A DNA stretch of 64,000 nucleotides from Saprospiraceae bacterium (GCA_026129545.1 JAHCHX010000001.1:3255001-3319000), one strand, 5' to 3'; counted from the first letter of the stretch, positions 1 through 64,000 are shown. A program made the numbers and translations. The notes: a model not told the origin generated them from the sequence alone.

Positions 1-2850
<2,850 letters not shown>

Positions 2851-3009
2851 TTTTTTTGATTTGCTCATGCCCCCCCGGCATGAGGGCCGCCGCGCCGCCT
2901 GCGCCCCTGCCCCCTCGCTCCTCCCGCCCCTTGTCATGTCGCCCGCGCCCGTCGCGGCCGGCGAAAAAGAAACAGGACGGGCCGCCTCCGCGCGGGCCCC
3001 TCAAGACAT

Positions 3010-3122
3010 GTTGGCGTCTTTGGCGGCGGGGACCCACCTCTTCCCATTCCGAACAGAGCCGTTAAGCCCGCCAGCGCCGATGGTACTGGGGTCGATGCCC
3101 CGGGAGAGTAGGTCGGCGCCAA
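3010..3122 (+). rRNA. 5S ribosomal RNA
   Basis: Recognised by the conserved core CCCATTCCGAACAGAGCCGTTAAG and the GCGCCGATGGTACTG and GAGAGTAGGTCG blocks. The two ends pair as the helix I stem (GTTGGCG with CGCCAAC). It lies about 160 nt downstream of the 23S gene on the same strand, as expected for an rRNA operon, and is followed at once by a strong terminator. The ends are estimated to within a few bases. The spacer between 23S and 5S has no tRNA; it opens with a T run and is otherwise very G+C rich. Confidence 0.95.
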
Positions 3123-3137
3123 CCCAACACAACCCTC

Positions 3138-3174
3138 GCCCCCGGCGCCTCGCGGCGCCGGGGGCTTCTTTTTT
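3138..3174 (+). terminator. rRNA operon rho-independent terminator
   Basis: A perfect 12-bp G+C stem (3138-3149 with 3154-3165) with a TCGC tetraloop is followed by TTCTTTTTT. It sits 15 nt after the 5S gene and ends the rRNA operon. Confidence 0.93.
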
Positions 3175-3239
3175 GCTCTCCCAGCAAAAATCCCCAGACA
3201 GGAAAATTCGAGCGGAATGGATGTGCACGCCGCGCTCAA

Positions 3240-4433
3240 CTAATAATCCGAAGTGATCAACAAATCCAAGCTGGTGCTTTTCAGCGAAAATCGCTCTCCC
3301 AAATACACATTCGTCAGGCAGCCTTTGTAGGTATAGACCCCGTTGCGCAGCCCTTCGTGGCTTGTGATGAGGGGTAGTATGCCGCCAGCTTCTGCTTTTA
3401 AAAGCAGCGAGGTGAGGATGTTGCTAATGGCATCGGAAGCCGTGCCAGCTACACGAGATGGGATGTTGGGGACGCAATAATGGATGACCCCGTGTTTCAC
3501 AAAAGTGGGCTTGTCGTGGGTAGTAGCACGGGATGTCTCGAAACAGCCCCCTTGGTCAATGCTGACATCCACGATGACCGAGCCGGGTTTCATTCTTTGG
3601 ATGATGTCTTCGGAAACTACGATAGGTGAACTGGCTTGGGGTGAGTGGATGGCACCAATCGTCACGTCGGCGCTCAGGAGTTGCTTTTCCAAATGCCGCG
3701 GATTAACCACCGAAGTATGCAATTGACGACCGATTTGGTTTTGTAGGCGAGTCAGTTTATAGACATTATTATCAAAAATGCGCACCTCCGCGCCAAGTCC
3801 CAAGGCTGTGCGAGTGGCAAACTCCGCTACAACACCTGCGCCAAGAATGACCACTTTGGCAGGCGGCACCCCAGCGATTCCGCCCAACAACACCCCGGCC
3901 CCCCCTCGAGCGGTAGCCAGCAAATCGGCGGCAATGAGTATGGCACTTATCCCAGCGATTTCGCTCATCACATGGACGATGGGGAACACCCCCGTCTCGT
4001 CATCGCGGATATATTCCATAGCCAGCGCGATGACTCGTTTTTTTTGCAATTTCACAAGGTATTCAGATGTCATCAAGGGCAGATGAATCGGCGAAAAAAC
4101 CACCTGATTGGGACGCATTAGGTCTATTTCCTCCAAAGTGGGCGGCCCTACTTTCAACAGAACGTCGGCTTGAAACACCGTCTCACGGCTGCGCACAATT
4201 TCAGCTCCTGCTTCGGCATAGTCGAGGTCGCTGCATTTTGCCTTTTCTCCGGCACCAGCCTCTACCACGACGCGGTGGCCATGTGCGGTGAGCGTGGCGA
4301 CAGAGTGAGGCACGAGCGCCACGCGGTTCTCCTGCAAGGATGCCTCCTTCGGGATGCCAATGAAAAGGCGCTGGTGTTTGGGCAACACTTCCAGCGTTTC
4401 GGTTTGGGTGCGTGGTATCGAGAGTGTCTCCAT
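3240..4433 (-). CDS. ald: Alanine dehydrogenase
   Basis: Cytoplasmic NAD-dependent enzyme that interconverts L-alanine and pyruvate plus ammonium. The 397-residue product has the AlaDh/PNT N-terminal domain (GIPKEASLQENRVALVP) and a Rossmann domain with the dinucleotide motif GAGVVAEFATRTALGLGA. It also carries the conserved segment VDVSIDQGGCFETSR and the late VPNIPSRVAGTAS block that lines the active site. The length is slightly above the usual ~370 because of short extensions at both ends, a pattern I associate with Bacteroidota. The gene converges on the rRNA operon and stands alone. Transhydrogenase alpha subunit is the only close alternative; the intact single-chain AlaDh layout makes it unlikely. 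Confidence 0.93.
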   Translation of the reverse strand: METLSIPRTQTETLEVLPKHQRLFIGIPKEASLQENRVALVPHSVATLTAHGHRVVVEAGAGEKAKCSDLDYAEAGAEIVRSRETVFQADVLLKVGPPTLEEIDLMRPNQVVFSPIHLPLMTSEYLVKLQKKRVIALAMEYIRDDETGVFPIVHVMSEIAGISAILIAADLLATARGGAGVLLGGIAGVPPAKVVILGAGVVAEFATRTALGLGAEVRIFDNNVYKLTRLQNQIGRQLHTSVVNPRHLEKQLLSADVTIGAIHSPQASSPIVVSEDIIQRMKPGSVIVDVSIDQGGCFETSRATTHDKPTFVKHGVIHYCVPNIPSRVAGTASDAISNILTSLLLKAEAGGILPLITSHEGLRNGVYTYKGCLTNVYLGERFSLKSTSLDLLITSDY

Positions 4434-4615
4434 GAATCAATCAGTGGGTTAAGTCTGGGGGGCTATTTTTACGCGAATTGGGGATTGAGGTAATGTGTTG
4501 AAAATGTTTGCCATTCAGGCGGTGGTTTCAACTCACTGTCTGAATAAGCGATTGAATAGTGAATAGGCGATTGGTTATCAAACACCAAGAAAATTCAATT
4601 CCTAATTTGCACTTT

Positions 4616-5089
4616 TTACAAAATTAGCAAACGTCGAGATGTTTCGCCCGTTATTTCAATTTGAATTTTTGCGCCATCATCGGGGAAGAGCCGTTCTGCC
4701 AATTGCGGCCACTCGACGAGGCAATACCAAGGGTCATTTAGCAAATCCTCGATACCAATGTCCAAAGCTTCCTGAGGCGATTGTAGGCGATATAGGTCCA
4801 AATGATGGAACAGCGCCTTGGAACCGTCTTTTTCCGTATAGCTATATTCATTCACCAACGAAAAAGTTGGGCTGGCGGTTGTCTCACGCACGCCGAGGTG
4901 TCGACAAAACGCCTTGACAAAAGTTGTTTTGCCAGCTCCCATCTCTCCATACAGCGCGATTTTGCGCCTTCCGGCGAGCGCCTCTATCACATGAGGAATG
5001 GAAGCATCCAGTTCGGAAAGGGAATGTGCGATGATTTCCAAGAGATGATGAAAGTTGGTGGAGGTTTGTGTTTCCATGTTAGTTTGCAA
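4616..5089 (-). CDS. tsaE: tRNA threonylcarbamoyladenosine biosynthesis ATPase TsaE
   Basis: Small ATPase that works with TsaB and TsaD to install the t6A modification on tRNAs reading ANN codons. The 157-residue protein shows a Walker A motif GEMGAGKTTF (residues 48-57), the family block SPTFSLVNEY, and HHLDLYRL followed by the acidic Walker-B-like segment. WCLVEW-type sequence (WYCLVEWPQ) near residue 125 is also typical. The start at residue 1 or at Met5 cannot be separated. It is transcribed away from murF-alr across a 234-bp gap that contains a palindrome and a dispersed repeat. Confidence 0.93.
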   Translation of the reverse strand: MQTNMETQTSTNFHHLLEIIAHSLSELDASIPHVIEALAGRRKIALYGEMGAGKTTFVKAFCRHLGVRETTASPTFSLVNEYSYTEKDGSKALFHHLDLYRLQSPQEALDIGIEDLLNDPWYCLVEWPQLAERLFPDDGAKIQIEITGETSRRLLIL

Positions 5090-5153
5090 GGCACATGAAT
5101 TTTTATGCGAATTAGAGGTTTAACTTTTTTATCGTCTGATGCTCAGGGATTTA

Positions 5154-5184
5154 TTGAGGCATTGATTTCAAATCAACGCCTCAA
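5154..5184. repeat. 31-nt nested palindrome between tsaE and murF-alr
   Basis: TTGAGGC (5154-5160) pairs with GCCTCAA (5178-5184), and TTGATTT (5162-5168) with AAATCAA (5170-5176). Only one mismatched pair (A5161/C5177) and a single central base remain. It lies in the divergent promoter region and could be an operator or a cruciform-forming repeat. Confidence 0.8.
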
Positions 5185-5206
5185 TAGCATACATTTTCAG
5201 CATTTT
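5178..5206 (+). repeat. Dispersed intergenic repeat, copy 1
   Basis: A 29-nt segment beginning GCCTCAATAGCA and containing CAGCAT matches 10198-10226 at 24 of 29 positions. Both copies are intergenic. Its first 7 bases double as the right arm of the palindrome at 5154-5184. Confidence 0.6.
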
Positions 5207-5323
5207 GCCTCAACCCTTAGTCTGCGTATTGTTGATGACTTAGGGCGTCTAATGGCTGATTGAGGGACGCAAAAATATCAATGTCGCCATGTTTTTCGCC
5301 AAAAACACTGACTTTCGCAGCAA

Positions 5324-7822
5324 ATGAAATATCTTATTGCGGACATTCAAAAAATCTTGGGCGCTAAGTGGGTTCAACAGACCGATGCCTCGGCGCACGT
5401 CGAGTTTTTGTTGCTCGACAGTCGCCATATCGCCGCGCCTGCTGTTTCCTTGTTTTTTGCCCTACCCGGCAAACGTCACGATGGGCATCGCTATCTTGTT
5501 GATTTGCACAAGGCTGGTGTCCGTCATTTTGTGGTGAGTCAGCAGATAGAACCAGCGGATTTGCCGGAAGCAAACATTTTGCAGGTGTCCGACACGCTGA
5601 CTGCGCTGCAAGCGGTAGCTGCGCATCATCGCTCCCGATTTCACGTTCCCGTGGTGGGCATCACGGGTAGCAATGGCAAGACGGTGGTGAAAGAATGGCT
5701 GGAGCAACTGCTCTCGCCCGATTACAACATCGTAAGAAGCCCCAAAAGCTATAATTCGCAGGTGGGGGTGCCGCTTTCTGTGTGGCAAATGCAGCCCGAG
5801 CATACGTTGGCCATTTTTGAGGCGGGCATTTCGCAGCCGGGCGAAATGGAGCGGTTGGCACGCATCATTCGCCCCACCATTGGCATTTTTACCAATATCG
5901 GCACGGCGCATCGGGAAGGCTTTTCCTCCAAATCTCAAAAGGTTAGGGAAAAAATGCGCCTTTTTGAGAATGCGGAAACACTGATTTACTGTTGCGATTA
6001 TTCGGAAATTGAGGATGCCGTTCGCTCCGAACATGGTGCTCTTGATAGGTCTTCCCAAAAAAGAGTGTTTTGTTGGTCGAAGGAAGGAAAGGCCGCTGAC
6101 ATGCAAATCACGGGCATCGAGATGATGGCGAACGGATTTACCCGCATCACGGGGGCTTTTGTTTCTTCTGCCCATCCGGCAACGATTGAAATCCCTTTTA
6201 CGGATGCTGCAAGTATCGAGAACGCTATTCATTGTTGGGCGCTCATGTATGTGCTTGGCATTGCGCGCGAGGAAATAGCGGTTCGGATGTTTCGATTGGA
6301 ACCGGTGGAAATGCGCCTCGAATTGAAAACGGGCATCAACCGATGTGTGCTGGTCAACGACTTTTACAACAATGACTTGAACTCCTTGCGGATTGCGCTG
6401 CAATTTGCGGCTCAACAAGCAAGAACGGGGCGATTTACGGTGGTGTTGTCGGATATTTTGCAAAGCGGTGAGCCGACAGACCGACTATACGCGAAGGTAT
6501 CAGCTGCCATGTTGGAAAAAAAAGTGACGCGGCTTATCGGTATCGGGCAGGAGGTTGTGGCTATCCGGAATAGTTTGCCGCTTGGGTTTGAGGCGATTTT
6601 TTTTCATGACACAGAGGATTTTTTGCAAAAAATACAAAATGTGGAATTTGAAAATGAATTGATTCTGTTGAAGGGGGCGCGTGTTTATGAGTTTGAGCGG
6701 ATTGCTCGGCGGTTGGAACAAAAAGCGCACAAGACGGTATTGGAAGTAAATTTGAGTGCTTTGATTCATAATTTGAACATTTACAGCCAACTGCTGCGAC
6801 CCGGCACGAAAATGCTGGCTATGGTGAAGGCTTCTGGCTATGGTAGTGGCTCTGCTGAGGTGGCGAAGTTGTTGGAATTCCATAAAGTGGATTATTTGGG
6901 GGTGGCTTATACGGATGAGGGGGTGGAGTTGCGTCAGGCGGGCGTTCGTTTGCCCATTTTGGTGCTCAACCCTGACGCGGCGAGTTTTGACGCAATCTAT
7001 CGCTACGGCTTGGAGCCTGAGGTCTATGGTCTGCGCTTGCTAGACGAATTGGTGCGTTTTGCCGGAAAGGCTAAGCGGTTAGCAATTCATCTGAAATTGG
7101 ATACGGGGATGCATCGGCTCGGCTTCGAGCCTAAAGACGTGGCGGAGCTGGCCTCCATCTTGCGACAACATGAGAATTTGGAGGTGCGCTCTGTTTTTTC
7201 ACACCTTTCGGCCAGTGACGCTCCGCAGCACGATTCGTTCACTCACCAGCAAGCGGCGCGGTTTGCCGAAATGTTTGAAATAATAAAAACCGGGCTTGGT
7301 TATGCCCCGTTGCGACATTTGGTCAATACGGGAGGCATCGCGCGATTTCCTTCTTATCATTTTGATATGGTTCGCTTGGGCATTGGGCTTTACGGCATTG
7401 ATGCCAGCGGGTTGCAAGAGCGACTGCGTGTGGTGAACACATTGAAAGCCACGGTCAGTCAAATCAAGGAAGTACCGCCGGGCGATACGGTGGGGTACAA
7501 TCGGAACAGTGGCCCGCTCGACCGTGCGCGACGCATAGCGACCATCAGCATTGGCTATGCCGATGGTTTGTTGCGGTTGGCGGGCGGCGGGCGCTACTCG
7601 GTGTTGTTGCGCGGTCAATTGGCTCCGACCATCGGCAATGTGTGCATGGATATGACAATGATTGATGTCACCCACATCCCCGCCGCAGAAGAGGGCGACG
7701 AAGTGATTGTGTTTGGGGAAAACCCTTCTGTGCAGGCGCTGGCGACTTGCTTGCAGACTATTCCTTACGAGGTGTTTACCAACATTTCAGAGCGCGTGAA
7801 AAGGGTTTATTGGCAGGAGTGA
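5324..7822 (+). CDS. murF-alr: Bifunctional MurF ligase / alanine racemase fusion
   Basis: One chain of 832 residues joins two steps of D-Ala-D-Ala supply to peptidoglycan. The N-terminal half (about 1-460) is UDP-MurNAc-tripeptide:D-alanyl-D-alanine ligase, with the ATP loop GITGSNGKT (112-120) and the Mur-ligase block NIGTAHREGF. The C-terminal half (about 470-832) is alanine racemase, with the PLP lysine in MVKASGYG (Lys502) and the catalytic tyrosine in GYNRNSG (about Tyr725), plus the GIGLYGID and NVCMDMTMIDVT blocks. The fusion is known from Bacteroidota. Both halves keep their key residues, so both are expected to be active. Cytoplasmic. Confidence 0.95.
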   Translation: MKYLIADIQKILGAKWVQQTDASAHVEFLLLDSRHIAAPAVSLFFALPGKRHDGHRYLVDLHKAGVRHFVVSQQIEPADLPEANILQVSDTLTALQAVAAHHRSRFHVPVVGITGSNGKTVVKEWLEQLLSPDYNIVRSPKSYNSQVGVPLSVWQMQPEHTLAIFEAGISQPGEMERLARIIRPTIGIFTNIGTAHREGFSSKSQKVREKMRLFENAETLIYCCDYSEIEDAVRSEHGALDRSSQKRVFCWSKEGKAADMQITGIEMMANGFTRITGAFVSSAHPATIEIPFTDAASIENAIHCWALMYVLGIAREEIAVRMFRLEPVEMRLELKTGINRCVLVNDFYNNDLNSLRIALQFAAQQARTGRFTVVLSDILQSGEPTDRLYAKVSAAMLEKKVTRLIGIGQEVVAIRNSLPLGFEAIFFHDTEDFLQKIQNVEFENELILLKGARVYEFERIARRLEQKAHKTVLEVNLSALIHNLNIYSQLLRPGTKMLAMVKASGYGSGSAEVAKLLEFHKVDYLGVAYTDEGVELRQAGVRLPILVLNPDAASFDAIYRYGLEPEVYGLRLLDELVRFAGKAKRLAIHLKLDTGMHRLGFEPKDVAELASILRQHENLEVRSVFSHLSASDAPQHDSFTHQQAARFAEMFEIIKTGLGYAPLRHLVNTGGIARFPSYHFDMVRLGIGLYGIDASGLQERLRVVNTLKATVSQIKEVPPGDTVGYNRNSGPLDRARRIATISIGYADGLLRLAGGGRYSVLLRGQLAPTIGNVCMDMTMIDVTHIPAAEEGDEVIVFGENPSVQALATCLQTIPYEVFTNISERVKRVYWQE

Positions 7823-7984
7823 AGCAATGCCCAGGTTAAAGAGGGTTTAATGATGTCTTTGATTGATTTGCCTGATTTTCAGAGTAACGCGAGCATAGTT
7901 TGTTCAAAACCACGCTGTGTTGACTATATTCTTGATAAAATAATGCAGGAATAAAGGTGAATTGCTTACTTCGCCCAAGTTTTC

Positions 7985-10081
7985 ATGCCTAAAACCACAC
8001 TAACGATGAGCAGTCTATCATTTAATGAGGTCATCCAGCGCGAAAAGGAACAGCTTCGCATTCGCCGCAAAAAATTGTCGCAAGAGCATGGCACCCCCGA
8101 ACAAGAGAATTGGTTTGGCATAGCCATGTCGGGGGGGGGCATTCGGTCAGCCACGATTAATCTTGGTTTTCTACAAACGCTCAACAAGTTTGGCATTCTG
8201 CAAAAAGCAGATTACCTCAGCACGGTGTCGGGTGGTGGATACACTCACTCTTATGTGCAGGCCACCGCAAAGGAAACGGGCGATTTGGGCCGACTATTCA
8301 CGCCTGAGCACATCGCCAACCTGCGCAAACACGGCGAATATCTCACGCCGGGTCAGGGCATCTGGAAAACTGGCAATACCTTTTTGTTGGCTGTTGCTTT
8401 TGTGGTCAGTTGGGTGATGAGTCTTATCAGCCCCATTATCGTGGCCGGAATACTCTACTATGTGTTGGAAATAATAGTAGGGCTGATAGGGGGGAACCCG
8501 CTGACAGCGACCTCACAATTGGCGCACAACATCGAATGGTGGGCGTTGGTGTTGGTGGGCGGTTTGATGCTGATTCACTTCATCGTGAATATCTTGCTGA
8601 ACTTCAATCTTGACGTTTCCAAGCATTTCAATCGGGCCGAGTCTGTCTTGGCGGTTGTCGGGTTGGTCCTTTATGGGTGGATTGTGCTGGCCGATATGAA
8701 AACGGGCCAGCACGAGGTTTCTCATTCGATGCTGACAGACTTCGCTATCAACGCCTTGTTGCTCTTTGTGCTTGGCTTTTTCACCAATCCCAATGCACTG
8801 AGTTTTCACCGCTTTTATCGGAAACAATTGGCCGATTTGTTCCTTCAATTTGCTGGCAATCACAAGAACATGGCCTTGAAAGATGTATTCAATGCCAACA
8901 CGGACAAAAAGACGGATTATTTGGCCCCCTACCCGCTCATCAACACTTGTTTGAACCTGCAAAATCCGGTTGGCGACGATAAATTCAAAGGGGCAAAAGC
9001 CAGCGACTATTTTCTGCTCAGCCCGTTCTATTGCGGCTCCAAACTTACTCGATATGTCCCTACCGACCGCTATGCCGACTATAAACAGATGACCCTTCCG
9101 GCTGCGGTCACTATTTCAGCGGCTGCGGTCAATCCGGGCTTGGGCATTTACTCCAGCAAGACGCTAAGCATCCTGATGACGCTTTTCAATGCGCGGCTCG
9201 GGTTTTGGATTTCCAACCCGTTGAAATTGGAAAAAACACGCGCCATCGTGTGGTGGCCTGTTTATTTTTTCAAGGAGTTGTTGGGGCGCATCGGTTTGGA
9301 CAACAAGAAGATAAACATCTCTGATGGGGGACACATCGAAAATCTGGGTGTGTATGAGCTCCTGCGGCGGGGATGCCGCCTAATTGTAGCCGTTGATGCG
9401 GGTGAGGACAAGAATTATACATTTTTTGACCTTAACAATCTTATTATTAGAGCACGCAACGAGTTGGGTCTCGAAATCAGATTTCGTGACGGCCAACATC
9501 CTGAGGACATTATTCGTCCGCGCCCCTCGCAGGTCTATTCTCAAAAACGATTTGCATTGGCCGACATTTATCAATGGTGGGAGGATGGGAAAGTGATTGA
9601 CACGGCCACTCAGCAAGAGGTGGAGCAAATCATCAATTTCGACAAGCCTCGCAAGGTGGGCACCTTAGTTTATGTGAAATCCGCCGTGCTGGCCCCCATG
9701 GGCAAGCCCTATCTTTCGGAAAAAGAGGACCCGCTCAAATACGGCACCTACAAGTATAAAATCTATCACCCGGACTTTCCGCACGAGTCCACGAGCGACC
9801 AGTTTTTTGACGAAATTCAGTGGGAGTCCTACTACCAATTGGGGCGCTACATCGGTGCCGACGTGTTGGGCGTGGAGGATTTGGAGCAATACGAAGAGGA
9901 AGGGGCATCTGCTCCACAAATATCGGTGGAGCAGATGCTGGCGTTGTTTGACGACGGCAAGGCAATCTTTGCTCCCCCACCAGCGACTCGTGCGCCCACC
10001 ACCTCGGCTGATGAGGAAGGCATCTTTGAAAGCATGAAAACGCCCGAACAGGTCAGCCGTGCCGTGCGGTATCGGATGTGA
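7985..10081 (+). CDS. Membrane-embedded patatin-like phospholipase/acylhydrolase
   Basis: A 698-residue protein with the patatin/cPLA2 catalytic parts: the oxyanion block MSGGGIRSA (residues 48-56), the nucleophile Ser82 in STVSGGGY, and the catalytic Asp447 in SDGGHIENLG. Between Ser and Asp lie four or five hydrophobic segments (about 125-165, 186-208, 222-240, 252-268), so the catalytic fold is interrupted by a membrane domain. There is no signal peptide. Substrate is unknown; a membrane lipid is the natural guess. The last ~50 residues are low-complexity. Initiation could also be at Met8. It stands alone and is followed by a perfect 21-bp-stem palindrome. Confidence 0.82.
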   Translation: MPKTTLTMSSLSFNEVIQREKEQLRIRRKKLSQEHGTPEQENWFGIAMSGGGIRSATINLGFLQTLNKFGILQKADYLSTVSGGGYTHSYVQATAKETGDLGRLFTPEHIANLRKHGEYLTPGQGIWKTGNTFLLAVAFVVSWVMSLISPIIVAGILYYVLEIIVGLIGGNPLTATSQLAHNIEWWALVLVGGLMLIHFIVNILLNFNLDVSKHFNRAESVLAVVGLVLYGWIVLADMKTGQHEVSHSMLTDFAINALLLFVLGFFTNPNALSFHRFYRKQLADLFLQFAGNHKNMALKDVFNANTDKKTDYLAPYPLINTCLNLQNPVGDDKFKGAKASDYFLLSPFYCGSKLTRYVPTDRYADYKQMTLPAAVTISAAAVNPGLGIYSSKTLSILMTLFNARLGFWISNPLKLEKTRAIVWWPVYFFKELLGRIGLDNKKINISDGGHIENLGVYELLRRGCRLIVAVDAGEDKNYTFFDLNNLIIRARNELGLEIRFRDGQHPEDIIRPRPSQVYSQKRFALADIYQWWEDGKVIDTATQQEVEQIINFDKPRKVGTLVYVKSAVLAPMGKPYLSEKEDPLKYGTYKYKIYHPDFPHESTSDQFFDEIQWESYYQLGRYIGADVLGVEDLEQYEEEGASAPQISVEQMLALFDDGKAIFAPPPATRAPTTSADEEGIFESMKTPEQVSRAVRYRM

Positions 10082-10106
10082 TTATTATTCAGGGGATGTC
10101 GCTGAC

Positions 10107-10173
10107 AGGATTGACAAGATTTGTAGGTTCTTTCATAAATAAATGCGAAAACCCTACAAATCTTGTCAATCCT
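10107..10173. repeat. Long perfect intergenic palindrome (21-bp stem)
   Basis: Positions 10107-10127 and 10153-10173 are perfect reverse complements, with a 25-nt loop. The arm contains the GGATTGACAAGATT type of sequence. It lies between convergent genes (the patatin ending at 10081 and the M43 protease ending at 10245) and could stop transcription from either side, although no T run follows. The stem is longer than a terminator needs, which suggests a small palindromic mobile repeat. Confidence 0.85.
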
Positions 10174-10197
10174 ATAACGAATATCACATGTAAGGGG

Positions 10198-10226
10198 GCC
10201 TCAATAGCACAAGTTTCCAGCATCTT
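10198..10226 (+). repeat. Dispersed intergenic repeat, copy 2
   Basis: Matches 5178-5206 at 24 of 29 positions (shared GCCTCAATAGCA start and CAGCAT core). It lies just beyond the 21-bp-stem palindrome and ends about 19 nt from the stop codon of the M43 protease gene. Confidence 0.6.
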
Positions 10227-10244
10227 AATCGCAGATTCGGATAC

Positions 10245-11573
10245 TCAACGCACCAGCAATTTTTGAAGAGCCGAGCCTTGCTCGGTGCGCATTTCCACAA
10301 AATAAACGCCTGGCGTAAGCAAGTGTGTTTCTAATATCCTTTGGTGCATTCCTGCGGGGTAGGGTTCGGATTCGAGCAAGCCGATTGGCTGACCCGCCGC
10401 GTTGAAGAGGCGTATCGTCACGTTTGTTTTTTCCTGCAAATTAAATCGCACGGCGACTTGGTCAGAGGCCGGGTTGGGCGATATGCGAAAATCAATGGCT
10501 TGTGACACAGGGGATTGAGTATTTACCATAGGACTGAGCAAGCCGGCACGAGGGCCGAGCAACACGTTGCGCATGATGTCAACTTGGCCTTGTGTGAACA
10601 TATTCATGCAATCCTCGCTGGCATAGTCCATATAGTTTTCCACCAAATCGGGCATATCGGCATTGTAGAAAGAGTCAATTTTGGTGCAGGTGTTCTTGTT
10701 CTTGTTACAATCGAAAGGGGACTGGGCATTGGCGAATGGTGTGTCGTCCACGCCGTCGCTTTGGTTGCAATTGTTGGGCAACCCTAACAAGCCACCATCG
10801 CCCCAAATGTGGCGCAATCCCATGTAGTGCCCCATTTCATGCACGGGCGTGCGGCCTTTCACGATGAGGTTGCCCGTGCCACCGGGGACGGGGACGGTGT
10901 GGGGGTTGTTGCTGCCAAACACCCGATAGTCAATAACCACCCCGTCTTGTTGGGGCATTGGTGCGCCGCTGTTGGCTGGCCAATGGCCGAGGTTGTTGGG
11001 TGGGAAGGCGAAACCGAGGATTTGACCGAGCACCACGCCGCCGAATGTGATAGGTTGTATTTTGCAAATCCAAATGTTGACGTATTGCTCTGTGTCCCAA
11101 GCGTCGCTACCGCCTTGGCTGGAGCTTTTCAATTCGGCCAAAAGGTTGTTGCCCGTAAGCGCGACCGTAAATTCCTTGCTGGTTTGCACCCTCACTACAT
11201 CCACCAAATTAAAGTGAATGTCGGCATTGGCCGCCACATGCTTGAAAATGGAGCGCAGGTTGGCGGTGTCCGCGTTCATGCGGTTGTAATCAGCGTTTAG
11301 CACGGCCATTTGGTCGAGGATGATGCTGTCATGGAGGTTCTCTTCGGGGTTTTTCCAAACGACGTGGACAACCACGTTCACAGTGAGCGGGCTTCTGTCG
11401 GTAGCGCGTGGCGCTTTGGCCTGCTCAAAGGTGGTGTTGAATGCGTCATGCAGAGCAGGGTAGTGTTCTTGCACGATGTGTGAGAAAACCTCGTTGCCGC
11501 AAATAATGGGCGCTTGCGCGGCGGCGGCGGTGCCAAGCAGCAGAAAGAACAGCGTGGAAAGATTGTTCCTCAT
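10245..11573 (-). CDS. Secreted M43-family metalloprotease with T9SS sorting domain
   Basis: Extracellular zinc endopeptidase of the pappalysin/cytophagalysin family. The zinc motif is HEMGHYMGLRHIWG (HExxHxxGxxH, about residue 240), followed by the usual Cys-rich loop and the Met-turn region (ENYMDYASEDC). The chosen start (Met at 11573) gives a clean signal peptide, MRNNLSTLFFLLL... ending at AAAAQA; the longer reading adds 20 implausible residues. The C-terminal ~75 residues (FRISPNPASDQVAV... to GVYFVEMRTEQGSALQKLLVR) are a type A T9SS sorting domain. Expected to be exported by Sec, moved out by T9SS and anchored or released at the surface, where it degrades protein. Confidence 0.92.
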   Translation of the reverse strand: MRNNLSTLFFLLLGTAAAAQAPIICGNEVFSHIVQEHYPALHDAFNTTFEQAKAPRATDRSPLTVNVVVHVVWKNPEENLHDSIILDQMAVLNADYNRMNADTANLRSIFKHVAANADIHFNLVDVVRVQTSKEFTVALTGNNLLAELKSSSQGGSDAWDTEQYVNIWICKIQPITFGGVVLGQILGFAFPPNNLGHWPANSGAPMPQQDGVVIDYRVFGSNNPHTVPVPGGTGNLIVKGRTPVHEMGHYMGLRHIWGDGGLLGLPNNCNQSDGVDDTPFANAQSPFDCNKNKNTCTKIDSFYNADMPDLVENYMDYASEDCMNMFTQGQVDIMRNVLLGPRAGLLSPMVNTQSPVSQAIDFRISPNPASDQVAVRFNLQEKTNVTIRLFNAAGQPIGLLESEPYPAGMHQRILETHLLTPGVYFVEMRTEQGSALQKLLVR

Positions 11574-11597
11574 AACAAAAACGTACTGAGTGGTGAG

Positions 11598-11639
11598 AAA
11601 AAAAAATGCCGAATGAGCAAGAGAGTAGCTCATTCGGCA
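11598..11639 (-). terminator. Rho-independent terminator of recQ
   Basis: On the minus strand a 12-bp perfect stem (11639-11628 with 11618-11607) and a 9-nt loop are followed by nine T. It lies 33 nt past the recQ stop codon and upstream of the next minus-strand gene, so it separates recQ from the protease gene. Confidence 0.92.
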
Positions 11640-11672
11640 CCGAGTTTAGTGGCCGAAAAGTAAGTCGAAAAT

Positions 11673-13883
11673 TTAATTTGCGAAGTCACTCAGGAATTTC
11701 AGCCGCATCAACTGAATTTCTTCCCAAGTGATTTCGTCATCTTTCAGCTCTTTATATGCTGCGTCAATGGAATCGGTCTCGGCCTCTTTGAAGTATTCCA
11801 TCACGGTTTCTCGCACATATTCGTCCACTACTTTGTTGAGGTAGTAGTCGAGTTTGATTTTTGTACCTGTATTGACGATAGCATCAAGTTCTTCCATCAG
11901 GTCCTGCATGCTGAGGTCGTTGGACTTGGCAATATCTTCCAGCGGGATTTTGCGGTCAATGGCCGTGATGATGTTCACCTTTGTTTTGGACTTGTTTGCC
12001 ACCGTTTTGATGGTGATGTCCATCGGGCGTTCGATTTCATTTTCCTCGCAGTATTTCTTGATGGCATCCACAAAGGGCTGAGCATACTTCTGCGCTTTGC
12101 CTTGCGAAACACCCACGATTTTGGACATATCTTCCATAGAAATAGGGTATTGGGTTGCCATTTCTTCGAGCGATGGGTCTTGGAAGATGACGTATGGCGG
12201 CAGGTTATGCTTCTTGGCGATGTTCTTGCGCAGGTCTTTGAGTATATTCATCAAGGTCTCATCGAGCACCGCTGTGCCTCCTTTCTCGTCATCAAAGTCA
12301 TAGTCGCCATCCTCATAGTCGTGGTTGATGGTAATCGTGATGGGATATGGGTTTTTAAGGTAGTCATGCCCTGCCTCTGAGACTTTTAGTATGCCAAACT
12401 CCTCTATTTCCTTGTAAATCAGGTTGTTAATCATGGCGTGTCGGAAGATGGAGCTCCAGAAGTTCTCATCCCTATCGTCGCCTACGCCAAAGTTATCCAG
12501 TTCGGTGAAGCGGAAATCCTTCATTTCTTTGGTCTCGCGTCCCATCAGATAATCCATCACCGTCTTCATCAGATAATTCTCGTTGAGGTCGAGAATACAT
12601 TGGATGACATTTTTGATTTCCTGCACTACCTCCATTTTTTCTTTGGGGTTCTTGCAGTTGTCGCACATTTTGTGGCAATTTTCCTCATTGAATTCCTCGC
12701 CAAAATAGTGGAGCAAAAAACGGCGGCGACAAGAGGCCGTTTCGGCGTAAGCCACTACTTCTTGCATCAATTGGACACCCATCTCCCGCTCTGCGACTGG
12801 CTTGTCGCGCAAGAATTTCTCAAGCCTTAGAATGTCGTTGTAGTTGTAGAAAGCAATGCACTTTCCCGTAAGGCCATCCCTGCCGGCACGTCCGGTTTCT
12901 TGGTAATAGTTTTCGATGGACTTCGGCATGTCATAATGAATGACGAAGCGCACGTCGGGCTTGTCAATGCCCATACCGAAGGCAATTGTGGCACAAATGA
13001 CATCAATGTCTTCCATTAGGAAGGCATCTTGTGTGTTGGCACGGGTTTTAGGGTCAAGGCCGGCATGATAGGGCGCAGCTTTGATGTCGTTGACGACAAG
13101 TACTTGAGCAAGGTCTTCGGCCGTTTTGCGGTTTTGCACATAAATGATGCCCGATTCGTTGCGAAACTCCTCCTTGATGACCTGAATGATTTGCTTGATG
13201 GTTTGGTCTTTTTTGATTTTCGGGCGAATCTCGTAGAACAGGTTGTCGCGATTGAAAGAGGAGATAAAGGTGTTTTCTCCTGTCATATCGAGGTTCTTCA
13301 AGATGTCCTGCTGCACTTTTGGCGTGGCTGTCGCCGTGAGAGCCATGATGGGCACATCGCGTGCGATGGCATCAAGCATGACGCGAATGCGGCGATATTC
13401 GGGCCTGAAATCGTGGCCCCATTCGGAAATGCAGTGCGCTTCGTCAACCGCCACAAAGGAGATGTCGCTGTTTTGGAAAAACTCTATGTTCTCTTCTTTG
13501 GTGAGGGTCTCGGGAGCGACATAGAGGATTTTTGTTCGGCCATCGGTGATGTCCTGCTTCACTTTTTTCATTTGCGCCTTCGTGAGCGAAGAGTTGAGGA
13601 AGTGTGCTACCTCATCCTCTTCGGAGTAGCCGCGCAGGCTGTCCACTTGGTTTTTCATTAGGGCGATAAGCGGGCTAATGACAATGGCCGTGCCGGGCAG
13701 CATTAATGCGGGCAATTGGTAGCATAGGCTTTTGCCACCACCCGTAGGCATGATTACGAAAGTGTCTTTGCCGTCGAGGAGGCTTTGGATTATGGCACCT
13801 TGGTCGGCCTTGAAAGCGTCGAATCCGAAATACTTCTGGAGGTTCTCGAGTAAAACATCGTGTTCAGTTGCAGTCGCTGTCAT
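11673..13883 (-). CDS. recQ: ATP-dependent DNA helicase RecQ
   Basis: 3'-5' superfamily 2 DNA helicase for repair and recombination fork processing. The 736-residue protein has Walker A MPTGGGKS (Lys51), DEAH at 147-150, the aromatic-rich loop block HCISEWGHDFRPEYRRI, and motif VI (QETGRAGRDG). A zinc site follows (CRRRFLLHYF...C...CDNC), then a winged-helix RQC domain and an HRDC domain. A C-terminal HTH_40-like segment (ITAIDRKIPLEDIAKSNDLS...) gives the longer Bacteroidota form. Monocistronic, with its own terminator. Confidence 0.95.
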   Translation of the reverse strand: MTATATEHDVLLENLQKYFGFDAFKADQGAIIQSLLDGKDTFVIMPTGGGKSLCYQLPALMLPGTAIVISPLIALMKNQVDSLRGYSEEDEVAHFLNSSLTKAQMKKVKQDITDGRTKILYVAPETLTKEENIEFFQNSDISFVAVDEAHCISEWGHDFRPEYRRIRVMLDAIARDVPIMALTATATPKVQQDILKNLDMTGENTFISSFNRDNLFYEIRPKIKKDQTIKQIIQVIKEEFRNESGIIYVQNRKTAEDLAQVLVVNDIKAAPYHAGLDPKTRANTQDAFLMEDIDVICATIAFGMGIDKPDVRFVIHYDMPKSIENYYQETGRAGRDGLTGKCIAFYNYNDILRLEKFLRDKPVAEREMGVQLMQEVVAYAETASCRRRFLLHYFGEEFNEENCHKMCDNCKNPKEKMEVVQEIKNVIQCILDLNENYLMKTVMDYLMGRETKEMKDFRFTELDNFGVGDDRDENFWSSIFRHAMINNLIYKEIEEFGILKVSEAGHDYLKNPYPITITINHDYEDGDYDFDDEKGGTAVLDETLMNILKDLRKNIAKKHNLPPYVIFQDPSLEEMATQYPISMEDMSKIVGVSQGKAQKYAQPFVDAIKKYCEENEIERPMDITIKTVANKSKTKVNIITAIDRKIPLEDIAKSNDLSMQDLMEELDAIVNTGTKIKLDYYLNKVVDEYVRETVMEYFKEAETDSIDAAYKELKDDEITWEEIQLMRLKFLSDFAN

Positions 13884-14524
13884 CTTCTGTGCGATTAGTT
13901 TTTGTTCGTCAGGCGGTGTGCTCCGTCTCTTTTTATGTGTGATAATATGCCACGGCGGCGGGTCTTTTTGTCGCCATGAACTGGTCTTTCGACCGTTTGT
14001 TTTTCAGCTGATGAAATTAAGAATTATTAGGGTAATCAAGTGTGCTCAAAGAGATTTTTTGGACGAACGAGCGTCAGGGTTCTTTTAATAACACCATGTG
14101 TAGTGCCTTACAAAAAGAATAGGGTGCGTGCCAGGATTGCTTGACCAACGCCCCCCCTTGAAAAAGCCGCCAAAGATAGAAAAATAAATGTTGAAACACC
14201 TGCAAGTTTTTGCCACGAAATTTCCAAACAAAAAGCAAACATTCGGAGGATAATTTTGAAAAGCCCCGCTTGGGGGCTTTGATTCCAAATAAAAATTGGA
14301 CAAACGGCCATGCACAAGGTTGAATCAAATGAGTGAAGGGGAGTTCATTCTGCTTTGTTCTATTTTGGCAAAAAAGTCAACTTTGGATGTTTTGTGTTTA
14401 AAATTGGCTTTTTTTCAAACATTGCTTTTTTGTTTCGCTTGAATACCCCAATTTTATCCGAGAAAAAAATTGGCAAACGAATTTGTTTCGCTAACACCAT
14501 TCGGAAACAAAATCCCCCCGCCTT
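13884..14524. other. 641-bp gene-free stretch between recQ and comEC
   Basis: No convincing coding sequence. Short ORFs exist in all three minus frames at 14074-14328, but they overlap each other and show no family features. A minus-strand TATCTTTG box (CAAAGATA at 14171-14178) could drive recQ with a leader of about 280 nt. A short hairpin AAAGCCCC/GGGGCTTT (14260-14280) and an A/T-rich hairpin near 14448-14475 are also present. The comEC promoter must lie at the right end. Confidence 0.6.
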
Positions 14525-16627
14525 ATGAACCTCCGCGCTTCACCTTGTATGCGGCTGTTCGTGCCGTTTGCGCTCGGCTTGATGTTGGGCGCGTGGCTTG
14601 ACTACCCAGTGCCTCACCTCGGCAAAGCCGTGGTGCTCATGGCGTGTGTAGTCTGTTTGCTTGCCTTGCAAAAATTTTCTTACCGTTACCGCTGGGTTTT
14701 TGGGGCTTGTTGCTCGCTCGCGCTCTTTTTAGCGGGGTATTTTCATGTCGTCCATTACAACGAGCTTAGGCGACCCTCGCATTTTTCCGAAAAAATAAAA
14801 GAGGAACGCTATCTCATCGGGACTATCTACGACACGCCGGGCAAAGGCTCCAAGATGAAGGTGCCGATTCGTGTGGAGGCCATTGGCCCATCGCCTGATT
14901 CAATGGGACCCGCATCGGGAAATTTGCTTCTTTTCCTTGATTTTTCGCCGGAAGTGGAGGGTTTGCGATATGGCGACCGGCTTGGAATATATGCCAATGT
15001 GTTTTCAACAGAATCGGCAAAAAACCCTCATGCTTTTGACTATGGCCGTTATCTCCATTTTCAAAACATACATTTTCAGGCATTTGTAAAATCGGGCTCG
15101 CTTGTTCGGCTCTCATCGGGCAACGGAAATATCGTGTGGCAGGCGGCTTTTCATTGTCGGGACAGATTGTTGTCGCTGCTCCACAGGCATTTTCCGACGC
15201 AAAACGAGTATGCGGTGGCATCGGCATTGTTGGTCGGATATAAGGAGGATTTGTCGGATGAGTTGAGGGCTGCCTATTCGGCCACAGGCTCCATGCACGC
15301 CTTGGCTATTTCGGGCACTCATGTCGGAATGTTGTATGCGGGGCTATTTTTTCTTTTGAAGCGGCTGAGACTGCGAGGCCGCGAGGGGCGCATGGTGGAG
15401 ACCCTGTTTTTGGTGTCGGCTATATGGGGGTTTGCTTTTCTGACGGGTGCGACCGCTTCGGTATTGCGGGCAACGGTGATGTTCAGTACCTACTTGCTTG
15501 GCAAGGCTTTTTTTCGGAGAGCATCTGTGTGGAACGTGTTGCCAGCGTCGGCTTTTGCCCTGTTGCTCTACAACCCGTATTTTCTTTTTCACGCGGGCTT
15601 TCAGTTGTCCTACTCTGCGGTGGCGGGTATCGTTTTCTTTTATCCGCGCTTCTATAAACTGATGCCTCTTTTGCCCAAATGGGGGGATGGTGCCGTCCAA
15701 ATCCTGCTTTTGGGTGTCGCGGCACAATTGGGGACGTTGCCACTGTCGCTCTACTATTTTCACCAGTTTCCCGTGTATTTTTGGTTGGCAGGATGGGCTG
15801 TTGTGTTTGGTGGGGCGCTCTATATGGCGGGCGGGGCGGCATTGGTGCTCATGGATGGGCTGTGGCCCTGGCTGGCCGAATGGCTTGGCAAGGGGCTTTA
15901 CTGGCTGTTGTGGGGTCTCAACCAATTGATATTCGGGATACAGGGACTGCCGGGTAGTGTTCTCGGCGGCATCTGGCTCGCATCGTGGGCGGCTTTTGCT
16001 ATTGGGCTTCTCGTGGTGGTGTTGGGTGCCTTTTTGGAGTACAAAAGGGCCAAGTGGCTCATAGGGGCGTTAAGTGTGCTTCTGTTTCTTGGTGTTTGCC
16101 GAATGGTGAGAGAGACCCAACAAATGAGGCAAGCGCAACTGGCTATCTACTACGTCAACAAAAACCGCTTGATGGACTTTTTTGATGGACAATCGGTGGT
16201 TTCGTTGTCGGATTCGGCAACAGCCAAACAGGTTTTGTTCGCGGCACATTCCAATCGTTTGGCCTTGGGCACTCGTGATTTGACGGAATTCAATTTTGCT
16301 TCCGATACGGTCTTCGCGTATTTCAATTTTCTGTTCGACCCTCCATTTGCGCAGTTTTTCGAGAAAAGAATGGCGATGATTGATGATGCCCGTTGGGTGA
16401 AAAAGGGGAACCCACGGCCCTTGCCGGTTGATGTCCTGATGCTTTCACAAAGCCCGAGAGTCAGCATCGCCGAATGTCAGGAGCGATTTCCATTTCAAAT
16501 GGTGGTTTTTGATGCTTCCAACAGCTGGAAACAGGCGGGGCGGTGGAAGGAAGAATGCGAGCGACTGGGGGTCCCGTTCCACGATGTGCGGGAGCAGGGG
16601 GCTTGGGTGTGGCATAGGTCGGATTGA
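14525..16627 (+). CDS. comEC: ComEC/Rec2-type DNA uptake channel
   Basis: Inner-membrane channel that passes single-stranded DNA during natural transformation. The 700-residue protein has two or three N-terminal membrane segments, a soluble DUF4131-type domain (about 100-210), and the Competence domain with the signature SGSMHALAISGTHVGMLYA (about 255-275), FQLSYSAVAGIVFFYPR and many membrane helices up to about residue 535. The C-terminal ~170 residues sit where the beta-lactamase-like nuclease domain occurs in longer homologues, but they lack an HxHxDH motif. The HhH protein gene follows closely downstream, suggesting co-transcription. Confidence 0.9.
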   Translation: MNLRASPCMRLFVPFALGLMLGAWLDYPVPHLGKAVVLMACVVCLLALQKFSYRYRWVFGACCSLALFLAGYFHVVHYNELRRPSHFSEKIKEERYLIGTIYDTPGKGSKMKVPIRVEAIGPSPDSMGPASGNLLLFLDFSPEVEGLRYGDRLGIYANVFSTESAKNPHAFDYGRYLHFQNIHFQAFVKSGSLVRLSSGNGNIVWQAAFHCRDRLLSLLHRHFPTQNEYAVASALLVGYKEDLSDELRAAYSATGSMHALAISGTHVGMLYAGLFFLLKRLRLRGREGRMVETLFLVSAIWGFAFLTGATASVLRATVMFSTYLLGKAFFRRASVWNVLPASAFALLLYNPYFLFHAGFQLSYSAVAGIVFFYPRFYKLMPLLPKWGDGAVQILLLGVAAQLGTLPLSLYYFHQFPVYFWLAGWAVVFGGALYMAGGAALVLMDGLWPWLAEWLGKGLYWLLWGLNQLIFGIQGLPGSVLGGIWLASWAAFAIGLLVVVLGAFLEYKRAKWLIGALSVLLFLGVCRMVRETQQMRQAQLAIYYVNKNRLMDFFDGQSVVSLSDSATAKQVLFAAHSNRLALGTRDLTEFNFASDTVFAYFNFLFDPPFAQFFEKRMAMIDDARWVKKGNPRPLPVDVLMLSQSPRVSIAECQERFPFQMVVFDASNSWKQAGRWKEECERLGVPFHDVREQGAWVWHRSD

Positions 16628-16689
16628 TAGTGCCCCACGAAGAAACGGTTAACCAATATCTGAACAATCATAAAAACACCTTTTGGACA

Positions 16690-17847
16690 ATGAAACGCTT
16701 CATCTTCAACTATCTTCATTTTTCCCGCAAGGAACGTCTTGGCACCATTGCACTTGCTATTATTTGCGCATTAGTTTTCATTTTGCCCGAGATTGTGCGC
16801 CAATATACTGCTCGGCCTTCCTCAGATTTTTCACAGTTTCAAGCGGATATATTGGCCTTTCGAGCGGCGATGGAGGCCAGCGAAATGCCAGCGGACGCGT
16901 CTGCCGCCAACCTGTTCTACTTTGACCCGAACACGGCTTCTTTCGACGACTTTGTTCGATTGGGGCTTTCTGAGAAGGTCGCCAACGTCATTTGCAATTA
17001 CCGCGACAAGGGAGGCAAGTTTCGCAGACCGGAGGATCTTCAGAAGATTTGGAGCTTGTCGAAAGAAGATTTTGAGCGGCTACTGCCATTTATTCGCATG
17101 GAATCGGAAGGGCGTGAGCCTTTGGAGAGAAAATGGGCGAAGCAGGTGGGCGAGCCGTTTTCGTTCGACCCCAACTTGGCTACGGAGCAGGAACTGCTGC
17201 GGCTGGGCTTGCCGCAATGGACGGTCAGGAGTATCCTCAATTTTCGCTCAAAGGGTGGCGTTTTCAGAAAAAAGGAGGATTTTAAAAAAATATACACCCT
17301 GAGCGACGATGACTACGAGCGTCTTGAATCCTACATTGTTTTTCAACAGGCTGCCATTGCGACCGCTGAGGAAGGGCTCCGTCCCGTCACCTATTCAGGG
17401 AGCGGGACGCAGGGGCAGGGTACTCAACCCAACCTCGGGGCAAAAGGCTCGCTCGACATCAACCGCTCCAGCATGGAAGACTGGCAGCGACTGCCCGGCA
17501 TAGGGGAAAAAAGGGCGCGTCAGATTGTCAATTTCCGCGAAGCATTGGGCGGTTTTTTGTCTGTCGAACAAGTAAAGGAGGTGTATGGACTGCCTGATAG
17601 TGTGTTCCAAAGCATTCAGCCGATGCTTGTGTCGGCTCCCTATCAAGTTCGGGCCATCAATATCAATTCGGCATCGGAAGAGGATATGGGCAAGCATCCG
17701 TACATTTCTAAAAAACAAGCCAAGCTCATCGTCGCTTACCGTGAGCAACATGGGGCATTCGCATCTGTGGATGATTTGACGAAGATTGTGGCGCTGACCG
17801 ACAAGCAATGGCTCGAAAGGGCGAGGCCTTACTTGGGCGCATGGTAA
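16690..17847 (+). CDS. Membrane-anchored protein with four ComEA-like helix-hairpin-helix repeats
   Basis: A 385-residue protein. Met at 16690 is chosen because it begins a short cytoplasmic segment and then one membrane helix (LGTIALAIICALVFILPEIV); a longer TTG reading overlaps comEC. Four HhH units follow, each about 65 residues: FYFDPNTASFDDFVRLGL..., FSFDPNLATEQELLRLGL..., LDINRSSMEDWQRLPGIGEKRA... and ININSASEEDMGKHPYISKKQA.... Only the third keeps the canonical LPGIG hairpin. ComEA binds incoming DNA through one such motif. The gene starts 62 bp after comEC, so a DNA-receptor role in uptake is a reasonable inference. Confidence 0.85.
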   Translation: MKRFIFNYLHFSRKERLGTIALAIICALVFILPEIVRQYTARPSSDFSQFQADILAFRAAMEASEMPADASAANLFYFDPNTASFDDFVRLGLSEKVANVICNYRDKGGKFRRPEDLQKIWSLSKEDFERLLPFIRMESEGREPLERKWAKQVGEPFSFDPNLATEQELLRLGLPQWTVRSILNFRSKGGVFRKKEDFKKIYTLSDDDYERLESYIVFQQAAIATAEEGLRPVTYSGSGTQGQGTQPNLGAKGSLDINRSSMEDWQRLPGIGEKRARQIVNFREALGGFLSVEQVKEVYGLPDSVFQSIQPMLVSAPYQVRAININSASEEDMGKHPYISKKQAKLIVAYREQHGAFASVDDLTKIVALTDKQWLERARPYLGAW

Positions 17848-17879
17848 ATTGGATTATAACGATGGTGGAAAAAGGAGTG

Positions 17880-19325
17880 CTAATCAAGCGTTTCCTCTTC
17901 GCCCAGCTTGGGTATGCCGACATTTTTGAAACCATTTTCGAGCAGATGGTCGCGCCATTTTTCCTGACGGTCGAGGGTGCCGTGCACAAGCCAGATTTTT
18001 CGACACGACGGGATTTGATTCTTTAAGAAATCGAGCATTTCCACGCGGTCTCCGTGCGCGGAGAAAGAATCCATGATTTCTACATCGGCCAACACTTGCT
18101 TGAATTTGCCCATGACGTGTAGGTGTTTTGCGCCGGCGCGCAGTTGGCCTCCCGGGGTGTTGGGGCTACAATAACCGACGATTAGAAAGGTGTTGCGATG
18201 ATTCTCGATGTTTTGTGCCAAATGGTGTCGGATTCGCCCTGCGTTCATCATGCCTGATGCCGAGATGATGATGCATGGTTTGTTGATTTGGTTTAGTTGC
18301 TTGGAACCTTCCGAGCTTCTTATGTAGTACAAATCGTTGAAGCCAAAAGGATTTTCGTTTTCGGTCATGTAGCGAATCACCTCGTCATCAAAGCACTCTG
18401 GGTGGTTCACAAACACTTGTGTGGCATTGACGGCCAAAGGGCTATCCACAAAGACCGGGACTTTTGGTAGTTGCCCGTTGTGATGAAGTTTGTCGAGCAT
18501 ATACACGATTTCCTGTGTGCGCCCAACCGAAAAGGCCGGGATGATGAGCTTGCCTTTTTTCTCGACACAGGTATGGTGCACGATTTTCAAAAAATGCTCG
18601 ATTTCGTTCGGGCCGGATTCATGTTCGCGGTCGCCATAAGTGCTTTCACAAATGATGTAGTCAACCTCTGGCATCGGGAGCGGGTCGCCGAGAATGGGGC
18701 GGTCTGGTCGGCCAATGTCGCCTGTAAATCCTATGCGAATGGTTTGGCCATTTTCCTTTATCTCTAGCGTGACGCTTGCGCTGCCCAAAATGTGGCCTGC
18801 GTCGCGGTACAGCACGCGCACGTTTGGGTGAATGTGGAACCATTGTTCGTAGTTGAAGCTGGCAAACTGGCGCATCGCTCTTGCCACGTCTCCCGTAGTG
18901 TAGAGCGGCTCCACATCCTTTTCATTCAACGCTTTATGGCGGTTGTGGTAGTCAGCGTCGCCCTCCTGTATTTTGGCGCTATCAAGCAACATTAGGGCGC
19001 ACAAATCGCGCGTAGCATGGGTGCTGTATATCTTCCCTCGGAAACCGTCGGCTACCAATTTTGGCACTCGACCCGTGTGGTCAATGTGGGCATGGCTGAG
19101 CACGAGGCAATCAATTTCTCGTGGGTCAAACAACCATTTTTCGTTGAAGCGGGCGTAGGAGCGTTCATCCGAATTTCGATTTTGCTCATCGGTGGGCGAT
19201 GCTTCGTCAACATCTCCGCCTTGGTAAAGACCACAATCCAGTAAAATTTTGAAATGGTCATCCAGCTCAATCAAATGCGCCGACCCTGTGACTTCACGAG
19301 CGGCTCCGCAGAATTTTATCTTCAT
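17880..19325 (-). CDS. Beta-CASP metallo-beta-lactamase-fold RNase
   Basis: A 481-residue MBL-fold protein with RNA-specificity domain, of the CPSF/YsH1-like family that cleaves or trims RNA. The metal motif is SHAHIDHTG (His78, His80, Asp82, His83). Further metal ligands are in the DAGHILGSAS block, and the beta-CASP and C-terminal KH-side blocks GRTQEIVYML, ASGMMNAGRIRHHL and DSFSAHGDR are present. The start at 19325 gives MKIKFCGAAREVTGSAHL, the standard family N-terminus; the longer ORF adds 51 residues without support. It converges with the HhH gene across a 32-bp gap. Precise RNA targets cannot be read from sequence. Confidence 0.92.
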   Translation of the reverse strand: MKIKFCGAAREVTGSAHLIELDDHFKILLDCGLYQGGDVDEASPTDEQNRNSDERSYARFNEKWLFDPREIDCLVLSHAHIDHTGRVPKLVADGFRGKIYSTHATRDLCALMLLDSAKIQEGDADYHNRHKALNEKDVEPLYTTGDVARAMRQFASFNYEQWFHIHPNVRVLYRDAGHILGSASVTLEIKENGQTIRIGFTGDIGRPDRPILGDPLPMPEVDYIICESTYGDREHESGPNEIEHFLKIVHHTCVEKKGKLIIPAFSVGRTQEIVYMLDKLHHNGQLPKVPVFVDSPLAVNATQVFVNHPECFDDEVIRYMTENENPFGFNDLYYIRSSEGSKQLNQINKPCIIISASGMMNAGRIRHHLAQNIENHRNTFLIVGYCSPNTPGGQLRAGAKHLHVMGKFKQVLADVEIMDSFSAHGDRVEMLDFLKNQIPSCRKIWLVHGTLDRQEKWRDHLLENGFKNVGIPKLGEEETLD

Positions 19326-19533
19326 GGGACGATGGGTGATTGCGGCAAACGATTGACAAAATCGTCGCCTTGTTTTAGCGGGAAAAGTAGGGTAATTGCG
19401 GCGGAATTGAGGCGTTGTTGGTTCAGAAAATGTCGCCTTTGCCTTCATAAATGCAAACGGCCCCAAAATGAGCGGCACCGACGCGCGTTTTCAAGGTTCG
19501 ACTGCTCGCCGCAGGTGCTATTGGCAGCTATTT

Positions 19534-21420
19534 TCAAAATCGCCAGCGCAACCCCGCTGACCAGCCCAGCCAAGCCCCCAACCACCCATCACCCGCGTCG
19601 GCAGGGAGTAAGTTGTTTTTTACGACCCTCGAGCGAAGGGCGACACTTGACAAATCGGTTGGGTCGCTGATGAAAAAATTGAATGTAGGGCCTACGGCGA
19701 TATGTAGTCCTCCAACGAGGTGCAGATTGACGGCTGGTGCTATTTGCACCCATTCTTGGACGGCGTTTGCATGGCTGCCATGGCTGACGTGGCGATTTGT
19801 CAAATCAAAAGTCAGTCCGCACCAACTATTAAAACGAGTACTGGACCCGAACCCAACACCATAGCCCCAAAGCAAGTCGCTGGGTTCGGATTCGGCTTGT
19901 TCGGCTCCTGCGGTCAAGGTGACATAGAATGTGGGCACTCCCGATTTGAAAGACAGATTTGCCCACATCACGTCGTTGGCATTTGCCTCCAACGCGATAT
20001 AGCCGCCTCGTTTTGAGATATTTAGCAAGCCAAGTTGGAGGCCCTTGTTTTCTTTGGCGATATTGATGACTCCTATTTGAGCACCCTCCAAGTGTCTGGC
20101 GTAATTGAACAAGCCACTGATTTGTGTTCCGTGAAGGCTATCGGCTACGTTGCTCAACCCCGCTACTTGTACCCGTATTTTTCCACGCCCGGCACTGTTG
20201 GTCAACCCCGCGAATTGTGCCGCAGCATCAGCAGAGGCAGCGTGATTGCCTATCCCGGACGCTTGTACCCCATGCAGGAGCGTTTTTGCGCTGTTCCAGA
20301 TTCCGGCGGCTTGCAGGGCCGTCATCGTGTCGGTTTGGTTGGCAATCCCGGCGGCCTGCACGGCAAAGCGGCCATGCGGCACGATATTCAATATCCCAGC
20401 TGCCTGCACACCCTCTCCATAATGAGCCACATTGAGTATGCCGCTCATTTGTGCGCCTTGCAAGGTGTCGCCCACATAGTTGTAGATACCAGCCGCTTGC
20501 ACGCCGCTCGCGTTGCCGCGCAAGTTGTTGAACAAGCCCGCTCCTTGAAAGCCCGTCATGTTTTCGCGGGTGATATTGCCCAAACCAGCAATTTCAGCTT
20601 TGCGGTTGCCACGCGAATAACCCGCCAAAATGTTGACGGACCAATCATTCACGACACTCCCACTCAATCGGTGGTTGGTTCCGATGCCGGGGAGAAACGA
20701 CAATTGAAACCGGCGGTGCAACGAATCTTCTACATTGAGGGCAGCCAGCTTTTGGGATGTTTTTACAAAAAAGTTTTCGAGCGAGAGCGACGCGCGGTTG
20801 AGCTGCTGGCGGAGCGACGGGCGGGAGGCGAGTGATGGCGTGTCGGGCTGCAATTCGATTTTGACAAATCGGGGTGTCATGGAAGTGATTTGCAGCACCG
20901 TGTCGCGGTAGTCGAGGCGCGACACCACGATTTCAGCACGCGTCGACACAGGCAGTTCGTAGAAACCATCTACATTGGTGGTGGCGGAGCGCAGGGTTTG
21001 GCGGTCATAGACTGTCACATTCGAGATTTTTTGGCCTGTGCGAGGGTCAGAAATGTATCCGCTCAGTTTTTGTTGCGGTTTTTTGTTTTTCTTCAAAATA
21101 AGATACTCGCCGCTTTGCTTGAACGTGTAATCATCACCAAGCAACAGAAGGAGGGTTTCACGAACGGAGCGGGTGCCGGGAGGAAGGCTTACGCGCTGCT
21201 CGGTATCAATGATGCGGGTATTGTACGACCATTCAAACCCGCCAAGGCGAGCTACTTCGTCGAGCGCGGTTTTTAGTGGGGTTTCGGAGAATGCGACATG
21301 GATGCGTTTTTCCAACACGTCATTGGCAAAAAGGGTGTTGGGGAATAGAAAGGGGAAAAAAATAAGAAAGACAAGCCCGATGAGGCGTGCGTTATTTTCA
21401 AAGCTCATAGTCTTGTTCAT
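19534..21420 (-). CDS. STN-domain protein with carboxypeptidase-regulatory-like domain and GxQxxGxxN-type repeats
   Basis: About 628 residues from Met at 21420, which gives a signal peptide (LIGLVFLIFFPFLFPNTLFA). An STN domain follows (RIHVAFSETPLKTALDEVARLGGF..., about 40-105). Next comes a CarboxypepD_reg-like beta-sandwich (LSGYISDPRTGQKISNVTVYDRQ...). The middle holds ten or more ~20-residue repeats of the type GVQAAGIxNxA/GAQMSGILNVA (about 300-480). The C-terminal end has alternating, barrel-like strands ending in GLRWRF, as in outer-membrane proteins. No TonB plug is seen. It follows FecR and the sigma factor on the same strand, so it is probably their third partner. Function unknown. 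Confidence 0.78.
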   Translation of the reverse strand: MNKTMSFENNARLIGLVFLIFFPFLFPNTLFANDVLEKRIHVAFSETPLKTALDEVARLGGFEWSYNTRIIDTEQRVSLPPGTRSVRETLLLLLGDDYTFKQSGEYLILKKNKKPQQKLSGYISDPRTGQKISNVTVYDRQTLRSATTNVDGFYELPVSTRAEIVVSRLDYRDTVLQITSMTPRFVKIELQPDTPSLASRPSLRQQLNRASLSLENFFVKTSQKLAALNVEDSLHRRFQLSFLPGIGTNHRLSGSVVNDWSVNILAGYSRGNRKAEIAGLGNITRENMTGFQGAGLFNNLRGNASGVQAAGIYNYVGDTLQGAQMSGILNVAHYGEGVQAAGILNIVPHGRFAVQAAGIANQTDTMTALQAAGIWNSAKTLLHGVQASGIGNHAASADAAAQFAGLTNSAGRGKIRVQVAGLSNVADSLHGTQISGLFNYARHLEGAQIGVINIAKENKGLQLGLLNISKRGGYIALEANANDVMWANLSFKSGVPTFYVTLTAGAEQAESEPSDLLWGYGVGFGSSTRFNSWCGLTFDLTNRHVSHGSHANAVQEWVQIAPAVNLHLVGGLHIAVGPTFNFFISDPTDLSSVALRSRVVKNNLLPADAGDGWLGAWLGWSAGLRWRF

Positions 21421-21584
21421 TTTTGCACGTTGTGGGGCATCTATACTCCGCACGGTTAATTTTTGAGCATGGATAAAGGCGCGCAATCTGTTCAAAATCA
21501 AGGAGAGCACTCATGGCGAACTGACAAATCCTAGCGAATCGAGATATAAAAAATCTGGAAGAGGCCAAGGCTCATGGGGCGGCA

Positions 21585-22577
21585 TCATTCATCACAGCCT
21601 GCACCGTCGAGGATATACGCTCCATTATCCACCTTAATTAGTCGTAACGAAAAAGATTCGGCAATGAGGTCCAAGACACGTTCTGGAGGTAGATCGTTGT
21701 AGCGGGCGGTAAGGATGCAATGTTCCAGATTTTTGTTTTTCAATGTTATTTTTATGTCATAGAGTATTTCAACTTGTCTTACGACATCTCTAAGCGATGT
21801 TGCATCGAACTGTAACATTCGGTTTTCCATAAGGGGATTTTGTGAGGCGTTCAGTCGTGAGAGAATATCACGCTGTTTATCATAAACTGCCGATTCGCCA
21901 GCCTGCAAAAGCAGCGATTGCTCGCGCGTGCTGACTCGAACTTTTCCTTCGGCGACGGCGACAATGACTTGTCCCGGATTGCTTGCCTCATCCACCCTGA
22001 AAGCCGTTCCGACCACTCGTACCTCCAATGTTTGTATCTCCACAACGAAGGGCCGAGTTGTGTCGGATTTTACCTCAAAATATGCCTCGCCGTGCATTCG
22101 CAACCTGCGTTCACGAGTGTTAAAGCCTTTGATAACGGTCAATCCCGACTGTGGGGCAAGCGTGATGACGGAGCCATCGGAAAGTGTTTCAATCAGGTGT
22201 GCATCAGTGGCAGCTATGACAGTTGCGGGGGCTGAGGGGTTGCGCAGCCACAAAAAATAAACAGCGGTGAGCAACAGCGCCACAGCCGCGGCAGCTCTCC
22301 ACCAATAACCCAACCGAATGGGGCTGACGCGAAAATGCCCACCTGCGCCCATGCGAGTCTTCACTTTTCGCAACGCCGCTTCCGTATTCACAGGGCGCGA
22401 CGCGGTTGGTTTTGCGGACATTGATCGTTGCCAGATTGCCTGCAAATCAGCAAAATAACGTTGGTTTTGGGGCGACTGTGCCACCCAAGCTTGCAGCTCG
22501 ACATCCTCATCGGAAGCGGTTTCCCCGGCCAAGTGGCGGGCGATGAGCGCATCAATATATTCGTCGAAGTTTTCCAT
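21585..22577 (-). CDS. FecR-family anti-sigma factor
   Basis: Inner-membrane anti-sigma/sigma-regulator that passes a signal from the outer membrane to its ECF sigma factor. The 330-residue protein has an N-terminal cytoplasmic region, one membrane helix (about 92-110, AAAAVALLLTAVYFLWL), a periplasmic FecR domain (LSDGSVITLAPQSGLTV... GEAYFEVKSDTTRPFVVEI... VVGTAFRV) and the C-terminal DUF4974 domain typical of Bacteroidota (FDATSLRDVVRQVEILYDIKITL). It is 74 bp downstream of the sigma gene and upstream of the STN protein gene; all three are co-oriented. Confidence 0.93.
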   Translation of the reverse strand: MENFDEYIDALIARHLAGETASDEDVELQAWVAQSPQNQRYFADLQAIWQRSMSAKPTASRPVNTEAALRKVKTRMGAGGHFRVSPIRLGYWWRAAAAVALLLTAVYFLWLRNPSAPATVIAATDAHLIETLSDGSVITLAPQSGLTVIKGFNTRERRLRMHGEAYFEVKSDTTRPFVVEIQTLEVRVVGTAFRVDEASNPGQVIVAVAEGKVRVSTREQSLLLQAGESAVYDKQRDILSRLNASQNPLMENRMLQFDATSLRDVVRQVEILYDIKITLKNKNLEHCILTARYNDLPPERVLDLIAESFSLRLIKVDNGAYILDGAGCDE

Positions 22578-22651
22578 AGACTACATCTTGGTTCGGTTCG
22601 GTTTGGTCGGAACAAGTGCTGTTGAGTGCATCGTTTCTGAAAAAGCGTTGG

Positions 22652-23317
22652 TCAAATGAATGCCCCCACCACACACCAAAAGCCAAACAACGTGACAAGA
22701 TAATCGGCCAATTGGAGGCGAAGGATGCGCAGGGCTTTTCCCATTTGGGTTTCCACTGTCTTGATTGAAATGCCGAGATGGTCGGCTATTTCACGGTATT
22801 TCAACTCTTCAAACCGGCTCAACTCAAATATGTGGCGGCATTGTGGCGGCAACAGGTCAAGCGCCTTTTGGAGGTGCTCGCCCAATTCGGATGCGTGGTC
22901 GTCGGGCAAAGCTTGCTTGTTGTCCAATTGTGCGGCGTTGAAGTCCAGATATTTGGAACGGGTCTGGCTGGCGCGAATCCTATTGAGGGCTGCATTGTGC
23001 ACGGTCTTGTATAGGTAAGCTTTGAGCGACCACTCGATGGCAAGACGCTCACGCTGTTCCCAAATTTTCACAAAAACCTGCTGCACAATATCTTCCGCTT
23101 CATCAATATCGCTGTCTGTCATCCGACAGGCATATTGACAAAGCGGCTCGTACCAACGCCTGAAAACGGCATCAAATGCCGATTCGTCGCCATTCCGAAG
23201 GGCTGCTATTTGGGTCTGAGTGTTTGGTTGTTCCAAAATTTTACGGGTTTTGAACACCCTATGACACACAAGGTGTGACGACACCCTGATGCGGGCAGGT
23301 TTAAAAAAAATTTTCAT
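22652..23317 (-). CDS. ECF RNA polymerase sigma-70 factor (FecI-like)
   Basis: Sigma factor of the Bacteroidota FecI-like group. Region 2 reads FDAVFRRWYEPLCQYACRMT...AEDIVQQVFVKIWEQR and region 4 LPPQCRHIFELSRFEELKYREIADHLGISIKTVETQMGKAL. The reading from the first ATG has a basic 28-residue lead. A TTG at about 23236 would begin at EQPNTQTQIAALRNGDESAF and match the usual family N-terminus better, so the true start may be there. With FecR it forms a cell-surface signalling pair; candidate targets are its own operon and the divergent TonB receptor. Confidence 0.92.
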   Translation of the reverse strand: MKIFFKPARIRVSSHLVCHRVFKTRKILEQPNTQTQIAALRNGDESAFDAVFRRWYEPLCQYACRMTDSDIDEAEDIVQQVFVKIWEQRERLAIEWSLKAYLYKTVHNAALNRIRASQTRSKYLDFNAAQLDNKQALPDDHASELGEHLQKALDLLPPQCRHIFELSRFEELKYREIADHLGISIKTVETQMGKALRILRLQLADYLVTLFGFWCVVGAFI

Positions 23318-23397
23318 CGCACATCAGGGTAAAGTTTCCGGCTGTGTGTCTCAGGGCAAATTTTCCAAATCATTTTACGGGTGAGACGGAAATTGAA

Positions 23398-23429
23398 GGA
23401 GGGAGGTGCCTGCCTCTCTCCGATTTTTT
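23398..23429 (+). terminator. Terminator-like hairpin in the leader of the TonB receptor gene
   Basis: GGAGGGAGG (23398-23406) pairs with CCTCTCTCC (23413-23421), eight Watson-Crick pairs plus one G-T, with a 6-nt loop; GATTTTTTG follows. It lies 25 nt before the start codon at 23455. No plus-strand gene precedes it, so it would act on the receptor's own leader. Confidence 0.55.
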
Positions 23430-23454
23430 GAAAACAACAACGAACAATTAAGCT

Positions 23455-25809
23455 ATGCACAAAAACATTTTTTTCTCCGCCTTTCTCTTGTTCTTGACAG
23501 CTGCAGCCAACGCACAAACGTACACCCAAACCCTCAAAGGCACGGTGCTCGACAAGGCTGTGAAGACTCCCCTGATTGGGGCTACGGTCGCTTTGCTCAG
23601 CACTGACCCCCAACGCGGTGCCGTGACCGATTTGGATGGGCGATTCCGCATGACAGATGTGCCGGTGGGCAAGCAGACTTTGCGAGTGACCTACCTCGGC
23701 TACAAAGAATTTGTGACTGCCAACGTGACCGTAAACTCTGGCAAAGAAACCGAACTCGTCATTGAAATGGAAGAAGATTTCATGCAATCGAAAGAGGTGG
23801 TCATCACGGCGGGCATTGAGAAGCAAAAACCGCTCAACGAACTCTCGACGGTAAGTGCCCGCACCTTCTCGGTAGAGGAGACGCAGCGATTCGCCGCCGC
23901 CGTGAACGACCCAGCCCGTATGGCCTCGTCGTTCGCGGGGGTGGCGATGCCTGCCGATGGCAACAACTATATCTCGATTCGCGGCAACTCGCCCAACGGT
24001 CTGCTCTGGCGCATGGAGGGTGTGGACATCCCCAACCCCAACCACTTTTCCTCGGTGGGCACGTCAGGCGGCGGCATTTCTATTTTGAGCGCCCAATTGC
24101 TGACCAACTCCGACTTTATGACTGGGGCGTTCGCCGCGGAATACGGTAATGCGCTCTCGGGCGTATTTGATTTGAAACTTCGCAAGGGCAATTCCGAACG
24201 CCGCGAATTCACGTTGCAAGCGGGCGTGTTGGGTCTTGATGCCGCTACCGAAGGGCCGTTCCGTGTGGGCAAGCAAACAGGCTCATATCTCATCAATTAT
24301 CGCTATTCCACGCTTTCCGTCCTGTCGAAAATGGGGGTCAATATCGGCGACGCTGTCACCAATTTTCAGGATTTGTCTTTCAACGTGTGGCTGCCAGCGG
24401 GGAAAGCGGGCGTGTTCACCTTGTTCGGGATGGGAGGCTTGAGCGACCAAACTCAACGGGGCAAGGCCGATTCTTTGCTTTGGGAAGAGGATGATTTCAA
24501 GCGATACGATTATGATTTTGTGGCGAATACGGGCGTGGCGGGTCTTACGCACAGCCTGATTTTGAACGATAAGACATATTTGAAAACAGTCGTGACTGCT
24601 TCTGGCACACGAAATGGCGAGCGCACCGATAAACTGCTCGACGACTACTCGATGCGCCGTCAGTTCGACAATGAACATATTCAGACAAAAATTACCGCGT
24701 CGTCCACGCTCAGCCATAAATTCAATGCTCGGCATTTTCTGCGGGCGGGTGGCTATGTCAATTTCCTAAACTTCAATTTCAGCCAACACGAATTTATTGA
24801 GGAAAACAATCGCTTGGAAGAGCAGATAAAGGATTCGGGCAGTGGCACTACCCTCAACACCTTTGCGCAATGGCAATTCCGCGCCACCGAGCGCCTCACG
24901 CTGAACGCGGGGCTGCACGGGCTGTTTTTTCTCCTGAACAACACCGCCTCGGTGGAACCGCGCGCGTCAGTGAAATACGCATTTTCGGATGCGCAGTCGC
25001 TTAGTCTCGGCTATGGGCTGCACTCGCAAATTCAACCTTTGGGGGTTTATTTTGCCAAAATAACAGGGGACGATGGTTCATTCACCACCCCCAACCGTGA
25101 CCTTGGCCTGACGAAAGCGCACCATTTTGTGCTGTCGTTCGACCAGTCGCTATCTGGCAATTGGCATATAAAACCCGAAATCTACTATCAATCGCTGACC
25201 AACGTGCCGGTAAATGGGGCAGTACCCGATGCCTTTTCGATGCTCAACCTGACACAAGGGTTCGTCAACGAAAGCTTGGTGAACGATGGGCTGGGGCGCA
25301 ACTACGGCCTCGAATTGACGGTGGAAAAATTCCTGACGCGAGGTTTTTACTTCTTGCTGGCTTCTTCTTTGTTCCAATCGGAATATCGAGGCAGCGACGG
25401 GGTGTGGCACAACACGCGTTTCAACTCTAACTATGTGAACACGCTCACGGCAGGCAAGGAATGGGAATGGAAAAAGAACCGCACTTTCGGCGTGAACCTT
25501 AAATTGACGACCCTTGGAGGCCTGCGCGAAACACCGATTGACTTGGCCGCATCCCGTGAAAAAGGCGAGACGGTGCGCGACGATAGCCGCGCTTTTGAAG
25601 AACGAATGCCCGCTTATTTCCGACTGGACACGGGGGTGCGGCTCAAGCGCAACTATCGTGCACTCACCACCACCTTGAGTCTCGACCTGCAAAACACGAC
25701 CAATCGGCAAAACGTGTTCGGGCGCTACTACAATGAAAAGAAAGGCACCATCGAATACTATTATCAGACTCCGTTGATTCCTGTATTGAGTTACAAGCTG
25801 GAGTTTTGA
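23455..25809 (+). CDS. TonB-dependent outer-membrane receptor
   Basis: Outer-membrane transporter of 784 residues. A signal peptide (MHKNIFFSAFLLFLTAAANA) is followed by a carboxypeptidase-regulatory-like domain (LKGTVLDKAVKTPLIGATVALL...GRFRMTDVPVGKQTLRVTYLGYK), a plug domain (IRGNSPNGLLWRMEGVDIPNPNHF...GNALSGVFDLKLRKG) and a 22-strand-type barrel ending in PLIPVLSYKLEF with a terminal Phe. It lacks the length (~1000) and the SusD partner of SusC proteins. Substrate cannot be read. It is divergent from the FecI/FecR/STN genes with 137 bp between, which makes it a plausible member of that regulon, although it lacks an N-terminal STN signalling domain. Confidence 0.92.
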   Translation: MHKNIFFSAFLLFLTAAANAQTYTQTLKGTVLDKAVKTPLIGATVALLSTDPQRGAVTDLDGRFRMTDVPVGKQTLRVTYLGYKEFVTANVTVNSGKETELVIEMEEDFMQSKEVVITAGIEKQKPLNELSTVSARTFSVEETQRFAAAVNDPARMASSFAGVAMPADGNNYISIRGNSPNGLLWRMEGVDIPNPNHFSSVGTSGGGISILSAQLLTNSDFMTGAFAAEYGNALSGVFDLKLRKGNSERREFTLQAGVLGLDAATEGPFRVGKQTGSYLINYRYSTLSVLSKMGVNIGDAVTNFQDLSFNVWLPAGKAGVFTLFGMGGLSDQTQRGKADSLLWEEDDFKRYDYDFVANTGVAGLTHSLILNDKTYLKTVVTASGTRNGERTDKLLDDYSMRRQFDNEHIQTKITASSTLSHKFNARHFLRAGGYVNFLNFNFSQHEFIEENNRLEEQIKDSGSGTTLNTFAQWQFRATERLTLNAGLHGLFFLLNNTASVEPRASVKYAFSDAQSLSLGYGLHSQIQPLGVYFAKITGDDGSFTTPNRDLGLTKAHHFVLSFDQSLSGNWHIKPEIYYQSLTNVPVNGAVPDAFSMLNLTQGFVNESLVNDGLGRNYGLELTVEKFLTRGFYFLLASSLFQSEYRGSDGVWHNTRFNSNYVNTLTAGKEWEWKKNRTFGVNLKLTTLGGLRETPIDLAASREKGETVRDDSRAFEERMPAYFRLDTGVRLKRNYRALTTTLSLDLQNTTNRQNVFGRYYNEKKGTIEYYYQTPLIPVLSYKLEF

Positions 25810-25905
25810 TTAAAAACATGAGCTGCTTGTCGTCGTGGAAGCATGATAGGCAGCTCTTGTTTTTAGCAGTAGATGCTGCATCAAGTTTTTGACCCGACAG
25901 AAACA

Positions 25906-25944
25906 AAAATACACGCCGGGGACTTGTCACCAGGCGTGTATTTT
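25906..25944. terminator. Bidirectional terminator between TonB receptor and GH3 gene
   Basis: A 12-bp perfect stem AAAATACACGCC (25906-25917) with GGCGTGTATTTT (25933-25944), loop 15 nt. Because A and T runs form the stem base, it can serve the plus-strand receptor (stop 25809) and the minus-strand GH3 gene (stop 25989). Confidence 0.82.
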
Positions 25945-25988
25945 CCGAAGTCCTGACCATCGGATAGCGCGGAGATAATTTCGCCAAA

Positions 25989-28259
25989 TTAGCGCACTAG
26001 CTCGAACTCGGCCTCTTTCACATCGCGCGAGCTGCCCCCTACGAACACCTTGAACTTGCCGGGGTCGGCCTTGAATTTTAATTCGTGATTCCAGTAACCC
26101 AAGTCTTGTTCCGTGAGTCGGAAAGTAACCGTTTTGCTTTCGTAGGTGTCGAGTTTTATTTTTTCAAAACCTTTCAATTCTTTCACTGGCCGAGCAATGT
26201 CGGCAACAGGGTCGTGGATGTATAGCTGAACCACCTCCTCCCCGGCGTGTTGTCCCGTGTTGCTCACGGTGACGGAGACTTCAAGGGTCTCGCCAGTTCT
26301 TAATTTGGTTTTGTTGAGTTTTATGTCCGAATAAGAGAACGTGGTGTAGCTCAGTCCAAAACCAAACGGGTAGGCGGGTGAGGTGGGCGAATCAAGATAG
26401 CCGCTTGTCCACATTTGCCCTTGTTGCTGCTGCGGTCGGCCCGTGTTGAGGGTGTTGTAATAGATGGGCACTTGCCCGACGGAGCGCGGGAAAGTGACAG
26501 GCAATTTGCCGGAAGGATTCACCGCCCCGGTGATGATGTCTGCCAAGGCGTTGCCCGTTTCAAAGCCGGGCTGCCAGCACACGAGAATGGCCGGGATATT
26601 TTCCGAGGCCCATTGGAAGGTCATTGGGCGGCTGTTGAACAGCGCCATCACGGTGGGCATATTGCCGCGAGCGGCTATTTTCATGATGATTTCTTGGTTG
26701 TATTTCAGATTGAGGTCGGTCACGGAGCGACTTTCTCCACAATCAATACCCGTCTCGCCCACACAAACAATGGTCAGGTCTGCTGCCGCTGTTGCTTTCA
26801 AAGCCGCCGAAAAGTCTCTTTCGGTGCAGTCAGCATTGAAACAAATTTCGGTAATAGTGACCTCAAAGCCTGCTTCTTCCAAAGAGGACTTCAATGCCAT
26901 GCCGGGCGTGACTACTTTGGTGGTATCGTATTGGCTGACATCTCCGAGACCGAGCGTCCAGAAGCTCATATAGTTCTTGTTGGCGCGACTATCGGCCAAT
27001 GGGCCAATGATGGCGATTTTTTTGAATGGCCCATCGGGGCGGAGGGGTAGCAGACCGCCTTCGTTTTTAAGCAGCACCATGCTCTTGGCCGCCAATTCGC
27101 GTGCAGCAAGCCGATATTCGGGCTTTTCAAGCGTAGCAGCGCGACGTTTAGGGTCGAGGTAGCGGAATGGGTCGTCGAAGAGGCCCAACGAGAATTTCAG
27201 GCGCAACACGCGACGCACGGCCTCGTCTATTTGGGCTTGCGTGACTCGCCCGCTCTCCAATGCTTTTTTCAAGCCTTTTTGGAAGGTGCCGCCAGCCATG
27301 TCCATGTCGCTGCCTGCCGAAAGGCATTTGGCGGAAGCGTCGGCCTCATCGGCAGCAGCACCGTGGATGATGGTCTCGCCGAACGAATTCCAATCGCTCA
27401 CCACCATTCCTTTCCAGCCCCACTCGCCGCGCAGAATATCGGTGAGCAAGTGTTTGTCCATGCTGGCAGGTACGCCGTTGAGCACGTTAAACGCATTCAT
27501 AAAAGTGGCACAGCCTGCGTCGGCGGCGGCTTTGAATGGGGGCAACACGATTTCGCGGAGGCGTTGTTCGCTCATATCCACCGTGTTGTAGTCGCGTCCT
27601 GCCTCGGCGAATCCGTATCCGGCAAAGTGTTTGACGCAAGCGGCAAGGGTGTTGTTTTTGCTCAAATCGTCGCCTTGAAAACCCCTCACGCGAGCCACAG
27701 CCACGCGACTTGCGAGATAGGTATCTTCTCCCGAGCCTTCCATGACGCGGCCCCAGCGCGGGTCGCGCGATACATCCACCATAGGCGAAAACGTCCAGTT
27801 TTGCCCATCGGCGCTGGCTTCTTCGGCAGCGATTCGCTCGGCGCGTTCGATGGCACCCATATCCCAACTTGCTGCTTGTGCCAATGGGATGGGAAAGATG
27901 GTTTTGTAGCCATGTATCACGTCGAAACCGAAAATGAGCGGTATGCCGAGGCGGGTGCCGACCGCGGCGCGTTGCATGGCGATTTTGTTGTCAAAATTGG
28001 TGTGGCTCAATATGCTGCCAACCTTGCCAGCCTTGATTTGGGTTAGCAAATCGTCTTTAGCGACATCGGTGCCAGTACTGATGTCGCCGGGAACTTGGTG
28101 AAGTTGCCCGATTTTTTCGTCAAGAGTCATTTTGGCAAGTAGTGCCTCGACTCGGGCATCAATGTCCTTTACGGAGGTCTTTTGCGAAAACAGCGGGGAA
28201 GAAATTCCTATCGCGACAAGGGCGATGACAGGCAAAAGATATGGCTGAAATTTTATCAT
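25989..28259 (-). CDS. bglX: Periplasmic beta-glucosidase, GH3 family (BglX-like)
   Basis: Exo-acting beta-glucosidase of 756 residues. The start at 28259 places a signal peptide (MIKFQPYLLPVIALVAIGISSPLFSQ) at the front. The GH3 N-domain has the substrate block KHFAGYGFAEAGRDYNTVDMSE and the nucleophile Asp289 in VVSDWNSFGE. The C-domain has GPLADSRANKNYMSFW and CVGETGIDCGESRSVTDL. A fibronectin-III-like domain closes the protein (GETLEVSVTVSNTGQHAGEEVVQLYIHD). This matches E. coli BglX in layout and length. Beta-glucosidase or related beta-glycosidase activity is likely; the exact sugar is not certain. Confidence 0.92.
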   Translation of the reverse strand: MIKFQPYLLPVIALVAIGISSPLFSQKTSVKDIDARVEALLAKMTLDEKIGQLHQVPGDISTGTDVAKDDLLTQIKAGKVGSILSHTNFDNKIAMQRAAVGTRLGIPLIFGFDVIHGYKTIFPIPLAQAASWDMGAIERAERIAAEEASADGQNWTFSPMVDVSRDPRWGRVMEGSGEDTYLASRVAVARVRGFQGDDLSKNNTLAACVKHFAGYGFAEAGRDYNTVDMSEQRLREIVLPPFKAAADAGCATFMNAFNVLNGVPASMDKHLLTDILRGEWGWKGMVVSDWNSFGETIIHGAAADEADASAKCLSAGSDMDMAGGTFQKGLKKALESGRVTQAQIDEAVRRVLRLKFSLGLFDDPFRYLDPKRRAATLEKPEYRLAARELAAKSMVLLKNEGGLLPLRPDGPFKKIAIIGPLADSRANKNYMSFWTLGLGDVSQYDTTKVVTPGMALKSSLEEAGFEVTITEICFNADCTERDFSAALKATAAADLTIVCVGETGIDCGESRSVTDLNLKYNQEIIMKIAARGNMPTVMALFNSRPMTFQWASENIPAILVCWQPGFETGNALADIITGAVNPSGKLPVTFPRSVGQVPIYYNTLNTGRPQQQQGQMWTSGYLDSPTSPAYPFGFGLSYTTFSYSDIKLNKTKLRTGETLEVSVTVSNTGQHAGEEVVQLYIHDPVADIARPVKELKGFEKIKLDTYESKTVTFRLTEQDLGYWNHELKFKADPGKFKVFVGGSSRDVKEAEFELVR

Positions 28260-28277
28260 GGATAATTGTTTTGCGGG

Positions 28278-28305
28278 CAAATGTAAGAAACCAATCTGCT
28301 AACAA
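28278..28305 (-). promoter_or_regulatory. Bacteroidota-type promoter of the GH3 gene
   Basis: On the minus strand TTG (28305-28303), a 17-nt spacer and TACATTTG (28285-28278) match the TTG / TAnnTTTG consensus. It lies about 20 nt before the chosen start codon. Confidence 0.6.
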
Positions 28306-28309
28306 TAGG

Positions 28310-28342
28310 CACGCCTTGCCCGCGGAGGGTGGGCAAGGCGTG
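28310..28342 (-). terminator. Strong hairpin after the SPOR protein gene
   Basis: CACGCCTTGCCC (28310-28321) pairs perfectly with GGGCAAGGCGTG (28331-28342), loop 9 nt. It lies between the SPOR gene stop (28368) and the GH3 promoter. Position fits a terminator on the minus strand, but there is no clean T run, so this is less certain. Confidence 0.55.
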
Positions 28343-28367
28343 TTGACATGGCTAAAAATCAATGTGA

Positions 28368-28991
28368 TTATCGCTTAAAAACGGCTGCATCCACCCCGCG
28401 ACGCTCCAATTGGTCAACGGTCTGGATGGCGCGATTCTTATCGTTGGTGCGCAAAACCACTACGGCTGCCCAGCCATTGCTGGTCTTTTTGATTTCGGCA
28501 TTGGTGTAGCCCATGCGAATAACTTGCTCGAGGCGTTCGCGCGCGCCATCCATATACTGGAATGTGCCGGCACGCACCTCCCATTGACCCGAACCCACGC
28601 CCGGCACGCTTGTGCCACCGCCTTTTGTGGTGGTTTTTGGGATGGTGGTGGTGGTAGAGGGTGTCGTGGTGGAGGGCGAGGTCGTGGACTGGGGCGTGGT
28701 TGGCTTGGTGGCGGCCCCGGTGGAAGCAGGGGGTGGGGTGCCGCTGTTTGAAGAGGGGGGGGGGCTAGTGGCTGTGGTTTGCCGAGTGGAGTCATAGTCC
28801 GAGTAGGAGCTGCCACTAGCCGTCGTGTCACCTTCGGGGTAGAGTTTTTTGAGCGTTTCCTGCCATTCGGCTTCTTCCTTGGCTTTTCGCTCTTTGTCTT
28901 TCTGCATTTGGCACATCTTGTAGCCAGCAGAAAGGATGAGCGTGGCGAGCAGCGCATAGAGCAGATAGGTGAGCAATGTATTCGATTTCAT
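28368..28991 (-). CDS. SPOR-domain membrane protein
   Basis: A 207-residue protein with an N-terminal membrane anchor (LLTYLLYALLATLILSAGYKM, about 8-28), a charged coil, a long Pro/Thr/Ser-rich linker (about 60-130), and a C-terminal SPOR domain (WEVRAGTFQYMDGARERLEQVIRMGY...RAIQTVDQLERRGVDAAVFKR). SPOR domains bind glycan strands stripped of stem peptides, mostly at division septa. The layout of anchor, linker and SPOR is that of FtsN-type or DamX-type cell-envelope proteins. The linker is low-complexity and produces spurious ORFs in other frames. Confidence 0.85.
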   Translation of the reverse strand: MKSNTLLTYLLYALLATLILSAGYKMCQMQKDKERKAKEEAEWQETLKKLYPEGDTTASGSSYSDYDSTRQTTATSPPPSSNSGTPPPASTGAATKPTTPQSTTSPSTTTPSTTTTIPKTTTKGGGTSVPGVGSGQWEVRAGTFQYMDGARERLEQVIRMGYTNAEIKKTSNGWAAVVVLRTNDKNRAIQTVDQLERRGVDAAVFKR

Positions 28992-29102
28992 ATTGTGCAG
29001 TCGTTCATTTGAAAGGTTAAGAAATCTGGTTTGCGTCGGCGAAAGGTAGCGTTTGTTGGGATGTTAAAACGTTGGTTTAGTGGTGGAAAGTCCAATTAGC
29101 CC

Positions 29103-30977
29103 TCAATTTTTCCATGAATTGTCTTTTTGGTTCGTGTCAGGTATGATTTTGTCGCCCAATCGAACAGCCTTGAGGGTTTTCCCGGCGGGGCAGGTGACGC
29201 GAAAAGTCGTGCCTCCATCTTTCCAAACGCTGGCAGTGTTGCGGATGGTTTGTTGCGAGTCATCGGTGTATTCTACTTCGAGATGCACGGGTACGGGGAG
29301 GTTCCCTTTGCGTTCTACGACGATGGTTTGGGTATTGAGGGGCTCGTTTTTCAAGACCTCTTTAATTGCCAAATCGGGGTAGCCCCATTCAAAGAACCAT
29401 GGCCGCCAGAACCAATCCAAATTTTGACCTGATACGTCGTTCCAAGTGTTGAAGAAATCAAAGGGTATGGGGTGTTTGCTTTTCCAGCGATTCATGTACT
29501 CGACCATGCACTTGTGAAAGGTCTCATAACCCAGTATATCATACAACGTTAGGTAGGCATTTTGCGGGCGTTGATACGAAGCCACGCGATAGGCGGAGCT
29601 GAGATTGCGTGATTTGACCATGGGCGGCACATCATTGTCCGTGCCTGCGATGAAGGAATAGCCGCGCACGTTTCCGATGGTGTGGTTGCTGAGCGAGTCC
29701 GAAAGCATATAGTCAAAAAAGGAGGCCCAGCCTTCATCCATCCAAGCGTAATCTTGCTCATTGATGCCCATCATAAAAGGAAAATAAGTGTGGCTTACTT
29801 CATGTATGGTCAGCGTCATGGGGGAGCGGGGAGCGGTGCTGGCATCGTTGCACATCATCGGGTATTCCATGCCATCGTCCCCATTGAACACCGTCATTAC
29901 TGGATAGGGGAAAGGGTAGCCCGGCAGCCAAGTGCTCATCAGGCGAATGCCGTCGGCGGCAATGCGTGCCACTTCGGGATAGTCGGTGGACGCGGTGTTG
30001 TATGCTGCGCTGACGAATGTCCGGCGGCCTGTGCGGTCGTCAACAACAACGGAAGTCGCGTCCCAATTGTAATGGTCGCTGGCTGCAAATGCGAAATCGG
30101 GCACATCCGTCGCTTTGAAACGAAAAGCGACAAGAGGGCCGGTTTTTCGGTAGATGCCTCCTGCTTGCAATTCTTTTTCCGAAAAAATAGAAATCACATC
30201 AGGGGCTGTATGTGCTTTTTGCCAGCGCTCCAGGTATTTTTTTTCCAAAATGTCAGCGGCATTTTGCCATTCGCCTGTTGCCCACACTTGGAAACCCACA
30301 GGCATGGAAATCGTCACATCGTAATCTGCAAAGTCGTGATAAAACTCATATTGCCCGGTATATGGTGCGTCGGCCCAGCCGCGCACATCGTCGTACACGG
30401 CGATTTGCGGATACCAGTAGGGCACAAAGAAGGTGGTGCTGTCGCACACACATTCGCGGGCAGAACCCTTTTCAGCGGGCAGCGTGTATGACCATTTGAC
30501 GCTCATGGTAGCCCTGCTGTTGGGGGGCAAGGGTTTTTCCTTCAAATCAATGTCGAGAAATGTGGCGTAACGGCGCTGTTGGGAGGTTTCTACGTTTTGT
30601 CCATTGTAAGTCAGTGACTCAATGCGTACGCCCTCATCGGTCACATCGGAGGCGGCCACATCGAATGCTCGCTGGGCTCCTTTGCGATAGCGGTCGTGTT
30701 GCAGCTTGAACCGGATGAGCTTGAGCGTGTCTGGGCTGTTGTTGAAGTAGGTGACGGTTTCCTCTCCGCTGAGTCGGTGGGTTTTAGGTTCCAGCGAGGC
30801 ATTGATGACATAGCTGGCGTGATTCTGCCAATAGTTGGGGCCGGGTTTGCCATCCCTGTTTCGGGTGCCCTTTTCATAGGCTGTTTGCAGGTTGCGCGGG
30901 AGGAATAGGGAGGTTTGTGCCAAAGAAGCGCTTAGAAAAGAAGCGACGAGGGAAAAAGAAAAAAGATAACGTAGCAT
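29103..30977 (-). CDS. M1-family (gluzincin) metallopeptidase, exported
   Basis: A 624-residue protein with a signal peptide (MLRYLFSFSLVASFLSASLAQ). The zinc motif is HEVSHTYFPFM with the third ligand Glu in MDEGWASF, about 20 residues later, giving the HExxH-(18)-E pattern of M1 aminopeptidases. The N-terminal half is a beta-sandwich (HASYVINASLEPKTHRLSGEETVTYFNNS). The gluzincin GAMEN-type exopeptidase motif is not clear; DGMEYPMM occupies its position. The product is likely periplasmic or cell-surface and acts on peptides. A CAAACGTA box (TACGTTTG on the minus strand) at 31002-31009 may be its -7 element. Confidence 0.88.
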   Translation of the reverse strand: MLRYLFSFSLVASFLSASLAQTSLFLPRNLQTAYEKGTRNRDGKPGPNYWQNHASYVINASLEPKTHRLSGEETVTYFNNSPDTLKLIRFKLQHDRYRKGAQRAFDVAASDVTDEGVRIESLTYNGQNVETSQQRRYATFLDIDLKEKPLPPNSRATMSVKWSYTLPAEKGSARECVCDSTTFFVPYWYPQIAVYDDVRGWADAPYTGQYEFYHDFADYDVTISMPVGFQVWATGEWQNAADILEKKYLERWQKAHTAPDVISIFSEKELQAGGIYRKTGPLVAFRFKATDVPDFAFAASDHYNWDATSVVVDDRTGRRTFVSAAYNTASTDYPEVARIAADGIRLMSTWLPGYPFPYPVMTVFNGDDGMEYPMMCNDASTAPRSPMTLTIHEVSHTYFPFMMGINEQDYAWMDEGWASFFDYMLSDSLSNHTIGNVRGYSFIAGTDNDVPPMVKSRNLSSAYRVASYQRPQNAYLTLYDILGYETFHKCMVEYMNRWKSKHPIPFDFFNTWNDVSGQNLDWFWRPWFFEWGYPDLAIKEVLKNEPLNTQTIVVERKGNLPVPVHLEVEYTDDSQQTIRNTASVWKDGGTTFRVTCPAGKTLKAVRLGDKIIPDTNQKDNSWKN

Positions 30978-31029
30978 TCAAATTCACGATTAAGTTCGCC
31001 GCAAACGTAAGCAAATACGACAAAATTTG

Positions 31030-31899
31030 TCATACTCGCTCCTCTCCCCCCAATTGGCGAGCCTGACCCACCCAATCGTCCTGATAAATTTTGCCGGGGC
31101 TGATGCCTAGTTTTTTTGCTGCGCCGATGATGGCGTCGTCGTCCCACTGGCTGATTTGAGTATAGGTGAAGATGCCTAACCCATGCAGCTGCTGTTCGGT
31201 GGCAAAAGAGATGCCCTTGATGCTTTTCAAGTCGTCGGGATTGTCGGGGCCGGGTGTAGAGCGGGCTGGTCCGCCTTTGTTGGAGCGATTTCTTTTGCCG
31301 GGTTGAGCGGCTTGCAGTTGTTCGATGTCGGCGCGAGCGGCTTCGAGTTGTTGGCGGAGTTGGTTGCGCTCGGCTTCCAAAGCGGAGGCGGCTTGTTCGA
31401 AGGCGAAGAGTTTTTGCTGCATTGCTTGGAAATCGCGGTAGAGCGTTTTCCAAGCCGCGAGTTCTTGTTGCAAGCGCCCCAAGTCTGTGGAGAGTTGTGT
31501 GTTGCGAACGCGGAGTGCGTTTGCCTGCATCTCTATGGTGCGGAATCTTTCGGCAAAACGGGCGGCGTTGGATTCGGCTTGCTCCACGCGGGCGGCGCTG
31601 AGCTGTTCGGCGTGGGCATGGGCGATGCGTTCCTGTTCCAACACGGCCAGACGGTCGCGCAAATTGTCCAATTCGAGTGTTGCGCGTTTAAAATCTGCCT
31701 CGCGGAGGTCGTGTTGGTGTTTGATGTGTGTGTAAAGCCGAGCCAACACGCTGCGGTCATGTTCGCTGCGGTCAAGTGCGCGGCGCACGTCTTTTTCGGG
31801 GAAGTTGGCACGCAGCGACCACCCGATGATGGCACCCGCAACGGTAAAAATGGCCCATACCAACCAATAAAAAACAGGATCTTCCAAGAACTCGCTCAT
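31030..31899 (-). CDS. Coiled-coil membrane protein with C-terminal helix-hairpin-helix-like domain
   Basis: A 289-residue protein starting MSEFLEDPVF at 31899. It has one membrane helix (FYWLVWAIFTVAGAIIGWSL, about 9-28), a long predicted coiled coil rich in Ala, Leu, Gln, Arg and Glu (about 40-200), a short basic/Pro linker, and a C-terminal domain DDLKSIKGISFATEQQLHGLGIFTYTQISQWDDDAI. The last resembles the DLxxIxGIGP...L...GI type of HhH domain found at the end of ribosomal L21- and LPXTG-like accessory proteins. Function unknown. It is divergent from the Omp85-like gene. Confidence 0.7.
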   Translation of the reverse strand: MSEFLEDPVFYWLVWAIFTVAGAIIGWSLRANFPEKDVRRALDRSEHDRSVLARLYTHIKHQHDLREADFKRATLELDNLRDRLAVLEQERIAHAHAEQLSAARVEQAESNAARFAERFRTIEMQANALRVRNTQLSTDLGRLQQELAAWKTLYRDFQAMQQKLFAFEQAASALEAERNQLRQQLEAARADIEQLQAAQPGKRNRSNKGGPARSTPGPDNPDDLKSIKGISFATEQQLHGLGIFTYTQISQWDDDAIIGAAKKLGISPGKIYQDDWVGQARQLGGEERV

Positions 31900-32191
31900 G
31901 GTCGAGTGATTTTTCTTTTGACCAAAGGTGGCACGAAAGATGCGAAAACTGTGCCTTTTGCACATATCTTGCGCTCTTGTGCGTTATGCCGAACAAACTG
32001 TATGATGGTTTCGTTTGGTGCACAAGTTCTTCTTGAGCCAACCAAAGGACGGCAGATTTGCAACGCAAATTTCTAAACTTTTTGTCAATCAATATCTTAG
32101 AACTTCGCATAGAAATTTTTTACCGAAAAATCCAAGCAAGCGCCGTATATCCTACCTGCTCGTGCCGCTCGCTTCAACAACCGATTTGCGC

Positions 32192-33643
32192 ATGAAACAG
32201 CACTACAGTCGTCACTCCGTTTTTTGGCTGACAATCAAATCGTTGCTGCTGTTTTTTTTCTCCTATCCCGAATCGTATGCGCAAGACGAACTTCAGACAA
32301 TTGCTCCATTTATCTATATTGACTCCATCACAATGGAGGGCAACCGAAAAACCCGGCCCAGCCTTGTCTTGCGCGAACTGGAATTTGCCCCCGGCGACTC
32401 GCTTGCCACAGCTAATCTGGGAGCTACTTTGGAGCGCAACAGCCTGAGATTGATGAACCTGGGCATATTCAATGCTGCTAGCATCAACGTGACCCGATGG
32501 GCGGAGGGCAATCATGTGGTGCTGCATATCACGCTTACCGAATCTTGGTACATCTATCCTTCGCCGATATTTGAACTGGCTGACCGCAACTTCAACGTGT
32601 GGTGGAAGGAATTCAACCGTTCGCTCAGGCGCGTAAACTATGGCCTTGATTGGACGCAGCTTAATCTTACGGGCAATGCGGATATTCTAAAAGCGAAAGC
32701 GCAATTCGGTTATTCCAACAAATACGAACTCCAATACCGGCGCCCAGTGGTCAATCGTCGCAAAACGGTGGGCTTTGAGGCAGGCATCACTTACACAAGG
32801 TCGCACGAAGTTGCTTACGCAACGGAAGGGAACAAGCTCCTCTTCCATGTCAATCCCGATATTTGGCAGATTGTCCAGCTTTCCACGGGAGGCAGCGTGC
32901 TGTGGCGGCCCGGCTTGTTCACCTCTCACCGATTCACGGCAGAATATCGGGATATTACTGCTGCCGATTCGATTGCGCGTTTTTTCAATCCCAATTTTTT
33001 TCTGAACGGAGCCGCGCGCCAACGCTTCGCAAGCGTGATTTACAACGTGCGTTTCGATTATCGCGACATTCATCCTTATCCGCTCGACGGCTGGCTTTTT
33101 GTGGGCGAGCTGCGCTACAACGGCTTATTGCCCAATGACGATTTCCGAATGTTCCGCGCTTCTTTTGAATATGCCCAATACTTTCCTTTTTGGGAAAAAC
33201 GGCTTAGCCTTGAGACAGTCGTTCGCGCACGGACAAGCTTGCCGCGTTGTCGCCCGCCCTATTTTCACAATCAGGCGCTGGGCTATGGAGGCAACTTCGT
33301 TCGTGGCTATGAGTACTATGTGTCGGATGGCTTGGATTTCGGTGTGCTAAAAACAGCATTCCGTGTCCAGTTGCTCAACAAATCTTTCAACCTTGGCAAG
33401 TTTGTGCCCCTAGATGCCTTTCGCAACCTTCCCTTGAAGATGTATCTGTCTTTCAACAATGACGTGGGCTATGCCAACGACCCATGGTATGCCGCCACCA
33501 ACCCGTTGTCCAATCGTGTGCTGTGGGGTTATGGGATGGGCATAGACATTATTGCCTACTACAACAAGTCTGTTCGGTTTGAGTGGAGCTGGAACGATTT
33601 GGGGGAGAACGGCTTTTTCCTGCGCATCAATACGGGCTTCTGA
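32192..33643 (+). CDS. Omp85/BamA-like outer-membrane barrel with a POTRA domain
   Basis: A 483-residue protein. Met at 32192 gives a signal peptide (FWLTIKSLLLFFFSYPESYAQ); the longer reading adds 59 residues with no support. One POTRA-like domain follows (YIDSITMEGNRKTRPSLVLRELEFAPGDSL...LGIFNAASINVTR). The rest is a beta-barrel with alternating residues and the VRGYEYY motif of the Omp85 lid loop (about residue 370), ending in NGFFLRINTGF with a terminal Phe. Canonical BamA has five POTRA domains, so this is a short, specialised relative. Role unknown; protein or lipid export is possible. Confidence 0.83.
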   Translation: MKQHYSRHSVFWLTIKSLLLFFFSYPESYAQDELQTIAPFIYIDSITMEGNRKTRPSLVLRELEFAPGDSLATANLGATLERNSLRLMNLGIFNAASINVTRWAEGNHVVLHITLTESWYIYPSPIFELADRNFNVWWKEFNRSLRRVNYGLDWTQLNLTGNADILKAKAQFGYSNKYELQYRRPVVNRRKTVGFEAGITYTRSHEVAYATEGNKLLFHVNPDIWQIVQLSTGGSVLWRPGLFTSHRFTAEYRDITAADSIARFFNPNFFLNGAARQRFASVIYNVRFDYRDIHPYPLDGWLFVGELRYNGLLPNDDFRMFRASFEYAQYFPFWEKRLSLETVVRARTSLPRCRPPYFHNQALGYGGNFVRGYEYYVSDGLDFGVLKTAFRVQLLNKSFNLGKFVPLDAFRNLPLKMYLSFNNDVGYANDPWYAATNPLSNRVLWGYGMGIDIIAYYNKSVRFEWSWNDLGENGFFLRINTGF

Positions 33644-33649
33644 CAGCGC

Positions 33650-34066
33650 CTATTTTTCCATCACCAATTCCCATGTTATTGGACAATGCGCGCGCAACAT
33701 TGCCGTCACGCCACAGTATTTTTCTTGTGAAAGTTCGATGGCCTGACGCACTTTGTCTTCTCGGACGTCTTTGCCCGAAATTCGGAAAGTCAGATGGATG
33801 GACTTATAGACCTTGGGGTGCTCCTCCGTCTGCTCTGCCTGCGCTTCCACCACAAGGCTGTCAAATGAGATGCGCATTTTGGGCAAGAGCGATGCCACAT
33901 CCATGCCAGTGCAACCTGTGAGCGCGGTCAGGAGCAGCGCCTTAGGGCCGGGGCCAGAGTCGTCGCCTGTTGGCGATTTGGAATCAATACGAATGACGTG
34001 GTTGTTGACTTCGCTATCAAAAGCGAGTTTGCCAACCCAAGTGGTGGTGACGTGGTGGATGCTCAT
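33650..34066 (-). CDS. OsmC-family protein
   Basis: A 138-residue thiol peroxidase-like protein. The start at 34066 (MSIHHVTTTWVGKLAFDSEV) fits the family. The two redox cysteines are in LTGCTGMDVASLL and EKYCGVTAML. OsmC/YhfA members reduce organic hydroperoxides; this form with SPTGDDSGPGPKALLLTAL is closer to the YhfA/OsmC-like branch whose substrates are less clear. Convergent with the Omp85-like gene, with 6 bp between the stops. Confidence 0.9.
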   Translation of the reverse strand: MSIHHVTTTWVGKLAFDSEVNNHVIRIDSKSPTGDDSGPGPKALLLTALTGCTGMDVASLLPKMRISFDSLVVEAQAEQTEEHPKVYKSIHLTFRISGKDVREDKVRQAIELSQEKYCGVTAMLRAHCPITWELVMEK

Positions 34067-34204
34067 GCAAAGTGTTTTTGCAAACAACAGCAAGTTCGGT
34101 GAAGTGTTGGGAGAGGGGAAGACTTAGCCTGTAAATGTCTGCCATATTTACATTGGCGGGTTGTGGAATTTGCCTCTGTGCTCATCGTTTCATACAATGT
34201 CAAA

Positions 34205-34245
34205 CAAAAAACTGGCTGCCCACGCATCATACGCGAACAGCCAGT
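34205..34245 (-). terminator. Rho-independent terminator of aconitase
   Basis: On the minus strand ACTGGCTG (34245-34238...) pairs with CAGCCAGT (ending 34211), with an additional CGC/GCG step inside, and is followed by TTTTTTG. It lies about 55 nt beyond the aconitase stop. Confidence 0.82.
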
Positions 34246-34303
34246 AACGCCAACCTTCTGGTTGGCGAGCGCCATGGAGAAACCAACTGAAAGTTGGCGT
34301 TAC
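34244..34303. repeat. Compound hairpin block at the 3' end of the aconitase gene
   Basis: GTAACGCCAAC (34244-34254) is the reverse complement of GTTGGCGTTAC (34293-34303), which includes the aconitase stop codon. Inside is a second hairpin, GCCAACC/GGTTGGC (34249-34255 with 34260-34266). The arms can therefore form alternative structures, and the outer terminator stem at 34205-34245 overlaps the left arm. Confidence 0.7.
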
Positions 34304-36570
34304 TTCATTCCAAACCCCTTCCTTATTTTATTCAGTGCGCTCCCTGCTTTTACCCATTCGATTTGTTGCTCGTTGTAGGTGTGCAGCACGTCGAAGGTGT
34401 CAGAAGTGCCATCGGCGTGGTCGAGGCGGATTTGCAGGGGCTTGCCGGGCGCGAATTTTTCGAAGCCCAGAATGCTCACCTTGTCGTCCTGACGCACCTT
34501 GTCGTAATCTGCTGGGTTGGCGAAGGTGAGCGCCAGCATGCCCTGTTTTTTCAGGTTGGTCTGGTGGATTCGGGCGAAGGATTTGACCACAACGGCCTTC
34601 ACGCCGAGGTAGCGAGGTTCCATGGCGGCATGTTCGCGGCTGGAGCCTTCGCCGAGGTTTTCCTCGCCGAAAATGATGGTGCCGATGCCTTTTTTCTGAT
34701 ACAGGCGTGCCGAAGCTGGCACCTCCATGTATTCGCCTTTTTCCACGTTCAGCACTTTGTTGCGCTCGTCGTTGAAGGCGTTGGTAGCGCCGATGTAGCA
34801 GTTGTTCGAGATGTTTTCAAGGTGGCCGCGATATTTGAGCCACGGGCCAGCCATGGAAATGTGGTCGGTGGTGCACTTGCCTTTAGCCTTGATGAGGACG
34901 CGCATATTTTGCAGTTCCTCGTTTTTGATTGGCTCGAATGGCTTGAGCAGTTGCAGCCGTTCCGATTTTTTGTCCACCGCGACTTTGATGGTGCCGCCTT
35001 TTTTTGCCGGAGCGATGTAGCCGGCATCCTCCACAGCGAATCCTGCTTTGGGCAGTTCGATTCCTCGCGGGGGGTCGAGTTTGACGGCTTCGCCTTTTTT
35101 ATTGATTAGGGCGCTGCGTTTTGGGTTGAACGTCAAATCTCCCGCGATGGCGAAGGCTGTCACAATTTCGGGCGAAGCCACGAAGGCGTGAGTGTTCGGG
35201 TTGCCATCGTTCCGCGAGGTGAAGTTGCGGTTGAAGGAGGTCATAATCGAGTTGGGGCGGTTCTTGTCGTCAATGTGCCGTGCCCATTGGCCGATGCAGG
35301 GGCCGCAGGCGTTGGCGAGTACCACGCCACCGATTTGCTCGAATTCCTTCAAAAGCCCATCGCGTTCGGCGGTGTAGCGAATTTGCTCCGAACCCGGCGT
35401 GATGGTGAATTCTGCCCGCACCTCGATGCCTTTTTCTTTCGCCTGTCGCGCCACGGAGGCAGCGCGGGTCAAGTCTTCGTAGGAAGAGTTGGTGCAAGAG
35501 CCGATGAGACCGACTTCGAGTTTCGCCGGGTATTTGTTTTTCTTCACAGCTGCCGCAAATTTCGAGAGCGGCCAAGCCAAATCAGGGGTGAAGGGGCCGT
35601 TGATGTGCGGCTCCAGTTTTGACAGGTCTATTTCGATGACTTGGTCAAAATACTTTTCCGGGGTTTCGTAGCACTCCGCGTCGCCAGTAAGATAAGGGGC
35701 GATTTTGTTGCACAGGGAAGCGACTTTGGCGCGCCCCGTTGCTTTCAAGTAGCGAGCCATGCTCTTGTCGTAGCCGAAAGTGGAGGTCGTTGCGCCGATT
35801 TCAGCGCCCATGTTGCAGATGGTGCCTTTGCCAGTGGCGCTCATGCTTTGCGCGCCGGGACCGAAATACTCCACGATGGCCCCCGTGCCGCCTTTCACGG
35901 TCAGGATGCCGGCGACCTTCAGAATGACATCTTTTGGCGAAGCCCAGCCACGTAGTTTGCCTGTCAGCTTCACGCCAATCAATTTGGGCATTTGAAGTTC
36001 CCACGCCATGCCGCTCATCGCGTCCACCGCATCGGCACCGCCCACGCCGATAGCGACCATACCGAGTCCGCCAGCGTTGACCGTGTGAGAGTCGGTGCCA
36101 ATCATCAAGCCTCCGGGGAAAGCGTAGTTTTCCAGCACAATTTGGTGAATGATGCCTGCGCCGGGTTTCCAGAAGCCGATGCCGTATTTTTGGCTCACCG
36201 TGCTGAGAAAATCGAACACCTCTTTGTTCTTGTTCAACGCGACTTCCATGTCTTTTGCCGCGCCTACTTCGGCTGTGATGAGGTGGTCGCAATGGACAGT
36301 GCTGGGCACTGCCACCTTCTTTCGGCCACAGGTCATAAATTGTAGCAAAGCCATTTGCGCGGTGGCATCTTGCATGGCCACTCGGTCCACTTGGAAGAAC
36401 ACATAGTCCGCTCCCCGTTTGTAATCGGCGAGGGGGCTATCCGGGTGGAGGTGGGAAAAGAGGATTTTTTCGGAGAGGGTGAGTGGGCGTTTGAGTTTTG
36501 CTTTGGCTGCGTCCACGCGAGCCGGGTAGTTTTTGTAAAACTCCCGAATCATTTTCAAGTCGAATATCAT
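34300..36570 (-). CDS. acn: Aconitate hydratase
   Basis: TCA-cycle enzyme that turns citrate into isocitrate. The 756-residue protein has the three cluster ligands in GSCTNSS and CGPCIGQW, the substrate blocks IGTDSHT and [14 protein letters not shown], and the swivel domain ([20 protein letters not shown]). Length and order match the mitochondrial-type aconitase, which is common in Bacteroidota, rather than AcnB. A CAAATGTA box (TACATTTG on the minus strand) at 36674-36681 may be its promoter, giving a leader of about 100 nt. Confidence 0.96.
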
Positions 36571-36858
36571 CTTACGGATGTTGGATTTTTAAGACCCAGT
36601 GCCTTGGCTGTCAGTTTGGAAATCAAATTCCGACATTCAGGGCAAAAGTCCTTCTTTTGTCAAAAAAAGTGGGCAAATGTAGGGCAAATGGCCGCGAAAA
36701 TGGAACCAGAGAAAAAAGAAAAAGTTTGAGGATGGCGCAAGATGCCAGCCGAACGCCAATTTTTCGATTTTCACGCAAAAACGAGCCTGTTTTGAATGTG
36801 AAAGGCATTGATAATGCGTATTTTTGCTGTCTTTCACCATTGATAAAATTGACCGCCG
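36571..36858. promoter_or_regulatory. Divergent promoter region of aconitase and the EAD-like gene
   Basis: 288 bp without genes. Minus strand: TACATTTG (36681-36674) toward acn. Plus strand: TATTTTTG (36819-36826) with TTG 24 nt upstream (36792-36794) toward the gene at 36859. Both match TAnnTTTG; the plus-strand spacing is a little long. Confidence 0.45.
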
Positions 36859-37764
36859 ATGGAAAACAGCGCTAACATCGAATCTGTCCGGGCGCTCCTC
36901 GCGCAAGGCGAAACGGGTAAGGCTATTGAGCAATTCGTTCCCCTGCTTGAAAAAGATAAGCGGTTCAAAGGCAATTTGTTGCGCATCTTGCGGGTCGCGG
37001 AAGCCAATTTTAATGCGGTCCGGCAGCAGGAGCTCAAGGGCATTTTATCATTTCAAGAGGCGCAGCGCGAATACAGCAAAGTGAATGATACCTTGCTGAC
37101 CATTCTCGACGATTTTGAGGCGGGACGAGTGCCCGTGTCGGCGGCGGTGCAGGGCGGCCACCGTTGGCTACGCTTGATGATGGCGTTGGGGGGTGTGTTG
37201 TTGTTGAGCGTGGTGGTGTTTTTGTTTTTGCAAAAAAACTATTCGGATTGTCCGAAATTTGAAGAGGCACAGGCCCTTCACGTCATTATTTTCCCCTTTG
37301 AAAAACTAGCTGGCCCCAATGTTCGCCCTGAGCCACGCATCCGCGACGATATTCAGGAGTTGACCCAAAAGGGAGGGTTCCCCGCCGAAGCCAGAATTTA
37401 CAATGCCGATGACCCCAATGGGGTGAGTTCGCAAGATGCCGAAAGCCGTGCGCGTGCTTGTGCTGCCGACTTGGTTATTTTTGGTCAATATCAAGCATTT
37501 GAGAAAGATTCGGTACGGGTTCGGATGGGGTTCAAGTTTTTGAAAAAGGGTGGAGCGACCTTTAATGCTCCGTTCGAGACCTTCCGCGATGTCACCGCTG
37601 TGCAGCCCGCGCGTGATTTGAAAGACGCGGTGTTTTCCTTGTGCGCCATGATTGCCATCGAAAATAAAAACTGGGAATTCGCCAAACGGTGGATTGGACG
37701 CATCAAAGAGAAGGACGAGCAGGAAATGAAAATGGCCGCATGGTTGGACCAGCAGGGGCAATAG
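36859..37764 (+). CDS. Membrane protein with effector-associated-domain-like N-terminus
   Basis: 301 residues. The first ~88 form a helical domain (VRALLAQGETGKAIEQFVPLLE ... LLRILRVAEANFNAVRQQELKGILSFQEAQREYSKVNDTLLTILDDFE). This pattern of xLIAxGxxxxAIxxL, then RxxxLxxxxxxGxLSxEExxxExxxxxxxLLxxLD, is that of the effector-associated domain EAD11, an adaptor domain of bacterial conflict systems. One membrane helix follows (103-125). The C-terminal part resembles a TolB/FlgO-like domain (HVIIFPFEKLAG...ADLVIFGQYQ...DSVRVRMGFKFL). No catalytic effector is fused. It stands alone between acn and the MerR gene. Function unknown; the domain call is by eye. Confidence 0.68.
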   Translation: MENSANIESVRALLAQGETGKAIEQFVPLLEKDKRFKGNLLRILRVAEANFNAVRQQELKGILSFQEAQREYSKVNDTLLTILDDFEAGRVPVSAAVQGGHRWLRLMMALGGVLLLSVVVFLFLQKNYSDCPKFEEAQALHVIIFPFEKLAGPNVRPEPRIRDDIQELTQKGGFPAEARIYNADDPNGVSSQDAESRARACAADLVIFGQYQAFEKDSVRVRMGFKFLKKGGATFNAPFETFRDVTAVQPARDLKDAVFSLCAMIAIENKNWEFAKRWIGRIKEKDEQEMKMAAWLDQQGQ

Positions 37765-37771
37765 GCCAATA

Positions 37772-38719
37772 TCACATGGCGCTTCCTATCAGGGTTTGAA
37801 TATCTCCCATAGCCGAGGTTTTGCCGCGTTGCCTCAATTTGAGGCTATCAAGAAATTGGATGGTGTCCTGCAAGCCATTGAGCACTCGTGCGTTGGGCGG
37901 CAATTTGATTGGGTTCACGAATAGCTGAGCTCCAGTAAGCAGCAATTGCGAAGGATTGGCTACTTGCGCTGCCGCATCCAAATACCCTTGAATAGGTTGT
38001 CGTGGTATGGGTTCCTGCAAAATGGTGAACACAAAATCGGGCCGCAACGGCTGACAGGCATCTTCCAAATCGCTCAGTGAGATGCGATGCCCAAGATAAA
38101 CGACTCGCTGTCTGCGATTGCGCAATAGATAGTGCATAAAAAGCAGCGTCAGCTCTTGCGACTCGTCGTCAGGCAAGTAAAGCAGAAACGTGGCAGCGTC
38201 GCGGGCTGGTTCGGCAGATTCTTTGTCAATGGCGCACATCAGTTTTCTCCGTATCAAGTGGCCGATGAATTTCTCGTGTGCTGGACTCACGCTGTTGGTG
38301 AGCCACAACACATTGAGTTTATCGAGAAAAGGGTACACCAAGTCTACCATCGTCTGCTCAAAACCGTGTTCAGAAGTGTAGGTGGAGAAGATGCGGTCAA
38401 ATGTCGCCTCGTCCAAGTCAATCATGGCCAGCGTGAGCGCATCAATTTGTGTGTTCTGACTGCCGTTGTTTTGAGCAATGTCCGCCACGCGATGCGCTAT
38501 TTCGTCTGCCGACATCTGAGCCAATTTGCTGATTTTGTAGCCATGGCGGTTGAGCAGCGCGATGTTGAACAGGAGACGCAAGTTTTCATCGGTGTAATAG
38601 CGAATATTGGTATCCGTGCGGGCAGGTTTCACCATCCCATACCGCTGTTCCCAGATACGGATAGTGTGGGCTTTGATGCCCGTCAATTTTTCTAAGTCTC
38701 GGATGGAGTAAATCGCCAT
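37772..38719 (-). CDS. MerR-family regulator with degenerate B12-binding domain
   Basis: A 315-residue regulator of the CarH/LitR layout. A MerR winged helix (MAIYSIRDLEKLTGIKAHTIRIWEQRYGMVKPART) is followed by a four-helix cap (SPAHEKFIGHLIRRKL, with His148-Glu149) and a Rossmann-like cobalamin domain (TFLLYLPDDESQELTLLFMHYLLRNRRQRVVYLG). CarH-type proteins bind DNA in the dark with adenosylcobalamin and let go in light. Here the usual E-x-H-E-x-G segment reads DESQELT: the cobalt-ligand His is Gln188 and the Gly is Thr. So it may sense something else or need no cofactor. Stop codon is 7 bp from the stop of the EAD-like gene (convergent). Confidence 0.87.
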   Translation of the reverse strand: MAIYSIRDLEKLTGIKAHTIRIWEQRYGMVKPARTDTNIRYYTDENLRLLFNIALLNRHGYKISKLAQMSADEIAHRVADIAQNNGSQNTQIDALTLAMIDLDEATFDRIFSTYTSEHGFEQTMVDLVYPFLDKLNVLWLTNSVSPAHEKFIGHLIRRKLMCAIDKESAEPARDAATFLLYLPDDESQELTLLFMHYLLRNRRQRVVYLGHRISLSDLEDACQPLRPDFVFTILQEPIPRQPIQGYLDAAAQVANPSQLLLTGAQLFVNPIKLPPNARVLNGLQDTIQFLDSLKLRQRGKTSAMGDIQTLIGSAM

Positions 38720-38890
38720 TTATTTTCTCCTGAAAACTGCTCGACAAATGATTCGTTGCTTCCTAAGGGTTTGATTTTCTTTGAAATAAAAAGCAACGGT
38801 TCACAGCAGTCGAACCCAGCCTCAAAAGTCTATGAAACAGGCGAAACTGTGGAATGTTCAGTAGAAAAATTTTGGAATAAGCTGCACAAT

Positions 38891-38934
38891 AGTCGGCTGA
38901 CTTGCACAAAACAGTGCGAGCAAGCCAGCCGACT
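38891..38934 (-). terminator. Hairpin after the large T9SS protein gene
   Basis: AGTCGGCTG (38891-38899) pairs with CAGCCGACT (38926-38934); an inner CTTGC/GCAAG step extends the stem. It lies about 75 nt past the T9SS gene stop at 39007 on the minus strand. No T run, so a terminator call is tentative. Confidence 0.5.
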
Positions 38935-39006
38935 GACGAGTGCATAGGTCTGGCAAGACCGTTGTGAGAATACTATTTCCGAAGCGGTCGCGCCATGTAA
39001 CGTTCC

Positions 39007-41844
39007 TCAATTTGATTTCACCAATTTCCGAGTGGTCGTTTGACCACTTGCCGTAAGGCGAATGATATACAGCCCGTTCGGGAAGTTTGCAACATCGAGC
39101 TGCTCGGCGAACTGGGTCGTGTAAGAGGCATTGGCCTCCCAAATGCGCCGACCAAGCAAATCGGTGATTTCCACATTCAAATCCATGGGGCGGTCAAACG
39201 AGACGTTTAGCCACGCAAGCCCGGAGGTGGGGTTGGGGCGCAGCGTCAATGCTTGCAGCCCATCAATGTCGTGTGTGGAGGTGGTGCCGATGTTAATGGT
39301 CAGCTCGCCCGTGCAGCCTCGCGCATCGGTCACGGTGACTGAAATGGGGCCAACAGGCAGGCCCGTCACGGTCTGAGTAGTGGCGCCATTGCTCCAGAGA
39401 TAATTGTAGGGAGGGTTGCCCAAGCCCACATTGACGGTGGCCGCCCCATTTTGCCCATTGGTGGAGGGTGTCACGGTTGCGGACAGCTGCATATCAGTTG
39501 CGCAGGCGCGAAGATTGATGTTATCGAGGTCGAAATTAAAATCGCCAGCACCCCAGGTGCCTTTGAAGCGAATTTTGACGGCCTGCCCGGCAAAGCCGCT
39601 AAGGTTGAGCCGAATCGTTCGCATAAGGATGGTCGGCGTGTGGGTGATATTGTTGATGGTGTAAATGGTCTGGTAGGTGCTGCAATTGGTAGAGACTTGC
39701 ACTTCTATTTTCGAGCCTCCGGTCAGCACGGTGGCGGCTGTGCCCCCGCTGCCAAAGTTGGTGATTTTGTATTCGAAGGTCAAAGAGTCGCCCATGCTGA
39801 TGAGGCCATATCGGGGCAGGTCGTAAGTGAACTCGGGGTTGTTAAACCAAAGGTTCGACGACAAAACATAAGATGTGTTGTTGTTGGCGTTGGTGATACT
39901 GCCTCCACCCGACACAAGCCACCCCTCGGGTATGGCGAGGCCCTCAAAGTCTTCCTTGAAGGGCACGGCTTTGGGCAAATGGCTCACACTGTAGTAGGCA
40001 GTGTCATTGGTGAAATCTTGTTCGCCCGCGAGGTTAGTCCAACATTTGATGTCGAACGAAGCATCGCGGCTGTCAAACGGTGTGTTGAACGTGTAGGTGA
40101 AAAGTTCGTAAGGCAGCACCGTTTCGTTTATCGTCTCCACCACGGGAGTGCCGCCATTCAAGGAATAAGCTACCTGAATCCCCGTCTGCGGCGCGGTGCC
40201 AAAATTGGTAAACGAAAAAGTGATTTGGTCGTTTTGAAGTCCGCAATCATTGCCATCCCCTGCACTCTTGACGCTCACGCCGAAAAGGTCTTTTTCAAAG
40301 GGAACGTAGATACGAATGTCGTCCACGCCCACTCCTTCCGCCGTGGAGAAGCTAAAGTAACTGCTGAAAGCAAATCGGAATCGCACATTGCTCTCGCCTG
40401 CCACGCCCAGTAGTTGAATCCGAGCGGTTTCCCATCCATCATTCGTGCCCGACCAGACATCGCCTAAGTCGTTGGAAGTGTTGAAATCCGTGTACCAGTT
40501 GAAGCCTTCATCCAAGGCTCCGACTTTTTCCCAAGTGTCCCCGTCGTTGATTGACATTTCCAGCCATGCGCCATCAAAAGTAGAGAAGTTGCGATAAATG
40601 ATGGAGAATTGGATGACGGGGTCTATGGTTAGGTTGCTAAAATCAAAACATGGTGATTGCAGGTAAGAAGTTTCTTCCGTGTTGTAGTCGCCATCCAAAT
40701 TGGTGACCCATGCGTTTTGGCCGCTTGCTGCGGCGGATATGAATGTGGCCGATGGATTGCCATACTCCCATGAAGGGTTGGCGCTGTTCTCGGCATCCAC
40801 GAACCAACCACCGCTCCATGTCTCGAAATGCTGGTTGTATGGTGCCAACAAACGGTTTACGATGTAATACCTGAAAGTGTCGTTGGAGCGGTCTTCGTCG
40901 TTGCTCATTTGTGTGTAAACCAAAATGAGGTACTCACCCGGTTCGGAGAAATCGTAGGTCGTCTCAAATTCAATGACGGCAGAGCTGTCTTTGCCCAATA
41001 CGCCCGTGTAGTAACCATCCTGTGGTTGTGGCACACCCGCATCTTTCCCGTTCACGCTGTACCGGAACGGTATAAGCGACTGTGGCTTAGCGCCAAAATT
41101 GCTCATCACGATTTTCACCGTTTCAACCCCAAGGCTACATCCGCTTTCGGGCGTGATGACGGCAGAAATGCCCACATCATTTGACCAGTAAGTTTGAAAA
41201 GAAATAGGGCCTGCCAACTTTGCGAAATCGGTGCTGTCGCACATTTCCAAAAGATACCAGTCGTAATTGGTTTTGGGTGTCAATCCGGTGATTGTGGCTT
41301 TGGGGGTGGTCACATACAAGGAGTCGCCTTCGCCCGCAGAGAGGGAGAAGCCTTGAGGTCCGTATATCACCCACCAGCCGAGCGGCTGAACGAGGCTAAC
41401 TGGTGTCCAACGCACTCTTGCATAGGTATCAAACACGTTTTCCGTCTCCACATCAATGGGTCTGAGGCAGCTGGGGCAAGAGCCTGTTCCGCTAAAAACT
41501 GTGCCCGTGCTGGGATTGGAGGTTTGAAAGACGAGGTCGCCATCATAGTCCAGTATTGAAAACGACACCTCTGGGTTGAAAAAGCCGGGCATCCAAGACA
41601 ACACAAGGGGTTGACCGTTGGCCACGATGAATGTCACGGTGCTATCGGAGCCATTATCGAGCGGGAAGCCTGCCAATGTGAATGAATAGGTCGCAGTGCC
41701 GGAGGTGATGTTGAGTGTGCCACCGTTCCACCCATCGCCGAACGAATCGAACATATTGAGGGTGTATTCACATTGAGCGTTTCCTGTATGGAACATCGGA
41801 AGGAGAAATGCCAAGAAAGAGAGGCGTAGCAGTTTCAGATTCAT
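39007..41844 (-). CDS. Large secreted multi-domain protein with T9SS sorting domain
   Basis: About 945 residues from Met at 41844, with a signal peptide (LLRLSFLAFLLPMFHTGNA). In order: a lectin-like or CUB-like N-terminal domain (CEYTLNMFDSFGDGWNGGTLNI); a fibronectin-III-like domain (ARVRWTPVS...ATITGLTPKTNYDWYLLEMC); CARDB-like sandwiches (DVGISAVITPESGCSLGVETVKIVMSNFG); MAM-like or choice-of-anchor domains (CFDFSNLTIDPVIQFSIIYRNF... and AVPFKEDFEGLAIPEGW...); one SprB-type repeat (PPYNYLWSNGATTQTVTGLPVGPISVTVTDARGC); and a type A T9SS C-terminal domain. No enzyme domain is seen; adhesion or gliding-related surface function is likely. Confidence 0.87.
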   Translation of the reverse strand: MNLKLLRLSFLAFLLPMFHTGNAQCEYTLNMFDSFGDGWNGGTLNITSGTATYSFTLAGFPLDNGSDSTVTFIVANGQPLVLSWMPGFFNPEVSFSILDYDGDLVFQTSNPSTGTVFSGTGSCPSCLRPIDVETENVFDTYARVRWTPVSLVQPLGWWVIYGPQGFSLSAGEGDSLYVTTPKATITGLTPKTNYDWYLLEMCDSTDFAKLAGPISFQTYWSNDVGISAVITPESGCSLGVETVKIVMSNFGAKPQSLIPFRYSVNGKDAGVPQPQDGYYTGVLGKDSSAVIEFETTYDFSEPGEYLILVYTQMSNDEDRSNDTFRYYIVNRLLAPYNQHFETWSGGWFVDAENSANPSWEYGNPSATFISAAASGQNAWVTNLDGDYNTEETSYLQSPCFDFSNLTIDPVIQFSIIYRNFSTFDGAWLEMSINDGDTWEKVGALDEGFNWYTDFNTSNDLGDVWSGTNDGWETARIQLLGVAGESNVRFRFAFSSYFSFSTAEGVGVDDIRIYVPFEKDLFGVSVKSAGDGNDCGLQNDQITFSFTNFGTAPQTGIQVAYSLNGGTPVVETINETVLPYELFTYTFNTPFDSRDASFDIKCWTNLAGEQDFTNDTAYYSVSHLPKAVPFKEDFEGLAIPEGWLVSGGGSITNANNNTSYVLSSNLWFNNPEFTYDLPRYGLISMGDSLTFEYKITNFGSGGTAATVLTGGSKIEVQVSTNCSTYQTIYTINNITHTPTILMRTIRLNLSGFAGQAVKIRFKGTWGAGDFNFDLDNINLRACATDMQLSATVTPSTNGQNGAATVNVGLGNPPYNYLWSNGATTQTVTGLPVGPISVTVTDARGCTGELTINIGTTSTHDIDGLQALTLRPNPTSGLAWLNVSFDRPMDLNVEITDLLGRRIWEANASYTTQFAEQLDVANFPNGLYIIRLTASGQTTTRKLVKSN

Positions 41845-41893
41845 TGTCAGCCTTGTTGTTTTATTACCGTTGAGTGCAGTCATGGTTTGGCTT

Positions 41894-41922
41894 CAAAGGT
41901 AAGCGAAGGTTGGAATTTGCAA
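41894..41922 (-). promoter_or_regulatory. Bacteroidota-type promoter of the large T9SS protein gene
   Basis: On the minus strand TTG (41922-41920), an 18-nt spacer and TACCTTTG (41901-41894). It lies 50 nt before the start codon at 41844. Confidence 0.6.
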
Positions 41923-41951
41923 TAGGCGGAGTGCGGTTCGGCGATTTTTGG

Positions 41952-41991
41952 CAAAAAAATACCCCCGTGAGTTCGTGTAAACTTACGAGGG
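41952..41991 (-). terminator. Terminator of the POT transporter gene
   Basis: On the minus strand CCC-x-CGT-x-AGTT (41962-41973) pairs with AACT-x-ACG-x-GGG (41980-41991), ten pairs with one mismatch and one wobble, then TATTTTTTT. It lies about 30 nt past the stop codon at 42020. Confidence 0.72.
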
Positions 41992-42019
41992 CATTCACGC
42001 GAGGATTGACTCTTTTATT

Positions 42020-43672
42020 CTAATCCGCCCCGTGCATCATCTTCTTCATGGGGAATGAAAGGCCAAACAATATCAAACCTGCAATGCCGGACATTCCCAC
42101 GAAAAGTATGAAAAACTGATAGAGGTCTTTCACTGGGCTACCAAGAAAATTGGGGTATTTGAGCGGGAGCGATGCCTCTTGAGCTCTGGCTATCTGTTCG
42201 GGCGTGGGCTGGATGGAGCCTTCGAGCAAGCCGCGATAGGTGCTTTCATCTATGCCGTTTTTTTCTGCCAGCGCGAACTCGGCACCCGATGGTGGGTACA
42301 GGGCGCTCAACTGGCCAGCCGCCTTGTTGGCGGTGGCATTGGCCAAAAACCACACGCCAAACAGCAGCGACACAAAACGCATGGGCGAGAGCTTGGACAC
42401 CAGCGACAACCCAATGGGCGACAAGCACAATTCGCCAATCGTGTGTATCACATACAAAGCAATGAGCCAAAACATGCTCACTCTCATGCCCAGCCCAAGC
42501 CCTTTCACGCCGATAGCAATAACCACATAGCCCAACGCGAGGATGATAAGGCCAAACGCCTGTTTGGCCAAGGAGTTTGGCTCAGCCTTGCGCTTTGACA
42601 AAAAGACCCATATACCTGCCATCACCGGCGCGAGCAACACGACCGACACCGCATTGACCGACTGAAAATAACTCGCCGGAATAGTCCAGCCGAGCAGACT
42701 CCGGTTGGTTTGCTCTTCCGCAAAGAATGTCAGCGACGCACCCGCCTGCTCGAAAGCAGCCCAGAAAAACACCACGAAGAAAGCCGACACAAACAACACG
42801 ATAATGCGGTCGCGCTCGATTTTGGTAAGCGAAGGGTCAGTGATAATCATGACAATCATGGCCACGATGGCTGCATAAATGAAGGCCCCCACCAAGTCGA
42901 ACCCCGCGACTTTCCAAAACAACAGCGTAGAGGCTACAAACAGTCCTCCCCCCAACATCAACTGGCGCGGGCCGAGACCGGCAGACTGGCTTGCGTTGGG
43001 CTGAACGGCCGTGTTCGGCACGGCGCCGATAGGGTTGCCGTCAGGCGTTATCACGTACTTGTCTTTTTGTGTTTGGAACAAGATGGTACCGAACACCATG
43101 CCGATACCGGCCGCGAGAAAGCCCCATTTGAAGTCTGCGGGGTTGCCCGTATCGCCCAGAAAGCCACAGACCAAAGGCGCGATGAAGGCACCGAGATTGA
43201 TGCCCATATAAAATATGGTGTAAGCCGCGTCGCGTCGGCGGTCGCCTTCCGTGTACATCTGTCCAATCATGGAAGAGATGTTGGGCTTGAAAAACCCATT
43301 GCCCACAATCAGAAAGACAAGTCCCGTCCACATCAACGTGGTGGCGGTGCCGACATTCTGATAAGCCGATGCGCTAAAAAACATGAAAAACTGACCAATT
43401 GCCATCAGCAAGCCACCTGCCACGATGGATTTGCGGTTGCCCCAATAACGGTCTGCCACATAGCCGCCAATCAAAGGAGTCAGATATACCAGCCCGGTGT
43501 AGCTCCCATAGATTTCCGAAGCCTTTGCTTTGGAAAAAAGAAGCGCGTTAATCATGTAGAGGGAGAAAATCGCCCGCATACCATAATAACTGAACCGCTC
43601 CCACATTTCGGTAAAAAACAAGAGCGCAAGGCCGCGTGGGTGTCCCCAGATTTCGTGTTGCTGTGATGCCAT
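42020..43672 (-). CDS. POT/PTR-family proton-coupled peptide transporter
   Basis: Inner-membrane importer of di- and tripeptides driven by protons. The 550-residue protein has the family motif EMWERFSYYGMRAI near the start (the ExxERFxYY motif), the second PTR motif region GKTPNISS-like (GNGFFKPNISSMIG), FYMGINLGAFIAPLVCG, and about 14 predicted membrane helices. It fits a cell that also secretes proteases (M43, M1). Monocistronic, with a terminator at 41952-41991. Confidence 0.93.
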   Translation of the reverse strand: MASQQHEIWGHPRGLALLFFTEMWERFSYYGMRAIFSLYMINALLFSKAKASEIYGSYTGLVYLTPLIGGYVADRYWGNRKSIVAGGLLMAIGQFFMFFSASAYQNVGTATTLMWTGLVFLIVGNGFFKPNISSMIGQMYTEGDRRRDAAYTIFYMGINLGAFIAPLVCGFLGDTGNPADFKWGFLAAGIGMVFGTILFQTQKDKYVITPDGNPIGAVPNTAVQPNASQSAGLGPRQLMLGGGLFVASTLLFWKVAGFDLVGAFIYAAIVAMIVMIITDPSLTKIERDRIIVLFVSAFFVVFFWAAFEQAGASLTFFAEEQTNRSLLGWTIPASYFQSVNAVSVVLLAPVMAGIWVFLSKRKAEPNSLAKQAFGLIILALGYVVIAIGVKGLGLGMRVSMFWLIALYVIHTIGELCLSPIGLSLVSKLSPMRFVSLLFGVWFLANATANKAAGQLSALYPPSGAEFALAEKNGIDESTYRGLLEGSIQPTPEQIARAQEASLPLKYPNFLGSPVKDLYQFFILFVGMSGIAGLILFGLSFPMKKMMHGAD

Positions 43673-44002
43673 AACTGCTGTTTAAAGTTGAAGAAAAGTG
43701 CTGCGTTTTTGCAAGACCGTCGCCCTTCGTTCAGAGGGCGGGTGGCCAATAGTGCGGGCAAATGTGCGAATTTTTCTTTGGCAAGGCCTTTCGCTTGCGG
43801 AAAGAAAAATCGGGATAGCGCAATTCCAACACATACGACGCTTGTTTTGCAATGCTTTCACAGCCGTAGAAAGGAAGTGGCGGCATCGAACTCCACGTTA
43901 TCTTTGCCCGCTTTTTTTGGAAAAATAGTTTTTTTCATGTCTGAAAGCCTCTGTTTTCCCGACCTTTCACCAGAATTTTACTCATTTCAAAATCCGATTG
44001 CC
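43673..44002. promoter_or_regulatory. Divergent 330-bp intergenic region with a plus-strand promoter box
   Basis: No gene supported. TATCTTTG at 43899-43906 is an exact TAnnTTTG box pointing to the lipoprotein at 44003 and would give a leader of about 90 nt. A good -33 element is not clear. A weak CAAATGTG box near 43759-43766 points toward the POT gene. Confidence 0.5.
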
Positions 44003-44611
44003 ATGTTGCGTTTGCCCGCCATTCTCGTCATCGCTCTGCTGTCTGGGTTGTCCGCTTGCGACCAAAAAGAGAGACATCAAGCCACCGTCGCCGCAGCCAA
44101 GGCAGCGCGAGATTCCACGAATTGGGCAGCTTGGCGAGCCGACCATTGGAAAAATCACGGCTGTGACATTGTGAGCGACGAAGACGTGCAGGCACTCTTC
44201 GAGGTTGACCCCCAACGCGACGTACTCAACACGCGCACCTTGCCCGACCAAGCGTTCTGTTTGCGCACATGGAACAAGCTCGACTGGAAAGAACGCGAAA
44301 GCGCCAACGAAAAAGAAAATGCCACCAATTACCTCGACCCTCACAACAGCCTCATCGTGCAGGTATTCAACTACCATTCGGAAGAACATGCGCGCCTACA
44401 AATAGAGATGCTCAAGCGCGACCGCCGCGACACATACAATGAGGATGTGCCAGGTATCGGCGAGGGCGCTTTGTGGAGCAACAACACCGTCACCCTCTTG
44501 GTAAAAAAAGGACAGTATGTGTTGAGCATTGCCCTCAACTACGAAGATGTGCCGCACGATAATTTGGAAAAAGCAATAGAAGTGGCCGAAGTGGCGCTCA
44601 AAAAAATGTAG
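44003..44611 (+). CDS. Hypothetical lipoprotein
   Basis: 202 residues from Met at 44003. The lipobox ALLSGLSAC puts the lipidated Cys near residue 19, followed by a charged Ala-rich stretch (QATVAAAKAARDST). The rest has no family I can name; two Cys (HGCDIVSDEDV and DQAFCLRTW) and a GIGEGALW block suggest a folded binding domain rather than an enzyme. The longer ORF reading, or a start at about 43938, would bury the lipobox, so 44003 is preferred. It is followed by ligA on the same strand after 149 bp. Located in a membrane facing the periplasm. Confidence 0.75.
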   Translation: MLRLPAILVIALLSGLSACDQKERHQATVAAAKAARDSTNWAAWRADHWKNHGCDIVSDEDVQALFEVDPQRDVLNTRTLPDQAFCLRTWNKLDWKERESANEKENATNYLDPHNSLIVQVFNYHSEEHARLQIEMLKRDRRDTYNEDVPGIGEGALWSNNTVTLLVKKGQYVLSIALNYEDVPHDNLEKAIEVAEVALKKM

Positions 44612-44664
44612 CGCCCCTGCCAACAACTCGTGGCGGGAATAAGGGTGCCCAGGTGCTCCTTTAA

Positions 44665-46917
<2,253 letters not shown>

Positions 46918-46922
46918 CCTGT

Positions 46923-47510
46923 TCAATACGTCGCCACCAACCCCTTCAAATCCTCCAAATACATTTGCTTCACGGGTTCGCGGAGCGATTTGTTGGTGAG
47001 CGTGTGAAATTTGTGCGCGGAAAGAAAACTGACTTGCAGGCGGTTCCATTCCTGCTCGTCGTGGATAAGGTGATATTCCTTGAGCTCTTCGAAGAGCGAA
47101 TCGCCAATGCGGTAAAAATCGTCGCGTCCCAAGTAATCGAGGTCTGCGTCGCAGATGATTTCCTCCAAGAGGTTGGTGGGCGACTGCGGTATTTTGGTCG
47201 CCATTATCATCCCGCAAATGGCTTTGACATCTTCGGAAGTGTATCCGAAGCGCGGCAGCATGTCCTGCACCATCAGACACCCTTCTTGTTCATGTCCAGC
47301 GTGTTTGTCTTTCACAAAACCCGCGTCGTGGAACAGGGCGGCGGTTTTCAAAAGGGTCAAGTCTCGCCCAACCACACCTTCGCTGGCGGCAATCTCCTTG
47401 GCCATCCTGAGCACATCCATAGTATGGTGCAACCCGTGATAGTAGAGCTTGTCGGAAAGCTCGTCGCGGAGTTTGGAGAGAATGAATTGTTTGGCGGAGC
47501 GGTAATCCAT
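46923..47510 (-). CDS. HD-domain phosphohydrolase
   Basis: A 195-residue protein from Met at 47510. The HD metal residues are in YHGLHHTMDVLRMA (His), LFHDAGF (His-Asp) and ICDADLDYLGRDDF (Asp). The product resembles the small HD/PDEase-like hydrolases often labelled as metal-dependent phosphohydrolases. The substrate is unknown; a nucleotide is plausible. The open frame continues upstream to 47822, but that part overlaps the next gene's promoter and reads like noncoding sequence. Its stop is 5 bp from the ligA stop (convergent). Confidence 0.85.
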   Translation of the reverse strand: MDYRSAKQFILSKLRDELSDKLYYHGLHHTMDVLRMAKEIAASEGVVGRDLTLLKTAALFHDAGFVKDKHAGHEQEGCLMVQDMLPRFGYTSEDVKAICGMIMATKIPQSPTNLLEEIICDADLDYLGRDDFYRIGDSLFEELKEYHLIHDEQEWNRLQVSFLSAHKFHTLTNKSLREPVKQMYLEDLKGLVATY

Positions 47511-47675
47511 GAGCGCGGTTTCGGTGTTCAGGTGAACGCCATTGGGCAAGCGTTTGTTGGACGACAGGCAGCGTAAAAATCCGCATTTTTCCCAAAACGA
47601 AACGAAATGGAAAAAATATTTTGCCTCTTCGCCAATTTTGTGCCGCTTTTCGGCTTCCAATTGCACATTTGCGCC

Positions 47676-47683
47676 TACTTTTG
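47676..47683 (+). promoter_or_regulatory. TAnnTTTG box before the first DUF937 gene
   Basis: TACTTTTG, 90 nt before the start codon at 47773. A TTG lies only 12 nt upstream, so the -33 element is unsure. Confidence 0.4.
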
Positions 47684-47772
47684 AAATCCGAGACGAAACA
47701 GCTTGCCCACGCGCATGCTTCAATCTCACAACATTACAAAATAATTTTTCACAAAACAAAACAGGGTACATT

Positions 47773-48372
47773 ATGGACATCATGCAAATCCTCCAAAACC
47801 AGATTGCTGGTAACACCCTCAATCAACTGAGCCAACAAATCGGCGCCAACCCACAGCAGACAAAAGCTGCCGCGACAGGCATCTTCTCCGCCCTGCTCGG
47901 CGGGCTTGCAAACAACGCTGCCAGCGGAGGCCTCAACAGCCTGATGGCGGCGCTCGACAAAAACCACAACGGCAGCATTCTCGATGACATGGCTGGACTC
48001 ATCAACAGCGGCGGCCAAGGTACTGGCGCGCTCAATGGTATGGCCATTGTCAATCACATCCTCGGCGGCAAAACACAATCCGTCGCCCAACAAGTCGGCG
48101 CGAAATCGGGACTAAATGCCAACCAAATCATGCAATTGCTGCCCGTGTTGGCACCCGTCGTGATGGGGGTGATTGGCCAACTGAAAAACAACGGCCAGCT
48201 CAACCTCGGCAACATAGCCAACATGCTGCTCGGAGCCGCGCAAAATGGTGCCCAACAGTCGGGGCTTGGAGGCGCATTGGGCCAAGTGTTGGGTGGCGTG
48301 CTGGCAGGAGGTGGCAAACAAGGCGGCGGGCTATTGGGCGGTGTGCTCGGTGGCCTTTTTGGTAAAAAGTAA
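47773..48372 (+). CDS. DUF937 protein, first of a tandem pair
   Basis: 199 residues from the ATG at 47773. Two related helical repeats: LLGGLANNAASGGLNSLMAAL...DKNHNGSILDDMAGLI, then a second block (IVNHILGGKTQSVAQQVGAKSGLNANQIMQLLPVLAPVVMGVIG). It ends in a glycine-rich tail (GGALGQVLGGVLAGG...GGLLGGVLGGLF). No signal peptide. DUF937 proteins have no established function. The closely similar gene at 48448 arose by duplication; the first copy has Asn where the second has Asp in the DxNxDG loop. Confidence 0.85.
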   Translation: MDIMQILQNQIAGNTLNQLSQQIGANPQQTKAAATGIFSALLGGLANNAASGGLNSLMAALDKNHNGSILDDMAGLINSGGQGTGALNGMAIVNHILGGKTQSVAQQVGAKSGLNANQIMQLLPVLAPVVMGVIGQLKNNGQLNLGNIANMLLGAAQNGAQQSGLGGALGQVLGGVLAGGGKQGGGLLGGVLGGLFGKK

Positions 48373-48447
48373 GTGCTTTCAACGGAACACTTGACTTTCT
48401 CTCACTCTAATTCTCCTAATTATTTCACCCACAAACACAACTCAAAC

Positions 48448-49065
48448 ATGGATTTGATGCAGATTCTACAAAGCCAGCTCGACGACAACCTTCTGGGGCA
48501 AATGAGCGAGCAAATTGGCGCCACCCCCCAACAAACCGCCGTGGCAGCCAACGGCATTTTCGCTTCGCTTCTGGGAGGCATGGCCAACAATGCCGCTTCC
48601 GAGAACGGGTTGTCCTCGCTCCTGTCGGCACTCGACAAGAATCACGATGGAAGCGTCCTTGATGACCTCGCTGGCATCGTGGGCAACTTGATGCAGAATG
48701 GCGGACAAGGACATGGCGCAACCAATGGCCTCGGTATCCTCAACCATGTGCTGGGCAACCAACAAGAGGCGGTGGCACAACAGGTTAGCCAATCTTCGGG
48801 GCTGAATATGAATCAAGTGATGAAACTCTTGCCCGTCATGGCTCCCATCGTCATGGGCGTGCTGGGGCGTGCCAAAAGCCAAGGCGGCTTAGACCTCGGC
48901 AATTTGGGAAACATCCTCATGGGGTCGGCCCAAAGCGGTGCGCAGCAAAGTGGCATGGGCGATTTGCTCGGCCAAGTATTAGGCGGCGTGTTGGGTGGTG
49001 GCCGTCAGCAAGGCGGCGGCGGATTGGGAGGCATACTCGGCAACATACTCGGAGGAGGCCGATAG
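48448..49065 (+). CDS. DUF937 protein, second of a tandem pair
   Basis: 205 residues starting MDLMQILQSQLDDNLLGQMSEQIGATPQQT. Same layout as the gene 75 bp upstream: the DKNHDGSVLDDLAG loop (DxNxDG, as in calcium-binding loops), the ILNHVLGNQQEAVAQQVSQ block, and a Gly-rich tail (GGVLGGGRQQGGGGLGGILGNILGGGR). Function unknown. Probably co-transcribed with the first copy; a strong terminator follows at 49131. Confidence 0.85.
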   Translation: MDLMQILQSQLDDNLLGQMSEQIGATPQQTAVAANGIFASLLGGMANNAASENGLSSLLSALDKNHDGSVLDDLAGIVGNLMQNGGQGHGATNGLGILNHVLGNQQEAVAQQVSQSSGLNMNQVMKLLPVMAPIVMGVLGRAKSQGGLDLGNLGNILMGSAQSGAQQSGMGDLLGQVLGGVLGGGRQQGGGGLGGILGNILGGGR

Positions 49066-49130
49066 ACGAAAAAGCTGCGGCTCGTAAGCCAAGACGGCTT
49101 GCTCGAGATTTTTTACGACAGACAATTTTC

Positions 49131-49170
49131 AGAGCGGGTGCCTCACCACGGGCACCCGCTCTCATTTTTC
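49131..49170 (+). terminator. Terminator of the DUF937 pair
   Basis: AGAGCGGGTGCC (49131-49142) pairs perfectly with GGCACCCGCTCT (49151-49162), loop 8 nt, then CATTTTTC. A weaker hairpin with a T run lies just before it (about 49080-49115). Confidence 0.88.
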
Positions 49171-49248
49171 CTGCACCCCTACTTTGGCCTTTTTGTCGGC
49201 ACACGACCATATTTCGCATGGAACACTAAGGGAAATTTGGTGAGATGC

Positions 49249-49256
49249 TACCTTTG
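49249..49256 (+). promoter_or_regulatory. TAnnTTTG box before the DUF6029 gene
   Basis: TACCTTTG, 28 nt upstream of the start codon at 49284. The -33 element is not obvious. Confidence 0.45.
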
Positions 49257-49283
49257 CGAACACATATTTTGGAACCCACACGC

Positions 49284-50981
49284 ATGAAGCACCTTTTACC
49301 CATCGCCCTTTTCGCACTTACCTTATCCGGATTGACGGCACAGAACACCGCCCGCATCACTGGCAACCTGCAAACAAACGGCAACTTTTTCATACGAGAC
49401 TCTATCATCGGAGCTGCCGGCCCCCCGCAACCCGGCCCCCCGCAATATGATTTTCAAAAATTTGGCGCGGAGAGCTGGCTCGCCCTCAATTACTCCAACT
49501 GGGGTTTTGACATGGGCATTCGATTCGACCTTTTCAACAACTCCAACCTTCTCAATCCATCCGGCGCTTATACAGATGAAGGTATCGGCCGCTGGTATGT
49601 GCACAAGAAAATTGACAAGTTCGACCTTGCGGGGGGGTACCTCTACGACCAAATCGGTTCCGGCATCATTTTCAGGGCGTACGAAGAACGCGCCCTGATG
49701 ATTGACAACGCGCTTTTTGGGGTCAAAGTAGGCTACGACATCAATGACAACTGGAAAGTCAAAGCTTTCACAGGGCGACAGAAAAGACAATTCAACATTT
49801 ATGGCTCTGTGATTCGCGGCGCTGCCGTGGATGGATTCATCAGACCCGACTCCACGAAAAACTTCACGCTCGCCCCCGGAGCCGGGATAGTGGCACGAAC
49901 CAACGACGACGAAACCATCAATCGCATCGTGAACGAAGTAGCCTCCTACGCCCCGCAAGACAGCATCGGGGCGCAGTACAATACCTACGCCATGACGGTT
50001 TTCAATACCCTGACCGCTGGCGACTTTTCTTGGTACATGGAGGGCGCTTACAAAACAAAAGATGTCATCTTCAACGAATTTGAGCGGCAAGTGACGGGAG
50101 CCAATGGCAAGCTCGTCAATACCGATGGCTACATGGCCTACACCAGCCTCACCTTTGCCAAAAGGGGATTGGGCATCACGCTCGAGGGCAAATACACAAA
50201 AAATTTTCGCTTCCGAACCGACCCCTTTCAGATAGGAGTGCAGGGGCAAATCAACTACCTCCCGCCAATCGCACGGCAAAACACTTTCAGGCTCCCCGCT
50301 CGATTCGCCCCCAACACACAGGAACTCGGCGAGCGAGGGCTTCAACTCGATGCCAAGTATTCCATCAACAAGCGGCTTTCAATCGGTCTCAATGTCGCGG
50401 ATATTTACAACCTCGATGGCGTGGAACTCTACCGCGAAATAGCGCCCGAGATCACTTACAAAAAAGACCGAAAATGGCAGGCGCTGCTGGGGCTTCAGTT
50501 CCTAAAGTACAACATCGCCATTTACCAGTTCAAAGGCGACCCGGAAGACCCCAGAGACATACTGCCTTGGATAGGCAAAGGCAGGGAGAATTTTGTGGAT
50601 GCCTTCACGCCATACACTGAAATTCTCTATAAATTCACCCCCAAGAAGTCATTGAGATTGGAGGCACAGTACCTCTTGACCGACGATGAATTCGGCTCTT
50701 GGGTGAATGTATTGGCCGAATGGGGCTGGGCGCCACATTGGCTGTTCTACGTCTCGGATATGTACAAAATCAAGCACCGCTCGACCGGGGAATTTACGCC
50801 CGAACAGACACGCTACGACGGGCTGCACTACCCGACAGTAGGCGTTGTTTACACCCATCGCGCCAACCGTTTTTCGCTTGCTTACGTCAAGCAAGTGGAA
50901 GGCATCAATTGCGCGGGTGGTATCTGCCGCTACGAGCCAACGTTTAGCGGTGTCCGCTTGAATGTCAGTTCTTCATTTTAA
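49284..50981 (+). CDS. DUF6029 family outer-membrane-type protein
   Basis: 565 residues from Met at 49284 with a signal peptide (MKHLLPIALFALTLSGLTAQ). The family blocks ITGNLQTNGNFFIRD, FGAESWLALNYSNWGFDMGIRFDLFNNSNLLNP and IGRWYVHKKIDKFDLAGGYLYDQIGSGIIFRAYEERALMIDNALFGVKV are clear, and the alternating pattern with a final Phe suggests a beta-barrel. DUF6029 proteins are found in Bacteroidota, often next to Omp28-like genes, as here (76 bp downstream). Function unknown; the pair probably works at the outer membrane. Confidence 0.87.
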   Translation: MKHLLPIALFALTLSGLTAQNTARITGNLQTNGNFFIRDSIIGAAGPPQPGPPQYDFQKFGAESWLALNYSNWGFDMGIRFDLFNNSNLLNPSGAYTDEGIGRWYVHKKIDKFDLAGGYLYDQIGSGIIFRAYEERALMIDNALFGVKVGYDINDNWKVKAFTGRQKRQFNIYGSVIRGAAVDGFIRPDSTKNFTLAPGAGIVARTNDDETINRIVNEVASYAPQDSIGAQYNTYAMTVFNTLTAGDFSWYMEGAYKTKDVIFNEFERQVTGANGKLVNTDGYMAYTSLTFAKRGLGITLEGKYTKNFRFRTDPFQIGVQGQINYLPPIARQNTFRLPARFAPNTQELGERGLQLDAKYSINKRLSIGLNVADIYNLDGVELYREIAPEITYKKDRKWQALLGLQFLKYNIAIYQFKGDPEDPRDILPWIGKGRENFVDAFTPYTEILYKFTPKKSLRLEAQYLLTDDEFGSWVNVLAEWGWAPHWLFYVSDMYKIKHRSTGEFTPEQTRYDGLHYPTVGVVYTHRANRFSLAYVKQVEGINCAGGICRYEPTFSGVRLNVSSSF

Positions 50982-51057
50982 AATTGATTATTCGGTTGAG
51001 ATTGTGTCAAATGACCGTATCAACGAATAACCAAAATCAACAAATCAACAATAGGAT

Positions 51058-51870
51058 ATGAAACACAAATTATTTCTCCCGCTTCTCGTCGCGGCCGCGT
51101 TGCAGGCTTGCAAAGAAGTCCCCGTAGCCATCCCCGAGCTCAGTGTGGGCGACCGTAAAGTGCTGGTGGAGGAGCTCACCGGTGTGCGTTGTCCCAACTG
51201 CCCCGACGGCACGGCAGCCCTGGTGGCATTGAGCAAGCAAATTGGCAAAAACCTCGTGATAGTAGGCGTGCACGCTGCCCCGGGCTACGATGTGCCATAT
51301 CCGCAAAGCAAGTACGATTTCCGAACAGACGAAGGCACTGCCATGGCAAAATATATCGGCACCGCCGCTTTTTTCCCCACGGCCTCCATCAACCGTCGCA
51401 TCGTGCCGCCCGAAATAGAGCCGTATCTGCCGCGCTCCATCTGGGCGGGCATCATAAGCGAGGAACTCTCAAAGCCGCCCGTCGTCGGCGTGTTTATGAA
51501 CACCACCTTCGACTCCCTAAGTCGCAAACTCGGGGTTGAAGTCACCATCGCCCCCGAGCAAACACTCACAGGCGACCATCGCCTCACCGTGCTCATCACG
51601 CAAGACAGTATTCAGGACTACCAAAAGGACGGCCTCCAGACGATTCCCGACTATTATCACCGCCATGTGCTGCGCAAGATATTGACACAACCCACTGGCG
51701 ATGTGATTTCAGAATCGCTTACCCCTTCATCCACCCTCACCCGAAACTATAATTTCGTGTTGCCCAACGACTGGGTGGAAAAGCATTGCAGCGTGGTGGC
51801 TTTCGTGCATCGCGGCGCTTCGCCCGACAAAGAGGTGCTGCAGGTAGAGGAAGTGCATGTAATCAAATAG
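51058..51870 (+). CDS. Omp28-related lipoprotein with CxxC motif
   Basis: 270 residues. Lipobox VAAALQAC (Cys about residue 18). A thioredoxin-like part begins with LVEELTGVRCPNCPDGTAALVALSKQIGKNLVIVGVHAAP, giving a CPNC motif. The C-terminal half is a beta-sandwich with HRLTVLITQDSIQDYQKDG. Omp28-related proteins are Bacteroidota outer-membrane lipoproteins; the CxxC suggests thiol chemistry or metal binding, but this is inference. Probably in one operon with the DUF6029 gene; a terminator follows within 20 nt. Confidence 0.85.
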   Translation: MKHKLFLPLLVAAALQACKEVPVAIPELSVGDRKVLVEELTGVRCPNCPDGTAALVALSKQIGKNLVIVGVHAAPGYDVPYPQSKYDFRTDEGTAMAKYIGTAAFFPTASINRRIVPPEIEPYLPRSIWAGIISEELSKPPVVGVFMNTTFDSLSRKLGVEVTIAPEQTLTGDHRLTVLITQDSIQDYQKDGLQTIPDYYHRHVLRKILTQPTGDVISESLTPSSTLTRNYNFVLPNDWVEKHCSVVAFVHRGASPDKEVLQVEEVHVIK

Positions 51871-51884
51871 GGAAATTTTTTGAG

Positions 51885-51935
51885 AAAAAAAAGCGCGGGT
51901 TTGTTCGGTGAGGCCGAATGAACCCGCGCTTTTTT
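51885..51935. terminator. Bidirectional terminator between Omp28-like and methylase genes
   Basis: A 15-bp perfect stem (AAAAAAGCGCGGGTT at 51887-51901 with its complement at 51921-51935) with A and T runs at its base; the 19-nt loop holds a smaller TTCGG/CCGAA hairpin. It serves the plus-strand gene ending at 51870 and the minus-strand gene ending at 51946. Confidence 0.92.
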
Positions 51936-51945
51936 GAAGGAGGGG

Positions 51946-53697
51946 TCAGAAGAGTTGCAACTGAGTCGAAGCGTCCGCATTATGGCGAAAACGATAAAAA
52001 TCCGACTCCTCAATGGCACTTTTCACTCCTGCCCGTGCAAGTATTTTTAAAATTTCTCCAAAGCTTACGGCATTTGCCACTCCTCGCAGGTCAACTCGCA
52101 TGAGCACATCTTTTGTAAAAGTCCTTTTGGCATCTGAAAAAGTGATAGCGTTTAGCAGGCCCGTTACAAAAGGATGATTTAACAGTGCAAAAGCAATGGC
52201 AGCATCGCTAAATTTTTCAAAACCAATAAAATAGCAGGTGTCATCCAGCATCAAAGGTTTGTCGTTTTCCGGCAGTACAAGCGTAAACGTTGGCAATTTG
52301 TAAAGCCCCGATATAGCAATTTTGTAAGGTAGAAATGAATAATCGCCAATGCCGAAAATTGAAAACGATGGCTTGCTGCGATAAATGCTTGACTTGCGAT
52401 TGGCAAAATGCTCTCTGTGAGAATAAAGATAGGAGTAGGTTTGGGGAAGTAAATTTTGAATGTACGTCGTGTCCTGTCCTACGCTGCGCTGGGTGACAAT
52501 CGTAAACCGTCGAGCGTTGGAGACAACTCCTCCTTTCAAGTCAGAACTTTTCAAAATGCCATAAACCAAATCGTTTTCCAACTCAACAGACTGGCCTCGG
52601 TTCGTTACAAAATAGCCATTTAGGCGTTCAAATTCCATCACTTCCGAGCAATCATGCTTCAATCCTTGCCGCCATTCGAAGGGGCAAATTCCGTCGAACG
52701 CTTCAAATGATTCATATTTTTCAGTGTTGGCTACAAATCGGTTTTCCTGCCAGCCAAAATGATAATCAGGCTCTGAGGCAGGAATCATTTGGGTTTGAGC
52801 GCATTGATATTCAGGAATCTGATTCAATTTGCAGGAGAATAGCGACGCTTCTACTGCCGCGCCAAACTCTTTTTTTGCGTCAATCGGAAACTGTTTCAAT
52901 TCCCCGATTCGCAGTTTAGCAGCCTTTTGGTCAAACACGATGTTTTTTATGACCGAGTTTTTTACCAAAAAGGCCATTCGACCGGAATGGTTTTGAAATG
53001 CGCGGAGCAGCATCAGCGTGATGTATTCGCCAATATCAAAATTGCCTTTCCCAGTCATGGCGTCGAGGCCATTCAGGTTCTTGAAGTTCGACTTTATTGG
53101 CAGGTTTTCAGAGTTCAAAACCCCTAATTTCGCGTTGGTGACCCACGGCGGATTGCCTAAAATCAAAACTTCTCCGCTGAGGTCACGACTTAGCTTCTCA
53201 AAGTCAAAATCAAAAACGTTCTGGTGAAAAAGACGAATGTCCGGTTTGGAGCGGTCAGAATTTAGGAGGAAAAAATCGAGAATAACAAACTTGGCTTCCC
53301 AAACGTAGGGTTTGTAAATCTCTACTCCTCTGATTTGCAGGAGTTGTGGGAAGTGCTGCAAAGCTGCAAGGATAAAATTTCCTTTTCCGAAAGTTGGCTC
53401 GACCAAAGCTTCGGGAGAAATGCCTTCCGTTTTTAAGAAAGAGGCAATTCGATTGGCAAGATTTGAGTTGGTTTGAAAATCGCCGTATTCCGCTCGGTCA
53501 GCTTCTTGAACGGAGGTTTGTTCATCGGCTAAAAATCTTCTTAGTTCTTCGTAATCTTCCTTGTTTTCAAAAAAATCCGCGATACCGCAAACAGACTTTA
53601 ACTCCTGATTTACAGCGGTATAATCTTCACTCTTCCCCCATAGGTCACACAGAAAAGACTTTGTCTCAAAACTGATATTGACAGAAGAAAACTGCAT
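51946..53697 (-). CDS. N6-adenine DNA methyltransferase (Eco57I/class I-like)
   Basis: 583 residues. The SAM site is EPTFGKGNFILAAL (100-113) and the catalytic motif is GNPPWVTN (NPPW at 182-185), giving the N6-adenine class. The second half (about 300-583) is a target-recognition/C-terminal domain without clear motifs, including LPYKIAISGLYKLPTFTL. No restriction nuclease gene is adjacent. A 33-codon ORF ends in a TGATG overlap with its start, so an upstream partner may have been lost to the palindrome at 53788-53870. Probably a solitary or remnant modification enzyme; the recognition sequence is unknown. Convergent with the Omp28-like gene. Confidence 0.85.
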   Translation of the reverse strand: MQFSSVNISFETKSFLCDLWGKSEDYTAVNQELKSVCGIADFFENKEDYEELRRFLADEQTSVQEADRAEYGDFQTNSNLANRIASFLKTEGISPEALVEPTFGKGNFILAALQHFPQLLQIRGVEIYKPYVWEAKFVILDFFLLNSDRSKPDIRLFHQNVFDFDFEKLSRDLSGEVLILGNPPWVTNAKLGVLNSENLPIKSNFKNLNGLDAMTGKGNFDIGEYITLMLLRAFQNHSGRMAFLVKNSVIKNIVFDQKAAKLRIGELKQFPIDAKKEFGAAVEASLFSCKLNQIPEYQCAQTQMIPASEPDYHFGWQENRFVANTEKYESFEAFDGICPFEWRQGLKHDCSEVMEFERLNGYFVTNRGQSVELENDLVYGILKSSDLKGGVVSNARRFTIVTQRSVGQDTTYIQNLLPQTYSYLYSHREHFANRKSSIYRSKPSFSIFGIGDYSFLPYKIAISGLYKLPTFTLVLPENDKPLMLDDTCYFIGFEKFSDAAIAFALLNHPFVTGLLNAITFSDAKRTFTKDVLMRVDLRGVANAVSFGEILKILARAGVKSAIEESDFYRFRHNADASTQLQLF

Positions 53698-53795
53698 CAG
53701 AGATTGATTTTGTCGGTGATTTTGGTGATGCCATTTACGGTCTCATGGAGGTTTACGACAACGATTCTCGCTTTGTCGGGTTCTGCAGGTGTCAT
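53697..53795 (-). pseudogene. Short ORF overlapping the methylase start (likely truncated upstream gene)
   Basis: An open frame from ATG (53795) to TGA (53699-53697) encodes 32 residues, MTPAEPDKARIVVVNLHETV then NGITKITDKINL. Its stop overlaps the methylase ATG as TGATG, the usual spacing of translationally coupled genes, and the sequence has normal amino-acid use. The frame continues upstream only to about 53855 before a stop, all within the palindrome at 53788-53870. I read it as the last codons of an upstream partner gene, cut off by the repeat. A short leader peptide is the alternative. Confidence 0.5.
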
Positions 53796-53870
53796 CCCGG
53801 AAGCATGGAGGGGTGACATCTCAAAAACAGGCCGAGATGTCACCTTTTTCGTTCCTCAAAAGATGACACC
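53788..53870. repeat. Nested palindromic element upstream of the methylase
   Basis: Outer arms GGTGTCATC (53788-53796) and GATGACACC (53862-53870), and inner arms GGTGACATCT (53812-53821) and AGATGTCACC (53835-53844), are all variants of GGTGWCATC. The inner hairpin is followed by TTTTTC on the plus strand. The 83-bp unit looks like a small palindromic mobile repeat; it ends an ORF on one side. Confidence 0.72.
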
Positions 53871-54068
53871 TCTTACAAACCTAGAATAGATGGGTTCACG
53901 ATACGTTGGTATTGTGCAAGGTTCGGTTTCATACGCTGATTTTTCCGGCATCAAGTTAACCCCTTTCACCATTTTTCATTTGAAGCAAAATTTCCTTCTC
54001 AAAACATTTTATTTCTAAACTCCCCTCTCATTTCCAAACTTCCTACCTTCGCCCTAAACCGCCAGCCC

Positions 54069-56402
54069 ATGAGTTATTTGGATGAATTGAACGATGTGCA
54101 GCGCGCTGCCGTCACCACCACCGAAGGCCCGGTGCTCGTCATCGCAGGCCCCGGCTCTGGCAAGACGCGGGTATTGACCTACCGTATCGCGCACCTCCTG
54201 CAAAATGGCGTGGCCCCCTGGGAAATCCTGACCCTGACGTTCACCAACAAGTCGGCCCGCGAGATGAAAGACCGCATCGAAAAAGTGGTGGGGCCGAAAG
54301 CGCAGCAAGTTTGGGCAGGCACGTTTCACTCCATTTTTGCCCGCATCCTGCGCGTGGAAGCAAGCAAAATCGGCTATCCCTCGTCGTTTACCATTTACGA
54401 CACGGACGATACGATGAGTGTGTTGCGTGCCATTATCAAGGAAATGAATCTCGACCCCAACGCCTACAATGCCTCGGCCATCCGCTCGCGCATTTCGCTG
54501 TGCAAGAGCAACTTGATTTCGCCGAAAGCTTACCGCGACAACGAGGAAATGCTCGCGCAAGACCGTGCCGCCCGTCGCCCTTACGTCGTGGATATTTATG
54601 AAAAATACGTGGCACGCTGCCAACGCTCCGGCGCGATGGACTTCGACGATTTGTTGTTCCAACTCTACCGCCTCTTCCGCGACAACCCCGACAATGTGTT
54701 GGAAAAATACCAGCGCAAGTTCCGCTACATCCACGTAGATGAATTTCAGGACACCAATTTTTTGCAGTACGCCATACTTCGCCGCTTGGTGAAATACGAG
54801 GGCAGCCCCGAAAACGTGTTCGTCGTGGGCGACGACGCGCAGAGTATCTACGCTTTCCGCGGCGCGACGATTGACAACATCCTCGATTTTGAAAAAGATT
54901 ATCCCAACCTTAAAACCTTCAAACTCGAACAAAACTACCGCAGCACCCACCATATCGTGTCGGCGGCCAACGAAGTGATTTCCTTCAATCGCCGCCAGCT
55001 GCAAAAAACAATTTGGACCGACAAGGAAGACCGCCACAAAATCAAACTCCTCAAATGCCTCACTGACGACGAGGAGGGCCGCCGAGTGGCCGATTTGCTT
55101 TTGGAACAAAAACACCGCTACCACTTGCCGAACTCGGAAATCGCCATCCTCTATCGCACCAACGCGCAAAGCCGCAAGTTCGAGGAACATTTGCGCAAGC
55201 TCAATCTGCCCTACCGCGTCTTTGGCGGAACGTCGTTTTACCAGCGCAAGGAGGTCAAAGACTTCATCGCTTACCTCCGCCTCGCTGTCAATCCCCGCGA
55301 CGAGGAAGCCCTGCGCCGCGTCGTCAACTTACCCGCGCGCGGCATCAGCGACGCGACGGTGGACAAACTCAGCGCCCTCGCCGAAGCCTCCAACATGACG
55401 ATGTGGGAGGCCATGCTCGACCCCGCGCTCGACGTAACCGACCGCGCCAAAAAGTCTATGGCGACTTTCCGAAACATGGTGCAGGACTGGCAAAAACGCG
55501 CCGCCTCCGAGTCGGCCTACCGCCTCGCCGCCGACATCCTGAAAAAGTCCGGCCTGCTCGACCTGCTCAAAGGCGACACCAGCCCCGAAGGCATCGGTCG
55601 CCTCGAAAACGTGAACGCCGTGCTCGACGCTATTTCCGAATTTACTGACAACCAAGCCAACAATGACCTTAATGACCTCAATGACCCTAATTACCCTAAT
55701 GACTCCAATGACCCTAATTACCCTAATGACCGCTCCTTAGCGGCTTACCTCCAAACCATCACTCTGCTCACCGATGCCGACGAAAAAAACGACAGCAACG
55801 ACCACATCACCCTGATGAGCGTACACTCGGCGAAGGGGCTGGAGTTCAAGAGTGTTTTCGTCACGGGCCTGGAAGAAAACCTCTTCCCCTCCTTCATGGC
55901 GCTGGAAGAGCCGAACGGTTTGGACGAGGAGCGCCGCCTGTTTTACGTCGCTGTGACGCGGGCGAAAGAGTTTTTGACTTTGAGTTTTGCCCAAAACCGC
56001 TACCGATTCGGGCAAATCCGCGTGAGCGAGCCGTCGCGTTTTTTGGATGAAATCACTGGACAACATTACGAACTCTTGGGCGGCATCGGCTCGGCACGCA
56101 ACACGCAGCCGGCACGACCCGAACTGCAGCCCCGCGCCAGCGTGAGCGGCAATTTCGCCAACCCGCGCCTGCGCGCCATGCAAAAAAATGCCGCGCCTGT
56201 CGCCATTCCCGCCGACTTCAAAGCCTCGCCGCTGGAGGACATTGTGCCGGGCGTGCGGGTGCTGCACCTGAAATTCGGCGAAGGAAAAATCGTGAGCGTG
56301 GAAGGCCCGAAGGACAACAAGGTGGCGACCATCCAATTCAAAAACGACGATATGCCGGAGCGGAGGATTGTGCTGAAGTTTGCGAAGTTGCAGGTGGTGT
56401 GA
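54069..56402 (+). CDS. pcrA: UvrD/PcrA-type DNA helicase
   Basis: Superfamily 1 3'-5' helicase of 777 residues for repair and replication. Walker A IAGPGSGKTRVL (about 26-37), motif Ia TLTFTNKSAREM, motif II VDEFQDTN, motif III FVVGDDAQSIYAFRGA, motif IV LEQNYRS, motif V LMSVHSAKGLEF, motif VI YVAVTRAK are all present. The C-terminus ends in a Tudor-like segment (VLHLKFGEGKIVSVEGPKDNKVATIQF). A 9-bp minisatellite adds about 23 residues (532-554) just before motif V. The last 63 bp are duplicated at 57115-57178. Probably the housekeeping enzyme, although it sits between methylase and toxin-antitoxin genes. Confidence 0.93.
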   Translation: MSYLDELNDVQRAAVTTTEGPVLVIAGPGSGKTRVLTYRIAHLLQNGVAPWEILTLTFTNKSAREMKDRIEKVVGPKAQQVWAGTFHSIFARILRVEASKIGYPSSFTIYDTDDTMSVLRAIIKEMNLDPNAYNASAIRSRISLCKSNLISPKAYRDNEEMLAQDRAARRPYVVDIYEKYVARCQRSGAMDFDDLLFQLYRLFRDNPDNVLEKYQRKFRYIHVDEFQDTNFLQYAILRRLVKYEGSPENVFVVGDDAQSIYAFRGATIDNILDFEKDYPNLKTFKLEQNYRSTHHIVSAANEVISFNRRQLQKTIWTDKEDRHKIKLLKCLTDDEEGRRVADLLLEQKHRYHLPNSEIAILYRTNAQSRKFEEHLRKLNLPYRVFGGTSFYQRKEVKDFIAYLRLAVNPRDEEALRRVVNLPARGISDATVDKLSALAEASNMTMWEAMLDPALDVTDRAKKSMATFRNMVQDWQKRAASESAYRLAADILKKSGLLDLLKGDTSPEGIGRLENVNAVLDAISEFTDNQANNDLNDLNDPNYPNDSNDPNYPNDRSLAAYLQTITLLTDADEKNDSNDHITLMSVHSAKGLEFKSVFVTGLEENLFPSFMALEEPNGLDEERRLFYVAVTRAKEFLTLSFAQNRYRFGQIRVSEPSRFLDEITGQHYELLGGIGSARNTQPARPELQPRASVSGNFANPRLRAMQKNAAPVAIPADFKASPLEDIVPGVRVLHLKFGEGKIVSVEGPKDNKVATIQFKNDDMPERRIVLKFAKLQVV
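55662..55730 (+). repeat. In-frame 9-bp minisatellite inside the helicase gene
   Basis: About 7.7 copies of AATGACCYT/AATTACCCT, period 9, read in frame as N-D/Y-L/P/S triplets (residues 532-554). The copies are imperfect and period 9 keeps the frame, so changes in copy number would leave the gene intact. Confidence 0.92.
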
Positions 56403-56403
56403 G
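56340..56403 (+). repeat. 64-bp direct repeat, left copy (3' end of the helicase gene)
   Basis: 63 of 64 bases match 57115-57178. This copy encodes the last 20 residues and stop of the helicase. The single difference (A56364 versus C57139) is a synonymous Arg codon change. Confidence 0.95.
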
Positions 56404-56434
56404 CGAAAATCGCTACATTTGTACAGCGTTTCGC
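56403..56434 (+). promoter_or_regulatory. Promoter and operator-like palindrome of the antitoxin/toxin pair
   Basis: TACATTTG (56414-56421) is an exact TAnnTTTG box 35 nt before the antitoxin ATG. It is centred in an imperfect dyad, GCGAAA(AT)CGCT ... AGCGTTTCGC (56403-56434). A TTG at 56388-56390, in the left direct repeat, lies 23 nt upstream. The layout suits autorepression by a toxin-antitoxin complex. Confidence 0.6.
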
Positions 56435-56455
56435 GCTGAAAAAATATTTGAAGTT

Positions 56456-56710
56456 ATGACTGCTCAAAAGAAATTGACAAACCTCCAACTCGAGATGTTG
56501 AAGGTTTTTAGCCGCGAACTCCCGGAAGAACAACTGCTGGAAATCAGGCAGTTGTTGGCAAAATACTTTGCCCAAAAAGTGGACGAAGAAATGGACGAAC
56601 TTTGGAAAGAAAAAGGCTGGACAGAGGAAACCATGCGCGAATGGGCGAACGAACACCTGCGTTCTTACAAAAAAGCGCCTGAACAAGTCACGATGGTCAA
56701 TGAAAAATGA
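56456..56710 (+). CDS. Antitoxin-like protein of a PIN toxin-antitoxin pair
   Basis: 84 residues from Met at 56456 (MTAQKKLTNLQLEMLKVFSR...). It is a small, mostly helical, charged protein (ELPEEQLLEIRQLLAKYFAQKVDEEMDELWKEKGWTEETMREW). The stop overlaps the toxin ATG by 4 bp (ATGA), the typical order and coupling of antitoxin then toxin. An antitoxin role rests on position, size and this coupling; I recognise the type next to PIN-family COG1569 toxins but cannot assign a named family. It begins 53 bp after the helicase stop. Confidence 0.75.
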   Translation: MTAQKKLTNLQLEMLKVFSRELPEEQLLEIRQLLAKYFAQKVDEEMDELWKEKGWTEETMREWANEHLRSYKKAPEQVTMVNEK

Positions 56711-57116
56711 AAGTCGTTCTCGACACCAGCGTGCTCATCGCGTCTTTCGCTAAAAACTCGCCTTTTCGACCCATTTACAGCGCGTTGTTGGAGGGGAATA
56801 CGAGTTGGCCGTTTCTACCGAAATCTTGCTGGAATATGCCGAGAAAATCGAAGAAAAAACCACGCCTTCCATTTCGCACAACCTGCTCGAACTCCTCACC
56901 CTCCTTCCCAATGTGCGCTTGCAGGAAATTTTCTACAACTGGAATCTCATCGCCAACGACCCTGACGCCAACAAGTTTGTGGATTGCTACATCGCCGCCG
57001 GCGCCGATTATCTCGTTAGCAACGACCGCCATTTCAGCGTGCTCAAACCCAACGATTTTCCGCCGGTTCAAGTGATTCGCATGGAGGCGTTTATGGAAAT
57101 TCTTTCGAGTCTGTAA
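56707..57116 (+). pseudogene. PIN-domain toxin (COG1569-like), frameshifted
   Basis: Read in two frames the sequence gives one PIN protein: MKVVLDTSVLIASFAKNSPF... (from 56707), then ELAVSTEILLEYAEKIEEKT...DPDANKFVDCYIAAGADYLVSNDRHFSVL... (to 57116). The frames join at GAGGGGAATACGAG (about 56791-56804); one extra base there would restore a protein of about 136 residues. The acidic PIN residues are present across the join: Asp6, the Glu of LLEYAEK, and Asp in DANKFVDCY and SNDRHF. PIN toxins are RNases. The break is either a real inactivation or a sequencing error at a short homopolymer. Confidence 0.8.
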
Positions 57117-57178
57117 AAACGACGATATGCCGGAGCGGCGGATTGTGCTGAAGTTTGCGAAGTTGCAGGTGGTGTGAG
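57115..57178 (+). repeat. 64-bp direct repeat, right copy
   Basis: Same 64 bases as 56340-56403 with one difference. It begins within the stop codon of the toxin and is noncoding. The offset of 775 bp defines the antitoxin/toxin cassette. Confidence 0.95.
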
Positions 57179-57208
57179 GGGGACTGAAATTTTCAATTGT
57201 TTCTTGCC

Positions 57209-57244
57209 TTTTGCCACTGTTGGCATCCCGCCAACAACACCTCG
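57209..57244 (+). repeat. 36-bp imperfect direct repeat, left of the methylase
   Basis: 32 of 36 bases match 58384-58419. It contains the hairpin TGTTGGC-ATCCC-GCCAACA. It ends 28 nt before the methylase ATG. Confidence 0.75.
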
Positions 57245-57272
57245 AATGGACCGACTAAAAACACTTTAGACC

Positions 57273-58379
57273 ATGCAATTTGACATATTTGGTGGCGCCA
57301 CCTTGGCCGTGCCCGATACGGAAGGCATCAAATACGCGGGTTCAAAATTGAAACTGCTTCCCTACATTGTTGACATCATCTCCGAACTGGACGTTTCTCA
57401 TGTTTTGGACGGATTCAGCGGTTCGACACGGGTAAGCCAGGCGTTTGCAAAACTTGGGTTTGATACCACCTCAAGCGATATTTCTGCTTGGTCTGAAACA
57501 TTTGCGACATGCTATTTGCTAAACGATAAGCCCCCAAAGTTTTACCAGGAACTTATCAGGCATCTGAACTCTGTAAAAGGCTACGACGGCTGGTTCACGG
57601 AGCACTATGGGGGCGACGAAACGGATGCCGACAAGCGACCTTTTCAAAGAAAAAACACGCAAAAACTTGACGGAATACGCGACGAAATAGAGCGGCTGAA
57701 CTTGAATAAAGTTGAAAAAGCCGTCGCACTGACGAGCCTGATTTTGGCCCTTGATTCTGTGGACAGCACCTTGGGCCACTACGCGGCTTACCTGGCAGAT
57801 TGGTCGCCCCGCTCCTGCAACGACCTGATGCTGAAAGTGCCCAATTTGTTTGTTCCAACAGGCTCAAACAAGGTCATTCGGGGGGATATATTTGAAACGG
57901 TAAAAGACCGCTGGTTTGATTTCGCCTACTTCGACCCGCCCTACGGTTCCAACAATGACAAAATGCCGCCGAGCAGGGTCCGATATGCCGCCTATTACCA
58001 CATTTGGACCACTGTCGTCTTGAACGACAAACCTCGGTTGTTTGGCAAAGTAAACAGACGCGAGGATACCCGCGACCAGATTTCTGCTTCTGTTTTTGAA
58101 GAATTTAGAAAAGACAACGATGGCAACTTGTTAGCGATGAAGGCCATTCGCAGGCTGATATCGGAGACCAATGCGCGGTACATATTGCTGTCGTATAGTT
58201 CGGGCGGAAGGGCGACCAAGCAAGAATTGATGGACATCATCAACACCTCCGGCACCTTGCTAAAGGCGCTTGAGATTGACTACAAACACAACGTCATGGC
58301 CACTATGCGCTGGACAAACGAGTGGGTCAACAGCGACAAAAAACACTTGGAGTATCTATTTTTGATGGAAAAGTGCTGA
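57273..58379 (+). CDS. D12-class N6-adenine DNA methyltransferase
   Basis: 368 residues. The layout is that of Dam-like (class alpha) enzymes: IKYAGSKLKL (KWxGGK-type, about 19-28), the SAM loop VLDGFSGSTRVSQAF (about 42-56), and DPPYGSN (Asp221-Tyr224). The insert between the SAM and DPPY motifs (about 75-205) is long and would hold the target-recognition domain; the protein is ~100 residues longer than E. coli Dam. No nuclease gene is adjacent, so it may be an orphan methylase. Direct repeats of 36 bp lie 28 bp upstream and 4 bp downstream of the gene. Confidence 0.85.
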   Translation: MQFDIFGGATLAVPDTEGIKYAGSKLKLLPYIVDIISELDVSHVLDGFSGSTRVSQAFAKLGFDTTSSDISAWSETFATCYLLNDKPPKFYQELIRHLNSVKGYDGWFTEHYGGDETDADKRPFQRKNTQKLDGIRDEIERLNLNKVEKAVALTSLILALDSVDSTLGHYAAYLADWSPRSCNDLMLKVPNLFVPTGSNKVIRGDIFETVKDRWFDFAYFDPPYGSNNDKMPPSRVRYAAYYHIWTTVVLNDKPRLFGKVNRREDTRDQISASVFEEFRKDNDGNLLAMKAIRRLISETNARYILLSYSSGGRATKQELMDIINTSGTLLKALEIDYKHNVMATMRWTNEWVNSDKKHLEYLFLMEKC

Positions 58380-58383
58380 TACT

Positions 58384-58419
58384 TTTTGCCGTTGTTGGCA
58401 TTCCGCCCACAACACCTCG
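58384..58419 (+). repeat. 36-bp imperfect direct repeat, right of the methylase
   Basis: 32 of 36 bases match 57209-57244. It begins 4 bp after the methylase stop. TTGCCGTTGT within it (58386-58395) pairs with ACAACGGCAA at 58495-58504, forming a ~119-bp inverted structure. A perfect CCTCGCGCGCGAGG palindrome adjoins it at 58415-58428. Confidence 0.75.
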
Positions 58420-58546
58420 CGCGCGAGGCCAGATTAAAGCCTCACACATTTCACTGGCATCGATCTCTGCCGCTTGTTGTCGGCGAGACGCACGACAACG
58501 GCAAGTGTGGCAGGAAAGTGAAAACCACCTACCTTTCCCCCCCAAA

Positions 58547-59189
58547 ATGGCTAGCCACAAGTTGCGTAAACACGCTCACCTCCAATCATTTCCCATCCTC
58601 CTTTTGGCATTTTCCACTATCCCCAACACGCTGCTGGCGCAAACGGATTTGGGAAAACTCATCGCTACCATCCTGCATCAAGACAGCCTGTTTTGGAAAA
58701 CTTATACCTTGATTCGCTAGGATTTGTTAGATTAACATGATTGATGTTCTTGATTTTGAACAGATTGCGATTGCAGCCATGCCCAAAACCTAACGGCGCG
58801 AAGTATCCAACGACTGTGACACGGCGCAGGCGAGGCATTTTTTCACGGAAGATGTGGAGTTTTACCACGACAAAGGCGGGCCGACGTATGGCAGGGAGCG
58901 TCTCATGGCCGATACGAAGAAAAATCTTTGCAGCAACGAGCATTTCCGGCTGAGGCGGGAGGCAGTGGCGGGCAGTGTTCAGGTGTTTCCATTGGAAAAC
59001 GACGGGAGCATCTATGGGGCTATCCTATCAGGCGAACACGTTTTTTACATTTGGGGAAAAGACCGAGCGGAGTATCTGGACGGTCGGGCGCGATTCACGC
59101 ATGTCTGGCTCCTGCAAGCTGATGGCGGCTGGAAGATGTCGCGCATTTTGAGTTACGGCCATCGCCCGGCGACGGCCTCAAAGGAGTAG
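58547..59189 (+). pseudogene. NTF2-like (SnoaL/DUF4440-type) exported protein, split by an insertion
   Basis: The 5' piece (58547-58720) reads as a signal peptide (LQSFPILLLAFSTIPNTLLAQ) then TDLGKLIATILHQDSLFWKTY. The 3' piece, in another frame (from about 58809), reads NDCDTAQARHFFTEDVEFYHDKGGPTYGRERLM... to FTHVWLLQADGGWKMSRILSYGH. Together they make an NTF2-like domain of the DUF4440 type (FWxAYNxCDxxxxxxFFTEDVEFYHD). About 103 bp of non-homologous DNA with stops in all frames separates the two. It is therefore broken here; an orthologue would have about 180 residues. Confidence 0.78.
58706..58808. repeat. ~103-bp insertion inside the NTF2-like gene
   Basis: Defined by where the two halves of the gene stop matching (TAT codon ending at 58705; AAC codon from 58809). 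Similar TATACC and TATCC sequences at the two ends could be remains of a short target duplication. It contains GATTTGTTAGATTAACATGA-type sequence with GATT repeating every 11-12 nt, like the arms of the palindrome at 10107-10173. Confidence 0.62.
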
Positions 59190-59211
59190 CCTCCATCTTG
59201 GACAATATGCC

Positions 59212-59219
59212 TACTTTTG
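59212..59219 (+). promoter_or_regulatory. TAnnTTTG box before the nucleoside phosphorylase gene
   Basis: TACTTTTG, 32 nt upstream of the start codon at 59251. The nearest TTG (59198-59200) is only 11 nt away, so the -33 element is unsure. Confidence 0.45.
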
Positions 59220-59250
59220 GCCGCCGAAAAAAAACATAAAGCATCTTTTC

Positions 59251-60072
59251 ATGCCACTTTATGAGCAAATACAGGAAGCCGTCGCCTTCGTTCGTTCCAA
59301 GACAGACTTCCGCCCTCGCACGGGCATCATCCTCGGTACGGGATTGGGCGATTTGACAGACGATGTGGAAGTGGAGGCCGAAATAGCCTATAGCGATATC
59401 CCGCATTTTGCTGCAAGTACTGTGACGAGTCACAAAGGGAAAATGATATTGGGTCATTTAGGGGGGCATCCGGTGGCGGTGATGGCTGGCAGGTTTCACT
59501 ACTACGAGGGCTGGGCCATGCAACAGGTGACCTTTCCCGTGCGGGTGCTAAAATTTCTTGAAATAGAGCGACTTATCATCACGAACGTCTCCGGCGGGGT
59601 GAACCCTCATCTACAGGCTGGCGACCTTGTGGTGGTGCGCGACCATATCAATCTACTGCCCGAACATCCGCTGCGAGGAGCGAACGACGAGCGCCTCGGC
59701 CCGCGCTTCCCAGATATGTTGCACACCTACGATGCCGAGTTGCGTCGTCGCGCACTTGCCATCGCCAAGTCGCATCATATCCGGGTCATGGAAGGGGTCT
59801 ATTCGGCCATGCAAGGACCGAACTTGGAGACACCCGCTGAATACGCGATGCTTCGTCGGCTTGGCAGCGACTGCACCGGGATGTCGTCGGTGCCAGAGGT
59901 GTTGGTGGCGCGACACAGTGATTTGCCAGTGCTGATGCTTTCCATGGTGAGCAATGTGGCCTATCCGCCATCTGTCATCAAGGTCACGACTGTGGAAGAC
60001 GTGATTGAGATGGGGCGTGCTGCCGAGCCGCGATTGAGTTTGGTGATTAAAAAATTATTGGAAACGATTTGA
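59251..60072 (+). CDS. punA: Purine nucleoside phosphorylase
   Basis: Cytoplasmic trimeric-type PNP that splits inosine and guanosine with phosphate. The 273-residue protein shows TGIILGTGLGDL (phosphate loop), the HKGK and GRFHYYEGW blocks, ITNVSGGVNP, the purine-site glutamate in YSAMQGPNLETPAEY and GMSSVPEVLVARH. The match is to the low-molecular-mass family (PunA/XapA), not to hexameric DeoD. It is followed 13 bp later by folA, with which it is probably co-transcribed. Confidence 0.95.
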   Translation: MPLYEQIQEAVAFVRSKTDFRPRTGIILGTGLGDLTDDVEVEAEIAYSDIPHFAASTVTSHKGKMILGHLGGHPVAVMAGRFHYYEGWAMQQVTFPVRVLKFLEIERLIITNVSGGVNPHLQAGDLVVVRDHINLLPEHPLRGANDERLGPRFPDMLHTYDAELRRRALAIAKSHHIRVMEGVYSAMQGPNLETPAEYAMLRRLGSDCTGMSSVPEVLVARHSDLPVLMLSMVSNVAYPPSVIKVTTVEDVIEMGRAAEPRLSLVIKKLLETI

Positions 60073-60085
60073 ATCCCTGTTGCTT

Positions 60086-60580
60086 ATGCTTGTATCCGCT
60101 ATTGTCGCCGTCGCCAAAAACAATGTTATCGGAAAAGACAACCAGATTCCTTGGTATCTTCCTGCCGACCTTGCCTATTTCAAGCGAACCACGCTGGAGC
60201 ATCATGTCATCATGGGGCGCAACTCTTTTCACAGCATAGGCAAGCCGCTGCCCAAGCGTACCAATATCGTCATCACCCGCGACCCATTTTTTCAGGCGGA
60301 TGGGGTGTTGGTCGCCCATTCTATCGAAGAGGCGCTGGGCATGGCCTACGACAATGGAGAGACGGAAGCCTTCATCATTGGTGGCGGCATGATTTACGAG
60401 GAAAGTCAGGCCCTCTGGGACAAGGTTTATCTGACAGAGGTTGATTTGGAGGTGGAGGGCGACGTGTTTTTCCCCACGCTCCATCCCGAGGAATGGCGCG
60501 AGACATGGAGCGAGCATCACCTACCCGACGAGAAAAACAAATGTGCCTACACTTTCAAGGTGTTGGAAAGGATGCTTTGA
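60086..60580 (+). CDS. folA: Dihydrofolate reductase
   Basis: Reduces dihydrofolate to tetrahydrofolate with NADPH. The 164-residue protein has the family start MLVSAIVAVAKNNVIGKDNQIPWYLPADLAYFK (Trp in IPW, Asp30-type residue in LPADL), VIMGRNSFHSIGKPLPKRTNIVITR, and FIIGGGMIYEESQALWDKVYLTEVD. Start at the ATG (60086), two codons into a longer TTG reading. The stop is 4 bp from the stop of fadD, which faces it. Confidence 0.95.
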   Translation: MLVSAIVAVAKNNVIGKDNQIPWYLPADLAYFKRTTLEHHVIMGRNSFHSIGKPLPKRTNIVITRDPFFQADGVLVAHSIEEALGMAYDNGETEAFIIGGGMIYEESQALWDKVYLTEVDLEVEGDVFFPTLHPEEWRETWSEHHLPDEKNKCAYTFKVLERML

Positions 60581-60584
60581 GGCA

Positions 60585-62249
60585 TCAATTCCCATCCCGC
60601 AAGGCCCGCCTCAGTATTTTGCCCACGTTCGTCTTTGGTAGTTCTGAGCGAAACTCAATGTGTTTCGGCACTTTGTAAGCGGTCAGATTGGCGCGACAGT
60701 GCGCGATGATTTCCTCCTCTGTGAGCGAAGGGTCTTTTTTCACCACAAATACTTTCACGACCTCGCTTGATTTTTCATCAGGTACACCGATGGCGCAGGA
60801 CTCAAGCACCTTGGGGTGCATGGCCAACACATCTTCCACCTCGTTGGGATACACATTGAAGCCTGACACGAGAATCATGTCTTTTTTGCGGTCAACAATT
60901 TGGAAAAAACCATCCGGGTGCATGAACCCCATATCGCCCGTGCACAGCCAACCGTCTTGGATGGTCTTGGCGGTTTCGTCGGGGCGCTGCCAATAACCTT
61001 TCATGATTTGCGGCCCTTTGGCTTGCAGTTCTCCCACGTTTTCGGGACCGGGCGGCAGCGGATTGCCCTGCTCATCAGCCACGCGCAAATCGGTGGAAGG
61101 CACGGGCATCCCGATGGTGCCGATGCGGGCATTGGCACCCAGTGGATTGACGGTAAGCACTGGGCTGCTCTCGGTGAGGCCCCAGCCTTCGGTGATGCCA
61201 CAACCAGTGACTTGCTGCCAACGCTCGGCGACGGCTCGCTGCACGGCCATGCCACCGCCGACGGTTGCTTTTACGCTGGAGAAATCCAATGAGGCAAAGT
61301 CGGGGTGATTGAGCAAGGCGTTGAACAGGGTGTTCAGGCCAATCACGATATCCGGCGGGTTTTTGCGCCACTCCTTGATGAGTGCCTTCAAATCGCGGGC
61401 ATTGACGATGAGCACGTTGCGAGCGCCGCAGTTCATGAAAGCGAGGCAATTGACCGTGAAGGCAAAAATATGGTAGAGTGGCAGCGGGCATAGGGCAGTG
61501 AGCCCGTCCTCTGTCAGCACTTGCGAAAGCCAAGCGCGGATTTGCATCATGTTGGCCACGAGGTTGCGGTTGGTCAGCATGGCACCTTTCGACACGCCAG
61601 TGGTGCCGCCCGTGTATTGGAGCGCGACGACATCGTCGGGGCCGCTCTGAAACGGCTTGATGGTGAATTGCCGCCCTTGTTTCAAGGCAGTTTTAAAGTT
61701 GACAGTGTTGGGTAGGCTGAACTTCGGCACCATCTTTTTGATGTGCCGCACCACCAGATTGACGACCCACCCTTTGAAGCCGAGCATTTCGCCTATGCTG
61801 GTGACTATGACAGTCTTGATTTGCGTCTCACCGATGATTTGTTGCAAGTTGGCCGCAAAATTCTCGACAATGATAATCGCCTTGGCACCTGAATCCACAA
61901 ATTGATGCCGCATCTCGCGCGGCGTGTATAGCGGGTTGGTATTCACCAGCACCAACCCTGCCCGAAGGCACCCAAACAACGCGATGGGGTACTGTATCAA
62001 ATTGGGCATCATGAGCGCGACGCGGTCGCCGGGTTCGAGGCCACGCGATTGGAGGTAGGCGCCAAAGTGCCTGCTCATTTCGTCCACTTCTCTGAACGTG
62101 AGCGTTTTTCCCATATACACAAAGGCGGGCGAATGGCTATATTTTTTGAAACACTCGTCCAGCGCATCTATCACGCGCGGATATTGCTCTGGGTCAATGT
62201 TGGCTGGTACGCCGGCGGGGTAGTGCTGTAGCCAAGGCTTGTCTATCAT
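60585..62249 (-). CDS. fadD: Long-chain fatty acid-CoA ligase
   Basis: Activates fatty acids to acyl-CoA with ATP for breakdown or lipid synthesis. The 554-residue protein has the AMP-binding P-loop QYTGGTTGVSKGAML, the A5 block EGWGLTESSPVLTVNPLG, TGDMGFMHPDGFFQIVDRKKDMI, and the A10 lysine in LPKTNVGKILRRALRD. Closest in layout to FadD. Peripheral inner-membrane or cytoplasmic. It converges on folA. Confidence 0.94.
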   Translation of the reverse strand: MIDKPWLQHYPAGVPANIDPEQYPRVIDALDECFKKYSHSPAFVYMGKTLTFREVDEMSRHFGAYLQSRGLEPGDRVALMMPNLIQYPIALFGCLRAGLVLVNTNPLYTPREMRHQFVDSGAKAIIIVENFAANLQQIIGETQIKTVIVTSIGEMLGFKGWVVNLVVRHIKKMVPKFSLPNTVNFKTALKQGRQFTIKPFQSGPDDVVALQYTGGTTGVSKGAMLTNRNLVANMMQIRAWLSQVLTEDGLTALCPLPLYHIFAFTVNCLAFMNCGARNVLIVNARDLKALIKEWRKNPPDIVIGLNTLFNALLNHPDFASLDFSSVKATVGGGMAVQRAVAERWQQVTGCGITEGWGLTESSPVLTVNPLGANARIGTIGMPVPSTDLRVADEQGNPLPPGPENVGELQAKGPQIMKGYWQRPDETAKTIQDGWLCTGDMGFMHPDGFFQIVDRKKDMILVSGFNVYPNEVEDVLAMHPKVLESCAIGVPDEKSSEVVKVFVVKKDPSLTEEEIIAHCRANLTAYKVPKHIEFRSELPKTNVGKILRRALRDGN

Positions 62250-62368
62250 TTTGCGTAGTTAGTTTTAAAAATTGTGAATGAGGCGGAGGGGTGTAAGTAC
62301 AATGTTTGAAGCGACAAGATTGGGAAAAGAACAGAATTTAAAAATGGAAGTTGAGAGGTTTTGTTCAA

Positions 62369-64000
62369 TCAATAGGTGTCCACCAAACTCTTCGCCCGAA
62401 ACGCATTGGCGGGGTCGTCCAAGATTCGCTGTGTTTTGAAAAGCACGGTTTTGCGTTCGCCGGGCAACATATCGAAATAGTTGTCGGTGAAGAAGCCATC
62501 TGTCTCTGTTGTTATCATGAGGTTTTTGGCAAGCTTGTCGCTTTGGAGCGTGAGCAAATAGCCGTCGTTGGCTTGGGTCACTTTCAGATTGACTTTTGTC
62601 TTGGGCAAGAACAATTTGCGCGGAGGGCATAGATAGTGCAATCGGCGATAAACGAGCTCGCCCGCTGCATTTCTCAACGTTATTTCAATAACAGACTGCT
62701 CGATTTTGTTCTTGTCAAGCACCGTTTTTAAGTAGCCTTGCCAAATCATCCGACTCGAATCGGCAGGGATTTCCGTGTCGAGTTGTGTCACGTCGCTTAG
62801 CAATTTGCCGTCAAAATCAAAGGCGCGTACTCGCAGGGTCGTGCTTGTTTTTTCCAACAAATCAGACACCCCGTACAGCCTAAGGATATCGCCATCCACG
62901 AGCGGCAATGCGGCTACATGGCTAAATGCCTCGCGTGCGTAGTAGTGGAGTGCTTTCCAGCGGCCGAAGTAATCGCGGCTCGACCACGACGCTACTGGCC
63001 ACACATCGTTGAGCTGCCAGTAGAGCGTGCCCATGCAATAGGGCTTGTTGCGGCGATGTGCCTCGATACCTGTGCGCATCCCCTCGGCCTGAAGGATTTG
63101 GCTGACATAGACGAAATCCTCGAACGTCTTGGTGGGGCGAAAGTCGCGTTTCATGTATTCGGCGATGAGGGCATTGCCGCGTGGGTGTTTTTGGTGCGTG
63201 AGCATCACCTTGCTTTCCAAGCGGCGGTCGTCGGGCAGGGTGAACGATTCGATGGTGCGCCATTCGGGAAAGCTTTGAAAACCGTATTCGCTCATGAAGC
63301 GCGGCACTTTTTTGTTGAACACCTCAAATGGCTCTTCATCGTGCCACACGCCCCAATAGTGTGAGTCGCCTTCGGTGTTCGACTTGGGGTTGCGTCGCCC
63401 GTATTTGGGAGAGCTTTCCCAATAAGGCACTCCGCCCGCGTAGTTCTCCACATAGGTAGGCAACAAATCGTTGAACAGCACTTGATAGTCGCGCCAAATC
63501 TGGTTGCGTTGGCCTTCGTTGAATTGCATTTGCCAGCCCCAATTATGCCAAGCCTCATTGTTCTCATTGTTGCCACACCACAACGCGATGCAGGGGTGCT
63601 GGCGGAGTCGCTCTATCTGCTCAAAGGCTTCGAGCGCCGCACTTTTCAAAAAACTCCCGCTGCCCGGATACATGGCGCAGGCGTACATGAAATCTTGCCA
63701 AACAAGTATGCCTCGGGCATCGCAGAGCTGATAAAACAGCTCGTCCTCGTAGATGCCGCCTCCCCACACCCGCAGCATATTCATGTTGGCCGACACGGCA
63801 TCGTCCAATATCTGTCTGTATTGCGCTGGGGTCACGCGGTCTTGAAACATATCAAGGGGGATATAATTGGCTCCTTTTGCAAATACTGGCATCCCATTGA
63901 GTTTGAAATAAAAACTTTCCCCCTTGGGCTCTTTGTTCGTCACGAGCTCGATGGTGCGGATACCAGTGCGCACATCAGCTTTCTCGATGAACATGGCCCC
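62369..64000 (-). CDS. Beta-mannosidase-like GH2 glycoside hydrolase (5' end beyond the window)
   Basis: The C-terminal ~540 residues of a GH2 enzyme that removes beta-linked mannose from oligosaccharides. The TIM barrel shows GANYIPLDMFQDRV, MLRVWGGGIYEDELFYQLCDARGILVWQDFMYACAMYP, the acid/base Glu in WCGNNENNEAW, and the nucleophile Glu in FMSEYGFQSFPEW; then YWQLNDVWPVASWSSRDYFGRWKALHYYA. A C-terminal beta-sandwich (about the last 150 residues) completes the mannosidase fold. The reading frame is open to the right edge, so the start codon and any signal peptide are outside. Together with the GH3 gene this suggests polysaccharide use. Confidence 0.93.
   Translation of the reverse strand, partial: GAMFIEKADVRTGIRTIELVTNKEPKGESFYFKLNGMPVFAKGANYIPLDMFQDRVTPAQYRQILDDAVSANMNMLRVWGGGIYEDELFYQLCDARGILVWQDFMYACAMYPGSGSFLKSAALEAFEQIERLRQHPCIALWCGNNENNEAWHNWGWQMQFNEGQRNQIWRDYQVLFNDLLPTYVENYAGGVPYWESSPKYGRRNPKSNTEGDSHYWGVWHDEEPFEVFNKKVPRFMSEYGFQSFPEWRTIESFTLPDDRRLESKVMLTHQKHPRGNALIAEYMKRDFRPTKTFEDFVYVSQILQAEGMRTGIEAHRRNKPYCMGTLYWQLNDVWPVASWSSRDYFGRWKALHYYAREAFSHVAALPLVDGDILRLYGVSDLLEKTSTTLRVRAFDFDGKLLSDVTQLDTEIPADSSRMIWQGYLKTVLDKNKIEQSVIEITLRNAAGELVYRRLHYLCPPRKLFLPKTKVNLKVTQANDGYLLTLQSDKLAKNLMITTETDGFFTDNYFDMLPGERKTVLFKTQRILDDPANAFRAKSLVDTY

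Follow-up and report, generated by a model that had tools for sequence, protein, structure and literature searches.

In the usual FecI/FecR system, transport and signaling are carried out by a single outer-membrane protein, which makes the two functions difficult to tease apart. A locus in a Saprospiraceae bacterium raises the question of whether they can be assigned to different proteins. The locus lies in a 64,000-nucleotide stretch of DNA, here called the window, and encodes a FecI-type sigma factor, a FecR-type anti-sigma factor, a third protein with an STN domain, and a TonB-dependent receptor (TBDR). In known cell-surface signaling, the receptor's STN domain binds the FecR C terminus; in the FoxA/FoxR pair, it shields that end from proteolysis as long as no signal has arrived (PMC11637429). 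The original prediction held that, here, the STN domain resides on a protein that lacks a plug, that the neighboring receptor has no STN domain, and that one of the two might sense while the other transports.

Organization of the locus

The genes for FecI, FecR, and the STN-repeat protein lie in line on the minus strand, and the TBDR gene is divergent to fecI.

22652–23236, minus strand: FecI-type ECF sigma factor, 194 amino acids from TTG (Sigma70_r2/r4_2, TIGR02985); the open frame reaches ATG 23317
21585–22577, minus strand: FecR-type anti-sigma factor with an STN-like FecR_C periplasmic end (PF04773, 4e-16; PF16344, 6.2e-9)
19534–21420, minus strand: candidate plug-less transducer, 628 amino acids, with STN domain, carboxypeptidase-regulatory-like domain (CPD), linker, repeat region, and barrel-like end (Pfam, NCBIfam, AF2)
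23455–25809, plus strand: TBDR without STN, with CPD, Ton-box-like EVVITAG, plug, and barrel (PF13715, 4e-18; Plug, 1.3e-4; alignment A4)

The annotated fecI span, 22652–23317 on the minus strand, probably starts too far upstream. The true start is likely TTG 23236, because the family profile, on the long frame, begins only at residue 28 and a promoter-like site (below) falls inside the extra N terminus. The resulting 194 amino acids are the usual FecI length within the family.

Much of this arrangement is that of FecI/FecR cell-surface signaling. Specifically, the FecI-type ECF sigma gene adjoins the FecR gene; FecR, a 330-amino-acid protein encoded separately from the barrel protein, possesses an STN-like periplasmic C-terminal domain; and Pfam matches across its family, together with the AF2 fold, point to an STN-bearing partner at the outer membrane, although Pfam misses the window copy. 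The partner itself does not qualify as a TBDR: no Plug is matched, and its end is eight-stranded. The divergent receptor does lack STN, as had been proposed, with Pfam detecting a CPD and a weak Plug match that falls just below the cut-off.

The STN-repeat protein

The third protein begins at ATG 21420 with a signal-peptide-like N terminus. Its predicted parts, all on the minus strand, are as follows.

21088–21306: STN-like signaling domain, residues 39–111 (AF2 secondary structure; PF07660 in homologues; weak PDB profile matches)
20851–21069: CPD, residues 118–190 (PF13715, 6.9e-8, above the Pfam cut-off; Foldseek)
20005–20715: solenoid-like repeat region of 15–16-residue, LA_2272-type repeats (NF047436, homologue repeats, AF2)
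19537–20001: eight-strand barrel-like C terminus ending in an aromatic residue, residues 474–628 (AF2, Foldseek)

The presence of an STN domain is well supported by homology and modeling, despite the failure of Pfam to recognize it in the window copy. Among 38 aligned homologues, 30 match PF07660 (STN) and 28 match the STN-like FecR_C. When compared with the PDB, the family profile gives weak matches to PilQ, to the PupA signaling domain, and to a putative anti-sigma factor. AF2 predicts a beta-alpha-beta/beta-alpha-beta-beta order for residues 39–111. The CPD that follows resembles 5aq0 and the SusC NTE 9hfj in Foldseek searches, and the subsequent linker is loose (AF2 pLDDT <50 at residues 194–232).

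The repeats belong to the LA_2272 surface repeat family, with an NCBIfam match to NF047436 at 2.9e-10 and 39.8 bits against a curated cut-off of 25. Direct reading of the window copy yields 12 repeats (Q-x4/5-N) of 15–16 residues each. The 38 homologues contain 322 repeats, spaced mostly by 15 or 16 residues, with a consensus of approximately GDVxGVQVAGLFNVAG. AF2 models residues 236–628 with a pLDDT of 91.8 and a pTM of 0.80: most 16-residue coils consist of a 7-residue strand plus a 4-residue strand, and eight long strands follow from 474 to 628. We read the coils as forming a solenoid. A single large up-down barrel built from the repeats is less likely, since 7- and 4-residue strands are not one membrane strand; Foldseek is indecisive on this point. 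For the barrel-like end, Foldseek matches in the PDB are moderate only (Ail, NspA, OmpX, and OmpA, E of 1e-3 to 5e-2). The leading matches are nearly all outer-membrane barrels, and the best are eight-stranded (Ail, NspA, OmpX).

Pfam and NCBIfam searches reveal no Plug at E<1 in the third protein, and the Ton box is also absent. A role for the STN-repeat protein as a TonB-dependent transporter is therefore improbable. We reject a TonB plug concealed in the repeat region, one of the findings that would have undone the original prediction, on the basis of the same searches and an AF2 model containing no plug-like domain. In sum, Pfam, NCBIfam, AF2, and the homologues bear out the predicted plug-less architecture of STN, CPD, at least 10 repeats, and a barrel-like end.

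A promoter-like element before fecI and the receptor gene

A paired 5-mer search upstream of the module genes gave TAGGG-N16-TTGTC before both fecI and the TBDR gene, and alignment of the relatives' sites defines a bipartite motif, ATAGGGGTAA-N~12-TTGTCATA. We scored this motif with each locus left out in turn and called it present above a score of 14 (maximum among shuffles, 13.7). Outside the window's family, the motif precedes fecI in 16 of 24 cases, the TBDR gene in 12 of 16, and stand-alone repeat genes in all 6, but is found before only 2 of the 455 remaining genes of those loci. At 14 loci, sigma operon and TBDR gene alike have a copy of the motif. One of these, L215, has the divergent layout of the window, with the motif at both ends.

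The window contains a pair of such elements.

23263–23290, minus strand: promoter-like element ATCAGGGT-N12-TGTGTGTC facing fecI (exact genome match)
23323–23350, plus strand: promoter-like element ATCAGGGT-N12-TGTGTGTC facing the TBDR gene (motif learned from other genomes)

Scoring the 137-base gap with the other-genome motif, and allowing the spacer to vary by one base, identifies the site facing the TBDR gene (p ~0.006 against shuffles). The second, weaker site faces fecI from within the over-long annotated start and ends ~24 bases before TTG 23236. The window element departs from the relatives' consensus in carrying CAGGG and a spacing one base longer; the longer spacer explains why AGGGTAA with a spacer of 10–13 has no match in the window. 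The exact pattern occurs twice in the 5.86-Mb genome, both times in this pair, with the next best sites at two mismatches and a reversed-pattern control giving zero genome matches. Since we derived the pattern from the pair, we do not count its uniqueness by itself as a test; we do count the pair's likeness to an independently derived motif, together with its orientation and place.

Inverted pairs of this kind can also be read as a dyad. If so, the element could be an operator for another regulator, and the TBDR could be an ordinary neighbor unrelated to the sigma system, a possibility that draws on the divergent orientation in the window and on the derivation of the exact pattern from the pair itself. 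We consider it improbable. Scoring of the window used a motif already learned in other genomes; elsewhere, the sites face genes singly, precede genes that lie in line, and form no dyad; and both layout and motif recur in L215. The elements imply an autoregulated fecI operon, and the TBDR gene is a likely target of the sigma factor.

Within the window's own family, the motif is rare (fecI, 1 of 26; TBDR, 3 of 15). In a de novo motif search of 40 Saprospiraceae loci, most of the output was coding sequence from upstream gene ends, which leaves the window pair and a few loci as the basis of the promoter argument there. A genome-wide search with the relatives' consensus, allowing up to 3 mismatches, was unselective, the control exceeding the matches.

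Conservation and gene neighbors

A single-protein search of genome contigs recovered only a 97% identical locus. The only close GTDB relative is a Saprospiraceae metagenome-assembled genome whose protein is 97% identical and whose gene order is the same. Homologue searches across 199 genomes from the family and 395 from the phylum led to 59 STN-repeat loci, a list that takes in the window and its near-identical relative, L031; the other 57 come from other genomes.

By open frames, 55 of the 59 loci have a FecR neighbor. Of the 57 loci from other genomes, 55 have readable flanks, and a six-frame search places FecR next door in every one of these but one. The loci without it are two at contig edges (L061, L063) and one real orphan (L110). 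FecI is recognizable nearby in most loci; in approximately 12, FecR is present without a recognizable fecI nearby, some of these being at contig ends. The FecR-adjacent loci come from several families within the class. Elsewhere in the phylum, other classes have repeat proteins without STN, none of which adjoins FecI/FecR; in one such class, some of them lie beside PagL-like and prolyl isomerase genes. These counts support a tie between the plug-less STN protein and FecR, and L110 is the sole instance of what would have spoken against the original prediction, an STN homologue with no FecI/FecR. A mirror-tree comparison of STN and FecR_C distances gives a partial r of 0.16–0.20 beyond controls, a signal no more specific than that for other parts of FecR.

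The four-gene arrangement is conserved only in part: FecR stays next door, and fewer than half of the loci have a TBDR nearby. Across the 59 loci, the neighbors are a DUF2807 protein in 37, a 200-amino-acid OMP_b-brl protein in 26, an STN-less TBDR in 24, and a stand-alone repeat protein in 6. One DUF2807 partner weakly matches LiaG.

What does the STN-repeat protein sense?

The neighbor counts bear on what the STN protein reports. It could monitor the state of the outer membrane or cell surface, with the TBDR as one of several outputs and no part in sensing. DUF2807 surface proteins are the commonest partner, and one of them has the LiaG resemblance; the PagL-like and prolyl isomerase neighbors of STN-less repeat proteins are in keeping with such a role, as are the Dma proteins, a precedent for barrel-to-sigma signaling (PMC13088901). 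Against this stand the strong TBDR linkage and shared promoter-like element in those loci that have them. We hold this form of envelope sensing tentatively, as a serious candidate.

The receptors themselves point in another direction. The TBDR family (alignment A4) has several members per genome, five in that of the window. Among 149 genomes sampled from the class, the repeat family is present in 13 of the 15 with the best TBDR scores versus 24 of the 134 others, and in 10 of 12 (p=7e-6) once genomes used to build the profile are removed. The profile was built from module receptors, which biases the ranking when taken alone; a tree is the fairer test. On the tree, module membership requires 12 changes versus 25 when shuffled, with none of 500 shuffles as low; it is thus clustered, if not one clade, and for some rows scored as non-module, only 1.5-kb flanks were in view or the gene lay at a contig end. 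Two places on the tree have STN-fused members of this receptor family beside module TBDRs, namely L190 and L204/L205 with L206. The L190 receptor has FecR upstream; no FecR is in view for L204/L205 or L206. Fused and separate forms within one receptor family supply a Rosetta-stone type of argument that STN and receptor belong together.

These relatives favor true split sensing. In this scheme, the STN-less TBDR would bind and import a substrate and pass its loaded state to the STN protein by outer-membrane contact, such that transducer and transporter would be halves of what is elsewhere one protein. Consistent with it are the fused relatives, one of them beside FecR, the promoter-like element common to fecI and the TBDR gene, the genome-level co-occurrence, and the retention in some genomes of a close TBDR on another contig, which in L154 carries the motif. 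Detracting from it, most loci have no neighboring TBDR, DUF2807 and 200-amino-acid barrel proteins are as common or commoner, and only one of the four STN-fused TBDRs has FecR in view. We regard split sensing as possible, if on the doubtful side. Gene counts thus lean slightly toward envelope-state sensing and fused relatives toward split sensing. Of the originally proposed division, the separation of an FecR-tied STN protein from an STN-less receptor, with STN-fused relatives and a promoter-like element shared with fecI, stands; its description as one two-protein system fares less well, the TBDR being a less frequent neighbor than the DUF2807 protein or the 200-amino-acid barrel protein; the receptor may be no more than an output of the sigma factor, with no part in sensing.

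A probable variant of FecI/FecR signaling

The split and envelope schemes are, respectively, a stronger, compatible form and another form of the explanation that we consider probable: a variant of FecI/FecR cell-surface signaling in which the transducer is not a receptor and FecI drives both its own operon and the STN-less TBDR gene. Specifically, the STN domain contacting the periplasmic end of FecR would sit not on a TBDR but on a plug-less outer-membrane protein composed of the STN domain, the CPD or loose linker, a repeat solenoid, and an eight-strand barrel. The state of the outer membrane, or a ligand, would be sensed there and would alter the STN–FecR contact; FecR would then be processed, and FecI released. 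FecI would transcribe from the bipartite promoter before its own operon and before the TBDR gene and, in relatives, also from those of stand-alone repeat proteins and some DUF2807 proteins. The computations themselves show the architecture, its conservation, the linkage of the genes, and the promoter-like element that they share; by analogy with known cell-surface signaling, we infer STN–FecR contact, FecR proteolysis, and sigma binding to the element.

Like FecIRA, FoxIRA, and PupIRB, the window system possesses a FecI-type ECF sigma factor, a FecR whose C-terminal domain is STN-like, an outer-membrane partner that bears STN, and, as the promoter-like element implies, an autoregulated operon. 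In those systems, STN resides on the TonB-dependent transducer, whereas here it is on a protein lacking plug and Ton box, and the TBDR is separate and without STN. Within the Bacteroidota, ECF-controlled polysaccharide loci of Bacteroides have STN-containing SusC-type receptors (discussed in PMC7782687); these share CPD/NTE, STN, and ECF sigma/anti-sigma control with the window system, but combine STN and plug-barrel in one protein rather than placing STN on a repeat-bearing, plug-less protein. A canonical transducer also exists in the same genome. Its only two FecR genes are that of the window and that of L144, where fecI, fecR, a gene for an 884-amino-acid STN-CPD-plug-barrel receptor (STN by family profile), and DUF4249 follow one another. 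L144 has the same sigma/anti-sigma type and a copy of the relatives' promoter motif before fecR; its transducer, unlike that of the window, is fused.

The nearest precedent that we found for receptor-less barrel-to-sigma signaling is Dma of Bacteroides, in which anti-sigma factor and barrel form one protein that extends from cytoplasm to outer membrane and is paired with ECF21 (PMC13088901). Both cases link a non-receptor outer-membrane beta-barrel to an ECF sigma factor in the Bacteroidota; Dma has neither STN nor FecR (PMC13088901), and in the window system FecR and the STN-barrel protein are encoded by different genes. The LA_2272 and VC2662 families (NF047436, NF047437) share the repeat type, but those models include neither STN nor a link to a sigma factor, and we found no role for them in the papers searched. 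No description of FecI/FecR signaling through a plug-less STN protein emerged from the open-access literature.

Significance

The system is common in Saprospiraceae and present in other families of the class. We are inclined to think that plug-less repeat-solenoid/barrel transducers, which would need no TonB, constitute a widespread Bacteroidota signaling class, in which the receptor, where there is one, is a distinct protein and either informs the transducer or serves only as its output. A plug-less STN protein allows one to ask whether FecR signaling requires TonB energy or substrate transport. The LA_2272-type repeat region, known as a surface repeat, gains a place in a signaling pathway. 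Finally, the shared promoter element offers a route to listing regulons in organisms that, for the most part, lack genetics.

DUF2807 (head GIN) proteins are the most frequent companion of the STN-repeat module, occurring at 37 of the 59 loci listed with this architecture (e.g., L062, L053, and L107). In the window, two other genes flank the module, their labels reflecting a reading of the sequence rather than a family search:

25989-28280, GH3-like glycosidase
17880-19478, MBL-fold (RNA-processing type) hydrolase

The near-identical relative's locus, L031, has matching GH3-like and MBL-fold genes around its module. Within the window, another CAGGGCAAATTTTCC stretch (23350-23380) directly follows the promoter-like site facing the TonB-dependent receptor gene and is similar to the first half (CAGGGTAAAGTTTCC) of that site.

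Same-family repeat proteins that lack an STN domain exist in another class of the phylum, at L118, L119, and similar loci. No FecI/FecR is present at these loci, and genes encoding a PagL-like lipid A deacylase and a prolyl isomerase adjoin the repeat proteins.

The window's genome carries a second FecI/FecR system, which agrees with the canonical arrangement: its receptor is of the STN-CPD-plug-barrel type, accompanied by DUF4249.

G000:C1:1897500-1914000, second FecI/FecR system (L144)

There, the promoter motif learned in relatives lies upstream of fecR, and a copy with two mismatches precedes a CRP-like gene divergent to fecI.

At locus L113, the motif precedes two further genes, the first upstream of fecI:

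L113:4369-5034, DUF6134 protein
L113:9469-10449, epimerase-like protein of 326 aa

Both are thus possible additional sigma targets. Finally, the receptors at L154 (genome G113) and L188/L218 (genome G627) sit on a contig other than that of their genome's STN-repeat module. The motif is still found at these receptors, suggesting that they are regulated in trans.
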